From Mycobacteroides salmoniphilum (GTDB lineage Bacteria; Actinomycetota; Actinomycetes; Mycobacteriales; Mycobacteriaceae): DNA of 64,000 nucleotides. The DNA lies in NCBI RefSeq assembly GCF_004924335.1, contig NZ_CP024633.1, forward strand, positions 372,001 through 436,000, read 5' to 3'. Both the position numbers and the translations under genes were made by a program. A model generated the notes under the pieces. That model ran no database searches, was not told the DNA's origin, and worked only from the letters and a program-made list of their open reading frames with translations. Shown here one piece after another: positions 1 to 64,000 of the stretch; position 1 is the stretch's first letter, and every line of letters starts with the position of its first letter.

Positions 1-969
1 GCTACCGATGCCGGCGCGATCGGCAGGCAGGCGTGGACCCGTGCGGGCGTCGTGGTGCTCGACGGCGCTGACCCGTCGCTGGATACGGTGACTCGACTGC
101 CACGTCGAGCCCGGGTACTGCTCGTCTCTCGGGACGAGCCGACGAGTGAGATGTGGCAAAGGGCGGTCGCGGTGGGCGCCGAGCAGGTGCTCGCGTTGCC
201 GGAGGATGAAGTCAGGCTCATCGAGGCCTGTTCAGCAATACCGCCCGCCGCGGGGGCAGGCCACGCCCCGGTGATTGCGGTCGTGGGTGGACGCGGTGGT
301 GCTGGCGCGTCTGTTCTGTGCGCCGCGATTGGCCTGAGTGTGCCGGGCGGCGCGCTCATCGTCGATGCCGATCCGTACGGTGGCGGAATCGACCTGCTGC
401 TGGGGTGGGAGGACATCGACGGCATGCGCTGGCCGGATATCGATATGCGCAGCGGCCGAGTGAGTTTCGACGCGCTTCGCCGAGCGCTGCCGCATCGTCG
501 CGGGCTTGTTGTCGTATCGGGCGACAGATCGGGAGGCGGTGGCAACACGGAGGCGGTCGGCGGGGTAATCGACAGTGCACGAGAAGCCGGAGTGCCGGTG
601 ATCGTCGACCTGCCGAGGAGGCTCGGTGCGACGAGTGTGGCCGCGCTGGAGCGCACGGATCTGGTGGTCGTGGTGGTACCTGCTGAGGTGCGGGCATGCG
701 TGGCAGCCGCACTTGTGACCACGGCGATACAGGTCACTAATCCGAATGTCGGTGTTGTGGTGCGCGGTCCCGCTCCGAGTGGGTTACGTCCGGCAGAGGT
801 AGCCGAAATCGTGGGAGCCCCACTGATCGCCGCCATGCGACCGGAACCGAATCTCGGCAATCGCCTCGACAACGGCGGTCTGCGGTTATCGCGACGTTCG
901 CCATTGGCGGGTGCCGCGCGCGCAGTGCTGGCACTGATCTCGCGTGACGGGAAGGGTGTGGCGGCATGA
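1..969 (+). CDS. ssd: Ssd-type septum-site ParA/MinD-like protein (5' end cut by window)
   Basis: The reading frame is open from base 1, so the N-terminus lies outside the window. Numbering from the GTG at 52, a MinD/ParA-like P-loop region lies at about residues 73-110. The deviant Walker A is GGRGGAGAS (79-87), which lacks both lysines of a working ParA loop. This is a feature of the mycobacterial Ssd (Rv3660c) family, linked to septum regulation and standing first in the Tad operon. It overlaps tadA by four bases (ATGA), so the two are probably translationally coupled. Family assignment rests on sequence character and context; the exact role here is inferred. Confidence 0.85.
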   Translation, partial: ATDAGAIGRQAWTRAGVVVLDGADPSLDTVTRLPRRARVLLVSRDEPTSEMWQRAVAVGAEQVLALPEDEVRLIEACSAIPPAAGAGHAPVIAVVGGRGGAGASVLCAAIGLSVPGGALIVDADPYGGGIDLLLGWEDIDGMRWPDIDMRSGRVSFDALRRALPHRRGLVVVSGDRSGGGGNTEAVGGVIDSAREAGVPVIVDLPRRLGATSVAALERTDLVVVVVPAEVRACVAAALVTTAIQVTNPNVGVVVRGPAPSGLRPAEVAEIVGAPLIAAMRPEPNLGNRLDNGGLRLSRRSPLAGAARAVLALISRDGKGVAA

Positions 970-2126
970 CCGGATCGCTGATCGATCGTGTTCGGGAGCG
1001 GCTCGCCACCGAGAATGCGACGCTGCGGCCTACGGCGGTAGCGGCGGTGATACGCGCTGAATCCGGTGGTGTACTGGGTGATAGCGATGTGCTGCACAAC
1101 ATAAAGGAGCTCCAAAGTGAGCTCGCCGGTGCCGGCATCCTCGAGCCACTGTTGTGCGCGGAGGGTACGACGGATGTCTTGGTCACCGCACCTGATCGAG
1201 TCTGGGTGGATGACAGTCAAGGATTGCGCCTCACCACAGTGAAATTCGCCGACGACGCTGCCGTGCGCCGGCTCGCGCAACGGTTGGCCCTCGCGGTGGG
1301 GCGACGCCTCGATGACGCGCAGCCATTTGTTGACGGTCAGCTGACGGGCATCGGTCCACCCCGTTCGGTGGTGCGTATCCACGCGGTGCTGGCGCCCATC
1401 GCAGTCGGCGGGACGTGTGTGTCGCTGCGCGTATTGCGTCCCACTGTTAAGGGTTTGGAGCAGCTGATCGCCGACGGCACTGTTGCGCAGGATGCCGGTA
1501 GGTTGCTTCGCGGAATGCTGGCCGCCCGACTGGCATTCCTTGTCACCGGGGGCACAGGCGCGGGTAAGACCACCTTGCTTTCGGCACTGCTCGGAGCCGT
1601 GCATCCGTCAGAACGCATCATTTGCGCCGAGGATGCCGCCGAGCTCGCGCCGCGTCACCCGCATGTGGTCACGCTTGCGGCGCGCACCGTCAACGTGGAG
1701 GGCGCCGGGGAAGTGACCCTGCGCCAGTTGGTACGTCAGGCGTTGCGTATGCGTCCGGACCGGATTGTGGTGGGGGAGGTGCGTGGAGCCGAGGTGGTCG
1801 AACTGCTGACCGCCCTGAACACCGGCCACGATGGCGGTGCGGGAACCGTCCACGCGAACGCTCCGGCGGAGGTCCCCGCTCGGTTGGAGGCACTCGGCGC
1901 CTTAGGCGGACTCGACCGCGCCGCACTCCATTCTCAATTCGCCGCGGCCATTCAATGTGTCTGTCACATAAGAAGATTTGGCAATGTTCGGCGGTTGACC
2001 GAAATCGCGGTGGTCTGCAGCGGCGACGACGGGATTGCGCGGGTGATACCCGCATGGAACGTTGACGGCGGGCCTTGTTCCGGTGCGGAGCAGCTCGATG
2101 CGTTGATCGCTCGGAGTGTGCCATGA
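966..2126 (+). CDS. tadA: TadA/CpaF pilus-assembly ATPase
   Basis: This is a type II/IV secretion ATPase that powers Flp pilus assembly at the inner membrane. Visible motifs are Walker A GGTGAGKT (195-202), the Asp-box region around [11 protein letters not shown] (217-226), the Walker B-type segment [11 protein letters not shown] (266-276) and the His box [13 protein letters not shown] (286-298). Length of 386 residues fits the mycobacterial Rv3659c family. The ATG overlaps the ssd stop, and its own TGA overlaps the tadB ATG. Position and motifs together make the call firm. Confidence 0.93.
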
Positions 2127-2896
2127 CGCAGGCTTTGCTGTTACTCGCCACAGCGTTTCTCATTGTGCCGCAAAGACGCTCGCGGATAAGGCAGGGGGGA
2201 TTATGTCCTTGGCGGTGGAACTGGAAGCTGGCGGCGGCACCGCTGGGTGGTCTGATGTTGGCGGGGGCGTGGTTGTTGCCACTGTCGGTGGCGATGGCGG
2301 TGGGTATCGCGGGCGCGACGTTGTGTGTGCGGTGGCGCCGTCGTCGCCGGTTGATGGCCCAATCGGAGGAACTGATCGTCTTGGAGTCCGGCCTCGACGT
2401 GGTTGTTGGTGAGCTGAGGGTGGGCGCGCATCCTGTGCGCGCGTTCGAGGTCACCGCCGCAGAGCTTGGAGGAATGACCGGGGAGGTGTTCGCGGCCATC
2501 GCCGCCCGCGCACGCCTGGGGGTGACGCTCGATCCGGCTGTGCCGAGGTTGGGCGCATTGGCATCGCAATGGGGCCGGATCAGCCGTGGCTGGATGCTGG
2601 CCCAGCGTCACGGCCTCGCCGTCGCAGATCTGCTCGATGCGTGTAGATTGGATCTACAAGAACGGCAACGGTTTACGGCACGGGTGAATGCCGGTCTCGC
2701 CGGGCCGCGCGCGACGGCGGCGGTGCTTACCGGATTGCCGGTAGCAGGAATCGGGCTCGGACAGATGATCGGAGCCAAACCGCTGAGCGTGCTGTGCGCG
2801 GGTGGAATGGGCGGCGTGCTACTGGTTGTCGGGGTGACGTTGGCCTGTGTCGGTCTGCTGTGGTCAGACGTAATCACCGGGAAGGCATTGCGGTGA
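2123..2896 (+). CDS. tadB: TadB-like pilus assembly membrane protein
   Basis: A 257-residue integral membrane protein of the T2SF type. It has hydrophobic segments near residues 3-13, 32-65 and at the C-terminus (about 193-250), with a charged helical cytoplasmic part between them. The start chosen is the ATG at 2123, which overlaps the tadA stop as ATGA; an upstream in-frame ATG at 2075 would lie inside tadA. It probably forms the inner-membrane platform with TadC (Rv3658c-type). The stop overlaps the next start as GTGA. Confidence 0.85.
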   Translation: MTQALLLLATAFLIVPQRRSRIRQGGLCPWRWNWKLAAAPLGGLMLAGAWLLPLSVAMAVGIAGATLCVRWRRRRRLMAQSEELIVLESGLDVVVGELRVGAHPVRAFEVTAAELGGMTGEVFAAIAARARLGVTLDPAVPRLGALASQWGRISRGWMLAQRHGLAVADLLDACRLDLQERQRFTARVNAGLAGPRATAAVLTGLPVAGIGLGQMIGAKPLSVLCAGGMGGVLLVVGVTLACVGLLWSDVITGKALR

Positions 2897-3477
2897 CCAC
2901 GGCTCTGCTGCTGCTTGCCGCGGCAATCTTGAGCACGCCGGGGGCGTTGCGTGCCCGTGCAAGGCTGTCGCAGGGTGATGCACCTATCGTCGTGGATCGC
3001 GAAGCCAACGAAAAGGGTTTATTGGGAATGGCTTTCAGCCTCGACGTGCTGAGCGTGTGTCTTCGATCAGGGACGCCGGTAGCGACCGCCGCGGTGGTGG
3101 TGTCCTCCTGCGCACCGCCGGAATTGGCCCGGATCCTGAACCGCGCGGGGGAGATGCTCGCCCTGGGTGCGCCGGCCTCGGCAGCCTGGGCTGATCCGGG
3201 ATCTGCGGATGATCTGGCATACGAGCAGCGGCAGGCGCTGACCAGATTGGCACGGCGATCGGCCGACTCCGGTGCGGTGCTGGCCGAGGGCATTGCCTCG
3301 CTGGCCGTGCAGTGTCGTAGGGATGCCGTCGACGCAGCCGTGGCCACCGCCGAACGTGCCGGTGTGCTGATCGGTGCGCCGTTAGGACTGTGCTTTCTGC
3401 CGTCATTCGTCTGTCTGGGCATCGTGCCTGTCGTCATGGGCCTGGCGAACGATGTATTCAACAGTGGTGTGCTGTGA
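2893..3477 (+). CDS. tadC: TadC-like pilus assembly membrane protein
   Basis: A 194-residue protein with an N-terminal hydrophobic segment (residues 4-16) and a strongly hydrophobic C-terminus (about 158-194). It matches the short Rv3657c-type second platform protein of mycobacterial Tad loci. The GTG at 2893 overlaps the tadB stop (GTGA) and is preferred to an in-frame ATG at 2794 inside tadB. Function is inferred from order in the operon and topology. Confidence 0.78.
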   Translation: MTTALLLLAAAILSTPGALRARARLSQGDAPIVVDREANEKGLLGMAFSLDVLSVCLRSGTPVATAAVVVSSCAPPELARILNRAGEMLALGAPASAAWADPGSADDLAYEQRQALTRLARRSADSGAVLAEGIASLAVQCRRDAVDAAVATAERAGVLIGAPLGLCFLPSFVCLGIVPVVMGLANDVFNSGVL

Positions 3478-3516
3478 TCCGCGGAAGGTCTGCGGGGTTA
3501 CGAGGGAGGGAATCCA

Positions 3517-3720
3517 TTGATACACAACATATTAAGGAAGCTGCGGCGACGGATGGTGGTGATCGTCGAGTCAGAGGATGGCATGTCCACCGTGGAGTAT
3601 GCGATTGGCACGATCGCGGCGGCGGCCTTCGGAGCGATTTTGTACACGGTGGTCACCGGGGATTCGATCGTCAGTGCGCTCACCAACATCATCGCGCGCG
3701 CACTCAACACCAGCGTCTAG
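3517..3720 (+). CDS. flp: Flp-type pilin subunit
   Basis: A 67-residue prepilin with a basic leader and the class IVb pilin core, in which MSTVEYAIGT (residues 23-32) carries the conserved Glu, followed by a long hydrophobic helix. It resembles Rv3656c closely. The TTG start at 3517 is favoured by a GGGAGGG-like ribosome binding site a few bases upstream; an internal ATG at 3553 is the alternative. The product would be the major pilin assembled by TadA/B/C. Confidence 0.85.
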   Translation: MIHNILRKLRRRMVVIVESEDGMSTVEYAIGTIAAAAFGAILYTVVTGDSIVSALTNIIARALNTSV

Positions 3721-4046
3721 GCGACGACACTGGAGCCGCCACCGTCGAGGCCGCCTTCGGCATCGCGGCGTTGGTGGCGGTACTCGTGTTGTGCTCCGCG
3801 GGAATCCAGGCGGTGTCGATGCAGGTGCGCTGTGTGGACGCTGCGCGAGAGGCAGCGCGATTGGTGGCGCGCGGCGATGACTCCGATGCGAGAGCGGTCG
3901 CGCGTCGGATTGCCCCGCGCGGTGCGGTGCTCGAAGTGCGGCGGGACGGCGACTATGCGGTGGCGCGGGTCGCCGCGACGAGTAGATTGCTACCGACCAT
4001 TACGATTGCGGCTGAGTCGGTTTCAGCGATGGAACCCCAGGGCTGA
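3720..4046 (+). CDS. TadE-like minor pilin, start codon not identifiable
   Basis: The frame encodes a TadE-type segment with the motif GAATVEAAF followed by a hydrophobic helix, then a soluble tail ending MEPQG (about 109 residues from the flp stop). This matches Rv3655c by position and character. No ATG, GTG, TTG or CTG in this frame lies between the flp stop and the motif. The first canonical starts (TTG 3771, GTG 3774) would remove the motif. The next upstream start is GTG at 3474, which overlaps the tadC stop as GTGA but would span the whole flp gene in another frame. The annotated left end is therefore only the conserved body. Confidence 0.65.
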   Translation, partial: GDDTGAATVEAAFGIAALVAVLVLCSAGIQAVSMQVRCVDAAREAARLVARGDDSDARAVARRIAPRGAVLEVRRDGDYAVARVAATSRLLPTITIAAESVSAMEPQG

Positions 4047-4389
4047 CAACGGCTCGGCGAGCATCGTCGCGGTGGCGATGATGGCGGTGCTGTTGGCGTT
4101 GACGGCTGGAGCTGCTGCGGTGAGCGAGGCCGTGGTGGCGCGGCATCGGGCTCAGGCCGCCGCCGATCTGTCCGCGCTGGCCGGGGCGCAACGTGCGCTG
4201 TACGGCACCGCGCCCGCCTGTGCGGAGGCTACCGTTGTCGCCCGGAGGGTGGGCGCCGCCGTCACCGTCTGCATGGTCGAGGATCTCGATGTGGTTGTCA
4301 GCGTGAATGTTCCGGTGATGCTGGGCCGGTTCGGGATGGGCCCGGCTCGAGCGACGGCCCGTGCGGGACCGGTCACCGAAGGCGGGTGA
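4006..4389 (+). CDS. Rv3654c-like Tad-locus secreted/membrane protein
   Basis: A 127-residue protein with one long hydrophobic helix (roughly residues 19-40, SIVAVAMMAVLLALTAG) followed by a small soluble domain with two cysteines. It resembles the helicase/secretion neighbourhood TadE-like family represented by Rv3654c, the last gene of the mycobacterial Tad operon. The TTG at 4006 is a tentative start that overlaps the end of the tadE-like gene. Its role in pilus assembly is inferred only from position. Confidence 0.65.
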   Translation: MRLSRFQRWNPRADNGSASIVAVAMMAVLLALTAGAAAVSEAVVARHRAQAAADLSALAGAQRALYGTAPACAEATVVARRVGAAVTVCMVEDLDVVVSVNVPVMLGRFGMGPARATARAGPVTEGG

Positions 4390-4401
4390 CGGCAGTACCG
4401 A

Positions 4402-5037
4402 TCAGCGTTTGTTCGTCGATTGCGGTGAATCGAGATAGGGAGCCACCGCGGCGTAGAAGATTTCGACGTAGATATTGATCATGTCTTGGCGGTCCAGGTC
4501 GGGGCGGGATTGCCACCAGTGTCCGAGACGTTCCGCTGCCCCGGACATGGCGTGCGAGAGTCCTTCGGCGAAAAGCTGGGGTATGCCGGGACGATCCTTG
4601 GTGATCAACGCATAGGTCGTCTCGATGTTGTCCAACCGCAAGGCGGAGAGTTCCTCCCGTGATTCTGCGGGCAGCACTGCGGCGCTGCCGTAAATCAGCT
4701 CCCACCGCTCGGGATGAGTCTCCAAGAGCTCAAAGAACAGGTCGGCGGCGGTGGCAAACTGCTCGCGCACGGCACGCGTGGGGTCCGCACGCTGTATCAG
4801 GGCCTGCGCGAAGTCGGCTTGGGCTCGCCGGGCACAGGCCAAGTACGCCCCGTCCTTGGTTTTGAAATGGCGGTAGGCAATGGGCTTGGTGACGCCTGCG
4901 GCCTGGGCGATGTCGCTTAACGACACCGCGGCGAAGCCGCGCTCAAAGAACAACTGCTCGGCGGTGTCCAACAGGTGCGCGCGGCGCTCTACCCACGGGC
5001 GACGCGACCCCGCGCCGGACGTCGAACCTGCCTCCAT
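4402..5037 (-). CDS. TetR-family repressor of the adjacent mmpS-mmpL operon
   Basis: A 211-residue TetR regulator with an N-terminal helix-turn-helix (AVSLSDIAQAAGVTKPIAYRHF, within residues 35-60) and an all-helical ligand domain rich in Trp and His. The ATG at 5037 is chosen; a TTG at 5076 would place the start inside the operator. It is divergent from mmpS, and two GTTAC-N5-GTAAC palindromes lie between them, so repression of both itself and the transporter is likely. The inducer is unknown. Confidence 0.88.
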   Translation of the reverse strand: MEAGSTSGAGSRRPWVERRAHLLDTAEQLFFERGFAAVSLSDIAQAAGVTKPIAYRHFKTKDGAYLACARRAQADFAQALIQRADPTRAVREQFATAADLFFELLETHPERWELIYGSAAVLPAESREELSALRLDNIETTYALITKDRPGIPQLFAEGLSHAMSGAAERLGHWWQSRPDLDRQDMINIYVEIFYAAVAPYLDSPQSTNKR

Positions 5038-5057
5038 GAGTTGACAGCGTAGCCGAC

Positions 5058-5099
5058 TTGTTACTTCGGGTAACAAGAGCTATGTTACCAACGGTAACA
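5058..5099. promoter_or_regulatory. Tandem TetR operators over the mmpS promoter
   Basis: Two inverted repeats are visible. The first is TTGTTAC-N5-GTAACAA at 5058-5076 and the second is TGTTAC-N5-GTAACA at 5083-5099. Their starts are spaced 24 bp apart. A SigA-like promoter sits on them: TTGTTA at 5058-5063, 17-base spacer, TATGTT at 5081-5086, giving a start near 5093. One site covers -35/spacer and the other covers -10/+1, a textbook repressor layout. Confidence 0.82.
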
Positions 5100-5102
5100 A
5101 CG

Positions 5103-5171
5103 ATGACGAGCGGCAAGGAGGATTGCGTGTCCGCTATCCATCCCGTCCAGGCCAGGGGTTCTCAGCTATGA
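5103..5171 (+). CDS. Short leader ORF coupled to mmpS
   Basis: An ATG at 5103 opens a 22-codon frame ending at the TGA 5169-5171, which overlaps the mmpS ATG (5168) as ATGA. Within it, a GTG at 5127 gives a 14-codon version preceded by a strong AGGAGG at 5116-5121. The mmpS ATG itself has only a weak ribosome binding site. The frame could thus load ribosomes onto mmpS by coupling. Coding use is not proven; it holds one Cys codon. Confidence 0.5.
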   Translation: MTSGKEDCVSAIHPVQARGSQL

Positions 5172-5629
5172 GTCGACACAAACAGTCTCGGGGCCGTGCC
5201 GGACGAATTCTCGGCACGTTGTGGATGCCTTTGGTGGCGCTGATTGTCATCGTGGTCGTTGGGTTCGGGGTCACTCGGATTCGGGAGAAGTCGCAGGCGA
5301 TCAGCCATCCGCCGACTACCCGTCCGATTCCGGCCACGGTTGTTCAGATCAATCCCAAGAACGTCACCTATGAGGTGTTCGGCGATTTGGGAGCTAGCGG
5401 GAAAGTGTCCTATGCCAACCTCAACAGCGAACCGGTCGATGTCGTGCTGACGTCATTGCCGTGGTCGGTTTCTGAAACCACGATGTCGTCGGCGGCGTCG
5501 CTGAGCCTGGTGGCTCAGGTGGACGGGGACTCGTTGGGGTGCCGTATCCGGGTCGATGGCGAGGTTCGCGAGGAACAGGTCGTGAACCATGCCAGCGCCG
5601 CGGTCGCATGCACGGTGACGGCAGCATGA
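5168..5629 (+). CDS. MmpS-family membrane accessory protein
   Basis: A 153-residue MmpS protein: one N-terminal membrane helix (about residues 19-38) and an extracytoplasmic beta-rich domain with a Cys pair near the C-terminus (GCRIRV and VACTV). MmpS proteins act with MmpL RND transporters in export of lipids or small siderophores and drugs. The ATG at 5168 is chosen by family length and by the ATGA junction with the leader ORF; TTG 5123 would sit directly on the AGGAGG. It overlaps mmpL by ATGA at 5626-5629. Confidence 0.88.
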   Translation: MSRHKQSRGRAGRILGTLWMPLVALIVIVVVGFGVTRIREKSQAISHPPTTRPIPATVVQINPKNVTYEVFGDLGASGKVSYANLNSEPVDVVLTSLPWSVSETTMSSAASLSLVAQVDGDSLGCRIRVDGEVREEQVVNHASAAVACTVTAA

Positions 5630-8562
5630 CCTCGGGTCAGCAGCCGCCGGAGGACGCGGATACCGGTCCGGTGCTGGTGCCGCCCGCACCGCCGGTGGCG
5701 AAGGAACCCGAGAAGCGCCCTGGGCCTGTGCGATTGCTCCGGGTGCTGGCGATTCCGGTGGTGATCTTCTGGGTGGTGGCAGCTGCGGCTCTGAACATTT
5801 TCGTGCCCACGTTGGAAGAAACGACCGCGGCCAATGCCAAGGCGATGATTCCGCGTGATGCACCCTCATCGGCCGCTGCCATCACCCAGGGGCAGGATTT
5901 CAAGGAGTCCGACTACACGAGCATGGCGGTCGTTGTCCTGGAGACCCAGGGCCGCAAGCTCGGCGAGCAGGACCACCGGTACTACAACACAATGGTCCGC
6001 GATCTGCTCGAGGACAAAGAGCACGTCCAGTCTCTGATGGATCTGTGGGGTGACCCGGTCACCCGGTCGGGTCAGCAGAGCGCGGACGGTCAGGCGGCAA
6101 CGCTGACGGTGCGCCCGGCCGGAGATCTGGGTGATGCCGACTCGAACAGGTCGATCAAGGCCATCCGCGACATCGTCGAAAAGCTGGATAAGGAAAAGCC
6201 TGAGGGGCTCACGGTTTATGTGAGCGGCCCGGCGCCTTTGGCCTCGGACACTCTCAATGCCGCCGACGAGAGCATGGTCACGCTGACGATCGTCACCATC
6301 GTGGTGATCATCGCGATGCTGCTCATCGCCTACCGGTCTTTCACTCGGGCGATCATCCCGTTGATCGGTGTGTTGATTACGTTGGCCACTGCCCGCGGCG
6401 TGGTCTCGCTTCTGGTCGAAAATCACGTCATCGGGATCTCGTCGTTCGCGATGAACATGGCAGTGTCATTGGTTCTGGGTGTGGCCACCGATTACGGGAT
6501 CTTTTACCTGGGTCGTTTCCAGGAGGCCCGGCGCGCGGGGGAGGACCGGGAGTCGGCGTACTACACCTCGGTGCGCAGCGTGGCCCATGTTGTTCTGGGG
6601 TCGGGCATCGCCATATCCGGTGCGTGTCTGTGTCTGAGTCTGACGACCCTCGACTACTTCCGCACCCTGGGTCCACCGTGTTTTGTGGCGATGATTGTCG
6701 CGGTTATCGCGGCGCTCACGCTGGGGCCCGCCCTGTTGACGCTGGGTAGCAAGGTTCCCTGGTTGTCCGAGCCGGCCAAGACCAGTCCGGTCTGGCGTAA
6801 GTTGGGCACGGCGATCGCCAAGTGGCCGGTCGCGATGATTGCGGTTGCCGCCCTGGTGATTCCGTTGTGTATCGCTAACCTGGCCAACTACACGGTGAGC
6901 TATAACGATCGCGATTACGCACCTAAGAGCGTCGAGTCGTCTCGGGGGTATGACGCTGCGGACCGGCATTTCCAGCCGAGTCAGCTGTCGATCGATACCT
7001 TGTATGTCAAGGCCGATCACGATATGCGCAACACCACCGACATGATCAGTCTGGACCGAATTGCGAAGAACATTGTTCGTACGCCAGGTATTTCGATGGT
7101 GCAAAGCATTACCCGGCCCAATGGCCGGCCGCTGGAACACGCCTCGCTGCCGTATGCGATGGGTTCGATGGGAACCAAGATCGGTCAGAATCTGGGGTTC
7201 TTGAAGGACCGTGTCACCGATATCGACACCATGGCCGCCCGGATGGGGGACATGATGGAGCTGAGCAAGAACATGGCGGACATCACCGGTCAGCTGTCCG
7301 CGGGTACTCAGATGTCCGTGGAGGCTTCTCGGGGGCTGAAGGTTGCGATGGACAAGACGCGCGACAATCTTGCCAACTTCGATGACTTCTTCCGGCCCGT
7401 GCGCAACTACTTATATTGGGAGCCGCACTGTTTCGACATTCCGATTTGTTGGGCCATGCGTTCGCTGAATGAATCGATCGACAATATTGACGAAGCGACC
7501 TCGCAACTGGGCCCGATGGTGGACGGCCTGAGCATGGTGGATGCGGCCACCCCGCAGATGATCACGCAGCTCAATGCGATGGTGCAGAACATGGCCGTCA
7601 TGCAAAAGCTGACTTTGACGATGCAAAGCCTGTTCCACGCCACCATCGCCCAGCTCGAGCCCATGATCAACCCGATGGTCGATATGGGCAAGGCGTTCGA
7701 CAATGCCAAGAACGACGACTTCTTCTTCATGCCGCCGGATGCGTTCAAAACCAACGATTTTCAGACCGGTTTGAAGTTCATGATGACCCCCGATGGCAAG
7801 GGCGCACGCATCTTGATCTACCACGAGGGCGAAGCGATGAGCCCGGAAGGTATTGATCAAATTCAGCGGGCCGCCTCGGCTGCACACGAGGCCATCAAGG
7901 GGACGTCGCTGTCTAATGTCGATCTGCTGGTAGCCGGTGCGTCCGCGAATTACCGTGATGTGCAAGCATTTTCTATGAACGACATCCTGACGATGATGTT
8001 GGCGACATTCGGGCTGGTGTTCCTGATTGTCATGGTGATCACCCGCACCCTGGCCGGTTCGGTGATTGTGCTGATCACCGTGGTGCTGTCCTTCCTGGGC
8101 TCCCTCGGCTTGGCCGCATTCATCTGGGAAACCTTGATAGGCATTGAACTGCATTGGCTCACACTGCCTATCGCGTTCATTGTGCTTGTCGGGGTGGGCT
8201 GTGACTACAACCTGCTGCTGCTGTCCCGGTACCGGGAGGAACTGCACGCAGGTATCCGAACCGGCCTGATCCGCACCATCGCCGGCTCGGGCAACGTCGC
8301 CGTCACCGCCGCATTCGTGCTTGCCGGAACCATGCTGGCCATGCTCTCCAGCGACGTGGTCAACATCGGCCAGGCCGGATCCACCATCTGCATCGGACTG
8401 ATCTTCGACATGATGATCGTCCGACTGTTCCTGGTGATGCCGCTGGCCCGGATACTCGGCCCATGGTTCTGGTGGCCCCAGAAACTGCCCGCCCGGAAAC
8501 GCGCCACGTTCAGGGATGAGCCCGAACGTGGTCCGCGACCGGACGTGCCGGCGACTTCGTAG
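5626..8562 (+). CDS. MmpL-family RND transporter (MmpL4/5-like)
   Basis: A 978-residue RND transporter with two repeated halves. Each half has a large extracytoplasmic loop and a bundle of helices. The conserved proton-relay Asp-Tyr pairs are present at D289-Y290 (ATDYGIF) and D860-Y861 (GCDYNLL). The long loop 1 coiled region (about residues 510-720) is of the MmpL4/5 type. It starts at ATG 5626, coupled to mmpS. Substrate cannot be read from sequence; in the family it may be lipids, siderophores or azole/bedaquiline-like drugs. Confidence 0.93.
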   Translation: MTSGQQPPEDADTGPVLVPPAPPVAKEPEKRPGPVRLLRVLAIPVVIFWVVAAAALNIFVPTLEETTAANAKAMIPRDAPSSAAAITQGQDFKESDYTSMAVVVLETQGRKLGEQDHRYYNTMVRDLLEDKEHVQSLMDLWGDPVTRSGQQSADGQAATLTVRPAGDLGDADSNRSIKAIRDIVEKLDKEKPEGLTVYVSGPAPLASDTLNAADESMVTLTIVTIVVIIAMLLIAYRSFTRAIIPLIGVLITLATARGVVSLLVENHVIGISSFAMNMAVSLVLGVATDYGIFYLGRFQEARRAGEDRESAYYTSVRSVAHVVLGSGIAISGACLCLSLTTLDYFRTLGPPCFVAMIVAVIAALTLGPALLTLGSKVPWLSEPAKTSPVWRKLGTAIAKWPVAMIAVAALVIPLCIANLANYTVSYNDRDYAPKSVESSRGYDAADRHFQPSQLSIDTLYVKADHDMRNTTDMISLDRIAKNIVRTPGISMVQSITRPNGRPLEHASLPYAMGSMGTKIGQNLGFLKDRVTDIDTMAARMGDMMELSKNMADITGQLSAGTQMSVEASRGLKVAMDKTRDNLANFDDFFRPVRNYLYWEPHCFDIPICWAMRSLNESIDNIDEATSQLGPMVDGLSMVDAATPQMITQLNAMVQNMAVMQKLTLTMQSLFHATIAQLEPMINPMVDMGKAFDNAKNDDFFFMPPDAFKTNDFQTGLKFMMTPDGKGARILIYHEGEAMSPEGIDQIQRAASAAHEAIKGTSLSNVDLLVAGASANYRDVQAFSMNDILTMMLATFGLVFLIVMVITRTLAGSVIVLITVVLSFLGSLGLAAFIWETLIGIELHWLTLPIAFIVLVGVGCDYNLLLLSRYREELHAGIRTGLIRTIAGSGNVAVTAAFVLAGTMLAMLSSDVVNIGQAGSTICIGLIFDMMIVRLFLVMPLARILGPWFWWPQKLPARKRATFRDEPERGPRPDVPATS

Positions 8563-8589
8563 TTGCAGAAACCGGCCATCGTCGCGGTG

Positions 8590-8946
8590 GACCGGTCACC
8601 GGATTAAGTCCGAGCCATGGTCGAGAGATCCGGCGCTCGACCTCGTCGGCCATATCGCCCGGGGGGAACGTCCAGGGTGCGCAGGGCAATCATGCGGAAG
8701 TACCCCGGATTCTGCAGGTGGAGATCGCACCGCCAGCGCGCGTTCGACGAGGGCGAGATAGAGACGTTCCTTGTTCTTGAAGTGGTGATAGATTGAACCG
8801 ATCGCGAGATCGGCGGCATCGGCGATGGCGTCCATCGTGACCGCGTGGAACCCTCGCGCCACGAAGAGCCCTTCGGCCGCATTGAGGATGGCCGCGGTGG
8901 TTACAGCGGTGCGACGGTCTTGACGTCGGGTCCTGGTCTCAGACAC
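8590..8946 (-). pseudogene. Frameshifted and truncated TetR-family regulator
   Basis: The intact N-terminus (from 8946) has a good TetR helix-turn-helix ending YHHFKNKERLYLALVERAL. After ALAV, near 8730, the TetR-like continuation DLHLQNPGYFRMIALRTLD is found in the next frame. After a C6G3 run near 8660 the plausible continuation DMADEVERRIS moves to the third frame. Two single-base insertions explain both shifts. The remaining C-terminal domain is missing before the mmpL stop. The open frame alone would give 116 residues with a nonsense tail. A sequencing error in the homopolymer cannot be excluded for the second shift. Confidence 0.72.
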
Positions 8947-8992
8947 CGACCGAGGTTACGGGCGCACGAACTGGTGGCGGTAGCTTTACCGG

Positions 8993-9952
8993 ATGGTCGT
9001 CACCCTGCACCCCAAGTCGGGTCTCAAGGCTCGGTTGCCGTTTCTGTTCGTGCTGCTCGTCGTCAAGCCGCTGCTGATCCTGTTCCCGATCTTCGACGCG
9101 GGTCTTCGGCAGCTCAAATGGCTGGATCGTGGCGCCCAGCGTGGTCCCGACGCGCCCGGCATCGAAAGGACGCGGATCGCGCTGGCCGACAGGCCCACGG
9201 ATCTGATGGTGCCGGCCGGGACGCGGGCCGGCGATTCCGACACCGCCATCCTCTATCTGCACGGGGGTGCGTTCATCGCGTGCGGCCCCGCCACCCATCG
9301 CAAGATCACCGGTCTGTTGGCGCGTCAGCTTCAGATCCCGGTCTACGTGCTCGACTACCGGCAGCTGCCGGAGGTCGGTGTGGGCAGCTCGGTGGCGGAC
9401 GCGGTGCAGGCCTACCGCGAGCTACTGCAGGACTACGCACGGGTGATCGTCGTCGGCGACTCGGCCGGCGGGTACCTGAGCGGCAAGGTCATCGAATACG
9501 CGCACACCCATGGCCTGACGAAACCCGTTGCCTATGTAGGGTATTCACCGCTGCTGGATCTGGACTTGGCCTCCAATCCGTCCAGCACCAGTCGTCACGA
9601 CGCGTACCTGCCCAAGGGCAAGCTCGCCAAGTTGGCGCCTAAATTCGACAGGGGTCCAGTGGAATTCACTGGAGAACGTCGGGTGATATCGGTACCTGTC
9701 GAGGCGTTCCCGCCCACGCTGCTTATCACCGCGCAGGACGAGTTCCTGGAACCGGACGCCCTGGAGCTCGCCGAGAAGCTCACCGCCGCGGGCGTGGTGG
9801 CCACGGTGCACAGCTACTCGTGGCAGCTACACGCCTTCCCTGCCATCGCCGTCTCACGCGACACGGCCGAGGCGGTCGTTCTCTCCGCCGACTTCATCCG
9901 TGAGGCGTTGTCGGTCTCCGAGCAGGGCAGCGCCACGGAGCAGGCCGGGTAA
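8993..9952 (+). CDS. HSL-family alpha/beta hydrolase (esterase)
   Basis: A 319-residue hormone-sensitive-lipase-type esterase. Oxyanion motif HGGAF is at 90-94, nucleophile elbow GDSAGG at 155-160 (Ser157), the acid probably Asp249 in AQDEFLEPD, and the base His280 in LHAFP. A hydrophobic N-terminal stretch (residues 15-34) may anchor it to membrane. It probably hydrolyses acyl esters. It lies divergent from the TetR remnant at 8590-8946, which suggests former local control. Confidence 0.87.
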   Translation: MVVTLHPKSGLKARLPFLFVLLVVKPLLILFPIFDAGLRQLKWLDRGAQRGPDAPGIERTRIALADRPTDLMVPAGTRAGDSDTAILYLHGGAFIACGPATHRKITGLLARQLQIPVYVLDYRQLPEVGVGSSVADAVQAYRELLQDYARVIVVGDSAGGYLSGKVIEYAHTHGLTKPVAYVGYSPLLDLDLASNPSSTSRHDAYLPKGKLAKLAPKFDRGPVEFTGERRVISVPVEAFPPTLLITAQDEFLEPDALELAEKLTAAGVVATVHSYSWQLHAFPAIAVSRDTAEAVVLSADFIREALSVSEQGSATEQAG

Positions 9953-10043
9953 TACGGCACGGGAAATATTTCGCGCGCGTCTGCGTTGGATTGTGCCGGG
10001 CCAGCGTGCTGGCCGCCGAACCGACGCGAGGAGCCTTCGGACC

Positions 10044-11147
10044 ATGAGCCTGCTGTTCGAGCCGTACCGGCTGCGCGACATCACGATCCCCAACCGGGTG
10101 TGGATGTCGCCGATGTGTCAGTACTCGGCCGACCCCACCGGGCCGTTGACCGGGACGCCGAACGACTGGCACCGCACCCACCTGATCAGCCGCGCGGTCG
10201 GTGGGGCCGGGTTGGTGTTCACCGAGGCCACTGCCGTCAACCCGCACGGGCGGCTCTCCCCGTACGACACCGGGCTGTGGAACGACACCCAGGAGCAGGC
10301 CTGGGCGCCCATCGTGGAACGCGTCAAGGATTTTGGTGCCGTCCCCGCGGTACAACTCGGGCATGCCGGGCGCAAGGCGTCGACCGTCGCGCCGTGGGAT
10401 GGACACCGCTCGTTGGACCCCTCGGACCCGTTGAGCTGGAAGACAATTGGTCCCACCGAGGCGCCGTACGGCGACTTCGTGCCGCCCGCGGCGGCCAGCT
10501 CCGCGGAGCTCACCGCGATCGTCGAGGACTATGTGGAGGCCGCGCGGCGCGCGTTGCGGGCAGGCTTCCAGGTGCTTGAGGTGCACGCCGCGCACGGCTA
10601 CATCCAGCACCAGTTCCTTTCTCCGGCGAGCAATTCCCGCACCGACGAGTACGGCGGCTCATTCGCTGGCCGCGCCAAGCTCACCCTGGACACCGTCACG
10701 GCGGTACGCACTGTCTGGCCCGAGCACCTGCCACTGTTCGTCAGGGTGTCGGCGACTGACTGGGTGTCCGAGGAGCCCGGGCTGGAGGCGGGCAGCTGGA
10801 CACCCGATCAGACGGTCGAGCTGGCCAGGCAGTTGCAGGGACGAGGGGTAGACCTCATTGACGTATCGACCGGCGGCAACGTGCCGCATGTCCGGATTCC
10901 GACAGGACCCGGATACCAGGTGCGGTTCGCTCGGCGTGTCCAGGCCGAAACATCCCTTCCCGCAGCGGCAGTCGGCATGATCACCGAGCCGCATCAGGCC
11001 GAATCGATCCTTGCCGCCGGTGATGCTTCCGCGGTGCTGCTGGGCCGCGAGCTGCTGCGCGACCCATACTGGCCGCGGCGGGCGGCGCGTGAGTTGGGTG
11101 CCGAGCTGAGCCCCGCAGTGCCCAAGCAGTACGCGCGCGCCTTCTAG
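10044..11147 (+). CDS. Old Yellow Enzyme family NADH:flavin oxidoreductase
   Basis: A 367-residue FMN-dependent ene-reductase of the YqjM-like branch, with N-terminal NRVWMSPMCQYSA (Cys near FMN), central QLGHAGRK and HAAHGYIQHQF containing the substrate-binding His pair. The ATG at 10044 follows a GAGGAG-type ribosome binding site; the longer frame from 9900 would overlap the esterase. It would reduce activated C=C bonds using NAD(P)H. Its TAG overlaps the convergent helicase stop as CTAG. Confidence 0.9.
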   Translation: MSLLFEPYRLRDITIPNRVWMSPMCQYSADPTGPLTGTPNDWHRTHLISRAVGGAGLVFTEATAVNPHGRLSPYDTGLWNDTQEQAWAPIVERVKDFGAVPAVQLGHAGRKASTVAPWDGHRSLDPSDPLSWKTIGPTEAPYGDFVPPAAASSAELTAIVEDYVEAARRALRAGFQVLEVHAAHGYIQHQFLSPASNSRTDEYGGSFAGRAKLTLDTVTAVRTVWPEHLPLFVRVSATDWVSEEPGLEAGSWTPDQTVELARQLQGRGVDLIDVSTGGNVPHVRIPTGPGYQVRFARRVQAETSLPAAAVGMITEPHQAESILAAGDASAVLLGRELLRDPYWPRRAARELGAELSPAVPKQYARAF

Positions 11148-13453
11148 CCCGGCAGTCGGGATAGCACCAACCGCAGCACCTTGATGGCCGCGGCCTTGTC
11201 CAGCGGGGAATTCCCGTTGCCACACTTGGGCGATTGCACACACGACGGGCACCCCGCCTCACATTCGCACGCCTGGATGGCGTCGGCGGTGGCGCCCAGC
11301 CAGATCGTCAGCTGCTCGTATCCGCGGGCAGCGAAACCCGCGCCGCCGGGATGGCCGTCGTAGACGAACACCGTCGGTAGACCGGTCTCGGGTTGCAGCG
11401 CGGTCGACACCCCGCCGATATCGCCGCGATCGCAGCTGGCGACCAATGGCAGCAGACCGATCGCGGCGTGCTCGGCGGCATGCAGGGCGCCGGGTGTGGC
11501 GAGTGCATCGATATCTATGCCTGCCAACGCTTCCGGGGTGATCGTGTACATCACCGCCTTGGTGCTCAATGTCGAGGACGGCATGTCGAGCTCGACGAAG
11601 TCGAGGATCTCGCCGGTTGCCAGCTTGCGCAGATAGCCGATCACCTGGTGGGTGACATCCACCGGTACCAGCCCAATCTGTATGTCGCCCAGGTCTACCC
11701 GTTCGCCTTCACCGGTGATCGCGATATCGATGGTGGACCGGGCGAATGTCGAATAGTCGGGAGTAGCGTTGTGCACCAGTGCGATTCCGTCACTGAAATC
11801 GAGAGAATCGACCAGATACGTCTCGCCGGAATGCAGATAGACCGCTCCTGGATGCACCGCCGCGGGGGCTCGGCCAGTATCGACGGTTCCCAGTACCCGC
11901 CCGGTGTCGGCCTCCAGGATCGCGATCTGACCGCCGATCGATCCACGGATATCTACCGCTGCATAGGGATTGAGCCCCGGGGCGGCGAAATACCCACCGG
12001 GCCGCTTGCGTAGGAGGCCGTCGTCGACGAGCTCGGAAACCACATCCGCTGCGTCCAGGGATCGCACGTCGTCCTCGGTCAACGGCAGTTCTGTTGCCGC
12101 GCACAGCAGGTGAGGTCGCAGCACGTGCGGATTGGTGGGATCGATCACCACCGCCTCGATCGGCTTGTCCAGCAGCGCGCCCGGATGGTGAACCAGATAG
12201 GTGTCCAGTGGATCGTCGCGGGCGACCAGCACTACCAACGAGCCCTGTCCCCGGCGGCCGGAGCGGCCGGCCTGCTGCCAGAATGAGGCCACGGTGCCCG
12301 GGAAGCCGGCTACCACAACGGCATCCAATCCGGCGATGTCGACGCCCAGCTCCAGAGCGTTCGTTGTTGCCGCACCGGTCAACGCGCCCGTCGATAACGC
12401 CTGCTCCAAGGCCCGGCGGTCCTCCGGTAGATATCCCGCCCGATATGCCGCCACCTGGCACGCCAGCGCCGGATCGACCTCGGCGAGCCGATGGGCGGCA
12501 CCGAGCGCCGTCATCTCCGCTCCGCGCCGCGATCGGACGAAGGCCAGTGTCCGCGCGCCTTCCTGGACCAGATCGGCCAGCAGTCGGGAGGCCTCGGTGC
12601 TGACCGGGCGCCGCACGGGTGCCCCGTTCTCGCCGGTGATCGGAAGCAATGGTGGTTCCCACAGCGCCACCGTGCGCATTCCGTGAGGCGACCCGTCGGT
12701 GATCACTTCTTCGACCGGCTGTCCGATCAGTGCTTGGGCCGCCGAACCGGGGTTTGAGGTCGTGGCGCTGGCGAATACCACCGTCGGATGCGAACCGTAC
12801 CGTGCGCATAAGCGCAACAGCCGCTGCAGGACGAGAGCCACATTCGACCCGAAAACTCCTCGGTAGTAATGGCACTCATCCACCACGAGGTAGCGCAATC
12901 CGCGCAGGAACACCGACCAGCGGGTGTGGTTATGCAGCAGGGACACATGCATCATGTCGGGATTGGTGAAGATCCACCGAGAGCTCTCGCGTGCGAACCG
13001 CCGCAACTCGTTGGAGCTGTCCCCGTCGTAGGCGCAGGGCAGCACTCGCTCGAAACTTTCCATCCCCGTGATCAATTCGCGCACCGAGCGCAGCTGGTCA
13101 TGGCCGAGCGCCTTGGTGGGCGCCAGATACAGCGCGCGTGCCCGCGGCTCCTCGGCCAGGGCGGTCAGGATCGGCAACTGGTACGCGACGGACTTCCCGG
13201 ATGCGGTTCCGGTGGCTACCACCACATGGCGTCCCGCGAAGGCCAGGGAGGCCGCGGCGACCTGGTGCGACCACGGAACGCTCACCCCTTGGGCCGCAAA
13301 CGCGGCTACTGCGTCGGGATGCGCCCACTGCGGCCAGGCCGCCACCTGGGCATTTCGCGCGGGGATATCACAAACATGCCGCACCGGGGTCTCGCCGCTG
13401 GGCGTACCGGCCACGATGAGATCCAGCAGTTCACGACCGTACCCAAACGTCAC
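11144..13453 (-). CDS. DEAD/DEAH-box helicase with C-terminal MZB (DUF1998) domain
   Basis: A roughly 769-residue SF2 helicase matching Rv3649. Walker A GTASGKS is at 82-88, DECH box at 192-195, and motif VI-like QQAGRSGRRG follows in the second RecA domain. The C-terminal DUF1998 region carries a four-Cys cluster CECEAGCPSC. The start GTG 13453 is preferred because homologues begin near TFGYGRELL; GTG 13477 adds eight residues. It likely works in DNA repair or recombination (MrfA-like). Convergent with the OYE gene. Confidence 0.87.
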   Translation of the reverse strand: MTFGYGRELLDLIVAGTPSGETPVRHVCDIPARNAQVAAWPQWAHPDAVAAFAAQGVSVPWSHQVAAASLAFAGRHVVVATGTASGKSVAYQLPILTALAEEPRARALYLAPTKALGHDQLRSVRELITGMESFERVLPCAYDGDSSNELRRFARESSRWIFTNPDMMHVSLLHNHTRWSVFLRGLRYLVVDECHYYRGVFGSNVALVLQRLLRLCARYGSHPTVVFASATTSNPGSAAQALIGQPVEEVITDGSPHGMRTVALWEPPLLPITGENGAPVRRPVSTEASRLLADLVQEGARTLAFVRSRRGAEMTALGAAHRLAEVDPALACQVAAYRAGYLPEDRRALEQALSTGALTGAATTNALELGVDIAGLDAVVVAGFPGTVASFWQQAGRSGRRGQGSLVVLVARDDPLDTYLVHHPGALLDKPIEAVVIDPTNPHVLRPHLLCAATELPLTEDDVRSLDAADVVSELVDDGLLRKRPGGYFAAPGLNPYAAVDIRGSIGGQIAILEADTGRVLGTVDTGRAPAAVHPGAVYLHSGETYLVDSLDFSDGIALVHNATPDYSTFARSTIDIAITGEGERVDLGDIQIGLVPVDVTHQVIGYLRKLATGEILDFVELDMPSSTLSTKAVMYTITPEALAGIDIDALATPGALHAAEHAAIGLLPLVASCDRGDIGGVSTALQPETGLPTVFVYDGHPGGAGFAARGYEQLTIWLGATADAIQACECEAGCPSCVQSPKCGNGNSPLDKAAAIKVLRLVLSRLPG

Positions 13454-13790
13454 CGCAAAACACCTCGTGACCTGCACACTTGTGCCAAAACGGTGCCGGG
13501 CTCGCTACCGCAGATGGCCATAACGCCAGGGTAGGGCAGGCCGAAAGAGGGTCGAAGTTTCGCCACTGTTCACCGAACTTCCCGGCAATTATGTGGCACA
13601 CCGCTATCGCCAACGCCCCAAACATGCTCTACTTAAGGGGGTCGCAGCTTCTGTGTTCGTGTTTTGCACTCGCAGGATCGACGTTGTGATCGCGGTTACT
13701 GCGAGGATCATTCCACGGGGTATGGCGGTCGGAACGGGGCCCGACGTGCCGAACGGGTATGTCGAACCCAAGTAAAGAAAGATCAAAGAA
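13454..13790. other. Intergenic region holding the cspA leader
   Basis: A 337-base gap between divergent helicase and cspA. It contains no supported coding frame. A long 5' untranslated leader for cspA, as usual for cold-shock genes, would lie here. A possible -35 TTGCAC near 13665 is weak and no promoter is called firmly. Confidence 0.4.
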
Positions 13791-13994
13791 ATGCCACAGG
13801 GAACTGTGAAGTGGTTCAACGCGGAAAAAGGCTTCGGATTCATTGCGCCCGAGGACGGCTCCGCTGACGTCTTCGTCCATTACACCGAAATCTCGGGCAA
13901 CGGATTCCGTACCCTTGAAGAGAACCAGAAGGTCGAGTTCGAGGTAGGCCAGAGCCCCAAGGGCCCGCAGGCTACCGGCGTCCGCGCCGTCTGA
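13791..13994 (+). CDS. cspA: Cold-shock protein CspA
   Basis: A 67-residue cold-shock domain protein with RNP1 KGFGFI and RNP2 VFVHY, binding single-stranded RNA and DNA. The sequence [17 protein letters not shown] is typical of mycobacterial CspA (Rv3648c). It starts at ATG 13791 and is followed within 20 bases by a strong intrinsic terminator. It is isolated from its neighbours and so forms its own transcript. Confidence 0.97.
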
Positions 13995-14011
13995 CCCACA
14001 TCCGTCGAAGG

Positions 14012-14045
14012 AACGCCCCCGGCCATGTGCCGGGGGCGTTTCTCG
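14012..14045 (+). terminator. Intrinsic terminator of cspA
   Basis: A perfect 12-bp inverted repeat (AACGCCCCCGGC at 14012-14023 and GCCGGGGGCGTT at 14029-14040) with a 5-base loop, followed by a T-rich stretch. Confidence 0.9.
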
Positions 14046-14104
14046 TTCCAAGAATCTCCCCGCGCGCGGGGAGAGCCCCCCAGCTCGCGGAGAAAGTACT
14101 GTCT

Positions 14105-14698
14105 GTGACTGTGAGCCAGCTGTCCTTCTTTTCCGCCGAATCGGTGCCTCCCGAGGTCACCGATTTGGCGGGGCTGCTGGCCGGACCAGGCCAGGTCGTG
14201 GTCGGTGGAGGGGGTGCCCGGATTTCGGTGGTCGTGGACCAGACGTGGCGTGCGCTGGCACTGGCCGAGATGATCACCGAGACCGGTCTGCAGGCGGAAC
14301 TGGGCCACACCGAGACCGGCGCGGAGAACCATCCGCTGGTGCGTACCGCCATGGATCCCGCAGTGCTGCCGGTCGCGCGTGAGTGGACCCGCGGTGCGGT
14401 GAAAACCGTGCCGGCGCAATGGTTACCGGGTGCGCGAGAGCTGCGGGCATGGGTGCTCGCCGCAGGTGCACCAGAGGCCGACAGGTACCTCCTGGGACTG
14501 GACCCACACGCCCCCGATACCCATTCGCCGCTGGCGGCAGCGCTGATGCGGGTAGGCATTGCTCCGACCTTGATCGGAACACGCGGTGCCAATCCGGCGT
14601 TGCGGATCAGTGGGCGGCGCAGACTGGGACGGCTACTGGAAAACATCGGAGAACCACCCGGCGACACCGACGCATTCCGCGCCTGGCCGAGGGTCTAA
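14105..14698 (+). CDS. Conserved hypothetical protein (Rv3647c-like)
   Basis: A 197-residue soluble protein between cspA and topA, the position of Rv3647c. It has no recognisable catalytic motif. The GTG at 14105 is chosen (GTG 14111 also possible) because the longer frame runs into the cspA terminator. The sequence is acidic in the middle and ends basic (RISGRRRLGRLL), perhaps for nucleic-acid contact, but function is unknown. Confidence 0.75.
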   Translation: MTVSQLSFFSAESVPPEVTDLAGLLAGPGQVVVGGGGARISVVVDQTWRALALAEMITETGLQAELGHTETGAENHPLVRTAMDPAVLPVAREWTRGAVKTVPAQWLPGARELRAWVLAAGAPEADRYLLGLDPHAPDTHSPLAAALMRVGIAPTLIGTRGANPALRISGRRRLGRLLENIGEPPGDTDAFRAWPRV

Positions 14699-14885
14699 CG
14701 GGGCTTTAGCAGCGGTTTAGTGAGGACTCGAACACGCTTTTGGCCACCCTGATATCGGGAATACCGATGCCTATATGGAAGGCTAGGTTTGCGCAATCGG
14801 CGCGGGGGTGTCATCTTGTGACCACGGTGGACTGCCCCCTACACCGTACATATGCGGCTTAATGCGCAGGTAAGGAGACGAAGCA

Positions 14886-17668
<2,783 letters not shown>

Positions 17669-17672
<4 letters not shown>

Positions 17673-19228
17673 CCGCGACGCGGCCGCGCGACCTGCGTTG
17701 ACACGTTGCGTCCGCGCAGCTCGACGGTCTCGCCGACGTTCCAGCGCAGTGCTTCCTCGTCGCGAGCCTCCATCACCGCGGAGGCCGATGCCAGCACGTT
17801 TCCGGGTTCGTTCTTGGCCAGCTCGGTCAGCCGAGCCGCCTCGTTCACGGGGTCGCCGATGACGGTGTACTCAAAGCGCGCCTGCGCTCCGATGTGGCCG
17901 GCGATGGCGCGTCCGGCAGAGACTCCGATGCCGAAATCATTGGAGCCCAATACATTGGTGAGCTCGTCGGCCAGCTCGCGGGCGGCTGCCAACGCGGCCG
18001 CGGCGCCATCGGGATGATCGATGGGAGCGCCGAAGATGGCCAGAGCCGCGTCGCCCTGGAACTTGTTGACGAATCCGCCGTGTTTGTTGACGGTGTCGAC
18101 GATCACCCGGAAGAACTCGTTGAGGACCTGCACGACCACCGCCGGGCCTCGAGTGGAAGCCAACTGAGTGGAGCCCACCAGGTCCACGAAAAGCACTGCC
18201 ACACTGCGTTCCTGACCGCCGAGCTCGGTGCCGTATTCGAGTGCCCGGCGCGCGACGTCCTCGCCGACGTAACGGCCGAAGAGGTCGCGTAGGCGTTGTC
18301 GTTCGCCCAGATCGCGCACCATGTCGTTGAACCCGGCCTGCAGTAGTCCTAGCTCACTGGCGTCGTAGATCGGTACGTGGGCGTTGTAGTTGCCGCGTTG
18401 CACTTCGCTGAGCGCCCAACGTAATTGGCGCAGCGGGTCGGCGATCGAGGTGGCCACCAGCAGGGTGCCCATCAGTCCGATCGCCAGCGCGATGATCGCC
18501 AGGATCAGGATGGAGCCGGTGAGGTTATCGGCATTGGACTTCAGATAACCCGCGCGCTGTCCCACGACGGTGAGCACGATGGCCAGGATCGGCACGCCGG
18601 TGCTCAGTGCCCAGGTGAGAACCTGGCGGACGATGACGCCTGGGGCGGTGATATTTTCCGGGACCCCACGGCGCAATGCCTGAATCGCCACGGGGCGCAG
18701 CACGCGCTCGGACTGCAAGTAGCCGATGATGCTGGTCGTGGTGGCCCCCAGTACCGTCGCGAATGCGGCGACCAGCACTGAGCTATGGGTAGATGACCAG
18801 GTGACGGCAACGAATATCGCGCCACCGACAAGCCACGTCGCCACGCTGATGACGGTGCGGTAGAAGGGCATCTGTAAGGCGCGGACGCGGACATCCTCGG
18901 ACCCCTCGGACTCGAAGTCCGGGGAGCTGTACTGCCAGCGCAGTACAGGTAATAGCAGGTAGGTGCTCACGATGGCGCCGGCAACAAAGAGGATGAACAG
19001 CGAGACGCCGAGGATGATGAGCCGCTCTGGGCCGAGCTCGGACAGTTCCACCCGGTCGCTCGGTGGCAGACCGAACCGCAGGAAGCCCAACACGAACAGT
19101 GCGCCGACCAGGTTGGACTGGGCGATACCCATGATGAAGAGGGGCCACGGCGTGCGCATGACCCATCGCGAATACCGGGCTGCGCGTGCAAGAGGGCGCT
19201 GGTCTGCCCTTCCCTCCGCGCCAGTCAC
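17669..19228 (-). CDS. Membrane class III adenylate cyclase (Rv3645-like)
   Basis: A 519-residue protein with about six membrane helices in the first 260 residues, a HAMP linker (about 262-314) and a C-terminal class III cyclase domain. Catalytic features are the metal Asp in VLFVDLVGST (Asp349), the FQGD segment (390-393) and YTVIGDPVNEAARL. It makes cAMP; the Rv3645 orthologue is linked to fatty-acid response in M. tuberculosis. GTG start. It is convergent to topA and divergent from holB. Confidence 0.92.
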
Positions 19229-19321
19229 CCGTTAACCGTAGCTGTCGGCGGTGACGGCAGCGTTTCACACGCCTGTGCGGCTTGTTCTTCGAGTCGGTTC
19301 CGGCGGCTAGGGTTGGAGGCG

Positions 19322-20527
19322 ATGAGCGGGGTTTTCGGGCGCCTGGTGGATCAGGGAGCGGTGGTTTCTACGCTCTCATCTGCGGTATTGGCCGCACGCG
19401 GTGATGACGCGGGCCGGATGACCCATGCCTGGTTGTTTACCGGACCGCCGGGGTCGGGCAGGTCAGTGGCGGCTTTGTGTTTTGCCGCCGCCCTTCAGTG
19501 CGAATCGGAAGGTGCCGCGGGCTGCGGGGAATGCCGTGCCTGCACGACCACGATGGCCGGGACCCATGCTGACGTGCGCAGAGTCGTTCCCGAGGGATTG
19601 TCGATCGGCGTGGATGAGATGCGCGCCATCGTGCAGGCGGCCTGGCGCCGGCCGAGCACCGGGCGCTGGCTGGTGGTGCTCATCGAGGATGCCGACCGGC
19701 TGACCGAGGGTGCCGGCAATGTCCTGCTGAAGGTTGTCGAGGAGCCGCCGCCGCGGACGGTGTTCTTGCTGTGCGCGCCGTCGGTGGACCCCGAGGACAT
19801 CTCGATCACCCTCCGCTCGCGCTGTCGGCATGTGGCACTCGTCACTCCGTCGGTGGCGGCCATCGCGCAGGTGCTGATGGAACGCGACGGGATCGATGCC
19901 GAGCAGGCGCAGTGGGCGGCCTCGGTGAGCGGCGGCCATGTGGGCCGGGCACGCAGACTTGCCACCGATGAGCAGGCCCGTGCGCGGCGGCTGCGGGCGC
20001 TGGGGCTGGCCAGGGAGGCCGCCACCCCGACGCGGGCGTATGCCGCGGCCGAGGAACTCGTGATCAGCGCCGATGTTGAGGCCAAGGAGCTGACGGCAGC
20101 GCGTAACGAGGCCGAAGAGGAAGAACTGAAGACGGCGTTGGGGGCCGGGGGTACCGGCAAGGGCGCGGCGACCGCGCTGCGCGGGTCCGCGGGTGTCTTG
20201 AAGGACCTTGAGCGTAAGCAAAAATCGCGTCAGACCCGGGCATCACGAGATGCCCTGGACCGCACACTCATCGATCTGGCCACCTACTTCCGCGATGCGT
20301 TGGTGCTGTCGTTCGGCGCTGCCGAGGAGGGCCGGGTGACACTCCATCACCCCGATATGGCCGACCGGCTTGGGCCGATGGTGGACAGGGTGCCGCCCGA
20401 ACAGCTCCTGCAATGCATCGAGGCAGTCCTGGCGTGCCGAGAAGCATTGGCGGTGAATGTGAAGCCCAAGTTCGCGATCGATGCGCTGGTCGCGACGGCA
20501 GGGCAGGCACTGCGTCCGTCGGAATGA
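19322..20527 (+). CDS. holB: DNA polymerase III delta-prime subunit
   Basis: A 401-residue clamp-loader subunit. The AAA+ fold carries a degenerate P-loop GPPGSGRS (41-48) with Arg in place of the catalytic Lys, as expected of delta-prime, and a zinc cluster of Cys60, 68, 71 and 74. The SRC motif is seen as LRSRCRH. Matches Rv3644c. The ATG at 19322 follows GGAGG closely; TTG 19313 is less likely. Followed by tRNA-Thr as in related genomes. Confidence 0.93.
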   Translation: MSGVFGRLVDQGAVVSTLSSAVLAARGDDAGRMTHAWLFTGPPGSGRSVAALCFAAALQCESEGAAGCGECRACTTTMAGTHADVRRVVPEGLSIGVDEMRAIVQAAWRRPSTGRWLVVLIEDADRLTEGAGNVLLKVVEEPPPRTVFLLCAPSVDPEDISITLRSRCRHVALVTPSVAAIAQVLMERDGIDAEQAQWAASVSGGHVGRARRLATDEQARARRLRALGLAREAATPTRAYAAAEELVISADVEAKELTAARNEAEEEELKTALGAGGTGKGAATALRGSAGVLKDLERKQKSRQTRASRDALDRTLIDLATYFRDALVLSFGAAEEGRVTLHHPDMADRLGPMVDRVPPEQLLQCIEAVLACREALAVNVKPKFAIDALVATAGQALRPSE

Positions 20528-20584
20528 GATTGGGAGTCGCGGCGGGGGTGCCGTAGACTCTCGGGCGCTGGGTTCGCCCGGCGC

Positions 20585-20660
20585 GCTGCCCTAGCTCAGT
20601 CGGTAGAGCAATTCACTCGTAATGAATAGGTCGGGGGTTCGATTCCCCCGGGCAGCTCCA
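20585..20660 (+). tRNA. tRNA-Thr (anticodon CGT)
   Basis: The acceptor stem GCTGCCC (20585-20591) pairs with GGGCAGC (20650-20656), followed by TCCA with encoded CCA. The anticodon stem ATTCA/TGAAT encloses the loop CTCGTAA, giving anticodon CGT for codon ACG. The T-arm GGGGGTTCGATTCCCCC is perfect. Confidence 0.97.
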
Positions 20661-20759
20661 CACGGATTATTCGACAGCTTTCGTGACTGCCCGGCCATCG
20701 CCACAAGGTATCTCCTGAGCTCAGCGGTGAACTGCCTGGCCTCTAGATTCGGAAGTACC

Positions 20760-21554
20760 ATGGAATTGGACGGGCGCCTGCAACGAGACGGTTGCGTGCT
20801 GCGGTACTCCGATACTGGTGGCCCGGGTGTTCCTGTCCTGTTTATCCATGGAGCGGGCGCCGATCATGCGATGTTCGAATCGCAGCGCGGTGCCCTCCGA
20901 GACGCCGGTTTTCGCGCCATCCTCTTCGACCTGCGCGGACACGGAGCCTCGAGGCCCAACAGCGTCGCCATCACAGCAGCGGTGCTCGTAGCGGATGTCG
21001 AGGCGCTTATAGCCCACCTCGGCCTCGACCGACCTGTCCTCATCGGACTGTCTCTGGGTGGCAACATCGGGCAACGCCTTGTCAGACAGGCGCCGGATGG
21101 CTATCGGGGGCTGGGTGTCCTCGACTCCACCTGGAACACCGGTCCATTGACCTGGATCGAACGATCGTCACTGCGGCTGGCTGCTCCGCTGCTGCGGTTT
21201 ATACCGGCACGGTCCCTGCCACGTGTGATGGCCGATGCCTCGGCGCTTACCGAGGCCGCGCGTGCTGACCTGCGCCGGGCCTTTTCGGCGATACCGAAGG
21301 CCGAGTTTCTCGAGATATGGCGCGCGACCACCGAGTTTGTGACGCCCGACAGCGATTACCGCACTACATTGCCGCTGCTGCTGATGCGGGGAGCAAAGGA
21401 TCGGACCGGAAACATCGCGACGGCTATGTCTGATTGGGCAACCGCCGAAGGCGTCGCGGAGGTGGTGGTTCCCGATGGCGGTCATGTGGTCACGTTGGAT
21501 GCCCCGCTACCCGTTAATGCTGCGCTTGTCGCCTTTCTCCGGCACTTGACGTAA
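20760..21554 (+). CDS. Alpha/beta hydrolase
   Basis: A 264-residue single-domain hydrolase. It has the oxyanion region FIHGAGADH, DLRGHGAS, the nucleophile elbow GLSLGGN (Ser about 101), an acid in a C-terminal strand and the base His in PDGGHVVTLD. The ATG at 20760 is preferred because the longer frame would start inside the tRNA. Substrate cannot be told. It may stand alone, since the next gene is 56 bases away and unrelated. Confidence 0.85.
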   Translation: MELDGRLQRDGCVLRYSDTGGPGVPVLFIHGAGADHAMFESQRGALRDAGFRAILFDLRGHGASRPNSVAITAAVLVADVEALIAHLGLDRPVLIGLSLGGNIGQRLVRQAPDGYRGLGVLDSTWNTGPLTWIERSSLRLAAPLLRFIPARSLPRVMADASALTEAARADLRRAFSAIPKAEFLEIWRATTEFVTPDSDYRTTLPLLLMRGAKDRTGNIATAMSDWATAEGVAEVVVPDGGHVVTLDAPLPVNAALVAFLRHLT

Positions 21555-21610
21555 ATCACTCCGCTACCGGGTACTTCTGCTGTGGGCGCAAAGCAAGGCC
21601 GCTAGCATCA

Positions 21611-22138
21611 ATGCTCATGTGGTTTGCACAGCGCGATGCCGGCCGTCATGGCCCGGTGGTTGCTGCGGTGGACCAGGTGCTGGCCACGACTATCGGGCGG
21701 CAAGGCTCGGTGGTTGATGTCACACATAGCTGGGCGCAGGCGAACGGCCGGGTCGTGGACATCGAGGATGCACCGCTCGCGGCCGGCGTATTTGGTCAGT
21801 GGATCTCGTTCCCCGACAGGGACCTCGTGCAGGTGGGGCAAGGAGTCGTGGGCCGCGACCGCACGATCGCGCACGAACTGGGCCACATGGTGTTGGGTCA
21901 TCGCGGTCTGCCGGTTGCCGAGTTCGCCGCCGAGCACGTCCGAGCGGTGCCGCCTGAGCTGGTTGCCCGCATGCTGCAACGCAGTTGTGGCGCTGATGAA
22001 TTGACTCATAGCGACGACCGCTGGCCGCAGGATGAACTAGCTGCTGAGCGGTTCGCGGGCTTGCTCATCCGCCGTATGCGGGCTGGGCGAGGTGTCCACA
22101 CGAGGTGGAGTCCGTACGTCGACGACGCACTGGGGTGA
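21611..22138 (+). CDS. ImmA/IrrE-type zinc metallopeptidase
   Basis: A 175-residue DUF955 protein with the zinc motif HELGHMVLGH (His88, Glu89, His92) and a later Glu-rich helix ELAAERFAG typical of the third ligand. ImmA/IrrE peptidases usually cleave XRE-type repressors. Here the gene is coupled by GTGA to a multispan membrane protein, and an EspR-like XRE regulator lies convergent at the end, so that regulator is the likely partner. Two ATG codons (21611, 21617) could start it. Confidence 0.85.
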   Translation: MLMWFAQRDAGRHGPVVAAVDQVLATTIGRQGSVVDVTHSWAQANGRVVDIEDAPLAAGVFGQWISFPDRDLVQVGQGVVGRDRTIAHELGHMVLGHRGLPVAEFAAEHVRAVPPELVARMLQRSCGADELTHSDDRWPQDELAAERFAGLLIRRMRAGRGVHTRWSPYVDDALG

Positions 22139-23289
22139 TCAGCCCCGCGCTGTGGCACGCCATGGACATCGGGCGCATCGCATTTATGCTCTGTTTCCTG
22201 CCTGTCCTGCTGTACCGGATTTGGCGGCTCTGGCGGTACCCGGCATCTGCCCCGGCGGTGGCGATCACGGCCTTTTGTCTGGTTATGTGGTTCTGGCTGT
22301 TCATGCTGTCCGACTTCTGGTGGCGCACGCTGCCATCGGCTGTGCGCGCGACCAGCTTGGGCGGCCTGTTGGTCACCATATTGGCTGCCTGTACACAGAT
22401 CTTCGTTCTTGGTATCAGCGGCTCTGCTTCACCGGAACGGGTCAGGCGCGGTCGGCGGGTGATCCTTGTGGTAACCGCGATTGTGCTTGTTGTGGTCGTC
22501 GTGTCCGCCAATCAGAGTCCGGTCCTGCTGGAAACGAAAGACCTGCACGAGCTCACCAATGCGCTGCTGGATGGGGGGGATCGGTGGGCGATTGTGTCTT
22601 CGGTTGTGGGCAATGGTTATCTGGCGGTATCGCTCGCGCAATTGATATGGACCGGGCTTCGCCACGCTGACCGTACGCCGGTCGGCACCGGCCTGGGACT
22701 GCTTGCCATGGCCGCGTCCTTCGAGATCGTCGCGGTTGTTGTTGGGGGAGTTGTACGACCGCTGACCGGGGGACGAGACGTCATTTCGGGTAGGTACGGG
22801 GTGTTAGTGCAGGGCGTGTCTGGGTCTGTCGGTGTCACCCTGCTGGCCCTCGGTTTTCTATGGCCTCCGGTGGTGTTGCGTCTTCAGGCGCGACGAGATG
22901 AGTGGCGACTCCGGCCTCTTCATGACACGCTCGCCGATATGTTTCCGGGGTTGTTCCCGCCCGTGGAATCGCGAATTCGATCCTCGGACTTAGTGTTCGA
23001 ATGGACGACGCATGTCCAGGACGGTCTCACCCTGTTGGCGCAGAGTCGTCGGGTGCCGTTGACAGCCGACTTGCCACCACCAAAAGGCAGCGCAGAACGG
23101 ACTCAGGATGTAGCGAATTGGCTTGTAGGTGAATCAGTTCCAGAATTCAGTTGCGAATGGCTGCGTCCGCCCGAAGGTGTGGGTGAAGGGCCATGGGTGT
23201 TCGCGATCGCCGACGCCTACCGGGACCGTCAGGAACGCTTGGCGGCGCCGGCTTCCTTGTCGGGTATGCCCTCGACTTTGCGTAGATGA
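22135..23289 (+). CDS. MAB_1171c-family putative membrane transporter
   Basis: A 384-residue protein with about seven membrane helices in the first 260 residues and a soluble C-terminal domain of about 120 residues. It resembles the mycobacterial MAB_1171c putative transporter family, which is often found beside ImmA/IrrE and XRE genes. The GTG at 22135 overlaps the peptidase stop as GTGA. Its last 61 bases overlap the 3' end of the EspR-like gene on the other strand. Transport itself is not shown by any motif. Confidence 0.75.
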   Translation: MISPALWHAMDIGRIAFMLCFLPVLLYRIWRLWRYPASAPAVAITAFCLVMWFWLFMLSDFWWRTLPSAVRATSLGGLLVTILAACTQIFVLGISGSASPERVRRGRRVILVVTAIVLVVVVVSANQSPVLLETKDLHELTNALLDGGDRWAIVSSVVGNGYLAVSLAQLIWTGLRHADRTPVGTGLGLLAMAASFEIVAVVVGGVVRPLTGGRDVISGRYGVLVQGVSGSVGVTLLALGFLWPPVVLRLQARRDEWRLRPLHDTLADMFPGLFPPVESRIRSSDLVFEWTTHVQDGLTLLAQSRRVPLTADLPPPKGSAERTQDVANWLVGESVPEFSCEWLRPPEGVGEGPWVFAIADAYRDRQERLAAPASLSGMPSTLRR

Positions 23290-23651
23290 TCGACCATGTC
23301 GGCGATTGCTTGCCGACTGTTCTCGGAGAGCGCGTAGCTGCGCTGCGCGATCTCACGCACCTTCGAGTCACGCAGCTGCACAAGCCAATCCAGATCGCGA
23401 TTGACCGACGCGGCGTAGTCGGCGTCATAGAAGTAGGCAGGGCTCACTTGGAAGAACTCCGCCAGCGCCGTGACAATATCCGGCGCAGGGTTTGATCGTT
23501 CGCCCTTGCGCAGCAGTGACAGATAGGGCGAGGACACCTCCACGCCGCGCTGACCCAGCGCGGCGACCACCTCGTTGAGGGAATAAGGTCCGCGCCCGGC
23601 CGGATGCACAGTAGCAAACAAATGACTCAAGCGCTGCGAAAAGTCCGGCAC
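23229..23651 (-). CDS. EspR-like XRE-family DNA-binding protein
   Basis: A 140-residue protein clearly of the EspR (Rv3849) type. An N-terminal PAGRGPYSLNEVVAAL and helix-turn-helix SSPYLSLLRKGERSNP are followed by the dimerisation part LAEFFQVSPAYFYD and a C-terminal helix. The GTG at 23651 is preceded by GAGGGGG. EspR proteins bind DNA as dimers and act as global regulators. Here it is a local paralogue, convergent with the ImmA/IrrE-membrane protein pair and probably their regulator or peptidase substrate. Confidence 0.85.
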   Translation of the reverse strand: MPDFSQRLSHLFATVHPAGRGPYSLNEVVAALGQRGVEVSSPYLSLLRKGERSNPAPDIVTALAEFFQVSPAYFYDADYAASVNRDLDWLVQLRDSKVREIAQRSYALSENSRQAIADMVDHLRKVEGIPDKEAGAAKRS

Positions 23652-23766
23652 AGCACCCCCTCACATACTTTCACTTTGCAGCCCAACGATACACGCACAT
23701 GCTGTGCTGCTCACCGCACGTCTGCGGGTGTCCGAGCGATATGCAACTTATCGGAAGGGTAAGTGA

Positions 23767-23897
23767 TTGACAAGGACTATTTACTGACAGTAATGTCCGG
23801 AGTGTTCGTTCGGCTAACCCAGGTCGATCGCTCTCGGCTGGTCAGTCGCTGTGCTCATCGTGGGGTTGAGCACAGCGGGTGGTCAGCCGATTTTTGT
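23767..23897 (+). ncRNA. Candidate small RNA with promoter and terminator-like hairpin
   Basis: On the plus strand, TTGACA (23767-23772), an 18-base spacer and TAATGT (23791-23796) make a good SigA promoter with a start near 23803. No plus-strand gene follows until 24761. About 45 bases downstream lies an 11-bp perfect stem CGCTGTGCTCA/TGAGCACAGCG (23847-23857, 23867-23877), enclosed by GGCTG/CAGCC, then five Ts at 23891-23895. The transcript would be about 95 bases. Alternatively the hairpin terminates the minus-strand gene to its right. Confidence 0.5.
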
Positions 23898-23914
23898 ATG
23901 AACCCTGCCGCTGC

Positions 23915-24607
23915 TCAGCGGAGCCCCAGCGCGCTGTGATGCACCAGCGCACTGACGATGAGGACGCCCCCCAAGCCCAGGAAAATCACTCGAATCGCGG
24001 TGGGCGCGTATCGCGTCACCGTCCGCACCAGCGCACGCTGCGCACGCCGCGCGCCGGGAGATCGTCGTGTCGACAGCACGAGAATCAGCAGACTCGGGAG
24101 AACGGCGACCAACCCATAGCCCACCAGCAGCAGCGGCCACATCGACGGCAGCGGGTGACGTGAGGCGAGCATCGCCAATGCGCTCAGGTACGGAACAGAT
24201 GTGGGAGCCTCCGCATAACCCAGCGCAAGCCCCACGAGTGCGAGAAGCCACGGATGGCGGCGCGCAATAGTGCGAATCCACGGCGGCGTCACCGGCTCGG
24301 TGAACCAGGTCAACGCCGCAACGGCGATCAACAGAATGCCGATGACCAGTTGGGCCCAATACCGGGTAGACGGGGTGATGTCCGAACCACCGGCCACGTC
24401 GGTCAGTGAGCGCACCCCGAGCACGGTCGCCAGTCCAAAGGTAAATAGTGCGACAAACAATCCGGTGACGAAGCTGAGGCCGCCCGGAAACGCTGATCGG
24501 CGTTCCAGTCGGGTCACGTAGACGATGGTGGTGGCGATACCGATGTTGAGCACGTTGAGGGCGTCCAGACAGGCGAATCCCGCGAATGCCAGCAACAGGG
24601 TGAGCAC
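23915..24607 (-). CDS. GAP/Sap-family membrane protein
   Basis: A 230-residue protein with about six membrane helices, resembling the mycobacterial GAP (GPL-addressing protein)-like family that helps move glycolipids to the surface. The early segment FAGFACLDALNVLNIGIA is characteristic. The start GTG 24607 is chosen at the beginning of the first helix; a longer frame to 24877 crosses the divergent gene start. Substrate is unknown; LysE-like exporters share the fold. Confidence 0.7.
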   Translation of the reverse strand: MLTLLLAFAGFACLDALNVLNIGIATTIVYVTRLERRSAFPGGLSFVTGLFVALFTFGLATVLGVRSLTDVAGGSDITPSTRYWAQLVIGILLIAVAALTWFTEPVTPPWIRTIARRHPWLLALVGLALGYAEAPTSVPYLSALAMLASRHPLPSMWPLLLVGYGLVAVLPSLLILVLSTRRSPGARRAQRALVRTVTRYAPTAIRVIFLGLGGVLIVSALVHHSALGLR

Positions 24608-24760
24608 GATTCCAGAACTTACGTGAGGGTGGATGGTGTTCCGGCTAACGCGGCGTTGTGGGCACTGCCACAGTCGGCCCCGCGCCGAGGTGCGGGACGG
24701 TAGCCACGACTGGATCACACTCTGACCTGGGCCAACGAGACCGCCGGTACTCTGGACCGG

Positions 24761-25507
24761 ATGCCTACTCAGACCTCGGCTGCTGCTGAGCCCCTGCATG
24801 GATTGCGGGACGTGCGCACCTACATCGACATTGCCGTCGTGGTCGCTGTTCTCATCGCCACCAATCTGATCGCGCACTTCACCACGCCGTGGGCCAACAT
24901 TGTTGTTGTCCCGGCGGCGGCGATCGGGCTACTGGCCCTGATCCGCTACCGCGGCCACTCCTGGGCTGAGCTGGGATTGGGCCGCCCCCATTGGCGTTCC
25001 GGTGCCAAGTACGCGGCCGTCGCGGTCGTCATCGTCGGCGCGGTGATCGGCATTGGCCTGCTGCTCCCGATGACCCGCCCGATGTTCCTCAACAGCAGTT
25101 ATGCGACGACGGTTTCGGGCGCACTGCTGGCCTCTTTCGTCCTGATCCCGCTGCAGACCGTGATTCCCGAGGAGCTCGCCTTCCGCGGGGTTCTGCACGG
25201 GACGATGGCCCGAGCCTGGGGCTTCCGGGGAGTCGCGGCCGTCGGGTCTCTGCTGTTCGGCTTTTGGCATATCGCCACGTCGCTGGGTCTGACGACCGGC
25301 AACGTCGGTCTGACGAGGCTGCTCGGGGTGGGCCTGTGGGCGCAGATCGCCGGTGTCGCCGGGGCGGTGGTAGCCACCGCCATTGCCGGATTTGTCTTCA
25401 CCTGGTTGCGTCGCCGCAGCGGTAGTCTCCTGGCGCCCATCGCGTTGCATTGGTCACTCAATGGGATGGGAGTGCTGGCCGCGGTCCTGGTCTGGCACCT
25501 GGTCTAG
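24761..25507 (+). CDS. CPBP-family intramembrane glutamic endopeptidase
   Basis: A 248-residue membrane protein with the CAAX-protease/bacteriocin-processing motifs: PEELAFRG (EExxxR-type), FGFWHIAT (second His motif) and HWSLN near the C-terminus. About six to seven helices are visible. Substrates of these actinobacterial members are mostly unknown. It is convergent with the DoxX gene, sharing CTAG across the two stops. Confidence 0.88.
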   Translation: MPTQTSAAAEPLHGLRDVRTYIDIAVVVAVLIATNLIAHFTTPWANIVVVPAAAIGLLALIRYRGHSWAELGLGRPHWRSGAKYAAVAVVIVGAVIGIGLLLPMTRPMFLNSSYATTVSGALLASFVLIPLQTVIPEELAFRGVLHGTMARAWGFRGVAAVGSLLFGFWHIATSLGLTTGNVGLTRLLGVGLWAQIAGVAGAVVATAIAGFVFTWLRRRSGSLLAPIALHWSLNGMGVLAAVLVWHLV

Positions 25508-25938
25508 CCCCATACGACGAACGCGGTCGCCGCGAGAAACAGCAGCTGTTCGGCGGTGCGCCAACCCAGGGGAGTCGAAAGTGGGTTGGACCGCTGGCTC
25601 GCGGCATAGACATTGGCCGGAAACATCACCACCAGCAGCACTCCCAGGCAGGCGGCGGCCACCACCCTCGTCGAGGGAACCAGCACGCCGATCGCGCCGA
25701 GCAGTTCGAGCACGCCGGTCAGCGCCACCAGGAACCCGGCCGCCGGAATCCACGGCGGCACGATCGCGATCATCGCCTCGCGCATCTTCGGGACGAAATG
25801 CGCGACGCCGGTCAGCGTGAACATCACAGCGAGACCGACCGCTACCGCGGATGGCCACGAATTGACGGGTGTGAATCCCTGGGCGCCGACCAGGCGTGCC
25901 AGCAGGGTCCCGAGGACCAGGGCGACAAGTGGCGCCAT
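25504..25938 (-). CDS. DoxX-family membrane protein
   Basis: A 144-residue four-helix membrane protein of the DoxX/DoxD type (MFTLTGVAHFVPKMREAM, VALTGVLELLGAIGVL). The ATG at 25938 with a GGAG ribosome site is preferred to TTG 25950. It is divergent from a TetR gene across an 18-bp inverted repeat, so it is the probable repressed target. DoxX proteins are linked to redox or thiol stress in mycobacteria. Confidence 0.85.
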   Translation of the reverse strand: MAPLVALVLGTLLARLVGAQGFTPVNSWPSAVAVGLAVMFTLTGVAHFVPKMREAMIAIVPPWIPAAGFLVALTGVLELLGAIGVLVPSTRVVAAACLGVLLVVMFPANVYAASQRSNPLSTPLGWRTAEQLLFLAATAFVVWG

Positions 25939-25948
25939 AACGATCTCC

Positions 25949-26002
25949 AATCTTGACAGTGACTAGATAGACGATACCCGCGAACTAGTCACTGTCAAGA
26001 TT
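25949..26002. promoter_or_regulatory. 18-bp inverted-repeat operator between doxX-like and tetR genes
   Basis: AATCTTGACAGTGACTAG (25949-25966) is repeated inverted without a mismatch at 25985-26002, with an 18-base spacer. Each arm contains TTGACA. On the minus strand, TTGACA (25993-25998), a 16-base spacer and TATCGT (25971-25976) form the doxX promoter. On the plus strand, TATGCT (26008-26013) would start the tetR transcript at or next to its ATG. Confidence 0.85.
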
Positions 26003-26019
26003 TGAGTTATGCTGGTGCG

Positions 26020-26580
26020 ATGTCGTATCACCATGGCGATCTGCGGGCGGCGATACTGGCCAGCGCGGCCGATATGGTGACCCGGCGCGGCGCCGGCGAG
26101 CTGTCACTGCGAGGACTGGCCCGCGAAGCGGGCGTCTCGCACGCCGCTCCCGCGCACCACTTCGGGGATCGTCGCGGTCTGTTCACCGCGTTGGCCGCCG
26201 ACGGATTCACCAAACTCGCCGAGGCCCTCGATGGCGCGCGCCCTGACTTCCATGCCGCGGCCCTGGCCTATGTGGACTTCGCCCTGGCCCATCCGGGCCA
26301 CTATTCGGTGATGTTCGAACCCGCGCTACTGGATTCCACCGACGCACGACTCATCGCGGCACGAGACCGTGCCGGCGCTGCCCTGGATGCCGGGATCGCG
26401 ACACTGACGCTCCGGCAGACATCGGCCGACAAGGTCACCGCAGCCCGCGCGGCGTGGTCCTTGGTGCACGGGTTTGTCTCGCTGTGGTCCACTGGGGCGC
26501 TTGCTGATGCACGCGATGATGCCGATCCCAGGGCGATTGCCTCGCGGATCGCGTACGCACTGTTCCCGCCAACCGACTAG
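26020..26580 (+). CDS. TetR-family regulator of the divergent DoxX gene
   Basis: A 186-residue TetR protein with helix-turn-helix LSLRGLAREAGVSHAAPAHHFGDR and a WHG-type C-terminal domain (AWSLVHGFVSLWSTG). ATG 26020 begins the protein as MSYHHGDLR, the usual start in this subfamily. It probably binds the inverted repeat just upstream and represses itself and the DoxX gene. The stop overlaps the convergent lipoprotein stop (CTAG). Confidence 0.9.
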   Translation: MSYHHGDLRAAILASAADMVTRRGAGELSLRGLAREAGVSHAAPAHHFGDRRGLFTALAADGFTKLAEALDGARPDFHAAALAYVDFALAHPGHYSVMFEPALLDSTDARLIAARDRAGAALDAGIATLTLRQTSADKVTAARAAWSLVHGFVSLWSTGALADARDDADPRAIASRIAYALFPPTD

Positions 26581-27140
26581 CCGAGCAGGACCTTGGCGCC
26601 CTTGGACTTGTAGTCGGTATGTAGGTCGATCTCCTTGGGTACGGTGCCAGGCGGGACGTCGTAGACGAGCACCGACCGCTTCTGCGTGCCGGGCCCGAGT
26701 TCTGCGCCGGGCTCGAGCTGTTCGGCGTTGCGCGCCAAGATATTTGCCATGCTATCGGGGGTGTATTCCGTACCCGTTGCGTCCTTGAGCTTTTGTTCGT
26801 CCCCGAGGAAGGAGTGCGTCGCCTGTCCGAGGTTCAGAACCTCGACGTGCACGACGACAAAGGTGCCGGTCGCCGTCGCCTGCAGGGCCGGATTCGCCTG
26901 GTCGCCGACGGTCCCGGCATCGTTTACCCGTGTGACAACAAAAGCGAGGTCACCATCGCGTACCTGCTGTCCGAGACTGCCGGGCTTGCCTTCCTCCGCC
27001 GTGACCACTTTGGTCTCGGGGCCGCCGCCGCTAGGCCCGACGTGGATGAGGGTTGGCCGACTTTCTGACGCTTGACCGCCCCCGCACGCGGTCAGAAGTA
27101 CGCCGATAAACCCAAGGGCGCCTAGGTATTTCACGATCAT
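26577..27140 (-). CDS. DUF4352-type lipoprotein
   Basis: A 187-residue lipoprotein with signal peptide and lipobox LLTAC (Cys19). The mature part resembles DUF4352 (DLAFVVTRVNDAG, FVVVHVEVLNLG, KRSVLVYDVPPGT), an immunoglobulin-like beta domain found in telomeric repeat-type and exported lipoproteins. It is coupled by ATGA to the upstream CocE-type hydrolase. Function unknown. Confidence 0.85.
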   Translation of the reverse strand: MIVKYLGALGFIGVLLTACGGGQASESRPTLIHVGPSGGGPETKVVTAEEGKPGSLGQQVRDGDLAFVVTRVNDAGTVGDQANPALQATATGTFVVVHVEVLNLGQATHSFLGDEQKLKDATGTEYTPDSMANILARNAEQLEPGAELGPGTQKRSVLVYDVPPGTVPKEIDLHTDYKSKGAKVLLG

Positions 27141-28783
27141 GAAGTGCGCATCACCGGAAGCGTCACGGAAGAGGGGCGTTCCTCGTCGTGGTGGACCTCG
27201 AAGTGGATCGGGACGATGCGGCTGGCGGTTGCCAGCGGTTCACCGGAACCGGTGTTGCGGGCGTGGTTCGGAAACGCGCCGCCGCTAACCTGAATTCGCA
27301 GCCGGTGTCCCCGAGTGAAACGGTAGCCGGTGGGATGCATGGTCACGTCAACCGGCGAACCCGTCGCGCCGTTCAACCGTACGATGCCATCGGAAACGTT
27401 GCGGGATACTCCCTTTCGGTCGACATCGCAGAGTCGAACGAATAGGTCGCCCTGGCCGCTGTCGGTGGTCGCGTAGATGGACGCCGAGACGGGGCCGATG
27501 AGGTCCAGATCGCTCGTCAGCGGATCGCTGGTGTAAACCAGTACATCGGACCGCTTCTCGGTCGCGGAGTTGTCTCGCTGACCGGACGCTCGTGTGTCCA
27601 GTAGCGGTCCACCCGCCACCGGGGTGGGATCCGCCGGATCGTAGGTAAACGTGTCGGCGGCGTTATCGCCTTGTGGCGCCTGCCAATCCAGTACATGAGC
27701 GGACCGCAGATACAGCGGGGTGGGAGTTGACTTCTGGGGTGGCCAGTGGTCGAAGTCGAGCCATTGGCCGGCCTTCTGTAGGTAGATCCGAACCGGCGAG
27801 CGGTGCGTCGAGGAGACGTCACCCCGCAGATGCGCGGCCAGCCACGAGAAGCTGTCAGAGACCACCGGCTTGAGTGACTTCATATGGTCCCACGGGCCAA
27901 TGGTGATTCGCCGTGGGCAGTCGGCCTTCTGTAACTCGTCGTAGTCGCGCAGCTGACCGACGAGCAGAAGATCCCACCATCCGGTCACCATGCTCACCGG
28001 TGTGCTGAGTTGCGCGAGACGTGGAGTGTGGTCGATTTCGTCCCAGTAGTCGTCGTCGGTGTGGTCGGTCACGGTGCGCCAGAACGGTTCTGGCTTGCCT
28101 ATGGCGATATTGTCGGCGTTGCCCAGGGGCAGGTGATCCATGGCGCGCCGTACCTGCTTCTCGAGGGCGTGCATCCCGAGTAGACGCTTGATCTGGGACC
28201 TGCCGTGCGAGCCGATGGAGGCCGACCAGCTCAGCAAGTTGTGCAGATTGAACGCTCCGCCCGGGTAGAAGAGCTCGGTGAAATTGCTGGTGGTGATCGC
28301 CGGGCACATGGCCGCCAAGGGCGGCTCGACGTAGGGCGCCACCGCCCACTGGGTGTGCCCGAGATACGACGGCCCGGCAGTCGCCAGTGTGCCGTCGCAC
28401 CACGGCTGCTCCCGGACCCAGGCTGCGGTGGCCAAACCGTCCGCACGTTCCTGCCGAAAGGCGTCGAACTTTCCCTCGGAACCGAACTGGCCACGAGTGT
28501 CCTGCAGGACTACCTGAAATCCTTGACGTGCCAACAGTGTTGCCCACATCTGGCTGATCGCGCCGTGCCTGCCGTATGGCGTGCGGAAGATGACGGCGGG
28601 TAGCGGGTCTTGCCCGGGCGGCCGGAAGTGGTCGGTGGCGAGCTTGACGCCGTCGGGCATCGCCACCTTGATGCCCCGACGTGCCTGCACCTCGGCGGTG
28701 ACAGGTTCGGGCAGGTCGAGCAGCTTTTCAAGGAAAGGGGCAGAAAGTCGTCCCGTCCAGGTGAAAGCCAGTTCTCCGAGCAT
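27137..28783 (-). CDS. CocE/NonD-family X-Pro dipeptidyl-peptidase-like hydrolase
   Basis: A 548-residue hydrolase. The N-terminal alpha/beta domain has TPYGRHG and the nucleophile segment GPSYLGHTQW, and there is a C-terminal jelly-roll domain (DLDLIGPVSASIYATTDS, TGYRFTRGHRLRIQVSGG). It likely cleaves esters or amides such as acyl-peptides. ATG 28783 is chosen. It lies 10 bases after the Rv3635-like gene and overlaps the lipoprotein start, so the three form an operon. Confidence 0.88.
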   Translation of the reverse strand: MLGELAFTWTGRLSAPFLEKLLDLPEPVTAEVQARRGIKVAMPDGVKLATDHFRPPGQDPLPAVIFRTPYGRHGAISQMWATLLARQGFQVVLQDTRGQFGSEGKFDAFRQERADGLATAAWVREQPWCDGTLATAGPSYLGHTQWAVAPYVEPPLAAMCPAITTSNFTELFYPGGAFNLHNLLSWSASIGSHGRSQIKRLLGMHALEKQVRRAMDHLPLGNADNIAIGKPEPFWRTVTDHTDDDYWDEIDHTPRLAQLSTPVSMVTGWWDLLLVGQLRDYDELQKADCPRRITIGPWDHMKSLKPVVSDSFSWLAAHLRGDVSSTHRSPVRIYLQKAGQWLDFDHWPPQKSTPTPLYLRSAHVLDWQAPQGDNAADTFTYDPADPTPVAGGPLLDTRASGQRDNSATEKRSDVLVYTSDPLTSDLDLIGPVSASIYATTDSGQGDLFVRLCDVDRKGVSRNVSDGIVRLNGATGSPVDVTMHPTGYRFTRGHRLRIQVSGGAFPNHARNTGSGEPLATASRIVPIHFEVHHDEERPSSVTLPVMRTS

Positions 28784-28793
28784 GGCGCCCAAT

Positions 28794-30566
28794 CTACCGG
28801 GGCGCGAGCGCTCCCACCGGTCCGACGGCGACGCACAGCGACAACGACTGGGTAATCGGTTGCAGGGTAAGCGAATTCCCTGAACCTGGGAGTCTGATGA
28901 ACACTCGGTTGAGCCCGGGGCGAACCGGAACCTTGACGCTGGGCCCGTTGGTGAACGATGCCCACACCGCGCCCTCGGTGTTGGCCAGGTAGTTCAGTTC
29001 GACGATCCAGTCCGCCGGAAGCAGCGGCCCGCTCAGTGGCATGGTCTGCATGGACTGCACCAGGTACCCGCATCCTGGGACCGGCCCCTCGGTCAGGGCG
29101 CGCACCCACGTCACCTGGGCGTCCAGCAGGTGGCCGTAGCGGTCGAGCATGCGTAACTGCGTTGTGGTGGAACCGATCTCTGGCCGGGGACGGACCAGGG
29201 CGAACATATGACTTAACAGGTTCTCCGGCCGCACCACATTCTGTAGTACCAGTGGGTCGACTTCCTGATCAAGAACCGCAGGCCCGTCCGCGACCGCCGC
29301 CAACGATTGCTTCACCGTGGCGATGTACGGCGAGGCCGGGTTGTTGCGCCAGCTGCGCAGATAGTTGGCCGTCGAGACGAGGCTGCTTCCCACGAACAAT
29401 GCCAACGCGAACGCGACCACTGCGGTGCGTCGGGGTGAGCTGTCCAGGTAACCGCTGACCGGACGGTTCGGGGCGGTGAGCCCCACCGCGGCCAGTAGCG
29501 TCGCGACCACCACCAAATCCGGCAGATATCGCAAGGTCTGCGCGAGCAGCAGCGCCGTGAACGCCGATGAGCGCATGAGATAGATCGGTACCTCACTGGC
29601 GGCCAGGTACGCCAGCAGGGTCAGCCAGACGGGTGCGAGTCGCCGCTTACGAAAACACGTCAGCACGACCGTCGCGCCCAGCGCGAGCGCTCCCAACCAG
29701 ATCACCAACGACGACGGCTCGGCCCACGGTGAGCTGGGTACCCAGCGATCCCAGCGCCATGGCCCGCCCACCAACCCGGGGAGCACCCCGTGTGTGAAGG
29801 AGCGCTGGAGCAGCGACCACGTCATCGACAGGTCCGTGCTCCACCGCTTTTGATCCACCACCACCAGGTACAGGGCGATCCATGCCGCGGTGAGTGCCCC
29901 GGCCGGAATCCAGAGCATCGCGCCGCGTCGCCATGTCCGTGTCAGCGCCGACCACCCGTCGCCGCGTAGCGAGGCCAGCAGTGCCACCACGGCGAACGCC
30001 ACGAACGGAATGACCACCGACTTCTCGAAGAACAGCAGCCCGCCGAGGAAGGCGCCCATCGCCGTCGCTACGTACCTGCGGTTTCCGGTGCGATCCAGCA
30101 GCACCGCATCGGCCACGAACCAACACATTGCGGTCAGCATCGGCAGAGAATTCAGCGCGGCGGCCCACCAGGTGAAGCCGGGTATCGCCAGCGGCGTGAA
30201 CAGCGCGAACGTGAGCGGAACAAGCAGCACCGGCCGCCAACCCAGAATCACCCACAGCGCCCGCAACAGTGCCAGGGACGCCAATGCCTGCAGAATCACC
30301 AGGCTCAGCGCGGGCCAGAACCAGCTCAACGGTGCGAGCTTGGTGAGGATGCCCGCCAGTAAGAAGGCCGCGGGCATGAGGTGCCCGTCGTGGTCGTCGA
30401 ATAGATACGACGGGGAGAACAAGCCCTGTGTGCCCGCGCGACCGACCAGGATCAGGTCATCCCAATAGAAGTCGCCCCCGAACGCCAGCACGCCGCGAAC
30501 CACGAGGTGCACCACGAGGAGAGCCGCTGCGGCCACGGCAACGCGGTTGGTTCTGGCGAAAGGCAT
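28794..30566 (-). CDS. Polytopic membrane protein, GT-C-like (Rv3635-like)
   Basis: A 590-residue protein with about ten to eleven membrane helices. The first loop contains FYWDDLILVGRA, whose paired acidic residues recall the catalytic loop of GT-C glycosyltransferases. The C-terminus (about 160 residues) is extracytoplasmic and beta-rich. It matches Rv3635, adjacent to galE1 in M. tuberculosis. It probably transfers a polyprenyl-linked sugar outside the membrane, but this is inferred. ATG 30566 is preferred to a start at 30614. Confidence 0.72.
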   Translation of the reverse strand: MPFARTNRVAVAAAALLVVHLVVRGVLAFGGDFYWDDLILVGRAGTQGLFSPSYLFDDHDGHLMPAAFLLAGILTKLAPLSWFWPALSLVILQALASLALLRALWVILGWRPVLLVPLTFALFTPLAIPGFTWWAAALNSLPMLTAMCWFVADAVLLDRTGNRRYVATAMGAFLGGLLFFEKSVVIPFVAFAVVALLASLRGDGWSALTRTWRRGAMLWIPAGALTAAWIALYLVVVDQKRWSTDLSMTWSLLQRSFTHGVLPGLVGGPWRWDRWVPSSPWAEPSSLVIWLGALALGATVVLTCFRKRRLAPVWLTLLAYLAASEVPIYLMRSSAFTALLLAQTLRYLPDLVVVATLLAAVGLTAPNRPVSGYLDSSPRRTAVVAFALALFVGSSLVSTANYLRSWRNNPASPYIATVKQSLAAVADGPAVLDQEVDPLVLQNVVRPENLLSHMFALVRPRPEIGSTTTQLRMLDRYGHLLDAQVTWVRALTEGPVPGCGYLVQSMQTMPLSGPLLPADWIVELNYLANTEGAVWASFTNGPSVKVPVRPGLNRVFIRLPGSGNSLTLQPITQSLSLCVAVGPVGALAPR

Positions 30567-30583
30567 CAGGGCCCGAGAGTAGC

Positions 30584-30605
30584 GATGAACGCTTGCGTGA
30601 AGAAC
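30584..30605 (-). repeat. Inverted, diverged copy of the dispersed 22-base repeat
   Basis: On the minus strand GTTCTTCACGCAAGCGTTCA matches the core GTCTTCGCGCAAGCGCTCA seen near 48601 with about three differences. It lies just upstream of the Rv3635-like gene start. Confidence 0.5.
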
Positions 30606-30623
30606 ATCAGGCACGGTCGGTAG

Positions 30624-31924
<1,301 letters not shown>

Positions 31925-31928
<4 letters not shown>

Positions 31929-32623
31929 GGCAACCTCCGGCGGAACGCGGTGTCGAACATGATGTTGACTCCGTTGATCAGTGACTGGCCCTTGGCCATC
32001 GAGTACTCGGTGTACAGGATGTCGACGGGTTGCTCTGCTACCCGCCAATGGTTTTCGGCGATCATCGCGATGAACTCGCTGGCGTGGCCCATGCCGTTCA
32101 TCGTGATGGTGAGACCGGTGGCGACAGTGCGATTGAACACGCGCAGCCCGTTGTGGGCGTCGGTCAGGTTGAGGCGGCGGGTGCGGGGGCTCAGCAGCAC
32201 AACGGTTTTCAGGACGAAACGCTTGATCAGGGGAACATGGCTCGGCGCGGACCCCGCACCGAAACGGGTGCCGACGATGATGTCGAGCGGCTCGAGTCGC
32301 AGCCTGTCCACCATGGCCACCACATCCTTCACCTGATGCTGGCCGTCGGCGTCGAAGGTGACGAAGATCTGAGCACCGGGCTGCGCGCGGGCGTACTCGA
32401 CACCGGTTTGTATCGCTGCGCCTTGCCCCAGATTGACGGGATGCCGGACTAGATGCGCCCCGGCGCCGTGCGCCAGCGCGGCGGTGCGGTCCCTGCTGCC
32501 ATCGTCCACGCAGACGATGTTGGGGAACGTACCGAGCGCCGCGGCGATGACGTCGGCGATGACTGGCCCCTCGTTATAGGCGGGGATGACCAGCCAGACG
32601 TCGCCATTACCGGTGTTGCTCAC
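31925..32623 (-). CDS. ppgS: Polyprenyl-phosphate glycosyltransferase, GT2 (PpgS-like)
   Basis: A 232-residue GT-A enzyme of the DPM1/DPMS type: VDDGS (39-43) and the DXD-containing DADGQH (91-96). It should transfer a sugar, GalNAc in the M. tuberculosis orthologue Rv3631, from UDP to polyprenyl phosphate on the cytoplasmic face. GTG 32623 is chosen as the start in the family alignment; the frame to 32683 is longer than needed. Coupled to DUF2304. Confidence 0.85.
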
Positions 32624-32733
32624 TGGGATCAAGGTAGCACCGGCTACCCGCGAGCGGACGTCGGCTCTGCCCGGCCACGACAAGTCCTGCGATTCCGGCA
32701 GAAGGGAACGTTGGCGGCACTAATGTTTCGGCC

Positions 32734-34119
32734 ATGCAGCGGCTGTCTGGGGTAGATGCGGCGTTCTGGCACGCCGAAACGGCGGGTTGGCATATGCACA
32801 TCGGGGGACTGTCGATCTATGACCCCACCGATGCACCGGACTACAGCTTTGAGCGGGTTCGCAGCCTCATCGTGGAGAGGCTTCCGTCGATGCCGCAGCT
32901 GCGCTGGCGAGTCACCGACGTCCCACTGGGATTGGACCGGCCCTGGTTCGTCGAAGACGAGGAACTGGATCCCGACTTTCATATTCGCCGCATCGGCGTG
33001 CCCGCGCCCGGCGGCCGCAAGGAGCTGGAGGAGCTGGCGGGCCGGCTGATGTCCTACAAGCTCGACCGATCGCGCCCGTTATGGGAGCTGTGGGTCATCG
33101 AGGGTGTCGAGGGCGGACGTGTCGCCACGCTGACCAAGATGCATCACGCCATCGTCGACGGGGTTTCGGGCGCGGGCCTGGGCGAGATTCTGTTCGATAT
33201 CGCACCCGAGCCGCGGCCGGCGCCGGACGACACCGTCGGGTCGCTGGTGGGCCTCGGGTTACCCAGCCGCGAGCGCATCTTGTTGAGCGCGTTGGTCAAC
33301 CTGGGCGTCAAAACGCCCTATCGGGTCGTTCGGTTGGTGCAGCAGACGGTTCGCCAGCAGCTGGCGGTATTCGGCATGGAACGGAAATCACCCGGATACT
33401 TCGAGGCCCCGCACACCCGATTCAACGCGCCGGTGTCACCGCACCGTCGGATATCCGGCGCGCGTCTTGAACTGGCGCGGGTCAAGGCGCTCAAGGACGC
33501 GTTTGGCGTCAAGGTCAACGACGTGGTGCTGGCCATAGTGTCCGGGGCTGTCCGGGACTATCTGGCCAAGCGCGATGAGCTGCCGGAGAAACCGCTGATC
33601 GTGCAGATTCCGGTCTCGGTGCGCACCGAGGACACCGATGGTGAGGTGGGCAATCAGATCAGCTCGATGACAGTCTCGCTGGCGACGGATATCGAGGACC
33701 CGGCCGAGCGGATCAGGGCGATCTATGCGGGAACGCAGGGTGCCAAGGAAATGGCACGCGCGATGTCGGCGCATCAGATCATGGGGTTGACGGATACGAC
33801 GCCGCCGGGGCTGCTGCAGTTGGCGGCGCGCGCCTACACCGCCAGCGGGTTGTCCCGGAATCTGGCGCCGATCAACCTGGTGTTGTCCAATGTCCCGGGT
33901 CCGTCCTTCCCGCTGTACATGGCCGGTGCCCAGCTGGAATCGATGATTCCGCTGGGGCCGCCCGTCTTGGACGTGGCACTGAACATCACGTGCTTTTCCT
34001 ATATGGAGCACATGGACTTCGGTTTCGTGACGACCCCCGAGGTCGCCGCGGATATCGATGAGATGGCCGATGGTCTCGAGGCAGCGCTGGGGGAGCTGGA
34101 GCACGCGGCGGGGATCTGA
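32734..34119 (+). CDS. WS/DGAT-family O-acyltransferase
   Basis: A 461-residue wax ester synthase/diacylglycerol acyltransferase. The catalytic HHAIVDG lies at 137-143, with [10 protein letters not shown] before it and the downstream LSNVPGP and [14 protein letters not shown] motifs. It would acylate glycerides or alcohols using acyl-CoA for storage lipid or envelope wax. It is followed by the convergent flippase-like gene. Mycobacteria carry many paralogues. Confidence 0.93.
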
Positions 34120-34138
34120 CCGTATTGGGCTGCCCGCC

Positions 34139-35431
34139 TCAGTCGATGATGCCTTCGGTGGTCTCCGGGTCGCGCCAGAAGGCGAGTGCGGCCACATGCA
34201 CGACGATTCCGACGACGGGCCCGCCTATCAACGCGATTACCGTCCGCTCCTCCAGTCCGAGAGGCAAGAGCAGCAGCAGCGCCGAGACCACGGTAGCCCC
34301 AACCCATCCCGCCGAGTAGGCGAGGTGCCGGGCATGGGCCACGGTGGCCGCCCCGGTGAGCGTCAACAAGGCGATCATCACCGCACCGGCGGTCAACCAG
34401 CCCAGCAGTGGGCCGCCCGCCTGGTATGCCGGATCGAACACCGTCCGCAGCAACCAGGGGCCAACGGTCGTGGCGAGCGCGATGCCTACCGCTCCGACGC
34501 CGGTGATGATGGCGGCCGGGGTGATGAGCGCACTGAGGCGCCGATCCCGCTCATCGACGAAATGGGCTATCAGGTTGCCCTGCAGCGCTGTCAGCGGCAC
34601 CAGGAGCGGCGCACGGGTTAATGTGACGGCCAGGATCACCACGCCGCCGGTGGTGCCCAGATCGCCCGTCGTTGACTGCAACAGCACCGGGAACCCCATC
34701 ACCAGTACCGCGCTGGCCGCGGCCGCGGCGATCGAATGCCGGGCGCCGCGCAGGAATTCCATGGTGTCAACGAGTGCGGGTACCGTGAGCGCCTCGCGGG
34801 TAGGTTTGGAGACCACGGTGAGTAGTAACCAGGACATCGATCCGGCCACTGTTGCCCACAGATACCCGACGAGCCCGATGGTGGCCACGAAGGTGACAAC
34901 CGCCACCACCAAACGGATTCCCGCATCGGTCACCATGAGAACGCCGTACTGAGTCCATCGGCTCGACCCGGCCAGGGCGCCCAGGGTGGTCGCGTGCATA
35001 CAGAACCCGGCGAGCCCGCCGGCCAGCAATGCCACGCTGAGCCAACGAAACTCGGTGAACACATGCGATGCCCACAGCGGTGCGGTACCGACGATCCCGA
35101 CGGCAGAGGCGATGGCGAAGGCGACGGCGATCCTGATCGGCAGAGTGGTGGACAGCGGAGACCGCTCACGCTGCGCCAGCGAGAGCCGCACTTCGCGAGT
35201 GGTCTCTTGTAGTAGCCCATTGGCCGCGCCGGTCACCAAACCGAATGCGCCCCAGAAGACTCCGAACACCGAGAACAAAGCAGGACCCAGTTCGCGGGCC
35301 GCCAAGTACAGCACGGTGTAACCACAGATCGCGCTGATGGCGGTGGCAACACCGATTCGTGCGAAGCTGGAGCGGGCCGATGAGCCGCTCGGATGGAGAG
35401 GCTCAAACTCGGTGGGGCCGGCGTCGGTCAC
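34139..35431 (-). CDS. MOP/flippase-like polytopic membrane protein (Rv3630-like)
   Basis: A 430-residue protein with 12 or more hydrophobic helices, resembling Rv3630 and polysaccharide-exporter (Wzx/MATE-type) proteins. The GTG at 35431 overlaps the stop of the M1 peptidase gene as GTGA; the longer frame to 35782 overlaps that gene almost entirely out of phase and is rejected. The linkage joins it to the peptidase and synthetase genes upstream. It could flip a polyprenyl-linked sugar or export another product. Confidence 0.75.
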   Translation of the reverse strand: MTDAGPTEFEPLHPSGSSARSSFARIGVATAISAICGYTVLYLAARELGPALFSVFGVFWGAFGLVTGAANGLLQETTREVRLSLAQRERSPLSTTLPIRIAVAFAIASAVGIVGTAPLWASHVFTEFRWLSVALLAGGLAGFCMHATTLGALAGSSRWTQYGVLMVTDAGIRLVVAVVTFVATIGLVGYLWATVAGSMSWLLLTVVSKPTREALTVPALVDTMEFLRGARHSIAAAAASAVLVMGFPVLLQSTTGDLGTTGGVVILAVTLTRAPLLVPLTALQGNLIAHFVDERDRRLSALITPAAIITGVGAVGIALATTVGPWLLRTVFDPAYQAGGPLLGWLTAGAVMIALLTLTGAATVAHARHLAYSAGWVGATVVSALLLLLPLGLEERTVIALIGGPVVGIVVHVAALAFWRDPETTEGIID

Positions 35432-36780
35432 TTCCGGTCCAGGGGCGGGAGCTGTTTCTCGTATAGCCACGCGGTCCACAGCGGCCGCAGCGATTCGTCG
35501 GAGTAGCCGGCCGCCAGGCCCGTGAAGTCGTCGGTGATGACGGTGCTGTGTCGGTACCGCGTGGTCCAATCCTGCAGCAGCGCGAAGAATTTCGTGTCGC
35601 CGAGCCGTAATCGCAAGGCGTGCAATGTCAATGCTCCGCGCTTGTACACGCGATCGTCGAACATCAGTTGTGGGCCAGGGTCGGCCAGGATCAGATCTTG
35701 GGGGAGGTCTTTGAGTTTTTGATGATAGTGGCGGGAGCGGGCATCTGCCGATGGTCCACCGGACTCCTCGGACCACAGCCATTCGGCGTAACAGGCAAAC
35801 CCTTCGTGGAGCCAGATGTCGCGCCAGCGGCGCGCGGTGACGCTGTTACCGAACCACTGGTGCGCCAGCTCATGCGCCACCAGTCGCTCGGAATGCCGTT
35901 CCCCGTCGCAATGGTTCGCACCGAACACCGAAATGCCCTGTGCCTCCAGGGGAATATCGAGTTCGTCATCGGTGACCACCACGGTGTACCCGGCGGCGAA
36001 TGGGTACGGGCCGAACTGTTTGATGAACAGCTTCATCATCTGCGGCTGCCTGCCGAAGTCGTGGGTGAACCGCTCATACAGCCGCGACGGGAGCGCGGCG
36101 TTCATCGAGATCGGGTTCTTGGCGAGCTTGACGGTCTGGTAGTCCCCGATCTGCAGCGTCGCCAGATAGGGCGCCATCGGCTCGGGCTGCTCATACGTCC
36201 AGGTCGTGTGCGCGGCCCGGACCCGCCGTGATACCAACTCCCCGTTGGAGACAACGCAGTACGGGCTGTCGCTGCTGATGACAAACCGATAGCTTGCCTT
36301 GGAACTGGGGTGATCGTCGCACGGGAACCAGGACGCCGCGCCGTTCGGCTGCCCGGCCACCAGCACGCCGTTGGATAGCTCCTCGAACCCGACGTCTCCC
36401 CACATGCTGTTGATGGGGCGGGGTGATCCGCCGTATCGGATGACGATGGTCATGGCGGCTCCGGCGGGGATGCCGGTGGCCAGCTTGATGGTGATCTTTC
36501 CGCCACGATGCCCGAAATGTGTTGGACGCCTGCCATTCACGGTCACCTTCGAGACGCCGAGAGCGTCGGCGAGGTCGAGGGTGAACTCCTTGAGGGTGGC
36601 GAGGGTGACGGCGGTGATCGTTGCGGTACCGGTCAGCCGGTTGATGGCCACCTTGTATTCCAGGTCCAGCTCGTAGCGTGACACCCGATACCCGTAATTG
36701 CCGTTTTGTGGCAGATAGGGATCGATGATCGGAGGCCGTGGGGGGAGCCTTTTGGCCGCCTTTTTGCCTGGTTTGGTCAT
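35428..36780 (-). CDS. M1-family zinc metallopeptidase
   Basis: A 450-residue gluzincin with HELAHQWFGN (His303, Glu304, His307) and the third ligand Glu326 in LHEGFACYAEW. The substrate-recognition GxMEN motif of aminopeptidase N is replaced by LEAQG (278-282). No signal peptide is seen; the N-terminus is basic. The gene overlaps the peptide synthetase stop (ATGA) and its own stop overlaps the flippase start (GTGA). In epsilon-polylysine producers an M1-type peptidase degrades the polymer, so a role in processing or hydrolysing the synthetase product is suggested. Confidence 0.88.
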   Translation of the reverse strand: MTKPGKKAAKRLPPRPPIIDPYLPQNGNYGYRVSRYELDLEYKVAINRLTGTATITAVTLATLKEFTLDLADALGVSKVTVNGRRPTHFGHRGGKITIKLATGIPAGAAMTIVIRYGGSPRPINSMWGDVGFEELSNGVLVAGQPNGAASWFPCDDHPSSKASYRFVISSDSPYCVVSNGELVSRRVRAAHTTWTYEQPEPMAPYLATLQIGDYQTVKLAKNPISMNAALPSRLYERFTHDFGRQPQMMKLFIKQFGPYPFAAGYTVVVTDDELDIPLEAQGISVFGANHCDGERHSERLVAHELAHQWFGNSVTARRWRDIWLHEGFACYAEWLWSEESGGPSADARSRHYHQKLKDLPQDLILADPGPQLMFDDRVYKRGALTLHALRLRLGDTKFFALLQDWTTRYRHSTVITDDFTGLAAGYSDESLRPLWTAWLYEKQLPPLDRK

Positions 36781-39700
36781 GCGGCCTTAGGCCCCTTGCC
36801 GCCCTTGGGCTTCTTCGGTGCCATGGGATCCAGCTTGCCCCATGGAGAAATGGGGTTGCCCTGCCACCGGGTGGACGGCGGTACAACGTCACCGCGGACC
36901 ACGAGCGAGGCGGGACCGACGGTGGCGCCGGCCCCCAGTTCGGCGGCGGGCAGCGCGACGCAATGCGGTCCGAGGGTGGCACCCTCGCCCAGGACCACGG
37001 TGTCCATCCGCATGATCCGGTCGTGGAACAGATGTGTCTGCACCACGCAGCCACGGTTCACGGTTGCGCCCCTGCCCAGGGTCACCAGATCGGCCTCGGG
37101 GAGCCAGTACGTTTCGCACCACACTCCGCGGCCGATCTTTGCGCCCAGGCCACGCAGCCACCAGTTCTGCATCACCGTTCCCGACGCTGCACGCGCAAAC
37201 CACACGGCAGCAACGGTTTCCACGAAGGTGTCGGCAACCTCGTTACGCCAGACGAACGAGGACCAGAGGGGTTTCTCCACAGCTTTGGTGCGCCCGACCA
37301 CCACCCACTTGGCGACTACGCTCACCACGCCAGCCACGGCGCCGGCGATCAGCAGCACCACGCCACTGAGTGCGCCTGCGGCCCAGAAATTGAACCGGAT
37401 GGCGATGGTCTGCAAGGCCAGAAGTACCCCGACTCCGATCCCGAACGTCACGATGATCGGGATGATGCGGCACGTCTCCACGATCCCCCGCATGACCTTG
37501 AGCCGGAACGGCGGCTCGAATGTCAGCGCGGAATCTGCGCCGTCAGCCTTGCGGCGTAGTCGCTTTGGTGGGCTACCGATCCACGAAGAACCCGACTTGG
37601 CCTTGTGGGGAGTCGCAGAGAGGACGGCGACCAGCGCGTCGTTGGGTACCTTGCGGCCCGGCTGGGTAATCCCCGAGTTCCCCAGAAATGCGCGCTTGCC
37701 GATTCGGGCCTTGGCGATGTGGATCCAACCGCCGCCCAACTCATAGGACGCGACCATGGTGTCGTCGGCAAGGAACGCGCCGTCGTCGACCTCGGTGAAC
37801 TTCGGTATCAGCAGGGCTGTCGAAATCTCGGTGTCCTTGCCGATTTTCGCGCCCAGGATGCGCAGCCACCATGGGGTCAGTTGGCTGGCGTAGATGGGGA
37901 ACAAGTAGTTACGGGCTGCGTCCATCAGGCGTTCGGTGGCCCACAGTTGCCATCCCTGCCGACTGCGGACGGGGTGATAGCCCTCGTGCACGCCGATCGA
38001 CATCAGTCGCACCAGTGCAACGGTGATGGCGGCGTACACGATCACGCTGACCAGCGCCGCGCCGGGCGTCCAGATGAGCGCGGGCACCACGGCTTCACAA
38101 ATCGTCGCAGTGTTTCGGATGCCAAAGGCCACCACGCCCAGCCCGGCGGCCAGCGCGAGCAAGGGCAGTCCGCCCAGCAGGATCGATGTCACCCCGTAGA
38201 TCGGTACCCATTGCCCGGCTCGGGGCGGACGATAATCCGGCCATGGATGGCGGGCCTTGCCCGACTTCACGGCCGGTGAGCCCTTCCAGTACTGGCCGTT
38301 CTTGACTCTGCCGACGACACCGGAACCCGGTGCGACATCGGCGTTCTTGCCGATGACCGCTCCCGGTAGCAAGGTGGTGCGGGCTCCGACGGTGGCATCC
38401 TCGCCGATGACGATGGGGCCGACATGAAACTTGTCCCCGTCAACCCAATGCCCGGACAAGTCAACTTCAGGTTCGATGGAACTGCGGTTGCCAAGCTCGA
38501 GCCAACCCGTCACGGGCGGAGATGAATGCAGGTCGACACCATTACCCACACGTGCACCCAACGCCCTGGCGTAATACACCATCCACGGTGCGCCGGAAAG
38601 GTTCTCGGCGCCGCTGGCGGTGGCCAGCCGGTCGGCGATCCACACCCGCAGATGCACACTTCCGCCGCGCTCGTATATCCCGGGCTTGACCCCTGACAGC
38701 AGCAGTCGCGCCCCGACCACGGTGATACTCATGCGGCCCAGGGGGGTGATGAAGAGGACGAAGGCCGCCAGCAGCACCCACCAGTTGACCGTTACCAGCC
38801 ATGGCACATCGCTGAACATTGCGAATACGTTGTTGGCCAAAGCGAGCCAGGTCGCCCATTGCAGACCCGTGAGGGTGGTCAGCGGAAGCGTTGCTACCAC
38901 CTGCGCCAGCTCGGTCAGCCGCGGTACCGGCTTCACGATGCGGGGTTCGACCTCGACGGAAGGTGCCAGCTCATCCAGATAGGTGGCCAGCGATCCGAGC
39001 CGCGGCTGGTCGTACAGGTTCGCGACGGTCACCTGCGGGTAGCGCTGCCGCAACGCCGCGACCAGCTGCGCCGCGGAGAGCGATCCGCCACCGAGAGCGA
39101 AGAAGTCGGCCTCGGGCCCGTCGATCGTGGCCGCCAGGATGTCGCGCCACAATCCGGCGAGCCAGCCCATGGTGCCGCCCAGTTCGGCGGCGGCGTCATC
39201 GGTATCGGCTCCCGGCGGCGGCCACGGCAGCGCGTTGCGATCGACCTTTCCCGATGTGCGGGTGGGCAGTTCGTCAAGCTTCACGAGCCGCGGTACCAGT
39301 GCGGCGGGAAGCGACTCGGCCAGGCTCGCACGTGCTGCCGCGATGTCGAAGTTGGGGTCGGCGCTGGCGATGTAGCCGACCAGCAGCGGGGTGCCGCTTG
39401 CGGTCTTGCGCACCGCGGCCGCGCCGCCACTCACGCCGGGCAGGTTGACCAGCGCCGCATCCACCTCGCCGAGCTCGATACGGCGGCCACCGACCTTCAC
39501 CTGGTCATCGGCGCGACCCTGGAAGTACAACCCGTCGGCTTCCAGGCGTACCAGGTCACCACTGCGGTAGGCCCGGGACCATCCCAAAGTGTGTAACGCA
39601 GCGTACTTTTCGGCGTCCTTTTCGGGATCGAGGTACTTGGCCAGGCCGATCCCGCCGATGACCAGCTCGCCGACCTCGCCGTAGCCGACCTGGTTGCCCT

Positions 39701-40766
39701 GCGCATCCACCACTGCCAGATCCCAGCCCGGAAGCGGTAACCCGATACTGACGGGGCTGACCCCGTCGAGCTGCGCGGCGCACGCGACCACGGTCGCCTC
39801 GGTGGGGCCGTAGGTGTTCCACACCTCGCGGGCGGCACCGTCTTCACCGGTGGCCAACCGTTCAGCCAGATCCGGAGGGCAGGCCTCACCGCCGAAAATC
39901 AGCAGCCGCACCGCCTCCAGCGCTTCTGCCGGCCACAGTGCGGCAAGGGTGGGCACCGTCGACACCACGGTGACATCTCGGGACACCAGCCACGGACCCA
40001 AATCCATGCCGCTGCGCACCAGGGATCGCGGCGCGGGCACCAGGCAGGCGCCGTAGCGCCACGCGAGCCACATCTCCTCGCAGGAGGCGTCGAAGGCCAC
40101 GGAGAGTCCGGCGAGCACTCGGTCGTCGGGGCCAATCGGGTTGTCCTGTAGGAACATCTGTGCTTCGGCGTCGACAAAGGCGGCTGCGTTGCGATGTGTC
40201 ACCGCGACGCCTTTGGGGGTGCCGGTGGAACCCGAGGTGAAAATGATCCACGCGTCATCGCGCGGTGTCGGTTTGGTGGCGCGCCAGCCTCGCGACGAAC
40301 CGGGTCCACGAACGAGGCCGTCGGGGGTGATCACGGCGGCCACCTGCGCCTCACCGAACACCAGCGCCGCGCGTTCCTCGGGATCGTCGGCGTCGACGGG
40401 AACGTACGCGGCTCCCGCGGCCAGGGTCGCCAGGATCGCCACATAGAGCGAGTAACTGCCCGAGGGCATCCGGATGCCGACGCGATCACCGCGCCCGATT
40501 CCCCGAGTGCCGAGCCATTCGACACTTGCCTCGACGTCGACGAGGAGCTCGGAGTACGTGAGCTGGATGGTGCCGTCATCGATGGCGGGCGCGTCGGGGT
40601 GCTCCGCCGCGGTCGAGTAGAGGATGTCGATCAGCGTCCGGGCCGGAGGGGCTGACCTGCCGAGCAGGTACTGCGGAGGCACCGGGTGGGCCGGGGTGTC
40701 ATGGGCGACGGGCTCGGAGGCCTCTTCGTGCGCGCGGTTGGTGGGTGACTCGTCGGGGCCGGTCAC
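36777..40766 (-). CDS. Pls/PosA-type single-module peptide synthetase with membrane C-terminus
   Basis: A 1329-residue protein. Adenylation domain at about 40-520 has A3 FTSGSTGTPKG (177-187), FDAS (225-228, Asp226 for the alpha-amino group), NTYGPTE (318-324) and A10 Lys507. The carrier domain is at about 530-600 with LGGGSL (Ser562 as the pantetheine site). No condensation or thioesterase domain follows. Instead there are about six membrane helices alternating with three hexapeptide-repeat acyltransferase-like domains (near 735-835, 965-1065 and 1200-1310). This architecture and length equal epsilon-poly-L-lysine synthetase. The monomer cannot be assigned from sequence alone. Confidence 0.9.
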   Translation of the reverse strand: MTGPDESPTNRAHEEASEPVAHDTPAHPVPPQYLLGRSAPPARTLIDILYSTAAEHPDAPAIDDGTIQLTYSELLVDVEASVEWLGTRGIGRGDRVGIRMPSGSYSLYVAILATLAAGAAYVPVDADDPEERAALVFGEAQVAAVITPDGLVRGPGSSRGWRATKPTPRDDAWIIFTSGSTGTPKGVAVTHRNAAAFVDAEAQMFLQDNPIGPDDRVLAGLSVAFDASCEEMWLAWRYGACLVPAPRSLVRSGMDLGPWLVSRDVTVVSTVPTLAALWPAEALEAVRLLIFGGEACPPDLAERLATGEDGAAREVWNTYGPTEATVVACAAQLDGVSPVSIGLPLPGWDLAVVDAQGNQVGYGEVGELVIGGIGLAKYLDPEKDAEKYAALHTLGWSRAYRSGDLVRLEADGLYFQGRADDQVKVGGRRIELGEVDAALVNLPGVSGGAAAVRKTASGTPLLVGYIASADPNFDIAAARASLAESLPAALVPRLVKLDELPTRTSGKVDRNALPWPPPGADTDDAAAELGGTMGWLAGLWRDILAATIDGPEADFFALGGGSLSAAQLVAALRQRYPQVTVANLYDQPRLGSLATYLDELAPSVEVEPRIVKPVPRLTELAQVVATLPLTTLTGLQWATWLALANNVFAMFSDVPWLVTVNWWVLLAAFVLFITPLGRMSITVVGARLLLSGVKPGIYERGGSVHLRVWIADRLATASGAENLSGAPWMVYYARALGARVGNGVDLHSSPPVTGWLELGNRSSIEPEVDLSGHWVDGDKFHVGPIVIGEDATVGARTTLLPGAVIGKNADVAPGSGVVGRVKNGQYWKGSPAVKSGKARHPWPDYRPPRAGQWVPIYGVTSILLGGLPLLALAAGLGVVAFGIRNTATICEAVVPALIWTPGAALVSVIVYAAITVALVRLMSIGVHEGYHPVRSRQGWQLWATERLMDAARNYLFPIYASQLTPWWLRILGAKIGKDTEISTALLIPKFTEVDDGAFLADDTMVASYELGGGWIHIAKARIGKRAFLGNSGITQPGRKVPNDALVAVLSATPHKAKSGSSWIGSPPKRLRRKADGADSALTFEPPFRLKVMRGIVETCRIIPIIVTFGIGVGVLLALQTIAIRFNFWAAGALSGVVLLIAGAVAGVVSVVAKWVVVGRTKAVEKPLWSSFVWRNEVADTFVETVAAVWFARAASGTVMQNWWLRGLGAKIGRGVWCETYWLPEADLVTLGRGATVNRGCVVQTHLFHDRIMRMDTVVLGEGATLGPHCVALPAAELGAGATVGPASLVVRGDVVPPSTRWQGNPISPWGKLDPMAPKKPKGGKGPKAA

Positions 40767-40945
40767 GCTGCTCCTCGTTAGTTTCCGCGTCGGTTTCTGT
40801 GGGCCTGGAGGGGTACCGCAGCGAGCCTATCGGTCCGGCTGCGGCTGGGCTCGCCGCCGCGCGGAAGTGGTCCGCCGGGCACGCTGACCCCATGTCCGCC
40901 AAGTTTGCCACGACGGGCCACGGACGATCCCTTCGGCGTGGAGCC

Positions 40946-41917
40946 CTAGGCCTCTTTGGCGGTGCGCCTGGTCTTGTACAGGCTGGCGACGGTGGTGATG
41001 AGCAGTGTCACGATGATCACCGCAAGGCTTGCCAACGTGGGGATCTCGGGCACATGCACCGGTTCGCCGCCGTTGAGGAAGGGCAGTTCGTTCTCGTGCA
41101 GCGCATGCAGGATCAGCTTGACGCCGATGAAGAACAGAATGAAGGCCAGCCCCTGCGACAGGTACACCAGACGCTTGAGCATGTCGCCGAGCAGGAAATA
41201 CAGCTGGCGCAGACCCATGAGGGCGAACACGTTGGCGGTGAACACCAGGTAGGGCTCTTTGGTGAGCCCGTAGATCGCGGGGATTGAGTCGAGTGCGAAG
41301 AGAAGGTCGGTGGTGCCCAGCGCGACGATCACCAGGAACATCGGCGTCATCAGTCGAGTGCCGTTTTCCCGGACCCACAGGCGCAGGCCGTCCCACGTGT
41401 CGGTGGTCCGCAGGTGCTTGCGGGCGAACTGCACCACGGCGTTGTCGGCGTCGTCGTCATGCTCGGTGTCGCGTGCCAAGTTGACGGCGGTGTACACCAG
41501 GAACGCACCGAACAGGTAGAAGATCCAGGAGAACTGGTTGATGGCCACCGCGCCGAGGGCGATGAAGATGCCGCGGAAGATCAGCGCCAGGATGATGCCG
41601 ATCAACAGCGCCTCTTGCTGATAGATCCGGGGCACCTTGAAGCTGGCCATGATGATCAAAAAGATGAACAGGTTGTCCACCGAGAGGCTGTACTCGGTGA
41701 GCCAGCCCGCGAAGAACTCCAGCCCGAACTGGCTGCCGTGGAAGAACCACACCCACAGACCGAATGCCACCGCAAGCCCGATGTAGATGCTGAGGGCGGT
41801 GGCGGTCTCGCGGACGGAGGGTTCATGGGGCCGCCTGCCGATCACCACGACGTCGACGAGCAAGATCGCGACCGTGACGGCCAGGGTGATGATCCATTCG
41901 AGCTGCGATATCTGCAT
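40946..41917 (-). CDS. TerC-family membrane metal-ion protein
   Basis: A 323-residue TerC/Alx protein with seven to eight helices and the acidic motifs typical of the family (SVDNLFIFLIIM, ALDSIPAIYG). The ATG at 41917 follows GGAGG; longer frames would run into a riboswitch. TerC proteins export manganese during secretion or excess. Control by the yybP-ykoY element directly upstream supports a Mn2+ role. Confidence 0.9.
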   Translation of the reverse strand: MQISQLEWIITLAVTVAILLVDVVVIGRRPHEPSVRETATALSIYIGLAVAFGLWVWFFHGSQFGLEFFAGWLTEYSLSVDNLFIFLIIMASFKVPRIYQQEALLIGIILALIFRGIFIALGAVAINQFSWIFYLFGAFLVYTAVNLARDTEHDDDADNAVVQFARKHLRTTDTWDGLRLWVRENGTRLMTPMFLVIVALGTTDLLFALDSIPAIYGLTKEPYLVFTANVFALMGLRQLYFLLGDMLKRLVYLSQGLAFILFFIGVKLILHALHENELPFLNGGEPVHVPEIPTLASLAVIIVTLLITTVASLYKTRRTAKEA

Positions 41918-41941
41918 GAAGTAACCTCCGGTCGCCAAAAC

Positions 41942-42044
41942 GCCGGAGGTCTCTTCCGCCGGCAGGTGACCGGCCTGCGGCACCGACCGGTCCGACAATG
42001 GCCGATGTGATGACGACACCGCAGCGAAGGAATACTCCCCTCCA
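41942..42044 (-). promoter_or_regulatory. yybP-ykoY (manganese) riboswitch upstream of terC
   Basis: Reading the minus strand, the 5' side has GGAGGGGAGTA (from 42043), a GTCGTCA element in the middle and the 3' side AGACCTCCGG (ending 41943), so that GGAGG and CCTCC close the outer helix. This is the expected layout of the Mn2+-sensing yybP-ykoY class, in the expected place before a TerC gene. No intrinsic terminator is evident; control may act on translation near the GGAGG. Confidence 0.82.
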
Positions 42045-42171
42045 CTAGCCAGTCTGCCCTATGGCGCGGGGATCGGAAAGTCGGGGCCGGACGCACGAGC
42101 TGACACCGCGGATTTGAAATCACCCTGCGTAATGCGCTTGACGGCGGCTGCGGCTGGCGAGCAGGCTACGC

Positions 42172-42296
42172 ACAGGTCATGAGTACCAGCGATAAGCCCT
42201 GGCTAGCTGGTCGGCAACCCTCCTCCATGCTGTTTGTCTTCGCGCAAGCGGCTCATCCACGGCGGGGTGCTCCAGGTGACGACCTGGCCGCGCTCA
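42172..42296 (+). promoter_or_regulatory. SAM-IV-type riboswitch upstream of the desulfurase-like gene
   Basis: The segment begins AGGTCATGAG (42174-42183) and ends GTGACGACCT (42276-42285), pairing GGTC with GACC. Between them lie CCAGC/GCTGG (P2), GGCAACCCTCC and GGGGTGCTCC, the core of actinobacterial SAM-I/IV riboswitches. The downstream CCGCGCTC may form the extra pseudoknot of SAM-IV. A peripheral loop contains a copy of a dispersed repeat (42236-42260). Confidence 0.8.
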
Positions 42297-42351
42297 ACCG
42301 GGCGTGGCAAGCGTGGACTCGCCGGGCGGGTCCGGTGAGATGGGATGTCAC

Positions 42352-43647
42352 ATGTCAGTGTTCACACAGTCTGGGTCCGAGCAACCGGCTGCACGTGTTG
42401 TCGGAGCCGATACCAAAGTTCCTCTGGCTCAAGGTGGCTGGATCAGATACGCCAATTTTGACTACGCTGCCAGTGCACCCGCACTCTGCGATGTCGCGGA
42501 TCGCGTCACCGAGCTGCTGCCGTACTACGCCAGTGTGCATCGTGGCGCCGGATACGCCTCACGCGTGTGCACGACCCTCTACGAGGGTGCCCGTGAGAAG
42601 GTGGGACGCTTCGTCGGTGCCGCCGCCGACCACCATGTGATCTTCACCCGCAACACCACCGACTCGCTGAATCTGCTCGCCTCGGCGGTGCCGGGTGAGG
42701 TGGTGGTTCTCGACATCGAGCACCACGCAAACCTGTTGACCTGGCAGCGATATGAGGCCCGAGTGGTCGAGCATCGAGCCACCGTCGCGGACACCGTCAC
42801 CGCGCTGGCCGACGAGCTCGCCCGGCGGCCTGCCGCACTGCTGGCCGTCACCGGCGCTTCGAATGTCACCGGCGAGGTGCTGCCGTTGGCCGAACTCGCG
42901 GCCGTCGCGCACCGGTACGGAGCGAGAATCGCCGTCGACGGGGCACAGTTGGTTCCGCACCGCCGAATCGACTTGGCGGCAACCGGAATCGACTATCTCG
43001 CGTTCTCCGGGCACAAGCTGTATGCACCGTTCGGTACCGGAGTTCTTGTGGGGCAAAGTGACTGGCTCGACGCCGCGAGGCCCTATCTTGCGGGTGGTGG
43101 GGCGGTTCGCAATGTTGGTATCGACGGGGCCGAGTGGCTCGCGGGACCCCAGCGGCATGAGGCGGGCACGCCCAATGTGGTCGGCGTTGCCGCCGTGGCG
43201 GCTGCGTGCGAGGCATTGGCCGCGCTGGGGGACATAGGCCACGTCGAGGATGTGCTCACCGCTCAACTTCGGGAAGGGCTCGCCGCGATTGAAGGTGTTG
43301 ACACCCTGAGCATTTGGAACAGTGGCCGTGACGTGCTGGGCATTGTGTCCTTCACTGTCACCGGATACACACCGTCGGTCGCTGCGGCCTATCTGTCGGC
43401 CGAACACGGAATCGGGCTGCGCGACGGCAGATTCTGCGCGCACCCGCTGCTGGCCAGGCTGGGCACCCCAGGGGGTGCGCTGCGCGCGAGTATCGGGCTG
43501 GGAACCACCGCGAGTGACATCACGCGCCTCGTCGATGCGATCGGTGAGCTCGTCCGCCACGGACCGGCGCTGACCTATACCGAGCGCGACGGGCAAGTCG
43601 GGCCGGTTGACGACAAGAGACCGCTCCCGGATTTCCTGGTGGCGTAG
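42352..43647 (+). CDS. SufS-like cysteine desulfurase / class V aminotransferase
   Basis: A 431-residue PLP enzyme. Visible residues are the ring-stacking His125 in EHHAN, Asp196 in VDGAQ, the Schiff-base Lys222 in SGHKLYAPFG and Cys362 in GRFCAHP, aligned with the catalytic Cys of SufS. It should release sulfur (or a related group) from cysteine or an analogue. It is not in a suf operon. The riboswitch upstream suggests control by S-adenosylmethionine and thus sulfur metabolism. ATG 42352 chosen. Confidence 0.85.
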   Translation: MSVFTQSGSEQPAARVVGADTKVPLAQGGWIRYANFDYAASAPALCDVADRVTELLPYYASVHRGAGYASRVCTTLYEGAREKVGRFVGAAADHHVIFTRNTTDSLNLLASAVPGEVVVLDIEHHANLLTWQRYEARVVEHRATVADTVTALADELARRPAALLAVTGASNVTGEVLPLAELAAVAHRYGARIAVDGAQLVPHRRIDLAATGIDYLAFSGHKLYAPFGTGVLVGQSDWLDAARPYLAGGGAVRNVGIDGAEWLAGPQRHEAGTPNVVGVAAVAAACEALAALGDIGHVEDVLTAQLREGLAAIEGVDTLSIWNSGRDVLGIVSFTVTGYTPSVAAAYLSAEHGIGLRDGRFCAHPLLARLGTPGGALRASIGLGTTASDITRLVDAIGELVRHGPALTYTERDGQVGPVDDKRPLPDFLVA

Positions 43648-43729
43648 ACACCGACACAGTATTCGTAACTCGTAATACGTGATACTTTCAGTTCGACACA
43701 TCACAGGGTCGGACTGACAAGGACGTCGA

Positions 43730-45319
43730 ATGACTAGTACACGTGTGCGGGGTAGTGAAGTCAACGGTGGGGAACGGGCTGTTCCCGACCATGAGGTCGT
43801 GATCATCGGAGCGGGCTTCGGCGGCATCGGCGCGGGTGTCGAGCTGACCAAAAGGGGTGTCCACGACTTCGTCATCCTGGAGAAGTGGGGTGCCGCCGGA
43901 GGCACCTGGCATGCCAACAAGTACCCAGGTGTGGCCGTGGACATCCCCACCTTTATCTACAGCTTCTCTTACGACCAGAAGACCACCTGGTCCAAGTTCT
44001 TCACGCCCGGTGACGAGCTTGAGGGGTACGCCAACGAACTCGTGGACAAGCATGAACTGCGCCGCAAGATCCGATTCAACACACGCGTGGTGCGTCAGGA
44101 ATTTGATGAGGCGCACAACATGTGGACTCTTACTCTGGACGACGACAGTGCGATCACTGCCCGGCACGTGATCGCCGCGACAGGTGGCCTCGAGCAACCC
44201 AAGCTGCCCGAGATAGAAGGTATCGACTCCTATCAGGGGGTACTGATGCACACCGCGTTGTGGGACAAGGATATTCAGCTGGCCGGAAAACGAGTGGCTG
44301 TCATCGGCACCGGCGCCACCTCGCTGCAGCTGGTTCCAGAGATTGCCCCGGAGGTCGGCCATCTCACCGTCTTTCAGCGCACCCCCATCTACGTGGGGCC
44401 CAAGCCCGATCTGAAGTACAACGCGTTCTGGCGGGCGCTGTTCGGGTTCCCCGGTGTTGCCAAGGGTATTCGGCACGCCATCAACCTCAGTACCGCATAC
44501 ATTCCGGACGCGGTCTTCAAGCTCGACTCCAAATACGTCGAATCCGCCTCGATGGCCCTGGCGAACCGGATGCGCGGCTGGATGCGTACGCAGGTCGACG
44601 ACCCGGTTACCCGAGAGAAGCTGCTGCCGTACTACGGGTTTGGCTGTAAGCGTCCCTCGTTCTCCAATACCTACCTCAAGACGTTCAACCGCCCCAACGT
44701 CGCCTTGGTGACCGAACCCATTCAACGAATCACCGAGAAGGGCCTGCTGACCGCGGATGGGGTCGAGCACGAAGTGGATGTGTTGATCTGCGCCACCGGG
44801 TTCGCGATCTGGGATCACATGCCGGCCTTCCCGACCGCCGGTCGGCGCGGCAAGGATCTGAAGCAGTTCTTCCAGGAGAACCGTTATCAGGCATACCAGG
44901 GTGTTTCGGTCCCGGATTACCCCAACTTCTTCCTTGTCCTCGGACCCTACGGATACGTCTTCGGGCCCTATCACATGCTGATCGAGTCGACCACCGCGCA
45001 CGCGGCCCGGGTGATTGCGGAGACGAAGAAGCGTGGTGCTACCACCGCCGAGGTCAAGCAGGATGTGCACCAGGCCTACTTCGACAAGATGCACGCGCGC
45101 AATGAGAATCACCTGTGGCTCTCGCCGGCATGCTCGACGGCCAATACGTACTACATCGACAACCATGGTGATTCCCCCTTCCGCCCAGGCGGTTTCGGTG
45201 AAATGTACTTTCACAACAAGTACTTCCGGCTGGACAACTATCGGTACGGCACCGAGACGGTGGCGCCGGTAGTGGAGGCGGCGTCGAGGCGCAAGCGCAA
45301 CAAGGAGGTTGTGGGATGA
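43730..45319 (+). CDS. FAD-dependent Baeyer-Villiger-type monooxygenase
   Basis: A 529-residue class B flavin monooxygenase with two Rossmann motifs, GAGFGG (27-32) and VIGTGATS, and a BVMO-like fingerprint YQGVLMHTALWDKD. It would insert oxygen beside a ketone or oxidise a heteroatom using NADPH. It starts at ATG 43730 and overlaps the SDR gene as ATGA, so the pair probably acts in one pathway, for example alcohol to ketone to ester. Substrate unknown. Confidence 0.9.
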   Translation: MTSTRVRGSEVNGGERAVPDHEVVIIGAGFGGIGAGVELTKRGVHDFVILEKWGAAGGTWHANKYPGVAVDIPTFIYSFSYDQKTTWSKFFTPGDELEGYANELVDKHELRRKIRFNTRVVRQEFDEAHNMWTLTLDDDSAITARHVIAATGGLEQPKLPEIEGIDSYQGVLMHTALWDKDIQLAGKRVAVIGTGATSLQLVPEIAPEVGHLTVFQRTPIYVGPKPDLKYNAFWRALFGFPGVAKGIRHAINLSTAYIPDAVFKLDSKYVESASMALANRMRGWMRTQVDDPVTREKLLPYYGFGCKRPSFSNTYLKTFNRPNVALVTEPIQRITEKGLLTADGVEHEVDVLICATGFAIWDHMPAFPTAGRRGKDLKQFFQENRYQAYQGVSVPDYPNFFLVLGPYGYVFGPYHMLIESTTAHAARVIAETKKRGATTAEVKQDVHQAYFDKMHARNENHLWLSPACSTANTYYIDNHGDSPFRPGGFGEMYFHNKYFRLDNYRYGTETVAPVVEAASRRKRNKEVVG

Positions 45320-46275
45320 GACTGTTGCCGGGGCGCAAACCAGAACTTGTCGTCGTAACCGGAGCAGGGAGCGGCATCGGGCGAGCCATCGCTATCCAAT
45401 TCGCACGGGGCGGTGCGGAGGTGGTGGCCTCCGATGTGGATCTGACGACCGCCCAGGAAACGGCGGCGATCATCCACCGGAAGGGGCATCGGGCGGTGGC
45501 TTTTCAGCTCGATGTCACCGATCCGGCGGCCTGGGAGCGGTTCGCTGATCAGGTGCGGGCCGAATACGGTGTCCCCGATGTGCTGGTGAACAACGCGGGC
45601 ATCATGGTCGGCGGGCGCTTCTTCGATCTTGAGCAGGAGCACTGGGAAAAGCAGTTCCGGGTCAACGTATTCGGTGTCGCCTATGGCGGACGGGTCTTTG
45701 GCAAGCAGATGGCCGAACGTGGCCGCGGCGGTCAGATCGTCAATATCGCCTCGGCGGGGGCCATCACCCCGACGCCGATCTTCCCCGCCTATTCGGCCTC
45801 CAAGGCGGCGGTGAAGATGCTGAGCGAGTGTATGCGGATGGAGTTGGGTCCCAAGGGAATTGGCGTATCCGCGGTGTGTCCTGGCTTCATCAACACCAAC
45901 ATCGGGGTAAACGCCACCGTCGCCGGTCTGGACCTTCGCGATGATGTGCGTGAGCGTGCGAACAGCGCCATGAGGGCGTTCCAGTCCTCTGCCCCGATGC
46001 GGGTGCTGGACCAGCTGATCGGTCCCCCGCAGGTTGCGCGTGCCACGGTCCGCGCTGCCCGCTACAACTTTGCGGTGGCTCCGGTGCGTCCCGAGGCGTG
46101 GCTGGGCTACTTCTTGAGCAGGCTCCTGCCCGGTCTCAATCGACATTTCATGTATCCGATCCCGTACTGGCTCGGATTGGATATCGACACGCTCATGCCC
46201 AAGGTGCAACGTGTCATCGACAACCTGACCGAACGCAGCCCGTCGGCGCCGCTCACCGAGCAGCCGGCGGTGTGA
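45316..46275 (+). CDS. Short-chain dehydrogenase/reductase
   Basis: A 319-residue classical SDR with NAD(P) motif TGAGSGIG (16-23), NNAG, catalytic Ser in IASAG and YSASK. Its ATG overlaps the monooxygenase stop, so it is co-translated with it. A C-terminal extension (about 40 residues after the core) resembles the mycobacterial SDRs that accompany BVMO and hydrolase genes. Probably oxidises an alcohol to feed the monooxygenase. Confidence 0.9.
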   Translation: MRLLPGRKPELVVVTGAGSGIGRAIAIQFARGGAEVVASDVDLTTAQETAAIIHRKGHRAVAFQLDVTDPAAWERFADQVRAEYGVPDVLVNNAGIMVGGRFFDLEQEHWEKQFRVNVFGVAYGGRVFGKQMAERGRGGQIVNIASAGAITPTPIFPAYSASKAAVKMLSECMRMELGPKGIGVSAVCPGFINTNIGVNATVAGLDLRDDVRERANSAMRAFQSSAPMRVLDQLIGPPQVARATVRAARYNFAVAPVRPEAWLGYFLSRLLPGLNRHFMYPIPYWLGLDIDTLMPKVQRVIDNLTERSPSAPLTEQPAV

Positions 46276-46335
46276 TCGGGGCTTATCGGCTCACCCGGAA
46301 TTCAACGATGGCCATGCCCGGACCTCGTCGGTACC

Positions 46336-46764
46336 GTGGCGGCTGTGGCGACACAACATCAGACGTTTCGGGTTTTCACCGACGATGCTGCCGGCTGGCG
46401 TGAACTGACCAATGGAACGGGTGTTACCGCACGCGTCAACGCCCCTGATCTCAAACAGGCACAGCGGGCCCGGCATTCTCTGCGCACCGCGCGCAAGGAC
46501 GCACCCGCGGTCATCCTGGATGTCTACGTGCACATCGAGACGGACTCGCGATCGGCGCGTAAGCATTTCGCGAGTCTGCGAGTTCCGTCGGCGGTCTCGT
46601 ATGCGGGTACCCCGGAAGGGCTGGCGGGTTTGATCGCCGATATCTACCTGGCCGGCGTGGCCGACGGGGTAACGCTGATTCCGGCGTCGCCCACCACGGA
46701 CATCGGTTGTGCCGCACACCGCGTATTCGCGTTGCTGCCCCAGCGGATACCGCTGGCGGCGTAG
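46336..46764 (+). CDS. Small hypothetical protein resembling an LLM C-terminus
   Basis: A 142-residue protein starting at GTG 46336. The C-terminal half (YAGTPEGLAGLIADIYLAGVADGVTLIP, in two pieces around residue 94-121) resembles the last strand-helix region of luciferase-like monooxygenases, but the flavin-binding barrel is absent. It may be a remnant or a small independent protein. Codon use appears normal. Confidence 0.6.
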   Translation: MAAVATQHQTFRVFTDDAAGWRELTNGTGVTARVNAPDLKQAQRARHSLRTARKDAPAVILDVYVHIETDSRSARKHFASLRVPSAVSYAGTPEGLAGLIADIYLAGVADGVTLIPASPTTDIGCAAHRVFALLPQRIPLAA

Positions 46765-46767
46765 CGC

Positions 46768-47289
46768 TCACCAGTTGTCGTAACCGCCCTCGGGGCCGAG
46801 CATGCGCTCCAGCCGGGTGCGGTTGATCTTCGCGAGCTCGTTGCGCGTCACCTTGCGCTCGGTATCTACGTCGTGGTGCATGCGGTCGGAGATCGCGCGC
46901 AGCACCGAGGAGCCGTCCTGTCCGCACAGGTGCATGACGAAGCGATGACCGAAGTGGTGCTCGTATCGATGCGCTGCGGCCCGCAACGCGGCCATCATCC
47001 CTGGAGTCTCGTCGCGGATCGCGCACTGCTCGGCATGAGATCGTGCACTTCCCGGCCGTTTTCCCAACGCCGGATAGGCGATCAGCACCTCGTCCAGCGA
47101 CTCCTCGGAGAGCGCGAACAACTCGTTGTCGGCGAGTCGGAACAGGGCATCATGGTCGGCGAACGGCCGCGCCGCGGCGATCTTCCGTGCCCAGGTCACG
47201 CTGCCACCACACTCGTACAGCGCGTGGACGGCTTTGGTATCGGGCATCTGGTTGAACGTGTCGCGGCCGATGCCCTGATGCATCAACAT
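46768..47289 (-). CDS. OHCU decarboxylase (UraD)-like protein
   Basis: A 173-residue all-helical protein of the 2-oxo-4-hydroxy-4-carboxy-5-ureidoimidazoline decarboxylase family (purine ring breakdown), with SHAEQ (Glu87) and the terminal RNELAKINRTRLERML. The family His in the motif HPxIG/HPDL appears to be Tyr72 here (AYPALGK). Activity may thus be altered. ATG 47289 or 47283 could start it. No other ureide gene lies near. Confidence 0.8.
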   Translation of the reverse strand: MLMHQGIGRDTFNQMPDTKAVHALYECGGSVTWARKIAAARPFADHDALFRLADNELFALSEESLDEVLIAYPALGKRPGSARSHAEQCAIRDETPGMMAALRAAAHRYEHHFGHRFVMHLCGQDGSSVLRAISDRMHHDVDTERKVTRNELAKINRTRLERMLGPEGGYDNW

Positions 47290-47392
47290 AGGACCATGAT
47301 TCGGCGGGTCGCCGCTGTTCGCTAGAGGGGGACCGTGCATTTTGCAGGAGCTTAACGCGACGTAACATTGCACCCAGTAGGAGTGGGGGACA

Positions 47393-48079
47393 GTGACGGA
47401 TCCAGCCTGGCAGCAGTACCCGCAGGAGCCGTGGCCGCCCGGCGGGCCGATTCCCTATCCCGAGGATCCGAAGCCCCCGAAATGGCCATGGACAGTCGCC
47501 GGAGTAAGCGTTCTGGCGGTGCTGGCGATAGCTCTGACAGCGATCTTGGTCATTACCCGCCGAACTGAGGTGGCAGCCCCGACGACGGTCACCGTCACCC
47601 CGTCGACCACGTGGACGGGGCCCAACGATGTCCCGTTGCCGTCGACAACCACGACCGAGCCGCCTCCGCCCTCACCACCCCCGCCGAACCCCAGCGCCGG
47701 TGTCGAGACCACACCAACGACCACCGAAGCGCCTCCGGTGCCCACCACGACCGAGGCGCCCAAGCCGGTGCCCACGACGGGTCAAGGTCCCAGGGGTTCC
47801 GGGACCGGCGGCAAGAGCGTCACCTACAGCGTGGGTGGTCAGGGCAGCGGGGTCAATGTCGCCTATATGACGGACAACGACTATGTGCGTGTGTCGAATA
47901 TTTCGCAGCCGTGGGCGGTCTCGGTGACGGTTACACCTCGGGACGTTCCGCTGACCATGAATGTCACCATGGTCGGCGAGGGCACCATCAGCTGTTCCAT
48001 CACCGTCGACGGAGTGACCGTCGCCCAAAGCAGCACCGACGTGTTCGCCGTCGTATGCCAGGCGCCTAGGCCGGGCTAG
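47393..48079 (+). CDS. MmpS-like membrane protein with proline/threonine-rich linker
   Basis: A 228-residue protein with a Pro-rich cytoplasmic N-terminus, one membrane helix (about 33-55), an extended Thr/Pro-rich linker (about 60-140) and a C-terminal MmpS-type domain ([30 protein letters not shown]). No mmpL gene is adjacent. GTG start at 47393. Convergent with ppa, sharing CTAG across the stops. Confidence 0.82.
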
Positions 48080-48564
48080 TGCCCCTGGGTCTTGAGGCGC
48101 TCGAACGACGCGATGACCTCGGCCTCGGCCTCGGTGCGGCCCACCCAGTCGGCAGCCTTGACGAACTTACCGGGCTCCAGGTCCTTGTAGTGGACGAAGA
48201 AGTGCTTGATGGCGTCCAGCTCGAAGGTCGACACATCGCCGATTTCCTGGATGTGATCCCACCGCGGGTCGCCTGCGGGCACACACAGCACCTTGTCGTC
48301 ACCGCCGCCGTCGTCGACCATCTTGAACATGCCGACGGGCCGAGCCTCGACGATCACACCGGGGAAGACGGATTCGGGTAGCAGTACCAGCGCGTCCAGC
48401 GGATCGCCGTCCTCGCCGAGGGTGTTCTCGATGAAGCCGTAGTCGGCGGGGTAGGCCATCGGGGTGTAGAGGTAACGGTCCAGGCGTACGCGTCCGGTCT
48501 CGTGATCGACCTCGTACTTGTTGCGCTGCCCCTTGGGGATCTCGATGGTGACGTCGAACTCCAC
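48076..48564 (-). CDS. ppa: Inorganic pyrophosphatase
   Basis: A 162-residue soluble family I pyrophosphatase, same length as Rv3628. It contains [21 protein letters not shown] with the metal-binding Asp residues, and the terminal ASFERLK. The GTG at 48564 ([12 protein letters not shown]) is chosen; the long upstream open frame to 49371 is an antisense shadow of dacB. Hydrolyses PPi from biosynthetic reactions. Confidence 0.97.
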
Positions 48565-48598
48565 ACCCGCTCCTTGAATGTCGGTGGTACTCAGTCGG

Positions 48599-48656
48599 TC
48601 GGTCTTCGCGCAAGCGCTCATCCATGTCCGCAGGCCTTCGGGCAAGCGCTCGTCCA
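48599..48656 (+). repeat. Two imperfect copies of a dispersed ~22-base repeat
   Basis: GGTCTTCGCGCAAGCGCTCA begins at 48601 and a second copy, GGCCTTCGGGCAAGCGCTCG, begins at 48632. Related copies occur at 42236, 54272, 54301 and, inverted, at 30584. The two lie between ppa and dacB. Confidence 0.7.
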
Positions 48657-48688
48657 GCGCGCACCAGGATAGCGATACCCTGCAGAGC

Positions 48689-50086
48689 ATGGTCACCGCC
48701 AGGGCACTTGATCCGCGTCGCTGGCGGCGCTCTACCCACGGCCTGCTCGCCGTCGCCGTCGTGTTGGCGATTGCCGCGCTCGTTCTCGTGGCGTCGCTGA
48801 CCACGGGAGCCTCCACCTCCGGCCAGTCGCAGAACGCCGATCCCGAACCGACGCTTGTCACCCCGAAACCGGGTGTCATGCCGGTTTCGGATTCGGCTCC
48901 GGTTCCGACGGCAGATGGTTTGGCACAAGCACTGGACAAGGCGCTGGCCGATCCGGCGCTGGCCATGTTCACCGGCCGGGTAACCGATGCACTGTCCGGC
49001 CGCGAGCTGTGGCAGCAGGGCTCCACCGTGCCGATGGTGCCCGCATCCACCAACAAGGTGCTGACCGCTGCGGCGGCGCTACTCACTCTTGATCGGGCCG
49101 CGAAAGTCACCACCTCGGTCGTGGCGGATACCGCGGGACAGCGGGGACTGGTGACATTGGTCGGCGGCGGCGACCCGATTCTGAGCGCGGCGCCGGCGGA
49201 CGCCGACACCTGGTACCGCGACGCCGCGCGCATCAGTGATCTGGCCGACCAGGTACGTAAGTCGGGAGTCACGGTCACGTCGATCACGGTCGACATCAGC
49301 CGGTTTGGTGGGCCATCCATGGCGCCCGGATGGGACCCGGCCGATATCGACGGCGGCGACGTTGCGCCCATCCAGGCTGTGATGCTCGACGCCGGACGTA
49401 CGCAACCGACTGACTACGACTCGCGTCGTTCCACCACCCCGGCACTCGACGCAGGCCGTGCACTCGCCGCGGCGCTCGGCGTCGATCCGGACATGGTGCG
49501 GCTGGACTCGGCGCCGCCGTCGGCGAAATCCATTGCCTCCGTTCAGTCAGCACCGCTGATGGAGCGGCTGCGGGAGATGATGAATGCCTCCGACAACGTC
49601 ATGGCGGAGACCATTGGCCGCGAGGTGGCGCTGGCCTCGGGCCGGCCGCAGACCTTCTCCGGAACCGTCGATGCGGTCACGAGCCAATTGCGCAGCACAG
49701 GAATCGATCTCACGGGCCTGACGCTGCGTGATTCCAGCGGGTTGTCGGTGGACGACAGGGTCACCGCGCGCACCCTCAACGAGGTCATCGGTGCTGCCGC
49801 CGGCCCTGAACAGCCGAAGCTGCGCCCGCTGCTGGATGTGCTGCCCATCGCCGGTGGCAGTGGCACGTTGTCCGAACGCTTTGTCATCCAAAACCAAGCC
49901 GCGGCGGGATGGTTACGTGCCAAGACGGGATCGCTCACGGGCGTGAACACCCTGGCCGGCGTGGTCACCGACGTCAGCGGGCGGGTGCTGACTTTCACGC
50001 TGATGCAGAACCAGGCGACCGCGCCGACCGCGCGCAACGCGGTGGATAACACCGCAGCGGTACTGCGGTCATGCGGATGTAGCTGA
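48689..50086 (+). CDS. dacB: D-alanyl-D-alanine carboxypeptidase/endopeptidase (PBP4 family)
   Basis: A 465-residue class C penicillin-binding protein matching Rv3627c. N-terminal membrane anchor (about residues 17-38), then SxxK as STNK (120-123), SDN in NASDNVMAE and KTG in AKTGSLTG. It trims peptidoglycan stem peptides or cross-links outside the membrane. ATG 48689 is used, as earlier starts add residues overlapping the dispersed repeats. The stop overlaps the next ATG (TGATG). Confidence 0.95.
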
Positions 50087-51156
50087 TGGCTGTGCCGGAT
50101 CGCGTCGCGAAGGGCGGAGCCGGAGCCGAGCGCCGTGAACTGACGGTTGGCCGCATGGTCAACTGGGAGTTCGCCGCGACAGTGGGCGCCAAGCTCGCGC
50201 GGCCTGCGCCGCCCACCACCGAATACACCCGTCAGCAGGCCATCGCCGAGCTGTCGAATGCGGCGCGGCGTGCGGAGGCCCCGGTGCGTGAGCTCACCGG
50301 CCTGGCGGACGGTCTGGCGGTACCGGAGGCGCGAATCATCGATCGCCCCCGTTGGATCGCGGCGGCAGCCGAGTCCATGCGCGTGATGGCCGGGGGTGAC
50401 GGCGGCTCCCCGGGGTTCCTGTCGGGCCGTGTCACCGGGGCGCAAACCGGCGCGGTACTGGCATTCGTGTCGTCGGGCATTCTCGGGCAGTACGACCCGT
50501 TCACCGCGGACGGTGCGGGTGCGTTGCTGCTGGTGTATCCCAACGTCATCGCAGTGGAACGCCAACTTCGGGTGCTGCCAAGCGATTTCCGGATGTGGGT
50601 GTGTCTGCACGAGGTAACGCATCGCGTGCAGTTCTCGGCTAATCCGTGGCTGGCGGACTACATGTCGGGCACCTTGGCGACTCTCGCGTATGAGCAAGAG
50701 GAGGACGTGGCCGGCATGCTTGGCAGGCTGGCCGAGTTTGTCCGCTCGCCGAAGGACCAGGGCGAGAACGGGATCGTCGATCTGCTGCGCGCCATGCAAT
50801 CCGAAAGTGGCAGGGATGCACTAGATCGCCTGCTGGTGTTGGGCACACTGCTCGAAGGACATGCCGACCACGTCATGGACGCGGTGGGTCCGGCTGTTGT
50901 CCCATCGGTGTCCAGCATCAGATCCCGCTTCGAAGCACGACGTTCACGTAAACAGCCACCGTTGCAGCGGATTATCCGCGCCCTCATCGGCATGGACGCC
51001 AAGATGCGTCAGTACACCCGTGGTAAGAAGTTCGTCGACCACGTGGTGGGAAAGGTCGGGATGGAGCGCTTCAACACCATCTGGCGAGACGCCGAGACAT
51101 TGCCCAAGCCCTCCGAGATCGATAATCCGGACCAATGGATCACCCGAGTTCTCTAG
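50086..51156 (+). CDS. Zincin-like metalloprotease (Rv3626c-like)
   Basis: A 356-residue member of the zinc-dependent metalloprotease/F420-associated family, with HEVTH (175-179) in WVCLHEVTHRVQF and the second motif LLEGHADHVMD near 260. Length and order match Rv3626c between dacB and tilS. No signal peptide is evident. Substrate unknown. Its 3' end overlaps tilS by 22 bases. Confidence 0.9.
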   Translation: MAVPDRVAKGGAGAERRELTVGRMVNWEFAATVGAKLARPAPPTTEYTRQQAIAELSNAARRAEAPVRELTGLADGLAVPEARIIDRPRWIAAAAESMRVMAGGDGGSPGFLSGRVTGAQTGAVLAFVSSGILGQYDPFTADGAGALLLVYPNVIAVERQLRVLPSDFRMWVCLHEVTHRVQFSANPWLADYMSGTLATLAYEQEEDVAGMLGRLAEFVRSPKDQGENGIVDLLRAMQSESGRDALDRLLVLGTLLEGHADHVMDAVGPAVVPSVSSIRSRFEARRSRKQPPLQRIIRALIGMDAKMRQYTRGKKFVDHVVGKVGMERFNTIWRDAETLPKPSEIDNPDQWITRVL

Positions 51157-52088
51157 CGCTGCGTCGGGCCGTCAGAGTATTTGGTACTCAGCATCTTCCG
51201 GATGTGAAGCGCGTGGCCGTAGCAGTTTCGGGCGGCGCGGATTCACTGGCGCTCGCGGCGGCCACCGTCGCGCAGGGCTGGGTGGTGACCGCACTCATTG
51301 TCGATCACGGGCTGCAGCCGGGCTCCGTCGAGGTTGCGGCGCAAGCGCGGAGACAGGCACTGGCTCTGGGATGTGATCACGCATCGGTCCTTTCGGTGAC
51401 CGTCGACGGCGCGGGTGGTCTGGAAGCGGCGGCGCGCGATGCCCGGTACGCCGCGCTGCACGGGGCCAGGGAGGGCCTGCCGGTACTGCTTGCCCATACT
51501 CTTGACGATCAAGCCGAAACGGTGCTGCTGGGACTGGGGCGAGGTTCCGGCGGGCGTTCCATTGCGGGAATGCGCCCCTGGGATGATCCGTGGGGGCGTC
51601 CACTTCTGGACATCCGCCGAACCGAGACACGCGCCACCTGTGCCGAATTGGGTGTGACCCCTTGGGAAGACCCCCACAATGTCGACTCCCGCTTCGTCCG
51701 GGTGCGGCTGCGTCACGAAGTACTGCCGCTGCTGGAGCAGGTTCTTGGCGGTGGCGTCGCCGAGGCACTTGCCCGAACCGCGGCGTCATTGCGTGACGAC
51801 GGCGATGCGCTCGACGAGCAGGCGCGGGCAACCTTCCCCGGTGCGGGGTCCCTGGCGATCTCGGGTCTGCGTGACGTGACTCCCGCAGTGCGCCGACGGG
51901 TGATCAGGCTCTGGCTACTAGCCGGCGGCGCACAGGATTTGAATGACAGCCAGATTCGTGCGGTGGACGCGCTCATCGTGCAGTGGCGTGGGCAAGGCGG
52001 GGTTGCGGTGGGCGCCGACCTGCCGTACCAGCGCCTGGTGGCGTCCAGATCAGGTGACCATCTGGCGCTGTCGATTCACGATGTCTAA
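51135..52088 (+). CDS. tilS: tRNA(Ile)-lysidine synthetase
   Basis: A 317-residue N-type ATP pyrophosphatase, with P-loop SGGADS (32-37) and the downstream HTLDDQAETVLLGLGRGSG motif. It adds lysine to C34 of tRNA-Ile(CAU), so it reads AUA codons. Length fits the short actinobacterial form (Rv3625c) that lacks the extended C-terminus. ATG 51135 lies inside the preceding gene, so the two are coupled. Confidence 0.96.
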   Translation: MDHPSSLALRRAVRVFGTQHLPDVKRVAVAVSGGADSLALAAATVAQGWVVTALIVDHGLQPGSVEVAAQARRQALALGCDHASVLSVTVDGAGGLEAAARDARYAALHGAREGLPVLLAHTLDDQAETVLLGLGRGSGGRSIAGMRPWDDPWGRPLLDIRRTETRATCAELGVTPWEDPHNVDSRFVRVRLRHEVLPLLEQVLGGGVAEALARTAASLRDDGDALDEQARATFPGAGSLAISGLRDVTPAVRRRVIRLWLLAGGAQDLNDSQIRAVDALIVQWRGQGGVAVGADLPYQRLVASRSGDHLALSIHDV

Positions 52089-52097
52089 CGAACCGGT

Positions 52098-53594
52098 CTA
52101 GGTGATGGCGAAGTCCTCGCGGATCGGCGAGGTGAGTGTGCGGCGATAGTCCACGGGAGGCCAGGGCCATAGCTCGGGTACTCCGTCGGCCCCCAAATAC
52201 CAGCTGTCGCATCCGGTGGACCACACGGTGTTGGGCATCGCCCGGCGCACTTCGGCATTGAAGGTCTCCGCGGCGTGCGACGTGGGCGCCACCGATTGGA
52301 CTCGGCCGGAACGGATCTCGTCGATCCAATGCATCGCGAATTTCACCTGTGTTTCGGCGATCGAGATGAGCGAGTTGTTACCGATCGGGCTGTTCGGGCC
52401 GATCAAGAGGAAGAAGTTCGGAAATCCGGCGAGGCCCACGGCCCGGTATGCGCGCGGTCCGTCACGCCATGCCTCGCTGAGCTTGATCCCGTCGCGCCCA
52501 ATCACCTCCATGGGGCGCAAGTACGAGTGCGCGTCAAAACCTGTGGCGCACACCAAGATGTCAAGTTCATGCAGAACCCCATCCCTGGTGATGACGCCCT
52601 GCGGCACAATGCGTTCAATCCCCTCGGTGAGTACCGAGACATTGCGGCGTTGCACCGCTTTGAAGAACGGCACCGACATCACCAATCGGCGGCACAACGG
52701 CTCGTAGTCGGGATGCAGCTTCTCCCGCAGCGCCGGGTCGCGGATGAGCAGCCGATGCGATGCCCGCACGAATCCCTGGATGAGCCGCCGCCGGATTCCG
52801 GGGTTGACCACCGATCCGCCCACGCCGCGTTCAAAATAAAAGCGCCACAGGCGATAGGAAAACCTGTTCAGAATTGGCACGCGGGACCATATCGACTTCG
52901 ACATCGCCGAATAGGTGAAGTTGGGAACCGGTGCGACCCATTGGGCCGACCGCTGGAACACCGCGAGACTCTGCACCTCTTCGGCGAGAGCGCTGATGAT
53001 CTGGACTCCGGAGGATCCGGTACCGATGAGTCCGACCCGTTTCCCCGCGTACGGCACCGAGTGATCCCACCGCGCCGAGTGAAAACACGGACCGGCGAAG
53101 GTTCGCAGCCCGTCGATATCGGGGAGGCGTGGGAGATGCAGCACCCCGGTGGCGCTCACCACGACGTCGGCGGTGTCGCGGCTCCCATCGGAAAGCTCCA
53201 GTTCCCAGTGGGAATGGCCGGGCTCATCAACCCATTCGGCTCGGCTCACGGCCGCCCCGAAGCGTATGTTCCGGCGCAAACTCTGCTCGTCGGCGAATCT
53301 GACGAAGTACTGGTGGATCTCCGGGCCAGGCGAGAAGCCTTTGCTCCAATCGGGATTGGGGGCGAAGGAGTACGAGTAGTAGCGCGACGGTACATCGCAC
53401 TGCAGACCCGGGTAGGTGTTGTCGCGCCAGGTTCCGCCGACCTCGTCCGCCTTCTCGTAGACGGTGAAGTTGGTGATACCCCGGTGCCGGAGGGTGGAGG
53501 CCATGCACAGACCGGACATGCCGGCCCCGATCACGACCACCCGGATATCGCGGGACGGCAGCTTTTCGCTTGCCCCGTAAGCGCCATTGCTCAC
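52098..53594 (-). CDS. Flavin-containing monooxygenase
   Basis: A 498-residue FAD/NADPH monooxygenase with GAGMSG (near residue 24), second dinucleotide motif GLIGTGSSG, and FAGPCFHSARWDHS as the class B fingerprint. It sits convergent to tilS and divergent from hpt, interrupting a pair that is adjacent in M. tuberculosis, so it is probably an inserted accessory gene. Substrate unknown. Confidence 0.9.
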   Translation of the reverse strand: MSNGAYGASEKLPSRDIRVVVIGAGMSGLCMASTLRHRGITNFTVYEKADEVGGTWRDNTYPGLQCDVPSRYYSYSFAPNPDWSKGFSPGPEIHQYFVRFADEQSLRRNIRFGAAVSRAEWVDEPGHSHWELELSDGSRDTADVVVSATGVLHLPRLPDIDGLRTFAGPCFHSARWDHSVPYAGKRVGLIGTGSSGVQIISALAEEVQSLAVFQRSAQWVAPVPNFTYSAMSKSIWSRVPILNRFSYRLWRFYFERGVGGSVVNPGIRRRLIQGFVRASHRLLIRDPALREKLHPDYEPLCRRLVMSVPFFKAVQRRNVSVLTEGIERIVPQGVITRDGVLHELDILVCATGFDAHSYLRPMEVIGRDGIKLSEAWRDGPRAYRAVGLAGFPNFFLLIGPNSPIGNNSLISIAETQVKFAMHWIDEIRSGRVQSVAPTSHAAETFNAEVRRAMPNTVWSTGCDSWYLGADGVPELWPWPPVDYRRTLTSPIREDFAIT

Positions 53595-53683
53595 GTTTCC
53601 ATAGTGGCCTATTTCGTAAACAAAGTCACTAGCCAGTGTCTCCGGCTTGGAGAGCTAACGCCCTCCATGGCACGCTGTCGGTC

Positions 53684-54265
53684 GTGACCTGCGAACAGGA
53701 TCAGGCATGTGGCGAGCAATATTGCGGCGACGTGAAGTCGGTGCTCCTCACTGAGGAGCAGATTCGCGTCAAGACTCAGGAGCTTGGCGCCGCTATCGGC
53801 GAGAAGTATCGCGACATTGAGGGTGACCTGCTGCTGGTGACCGTGCTCAAGGGCGCCGTCATGTTCGTGTCGGATTTGGCCCGTGCCATCCCGATCCCGA
53901 CCCAGATGGAGTTCATGGCCGTCAGCTCCTATGGTTCGGCAACCTCGTCCTCCGGCGTGGTGCGCATTCTGAAAGACCTGGACCGGGACATCCAGGACCT
54001 GGACGTCCTGATTGTTGAGGACATCATCGATTCGGGTCTCACCCTGAGCTGGCTGATGCGCAACCTCGCCTCACGCGGGCCGCGCTCGCTCAACGTGGTC
54101 TCGTTACTGCGTAAGCCGGAGGCCAAGAAGGTCGATGTCGACGTGGCCCTTGTCGGCTTCGAAATCCCCAACGAGTTCGTGGTGGGTTACGGGCTGGACT
54201 ACGGCGAGCGCTATCGCGACCTGCCCTTCATCGGCACGCTGCACCCGCGCGTCTACACCGACTAA
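53684..54265 (+). CDS. hpt: Hypoxanthine phosphoribosyltransferase
   Basis: A 193-residue purine salvage enzyme converting hypoxanthine or guanine and PRPP to IMP or GMP. The PRPP loop [14 protein letters not shown], the flexible-loop [11 protein letters not shown] and the C-terminal [13 protein letters not shown] are all present, and it resembles Rv3624c. GTG 53684 is chosen (VTCEQDQAC). Followed by a tandem repeat and the convergent SIMPL genes. Confidence 0.96.
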
Positions 54266-54271
54266 CTGTCT

Positions 54272-54329
54272 CTGCCGGTCTTCGCGCGGGCGCTCATCGC
54301 CTGCCGGTCTTCGCGCGGGCGCTCATCCC
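54272..54329 (+). repeat. Tandem pair of 29-base repeats after hpt
   Basis: CTGCCGGTCTTCGCGCGGGC and its following bases (54272-54298) are repeated exactly from 54301 to 54327. The core GGTCTTCGCGC(A/G)(A/G)GCGCTCATC is shared with the copies near 42236 and 48601. The second copy overlaps the end of the SIMPL gene by a few bases. Confidence 0.85.
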
Positions 54330-54931
54330 AGCTCCCACGTGACGGTGATCTCGGCGCTGACGGTCTGCTGGCCCGCCTCTGCCGGTGGTCCACCCGCCGC
54401 CCGCAACATCGCGAACTCGGCACGCGGGGAAGGGCTCGAGTGGCCGCCGGTCTCGTCGATACGCAGGACCTTCCCGAGCGTGCCACCGGAGAGGGTGGCG
54501 TACTGCTCGGCCCGGGCCTTCGCATCGGCGAACGCCCGCTCGCGCGCCTGTGTGGACAGACCGCTGCTGTCCTGCAGATCGAAGCTGACCCCGGAGAGCT
54601 GTGCGGCTTCACCTCCCGCCGTGACCGCCTTGTCCAGAACGTCGGACACCTTCGACAGTTCGCGGACGGTGATCCGTACCGAGTTGTCGGCGGCGTACCC
54701 GGTGATCCGGTTGCCGTCGAACTGCGGGTGCACCGACATCCAGGCGGTCCGGACATCCTCGGCCGCCACCCCCGAGTCGAGCACCGCATCGATCACCGCA
54801 CGGGCCTTCGCCTTCACCTCGGCCATCACCCCGGCGATGCGGCGCGAGCGCACCGAAACGCCGACGGTGGCCATGAACACGTCGGGACTCCCGCTGGCCT
54901 CTCCGTGGCCGACAACCGTGATGTCACCCAT
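54323..54931 (-). CDS. SIMPL-domain (DUF541) protein
   Basis: A 202-residue SIMPL/Oxidative-stress-defence type protein (ITVVGHGEASGSPDVF, VRTAWMSVHPQF, ADAKARAEQYA). No signal peptide or lipobox is visible. It is a close paralogue of the lipoprotein just upstream, separated by three bases, so it looks like a duplication of which one copy remained cytoplasmic. Function of the family is poorly known. Confidence 0.87.
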   Translation of the reverse strand: MGDITVVGHGEASGSPDVFMATVGVSVRSRRIAGVMAEVKAKARAVIDAVLDSGVAAEDVRTAWMSVHPQFDGNRITGYAADNSVRITVRELSKVSDVLDKAVTAGGEAAQLSGVSFDLQDSSGLSTQARERAFADAKARAEQYATLSGGTLGKVLRIDETGGHSSPSPRAEFAMLRAAGGPPAEAGQQTVSAEITVTWELG

Positions 54932-54934
54932 GGT

Positions 54935-55684
54935 CTAAGTCAGCTCCCAGATGACGCTTACCTCGAATGTCACCGTCTGCTGCCCGGGTTCCAGCGGTGG
55001 CGCGAACGAGGCGTCTGCCGGCATGGGGGCCCGCTTGCCCATCATCGGCGCCGGGGGAGGCACCGAACCATGGGACTCATCGATCCGCAGCACCTTGCCC
55101 AGCGTGGAGCCAGACAGCCCGGCGTACTGCTCGGCACGGGCCTTGGCGTCGTTGAAGGCGCGCTCCCGCGCACCCTTGACCAGGTCGGCGTCGTTGTCGA
55201 GATCGAAGCTGACCCCGGAGAGGCGTGCCGCGTCGCCACCGGCTTGCACGGCCTTATCCAGCACTTCAGAGGCCTTCTTGAGATCGCGGACGTTGATGCG
55301 TACGGAGTTGGTGGCGTTGTACCCGGTGATACGCGCGGGACCACCCTGCGGGTACGTCTGTTCCGGCTGGATGGACAGCTCGTTGGTCTGTACGTCCTCC
55401 CGGGCCACTCCGGTCCCGACCACGGCGTCGATGACGGCTTGGGCCTTCTCGCTGGCCTGAGACAGTGCACCGGATACGTCCTTGGCGGTCACCGATACGC
55501 CCACGTCGGCGCGCAGGACATCAGGTGCGCCCTTGACCTCGCCCTTCCCGACGACCGTGACGTTACGAGTGGACTCGGGGCTGCCGGTGGAATCGTCACC
55601 GCAGCCGGCGAGGAGCACGGCCATCGCCGCGGCGCCAGCCACCGCCGTTGTCCGGGTCAGTGCTTTCCGTCTTAGTACCCGCAT
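54935..55684 (-). CDS. SIMPL-domain (DUF541) lipoprotein
   Basis: A 249-residue lipoprotein with twin-basic signal, lipobox LLAGC (Cys28) and a SIMPL domain from about residue 40. Shares VRADVGVSV, GEVKGAPDV and FNDAKARAEQYAGLSGSTLGKVLRIDE with the downstream paralogue. The pair is co-transcribed. An extracytoplasmic scaffold or stress role is inferred. Confidence 0.88.
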   Translation of the reverse strand: MRVLRRKALTRTTAVAGAAAMAVLLAGCGDDSTGSPESTRNVTVVGKGEVKGAPDVLRADVGVSVTAKDVSGALSQASEKAQAVIDAVVGTGVAREDVQTNELSIQPEQTYPQGGPARITGYNATNSVRINVRDLKKASEVLDKAVQAGGDAARLSGVSFDLDNDADLVKGARERAFNDAKARAEQYAGLSGSTLGKVLRIDESHGSVPPPAPMMGKRAPMPADASFAPPLEPGQQTVTFEVSVIWELT

Positions 55685-55707
55685 GTCACTTCCTGCCTCC
55701 CCAACCT

Positions 55708-56739
55708 TTACGGCACCACCAAGATCTTGCAGTGGTGCCCCGGATTACCGAGATCGGCAAATGCCGACCCGACATCTTCCAGACCTACCTCACCCGTGAC
55801 GAGGTGCGCAACATCGATCTCGCCGTGCGCGATTCGCCGCAGCGTTTCGGCGAACTCTGCCGGGTCGTAGGCGAGCACGAATTGGAGCGCAACTTCCTTG
55901 GCGATCCCGAAGTATGGCGTGATGGCATCGGGTTCCATACAGACGCCGACCACCACCACCCGCGAGCTGTGCGGTGCGTCCCGCAGCACGGCGTTGAGGA
56001 TGCCCGGTACCCCGACGGCCTCGAAGATCACCGGTGCGCCCTTGCCGACCCGGGACCACGCCTCGAAGGTGGGCTCGGCGCTGGGGTCGACGACCTCATG
56101 TGCCCCCATGAGTCGGGCCAGATCGCGCCGGGCCGGGGAGAAGTCGGCGGCGACGATCGGCTCGATGCCCACGTTATGCAGGGCGGCTATCACCGCTATT
56201 CCGACCGGGCCGCATCCGATGACGATCGCTCCGGTGCCCGGCTGGATGCTCGATTTGTTGACGGCGTGCAGACCGACCGCCATCGGTTCAGTCAGCGCCG
56301 CGTGCCTGGGGTCAAGGCCGTTGGGTATGGGCAGCAGCAACGGCGCGCTCAGCAGCATCTGCTCGGCGTAGCCCCCGAGCGTGCTGTTGCTATAGACGAT
56401 GGGTTCGATTCCCCTGGCGGACAGCAAAATCGGAATCGAAGTGACTGCGGTCCCGGGGGTGGGAGCTTGGGTCCCCGGTCCGGCCTCGATCACTTCCGCC
56501 GCGAACTCGTGCCCCATGAACACGTCGGCCGCAAGGTCGACGCCATCGGTCAGGCTGGGCATGCCCGCCATTTGCCCCGACAGTTCGATGGCCTGGGCCC
56601 CGTGTTTTGCGAAATGCAGATCGGATCCGCAGATTCCGCAAGCGGAGACCTTGACGAGCACCTGGCCTTCTCCGGGCACCGGGTCGGCCACGTCGTCCCG
56701 GTAGATCATCGCGCCGTTGCGCAGTACTGATGCGCGCAT
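55708..56739 (-). CDS. Zinc-dependent medium-chain alcohol dehydrogenase
   Basis: A 343-residue MDR enzyme with catalytic zinc ligands in CGICGSDLH and MGHEFAAEV, and NAD motif GCGPVGIAVI. The four-cysteine structural zinc lobe is absent. ATG 56739 shares its A with the stop of the LLM gene (TAATG). It forms an operon with the LLM oxidoreductase and epoxide hydrolase-like gene, suggesting breakdown of a hydrophobic or cyclic compound. Confidence 0.88.
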   Translation of the reverse strand: MRASVLRNGAMIYRDDVADPVPGEGQVLVKVSACGICGSDLHFAKHGAQAIELSGQMAGMPSLTDGVDLAADVFMGHEFAAEVIEAGPGTQAPTPGTAVTSIPILLSARGIEPIVYSNSTLGGYAEQMLLSAPLLLPIPNGLDPRHAALTEPMAVGLHAVNKSSIQPGTGAIVIGCGPVGIAVIAALHNVGIEPIVAADFSPARRDLARLMGAHEVVDPSAEPTFEAWSRVGKGAPVIFEAVGVPGILNAVLRDAPHSSRVVVVGVCMEPDAITPYFGIAKEVALQFVLAYDPAEFAETLRRIAHGEIDVAHLVTGEVGLEDVGSAFADLGNPGHHCKILVVP

Positions 56740-57956
56740 TAGATCGAATCCTTCACTGAGTCATCTGCTTTTCGCGCAGGCCGCCCATCGTTGACGTGCT
56801 CGCCGATGGCCTTGGCGACGGCCTCGCCGGCGCGCCCCAGCAGCTCGCCCCGCTTGGCCTGTGCCCAATCGTGCGAGACCCTGGCGGCGGCGAGTTGGCC
56901 GGTGAAATGTGGAATCACCTTGCGGGAAAACAGCTCATAGGATTTGAACGTTGCTTCCGGCGAGGCCCAGTCGTGGCCGAGCATCAGGAAGGTGCCGAAT
57001 CCGCCCGATGTGTCGAGCAGGCCCTGGATGTAGTCGATGGCATCGTCGGGTGTCCCGATGCAGCAGTTTCCTTCTTCCACATAGGCCTTGACGAATTCAT
57101 GTGGGTCCTGATGCGCACCGTCAACGTCGTTCGCGAGGGGCAGCACCCCCACCGCTCCGAAATAGTGCGCGTAGTCCGGCAGACCATAGGTGCAATCCTC
57201 GATGGCCTGCTCACGGGTTTCGGCCAGGTGCATGATGCCGAGCACCCGCCACGTCGAACGGTCCGGTTCGGGATGGCCGTGGGCCGCCGCCTGCTCGCGT
57301 ACCACCTCCCACGCGTTTTCCAGCGCCGCGAATCCGCCTGGGATGGACGCCGACAACGACAGCAGCCCCGCGCCGAGTTTCCCGGCCAGTCGGGGACCCG
57401 ACGGGGAAAACATCGCTGCAGTAAGGATTTCCGGGTAAGGGTGGGTGTAGGGCCGCAGTTGCAGCTGCGCGTCCCGCAGGGTGAACCAGGATGTTTGGCG
57501 GCTTATGCGTTCTTCCGGTGCCGCGCGCAGCAGCGCCATGATCGCTTCCAGCGACTCTTCCTGCATCTGTCGCTGATCCACCGGGTCGATGCCCATCATG
57601 TACGCGTCGGTCGGCAGCGCGCCCGGTCCGGTGCCGAAGATGACGCGGCCTCGAGTGATGTGGTCCAACAGAATCCAGCGATCCAGCACCATCAACGGAT
57701 GGTGATAGGGCAGCGAAACCACTCCCGTGCCCAGTCTGATGTGCTTGGTGCGCTCGGCAGCGGTGGCGATGAAGACCTCGGGGCAGGAGATCAATTCGTA
57801 GCCGCCGGAGTGATGCTCACCGAACCATGCCTCGTCATAGCCCAGGCGGTCCAGAGCTACCACTCGGTCTAGGTCGTACTCCAGTGCGGTGGTGGGATTT
57901 TGGCCGACTGGGTGAAACGGTGTGATGAAGGCACCAAATCGCAGCGGGGGGCTCAT
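56739..57956 (-). CDS. LLM-class flavin-dependent oxidoreductase
   Basis: A 405-residue luciferase-like monooxygenase (GYDEAWFGEHHSGGY near the N-terminus, MVLDRWILLDHITRGRV). It would use FMNH2 or F420H2 to oxidise an organic substrate. Start ATG 57956 overlaps the upstream hydrolase stop as ATGA and the stop overlaps the ADH start. A C-terminal extension of about 60 residues is typical of this clade. Confidence 0.9.
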   Translation of the reverse strand: MSPPLRFGAFITPFHPVGQNPTTALEYDLDRVVALDRLGYDEAWFGEHHSGGYELISCPEVFIATAAERTKHIRLGTGVVSLPYHHPLMVLDRWILLDHITRGRVIFGTGPGALPTDAYMMGIDPVDQRQMQEESLEAIMALLRAAPEERISRQTSWFTLRDAQLQLRPYTHPYPEILTAAMFSPSGPRLAGKLGAGLLSLSASIPGGFAALENAWEVVREQAAAHGHPEPDRSTWRVLGIMHLAETREQAIEDCTYGLPDYAHYFGAVGVLPLANDVDGAHQDPHEFVKAYVEEGNCCIGTPDDAIDYIQGLLDTSGGFGTFLMLGHDWASPEATFKSYELFSRKVIPHFTGQLAAARVSHDWAQAKRGELLGRAGEAVAKAIGEHVNDGRPARKADDSVKDSI

Positions 57957-58918
57957 CGGGCAACCTCGTGCAGGAATTCCAACAGTGCGGCATTGACCTC
58001 GTCCGGACGCTCCTGCTGAATCCAGTGTCCGGCGCCTTCGATCAGGATGTCACCCCGGTTGTCGATCCGGTGCTTTGCACTCCCCGCGTGGTCAGTGAAA
58101 CCCAGGACCGGGTCGGCGGCACCTGCAATGAATAGCGACGGTACAACAACATTCGCACCGGCAAGCCGTTCAGTAAGCGCCCAGTTGCGGTCGAAGTTCC
58201 GGTACCAGTTGAGTCCGCCGGTGAAGCCGGTGCGGGTGAATTCTATGATGTAGTGGTCCAATTCGGCCTGACTCAGCCATTCGGGAAGCTGGCCGGGGTC
58301 GGTCATGCGCTCGATGAATCCGGCCGGACCGGGTGCGATCATCGTCGTACCGTCGATATGGGCCATTCCGGCCATCATGCGCTTCATGGTGGCCGATGGG
58401 TCGCGATCGAGTTCGGCATCGGCGACCCCCGGCTCCTGGAAGTACAGGATGTAGAAGAAGTTTTCGCCGAACAGCCTTTTCCATGCCTGCGTGGGAGTCA
58501 CCTGGCTGCGTCGGGTGAAGGGGACGGAAAGACCGGCGACGCCCGCGACGCGCTCGGGCACGGCGAGCGCGGTATGCCACGTGACGACGGCGCCCCAATC
58601 GTGCCCGACGAATGTCGCCTTGCCGGCGCCTACTTCGTCGAGGATGCCGAGCAGGTCATCGGACAGTGCTTCGATGTTGTAGTCATCGATATGTGCGGGC
58701 CTGCTCGACCTGCCGTAACCCCGCTGATCGGGTGCGATGACGTGATATCCGGCGGCGGCGAGCGCCGGAATCTGGTGGCGCCAGGAATATGCCAGCTCGG
58801 GGAAGCCATGAGCCAGAAGGACTACCGGCTGGCCGGGTTCACCTGCCTCGACGATGCGCAGGTGCACGCCGTTTGTGGCGATGTCACGTTCCCGGATATC
58901 CACAGCGGCATCGGTCAT
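57953..58918 (-). CDS. Epoxide hydrolase-type alpha/beta hydrolase
   Basis: A 321-residue hydrolase with HGFPELAYSWRHQ, nucleophile Asp in GHDWGAVV (about residue 106) as in epoxide hydrolases and haloalkane dehalogenases, and the base His in GAGHWIQQE. The lid region holds Tyr residues that may activate an epoxide. First gene of the operon with LLM and ADH. Confidence 0.88.
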   Translation of the reverse strand: MTDAAVDIRERDIATNGVHLRIVEAGEPGQPVVLLAHGFPELAYSWRHQIPALAAAGYHVIAPDQRGYGRSSRPAHIDDYNIEALSDDLLGILDEVGAGKATFVGHDWGAVVTWHTALAVPERVAGVAGLSVPFTRRSQVTPTQAWKRLFGENFFYILYFQEPGVADAELDRDPSATMKRMMAGMAHIDGTTMIAPGPAGFIERMTDPGQLPEWLSQAELDHYIIEFTRTGFTGGLNWYRNFDRNWALTERLAGANVVVPSLFIAGAADPVLGFTDHAGSAKHRIDNRGDILIEGAGHWIQQERPDEVNAALLEFLHEVAR

Positions 58919-59271
58919 GAGCGCATTCTCACCTTCTGAGGGCGGCCAACAGCGTTGTTGTCGCTTCTTCGCCGGAGAGGCTCATCAGCGTCGTGATTGC
59001 CACTAAACCACAATGCGCAATTGCCGACCAGGGATGCCGATTGTCGGCCGCACCGGATCGATGGCGTCTACCGCCACGCTCGACGGTGTCGCGTTCGTGA
59101 GTCTTCACATATTAGACATTTCGGCGATCTTGTCGTCGGCTGTGAATCGCTTTGGTCCACGCTGGTGATGGCTGGGAAAGTCTTGGGGCGGCGCTGGACG
59201 AGCCTCGAGGTGTTCCGACTGGTCAAGGCCGGATGATCGTCGCGGACGAATCATGTTGAGGTGGTTACATT
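58919..59271. other. Intergenic region with nothing supported
   Basis: A 353-base gap. One plus-strand frame of 79 codons (58997-59236) lacks a ribosome site, motif or good composition and is not accepted. The promoter of the epoxide hydrolase operon should be near its right border. Confidence 0.5.
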
Positions 59272-60090
59272 TCAGGCTGCGATGGGGCCCGCGGCGAGGA
59301 TGCGCTCGTAGTTCCACGGGGTTGGTGGCTTGATGGACGGCGGCGTCCATTCGGTGGTCCACCTACCTTGCGGATGTGCCACCTCGACCGGACTCACACC
59401 GAGGCTCGACTGGGCCTCGCGATAGGGCAATTCGAGCAGCTCCTCCCAGGGGGCGGCCATCAGCAGGTCGGCACGACGGCCGCGCTCCACCGCCTGGCGG
59501 TAGTAACGGAGTTTGAACGGCGCGGATGCGCCCGGCAGGGTGAGGGCACCGAGCATCCCCAGTTTCTCCAGCGGGCCTGCGGGTTCCATTTGGCCGCAAT
59601 GGAACCCGATATTGGCCATTTCGCCGGCGATGTCGGGACCGTAGCCGCCGATGGTGTGGAACATGTCGTGGAGGGCGGTGCCCCTCATAATCATGTAGTA
59701 AAAATCCTCGTCCCAGTTGTTCTTCTCGGCGATCGGTCTGATGATGCTGGATTCACCGAAGACGCCCGCGTCGAGCTTGTTGGTGCTCAGGAACGACAGG
59801 TACGCGTGCCCCAGGCTGCCGAATGGCAGCGAGTTCAGATACTCCTCGTCGTTGAGTACGGCGAGCAGGTCTGGTTTGTGCTTGAACAGCTTTCGGCCGT
59901 TCGGATGGGAGCGCACCTGATGGTAGGCGCGCGCGAAGACGGGCGCCTCCATTCCGAGGAAGGCCTCGTAGATATCGCCGTGATATTTGGCGTTGATCAG
60001 CATGCGCCAAGCCTTCAGCCAGGGAGTCCACGTCGCGCGGTCTGGTACGACACCGCCGGGATTAGAGTATTTGGCCAGGTTGTTCAGCAT
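59272..60090 (-). CDS. Coq4-family protein
   Basis: A 272-residue protein with the Coq4 zinc motif HDMFHTIGGYGPDIAGE, that is HDxxH-x11-E (His141, Asp142, His145, Glu157). Eukaryotic Coq4 organises ubiquinone synthesis and can act in oxidative decarboxylation. Mycobacteria use menaquinone, so the role here is probably in other lipid or quinone-like chemistry. It is divergent from a TetR gene and its promoter indicates a leaderless transcript. Confidence 0.87.
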   Translation of the reverse strand: MLNNLAKYSNPGGVVPDRATWTPWLKAWRMLINAKYHGDIYEAFLGMEAPVFARAYHQVRSHPNGRKLFKHKPDLLAVLNDEEYLNSLPFGSLGHAYLSFLSTNKLDAGVFGESSIIRPIAEKNNWDEDFYYMIMRGTALHDMFHTIGGYGPDIAGEMANIGFHCGQMEPAGPLEKLGMLGALTLPGASAPFKLRYYRQAVERGRRADLLMAAPWEELLELPYREAQSSLGVSPVEVAHPQGRWTTEWTPPSIKPPTPWNYERILAAGPIAA

Positions 60091-60097
60091 GCAACCA

Positions 60098-60125
60098 ATA
60101 ATAGGCAGATCTTATGAAGTGTCAA
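60098..60125 (-). promoter_or_regulatory. Consensus promoter giving a leaderless Coq4-like transcript
   Basis: On the minus strand TTGACA (60125-60120), 16-base spacer and TATTAT (60103-60098) are followed by seven bases and the start codon at 60090. The transcription start therefore falls at or one base before the ATG. A palindrome CAATATATTG at 60123-60132 overlaps the -35 and may be part of the TetR operator. Confidence 0.75.
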
Positions 60126-60153
60126 TATATTGTTGTGAGGAGGCGGCTAGGGG

Positions 60154-60816
60154 ATGGCTCGCAAAAGTGAGGGCGAGAGCAAGGCTCCCCGCGGCCGCGG
60201 TAGACCGCCGGGGGGTGGAAATACCGCACAGCAGGCGCAGGCCCAGCTTCTTGATGCCGCGGAGCGGTTGTTTGTCGAGCGCGGGTATGCCGCGTCCACG
60301 ATGGAGGCCATCGCGCGGGAAGCCGGATACAGCCGGGCTGTGGTGTATCGGCATTTCCGGAACAGAGACGACCTGATGGACGCTCTGGTGGTCCGCGCGA
60401 CGATGAGCGAGATCGCCAAGATGATCGGCCGCCTCATCGTGCTGAAGGACCTTGCGGAGATCATTCCCGAGTCGATGGTGATCGTATCGGTGGAGGTGGG
60501 TGCCAATCCGCTACTGCGGGTGCTCGCCGACCGCGATGATCGCGGTACGGTCGCATCCTTAATTGTCAATGCCCCCAATCTTATTGACCTACTGACTTCC
60601 ATGTATGCGGGTGTCTTCAGTACGCGGATGGCCGAGGTGCGCACGGGCGTTCGGCCTGAGGATGCGGCGCGGTATGTGCTGTCCGTCGCGTTGTCCCTGC
60701 TGCTCGGGCTGATTCCGGGAACCGACAATCCCGAGCAGGTTCGGCGCTATGTCCGGGTTTTCGTGCTGCCCGCACTGCTCGCCAACCCGCCGGAGCCGGA
60801 GGCTGTCTTCATTTAG
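60154..60816 (+). CDS. TetR-family regulator beside the Coq4-like gene
   Basis: A 220-residue TetR protein: basic N-terminus, helix-turn-helix ASTMEAIAREAGYSRAVVYRHF and a long ligand domain. GAGGAGG lies upstream of ATG 60154. It is divergent from the Coq4-like gene, the likely target. The stop overlaps the convergent VWA gene stop (TTAG). Confidence 0.9.
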   Translation: MARKSEGESKAPRGRGRPPGGGNTAQQAQAQLLDAAERLFVERGYAASTMEAIAREAGYSRAVVYRHFRNRDDLMDALVVRATMSEIAKMIGRLIVLKDLAEIIPESMVIVSVEVGANPLLRVLADRDDRGTVASLIVNAPNLIDLLTSMYAGVFSTRMAEVRTGVRPEDAARYVLSVALSLLLGLIPGTDNPEQVRRYVRVFVLPALLANPPEPEAVFI

Positions 60817-62456
60817 CGTGCGGCGGTCCGGGCCCTGATGAGATCGGTGACGATATTGGGGATCTCGTCGGCACTACGCGCGACCCGGCTGGCTCCGCCC
60901 GGGGTGGCCTCCGAAATCTGTTTGAGGACATCGGCATCCGCGTCCTCGGTGATGCCTAGCGTGATGAGCACCACGGGGCGCGCCGGGTCTTGTTCCTTTT
61001 TCAAGGTGGCAAGCAGCCGATCCAGGGAAATGCCGTTCGGGTCCTCGTTCGCGCCGTCGGTGATGATCACCACGCTGTTGATGAAGTGGGGGTCGTATGT
61101 GGACTGAACCTTGTGGAACGCGGCGAGAGTGGTGTCGTACAAGCCTGTTCCACCTCCGACGAGGGCATCCAGTCCGCGGCCGTCCTCGAGGAGGAGTTGT
61201 CGCTGGGTCTTGTCGCCCACCTTCTCGCTGAGCGTACGAAGCGGCTGCAGCTCCCTCCAGTCCTGGCCCGGCCCGCCCTTGTCGATCGAGAACACCCACA
61301 AACCGATCTGAGCGTTCTCCGGGAAGAGGGGCAGCCCGTTGTCGATCGCCTGACTCAGCAGTGCCACGCGTGATACCGGCCCTGCGGGGGCCCGCATGGA
61401 TCCCGAGACGTCGAGTACCGCGAGCATCCGGGAAGGCAAGGCCAGTACCGCATATCGGCGCATCGCGGTGTCGAATGCGGTCAGGTCGTTCACGGTGAGT
61501 GTCTCCACCGTCCCCACACCCTTGCCGTCCAGCGGCGCGAAGTCCGCCCCCCGGAATCCCGCGCTCTTCAAGGCGTCTGCACCACTGCTACCGGAAAGGC
61601 GCTCGGCGAGCGCTTCTCCGGACTGTTTGGCCTTGGCATGCCGATCGTTGGCGGCTTCGGTGACAGCTATCGGATAGTTCAGGGCCGGTGTGCCGGTGGC
61701 CGGGACAACGGCGGTGAGCGACGCGCCCGGGTGCTTGGAGTTGTAGTCGAGCAGCTGCTGTTCGGTGGACACGGCTAGGCCACCGGTCTTGGCCACCTCG
61801 CCGAGACGTTCCTCGGCGCTGCCCTGCCGGGTGTTCGTCAGCTGTGCCTGCGCGATCGGCACGAGCGCCGCGGTGATGGCGTTGGAATCGCTCTTTCCCT
61901 GTTCGGCTTCGGCAAGCGCCCCCAGCACCGGACCCGCCGCCACGGTGTCCTCCAGCGGATTGCCGATCCGCAGTCCGGGCTGTTTCAACACGCTCAACCA
62001 CGAATCGAATGTCGGCGCCTCACCTTGTTTGGCGACCACCACCACGGGGGTCCTGGCCACGGACTGGCTTGCCGAATCCAATGGCGACCCGGTGGTGCGC
62101 ATCTGCTTCACCAGCCAGATAGAGGAATCAGGGAGCCACAACGCGGGCGCGCCGCCGGGCTTGCCGATTGTCGCGGCCGTCGCCGCCGAGGCCTTCGCGT
62201 CCACGGTGATTTTTGTGCAACTGAGGTCCTTGGCGTTCACACCGTCGGCCACCTTCGATATGACCGGAGCGATGGCAGGGTCGGCGGCGACGGCGAAGGT
62301 ATCAACATCTGCGCATCGGCCGGACAGCTTCGTGAAGGCGAACACCCCGAGCCCGCCGAGCAGGAGGGCGATGACCGCGAGCGCAATCCACTTGGCCAGA
62401 CCTGAACCACCCGAACGCTGTCTTCTGCGATTGCGTTCACTGTGGCGACCAGGCAT
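60813..62456 (-). CDS. Membrane-anchored VWA protein with solute-binding-like domain
   Basis: A 547-residue protein: Arg-rich N-terminus, one membrane helix (about 22-42), a region resembling periplasmic solute-binding proteins (about 50-290) and a C-terminal von Willebrand A domain with MIDAS DVSGS (349-353). The VWA fold binds metal and protein partners. The layout is common among actinobacterial exported proteins of unknown role. Start ATG 62456. Confidence 0.87.
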   Translation of the reverse strand: MPGRHSERNRRRQRSGGSGLAKWIALAVIALLLGGLGVFAFTKLSGRCADVDTFAVAADPAIAPVISKVADGVNAKDLSCTKITVDAKASAATAATIGKPGGAPALWLPDSSIWLVKQMRTTGSPLDSASQSVARTPVVVVAKQGEAPTFDSWLSVLKQPGLRIGNPLEDTVAAGPVLGALAEAEQGKSDSNAITAALVPIAQAQLTNTRQGSAEERLGEVAKTGGLAVSTEQQLLDYNSKHPGASLTAVVPATGTPALNYPIAVTEAANDRHAKAKQSGEALAERLSGSSGADALKSAGFRGADFAPLDGKGVGTVETLTVNDLTAFDTAMRRYAVLALPSRMLAVLDVSGSMRAPAGPVSRVALLSQAIDNGLPLFPENAQIGLWVFSIDKGGPGQDWRELQPLRTLSEKVGDKTQRQLLLEDGRGLDALVGGGTGLYDTTLAAFHKVQSTYDPHFINSVVIITDGANEDPNGISLDRLLATLKKEQDPARPVVLITLGITEDADADVLKQISEATPGGASRVARSADEIPNIVTDLIRARTAAR

Positions 62457-62587
62457 GACCGGACCTCTTCGTTCTCGGCCGCACGCAGACTTGGTGCCCG
62501 CGTTCGTGAGGCTCGGGCGATAGTACCGTGAACAAGATCACTGTCTGGAGGGCTGAGCAGGCAGTTGGCGGTCGTCAAAGGGGAATC

Positions 62588-63013
62588 ATGCGGGCATGGG
62601 TGGGGCTGGTGTTGTGCGCGTTATTAGCTGGATGTTCGTTCGATTTCGGCCCGACAGGTGTCGAAGTACCCGTCGAGGAGGCAGAAGCCTTTGGCCGGAT
62701 CGACATCCCTGCTGGATTGCAGGTGCTCAAGGTTCGGATGGATCACGGTATCGACACCCGCTATCGCGTCGCGTTACGTGTCGGTGAGCGCGATGTGGAG
62801 ACGATTCTGCGGAAATCGAAGTTCACCGGACATTTTCTACCCGTGAAAGACCCGTCGTCGATGACGGTCATCGCGGGTCCTCCGTTGTCCAGCGCCACCA
62901 ACGTCACGACGGCTCAAGACCACGTGGAAATGCCCTGGGTGTATCGCGACGTCGTCCAAGACATCAGGTCACCCGACGAGGTCTACCTGCACATCAGCCT
63001 GTTCAACACCTAG
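62588..63013 (+). CDS. Small lipoprotein of unknown function
   Basis: A 141-residue lipoprotein with signal peptide and lipobox LLAGC (Cys16). The mature part is beta-rich (VLKVRMDHGIDTRYRVALRV). ATG 62588 is preferred to an earlier start at 62528. No domain is recognised. Stands 173 bases before ftsH. Confidence 0.75.
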   Translation: MRAWVGLVLCALLAGCSFDFGPTGVEVPVEEAEAFGRIDIPAGLQVLKVRMDHGIDTRYRVALRVGERDVETILRKSKFTGHFLPVKDPSSMTVIAGPPLSSATNVTTAQDHVEMPWVYRDVVQDIRSPDEVYLHISLFNT

Positions 63014-63186
63014 CGCCGCGACGTGCCCGGGCGCTACCTCCGTTTTCTCCCTCGGCGTAGTGCGCGCCACGGATGCGAACATGCAGGTGAGGTAGCCTGA
63101 CAGTTCTTAATCGATACCTATATGGATTCCTCTAGCCTGCCCCATGACGACGGAAGGACCGGGCCGCTGACCGCGGCCGACGCTGT

Positions 63187-64000
63187 ATGAACCGGACAAA
63201 CGTGTTTCGCACCCTGGGCGTCATCGTGGTGGTGCTGCTGCTGGGGTGGTCGTTCTTCTACTTCGGCGACGACACCCGCGGTTACAAACCCGTGGACACC
63301 ACGGTCGCGATCAAGCAGATTGACACCGACAACGTCAAGAGCGCCCGCATCGACGACCGCGAGCAGCAGCTGCGGCTGGACCTCAAGTCCGGGAACGGCG
63401 ATACCGAAGGCAAAGACAAGGTCATCACCAAGTACCCGACCGGGTACGGAGTGCCGCTGCTGGAAAAGCTGAACGGTAAGGGTGCGACGGTCAGCACGAC
63501 GGTGAACCAGGGCAGCATCCTGGGATCGCTGCTGCTGTACCTGCTGCCGGTGATCCTGCTCGTGGTGCTGTTCTTTGCCTTCAGTCGCATGCAGTCCGGC
63601 GGCCGCGGCATGGGCTTCGGTTTCGGTAAATCACGCGCCAAGCAGCTGTCCAAGGACACGCCGAAAACCACCTTTGCCGACGTGGCCGGGGTCGACGAGG
63701 CCGTCGAAGAGCTCTACGAGATCAAGGATTTCCTGCAGAACCCGTCGCGTTACCAGGCACTCGGCGCCAAAATCCCGCGCGGTGTGCTGCTCTACGGCCC
63801 TCCCGGTACCGGTAAGACGCTGCTTGCCCGCGCGGTCGCCGGCGAGGCCGGCGTGCCGTTCTTCACCATCTCCGGTTCGGATTTCGTGGAAATGTTTGTG
63901 GGCGTTGGCGCTTCGCGTGTGCGTGATTTGTTCGAACAGGCTAAACAGAACAGCCCCTGCATCATCTTCGTCGACGAGATCGATGCTGTCGGACGTCAGC
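63187..64000 (+). CDS. ftsH: ATP-dependent zinc metalloprotease FtsH (3' end outside window)
   Basis: The frame runs past the window end, so 271 residues are seen. Membrane helices at about 9-25 and 113-133 flank a small extracytoplasmic domain. The AAA+ module starts at [12 protein letters not shown], with Walker A GPPGTGKT (204-211) and Walker B IIFVDEID (259-266). The zinc site lies outside. It resembles Rv3610c strongly ([18 protein letters not shown]). FtsH degrades membrane and regulatory proteins. Confidence 0.97.

What the first reader, a model, noticed from the sequence alone, without database searches (positions are those of the whole stretch)
34139..40766. Pls/PosA-like peptide synthetase, M1 peptidase and flippase-like gene form one overlapping operon
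The synthetase has the A-PCP-membrane-hexapeptide architecture and length of epsilon-polylysine synthetase. Its stop overlaps an M1 zinc peptidase, the class known to degrade epsilon-polylysine in producers, whose stop overlaps a flippase-like exporter gene. This suggests a mycobacterial system that makes, trims and moves a cationic isopeptide or an aminoacylated envelope component.
Basis: inference. Interest (0 to 1): 0.78.

Follow-up and report, generated by a model that had tools for sequence, protein, structure and literature searches.

The report
Mycobacterial polylysine operon with envelope flippase
Many mycobacteria carry a gene pair like the one that makes and breaks down the antimicrobial polymer epsilon-polylysine, joined in one operon to a membrane flippase that seems to belong to the machinery decorating the cell wall with an amino sugar, which suggests that the cell makes a positively charged polymer and adjusts its wall together.

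Summary
The synthetase is a Pls/PosA-family enzyme (TIGR02353, 736 bits), and its pocket code DAESIGTVVK equals that of the solved epsilon-polylysine synthase A domain, so lysine is the likely substrate. A pls-peptidase operon is known from Streptomyces and Corynebacterium (PMC8117764): the first two genes are a new member of a known kind. The third gene is the new part, and probably not a polymer exporter. By gene order it is the Rv3630-type protein of the PpgS locus (galactosamine decoration of arabinogalactan). It occurs in 134 of 138 genomes of the genus, with or without pls, and is the natural candidate for the lipid-sugar flippase called 'as yet unidentified' in PMC9671496. It directly follows pls-M1 in 74 of 98 pls genomes; in seven more, pls lies at the far end of the same locus. 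Boldest reading, unproven: a polycation maker fused to an Arn-like cationic wall shield.

The parts
36777..40766 (-). pls: A domain, carrier domain (Ser562) and Pls/PosA terminal domain, 1329 aa
   Evidence: TIGR02353 736.4 bits, cut-off 423.1; A domain to 7wew 646.5 bits; code DAESIGTVVK
35428..36780 (-). M1 zinc peptidase, 450 aa, PldII-like by its place; ATGA overlap with pls
   Evidence: PF01433 and PF17900; HEXXH-X18-E; overlap conserved in 73 of 73 loci
34139..35431 (-). MOP-fold flippase-like protein, 430 aa, Rv3630-type by gene order; GTGA overlap with M1
32734..34119 (+). WS/DGAT acyltransferase lying between flippase and ppgS; not part of the operon
   Evidence: PF03007, TIGR02946; in this place (identity 50% or more) in 4 of 131 loci
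31925..32683 (-). ppgS, polyprenyl-phospho-N-acetylgalactosaminyl synthase (the true start is probably further in than the listed ORF start)
   Evidence: NF058614 422.3 bits, cut-off 370
31560..31928 (-). Rv3632-like small membrane protein by its place; its GTG start overlaps the ppgS stop
   Evidence: ORF and starts; match in 97 of 131 loci
30672..31616 (+). galE1: 314-aa epimerase, Rv3634c-type (UDP-Gal/GalNAc 4-epimerase) by length and place
   Evidence: PF01370; Rv3634c activity from PMC5389812 passages
28794..30614 (-). GT-C-fold membrane glycosyltransferase with a C-terminal carbohydrate-binding-like domain; acceptor unknown
40946..42019 (-). terC/alx membrane protein upstream of pls; flank marker of the pls-M1 cassette
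   Evidence: PF03741, TIGR03718; within 1.5 kb of pls in 58 of 73 joined loci

Best explanation
The locus is a two-gene epsilon-polylysine-type unit (pls plus a PldII-like M1 peptidase) coupled by overlapping genes to a MOP flippase of a polyprenyl-phosphate-sugar pathway. Pls loads lysine on its carrier domain and polymerises it in its own membrane domain. The M1 enzyme trims or degrades polymer or oligomers. The third protein turns a polyprenyl-phosphate-linked sugar (in genomes with PpgS most likely polyprenyl-P-GalNAc, made from UDP-GalNAc supplied by GalE1) to the outer face, for transfer to the wall polysaccharide. Shown here: anatomy, overlaps, conservation, lysine code, zinc ligands, folds, and the standing of the flippase gene with ppgS in and outside the genus. 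Inferred: the product, both substrates, and the reason for the coupling, most likely joint expression of a polycation and of a positively charged wall decoration.
For: TIGR02353 well over its cut-off; code equal to 7wew; M1 present in 31 of 31 pls genomes and 0 of 6 pls-free genomes of the genus, and adjacent in 8 of 8 pls genomes outside it; 4-base overlaps in 73 of 73 and 70 of 73 loci; MOP fold; flippase directly before ppgS in 91 of 101 genus genomes that have both; relatives of the flippase next to PpgS (G052, G050) or one gene from it (G060, G047) in the four outside genomes with the best PpgS scores; pls-M1 in this locus in two arrangements, 74 plus 7 of 98; the pathway lacks a known flippase (PMC9671496 passages).
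Against: 32 of the 74 joined genomes lack PpgS, so there the flippase must serve another lipid-sugar or another substrate. MATE chains score slightly above WzxE, so the fold does not exclude an exporter. Galactosamine is tied to slow growers by the title of Draper 1997 (seen only in reference lists), whereas this clade grows fast (recalled). Conserved order may be plain descent: adjacency changes only 3 times on the tree, and the pairwise test has no power. 16 of 98 pls genomes have the pair away from the locus or on another contig, and one has no flippase match.
Confidence: 0.52

Rival explanations
1. One reading: the MOP protein exports the cationic isopeptide or its fragments, so that the three genes make, trim and move one polymer.
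For: Overlap with M1 in 70 of 73 loci; best fold matches are MATE exporters; the flippase is kept in 32 genomes with pls beside it but no PpgS; Rv3630 is called a putative drug efflux protein (PMC8562490 passages).
Against: Present in 134 of 138 genomes, 36 of the 40 scored without pls among them (one of the 40, G150, has a cut pls at a contig end); ancient company of PpgS; pls-M1 pairs outside the genus and in the 15 slow-grower-type genomes lack it beside them; Pls is described as excreting its product itself (PMC8117764).
Confidence: 0.2
2. No functional link: pls-M1 landed once between terC and the flippase gene and has stayed there by descent; the overlaps are the usual compactness of actinobacterial genomes.
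For: Adjacency needs only 3 changes on the tree; terC and flippase stand side by side without pls in 13 genomes; pls is away from the locus in a large clade and the flippase copes.
Against: The 4-base overlap is kept across proteins only about 60-66% identical; in a clade of seven, pls-M1 sits at the other end of the same locus, behind the GT-C gene.
Confidence: 0.3
3. Pls does not release a free polymer but puts lysine or short lysine chains on an envelope glycan or lipid presented by the flippase.
For: Coupling to a lipid-sugar pathway and a GT-C gene.
Against: The terminal domain is the standard TIGR02353 type over its full length (2-695 of 695), as in polymer makers; no dedicated acceptor or ligase gene was seen in the genes examined.
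Confidence: 0.07

Closest known systems
pls-pldII operon of epsilon-poly-L-lysine (Streptomyces albulus, Corynebacterium variabile; PMC8117764)
   Same: Pls architecture, lysine pocket code, peptidase gene directly behind pls in one operon
   Different: A third overlapping gene, a MOP flippase of the PpgS locus; no product shown in mycobacteria. That PldII is an M1 enzyme is recalled; the passages read say only 'peptidase'
PosA delta-poly-L-ornithine synthetase (Acinetobacter baumannii; PMC10522769)
   Same: Same synthetase family
   Different: PosA code has Met at the second place and no co-transcribed neighbours; here Ala, with an operon
Arabinogalactan galactosamine pathway: Rv3634c, PpgS, Rv3632, unknown flippase, Rv3779 (PMC9671496)
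   Same: GalE1, ppgS and the Rv3632-like gene stand behind the flippase gene
   Different: Joined to pls-M1; 32 of 74 joined genomes lack ppgS, and 31 of these have another epimerase gene in its place
ArnC-ArnEF-ArnT aminoarabinose pathway of Gram-negative bacteria (recalled)
   Different: MOP flippase instead of ArnEF, another acceptor, and coupling to a polycation synthetase

Membership tests
Epsilon-polylysine synthetase (Pls) | A domain, carrier domain and Pls/PosA terminal domain in one chain | tested here: met
   PF00501, PF00550, TIGR02353 over cut-off
Epsilon-polylysine synthetase (Pls) | Lysine pocket code as in a characterised Pls | tested here: met
   DAESIGTVVK in 90 fully covered rows of 92, two partial rows agree; same residues in the 7wew row; code numbering recalled, placed by motif
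Epsilon-polylysine synthetase (Pls) | Six membrane stretches around three tandem domains | tested here: inconclusive
   Full-length TIGR02353 match, but a crude hydropathy scan gives five stretches
Epsilon-polylysine synthetase (Pls) | Makes epsilon-poly-L-lysine | not testable with these tools
   Needs expression and mass spectrometry
PosA ornithine polymer synthetase | Met at the second code place | tested here: not met
   Ala in the window and in the covered rows; rule from PMC10522769 passages
M1 zinc peptidase | HEXXH-X18-E zinc site | tested here: met
   HELAH at 303 and Glu326; PF01433 over cut-off
M1 zinc peptidase | GXMEN substrate motif of classical M1 aminopeptidases (motif recalled) | tested here: not met
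   No GXMEN in the protein; EAQG stands upstream of HELAH
PldII (epsilon-polylysine-degrading enzyme) | Gene directly behind pls | tested here: met
   31 of 31 genus genomes with pls have M1; adjacent in 8 of 8 outside genomes; overlap in 73 of 73 loci
PldII (epsilon-polylysine-degrading enzyme) | Degrades epsilon-polylysine | not testable with these tools
   Enzyme assay needed; PldII sequence not in hand for comparison
MOP-superfamily transporter | MOP fold | tested here: met
Flippase of the PpgS pathway | Stands with ppgS in and outside the genus | tested here: met
   91 of 101 directly before ppgS; next to or one gene from PpgS in the four outside genomes examined
Flippase of the PpgS pathway | Flips polyprenyl-phosphate-GalNAc | not testable with these tools
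   Deletion and lipid analysis needed
PpgS | NF058614 over its cut-off | tested here: met
   422.3 bits against 370

The most novel reading that the evidence does not exclude
Mycobacteria carry a polycation maker fused to an Arn-like shield: one coupled operon makes and trims epsilon-polylysine and also supplies the flippase that lets the cell add positively charged amino sugar to its arabinogalactan, so that producer immunity (charge repulsion at the wall) is switched on together with the polymer. The same gene family is the missing polyprenyl-phosphate-sugar flippase of arabinogalactan decoration.
Probability: 0.27. Interest if true: 0.78.

Novelty: new variant of a known kind. Interest (0 to 1): 0.56.

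Why it matters
If right, two open points become directly testable: whether mycobacteria make a cationic isopeptide at all (pls is in 98 of the 138 genus genomes searched), and which protein flips the lipid-linked amino sugar that decorates arabinogalactan, called unidentified in PMC9671496. The coupling itself would be a new way to tie a polycation to producer immunity.

Tried and rejected
Polymer-exporter reading of the third gene: kept as a rival but lowered, because the gene is nearly universal in the genus (134 of 138) and stands with PpgS elsewhere.

Fisher test of ppgS absence against adjacency to pls (32 of 74 versus 1 of 60; p 2.6e-9): not used as proof, because the genomes are related. 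On the flippase tree the independent-pairs test had 7 pairs on starred branches, nearly all without a difference in adjacency, hence no power. The tree is a 'quick' one with 34 of 128 inner branches under 80 support. For the tree G008 and G150 were labelled adjacent, because contig ends cut M1 or pls there; in the counts they are not.

Rows left out: only the best match per genome was used (two further flippase matches of G088 and a second pls of G030 dropped); the flippase loci of G110, G136 and G142 (fragments) were not fetched, so 131 of 134 were; the first neighbour table had lost M1 to antisense ORFs and was replaced.

Profile searches of the flippase and GT-C alignments in the PDB by sequence gave nothing useful. 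Ornithine, Dab or Dap as substrate: disfavoured by the code (PMC10522769). A replacement polyprenyl-P-sugar synthase in PpgS-lacking genomes was not searched for. Whether the GT-C protein is the galactosaminyl transferase was not settled: the literature gives that step to Rv3779, which was not compared. PpgS-like genes of outside genomes below 105 bits were not examined for a neighbouring flippase.

Literature: no paper on a mycobacterial pls operon was seen in the listings. This is weak: CC-licensed PMC text only; one search counted 29 papers with both 'NAPAA' and 'Mycobacterium', 20 listed and none of these opened; one search was swamped (38,598 papers). Of the 15 papers that name Rv3630 two were read in passages.

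Full report
What is there. The window lies in a 4.78 Mb, one-contig genome. By the third gene, its nearest named relatives in the genome collection are Mycobacterium sp. D16R12 (97% identity) and, further off, Mycobacteroides franklinii and M. chelonae (88 and 92%), so it belongs to the Mycobacteroides group (inference). On the minus strand pls (36777-40766), an M1 peptidase gene (35428-36780) and a membrane-protein gene (34139-35431) follow one another with 4-base overlaps, ATGA and GTGA. The third ORF is drawn too long in the mechanical list (to 35782); the GTG at 35431 gives a 430-aa protein and the same joint as in relatives.

Not chance. In 138 genomes of the genus, drawn evenly by the tool from a larger group, pls is found in 98, the third gene in 134 and PpgS (E up to 1e-50) in 103. 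In 74 of the 98 pls genomes the third gene follows on the same strand at the distance of one M1 gene (1361-1478 bases between the matches); 16 have it elsewhere on the contig, 7 on another contig, and one has no match. In the 73 of these 74 loci that I fetched, a start codon giving a 4-base overlap is present at the pls/M1 joint in 73 and at the M1/third-gene joint in 70. M1 goes with pls: a match in 31 of 31 pls genomes and 0 of 6 pls-free genomes of the genus (E up to 1e-20), and next to pls in 8 of 8 pls genomes outside the genus. Two second copies of pls show no M1 beside them, in G040 and G030.

The synthetase. It has an A domain, a carrier domain and the full TIGR02353 terminal domain; a crude hydropathy scan finds five hydrophobic stretches there rather than the six described for Pls. 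The A domain matches the solved epsilon-poly-L-lysine synthase 7wew with 646.5 bits. The ten-residue pocket code, placed by motif with recalled numbering, is D A E S I G T V V K in 90 fully covered rows of an alignment of 92; two rows cut by contig ends agree where present, and some genomes are in twice. The 7wew row shows the same residues. PMC10522769 (passages) gives alanine at the second place for lysine, methionine for ornithine (PosA) and phenylalanine for Dap/Dab. Lysine is therefore the best guess. PMC8117764 (parts 1 and 2 of 4 read; [quoted passage not shown] variabile Pls makes epsilon-polylysine when expressed in S. coelicolor, although C. variabile itself gave none in culture and neither did C. 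glutamicum carrying the gene. That PldII belongs to M1 is recalled. The first two genes are thus a new member of a known kind.

The peptidase. It has the zinc site HEXXH-X18-E but not the GXMEN motif of classical M1 aminopeptidases (motif recalled; EAQG is in its neighbourhood). Its best match among solved structures is a two-domain zinc metalloprotease, 6a8z (E 1e-40).

The link between the two systems. The pls-M1 pair behaves as a cassette. terC and the flippase gene stand side by side (39-339 bases apart) in 13 genomes without pls between them, and a terC match lies within 1.5 kb of pls in 58 of 73 joined loci. In a clade of 7 genomes (supported at 100) pls-M1 is not beside the flippase but behind the GT-C gene of the same locus, in 7 of 7, about 50 to 2100 bases downstream. 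So 81 of 98 pls genomes have pls at this locus in one of two arrangements. In 32 of the 74 joined genomes PpgS is missing; 31 of these have another epimerase gene (galE2) in line behind the flippase gene. The flippase is kept there. Of the 134 genomes with the flippase only G096 has neither PpgS nor pls. These counts are not independent: on the flippase tree adjacency needs 3 changes and ppgS absence 10, and the pairwise test has no power.

How it most likely works. Pls loads lysine and makes the polymer in its membrane domain (family knowledge); the M1 enzyme trims or destroys polymer (by analogy with PldII); the flippase presents a polyprenyl-linked sugar outside, in genomes with PpgS most likely polyprenyl-P-GalNAc, and the wall gains amino groups, which carry positive charge (PMC7502851 passages). 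Gram-negative bacteria add aminoarabinose by ArnC, ArnEF and ArnT and so withstand cationic peptides (recalled). A polycation maker has the same need, which would explain the coupling. This last step is inference; I put it at 0.27.

Against it. PpgS is absent in 32 joined genomes; galactosamine is tied to slow growers by the title of Draper 1997 (seen only in reference lists), while the window's clade grows fast (recalled), although PMC9671496 cites small amounts in C. glutamicum; no product is known in mycobacteria; the fold cannot exclude an exporter. Order kept by plain descent is the strongest rival for the coupling (0.3).

Verdict. A new variant of a known kind.

Noticed in passing
window 32734-34119: A WS/DGAT gene on the plus strand splits flippase and ppgS only in the window genome and G074, G112 and G116 (4 of 131 loci).
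   Followed up: partly
window 40946-42019: terC runs in the direction of pls in the same four genomes, but divergently in the other loci where it was matched near pls.
   Followed up: no
L061, L064, L053, L062 and 27 other PpgS-lacking loci: A GalE-type epimerase gene (galE2) stands in line behind the flippase gene where ppgS is missing; ppgS absence changes at least 10 times on the flippase tree, as if two middle cassettes were exchanged.
   Followed up: partly
L274 (G030, second contig): A second pls copy without an M1 match beside it.
   Followed up: no
L267 (G069): The pls match is short (345 bits; alignment ends at residue 989), perhaps a broken gene.
   Followed up: no
window 42304-46275: Upstream in a row: a SufS-like class V aminotransferase, a flavin monooxygenase-like protein and a short-chain dehydrogenase.
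   Followed up: no
control genome Corynebacterium glutamicum: It passes the cut-offs of both TIGR02353 and NF058614 in the tool's control runs, so a laboratory species may hold both systems.
   Followed up: no
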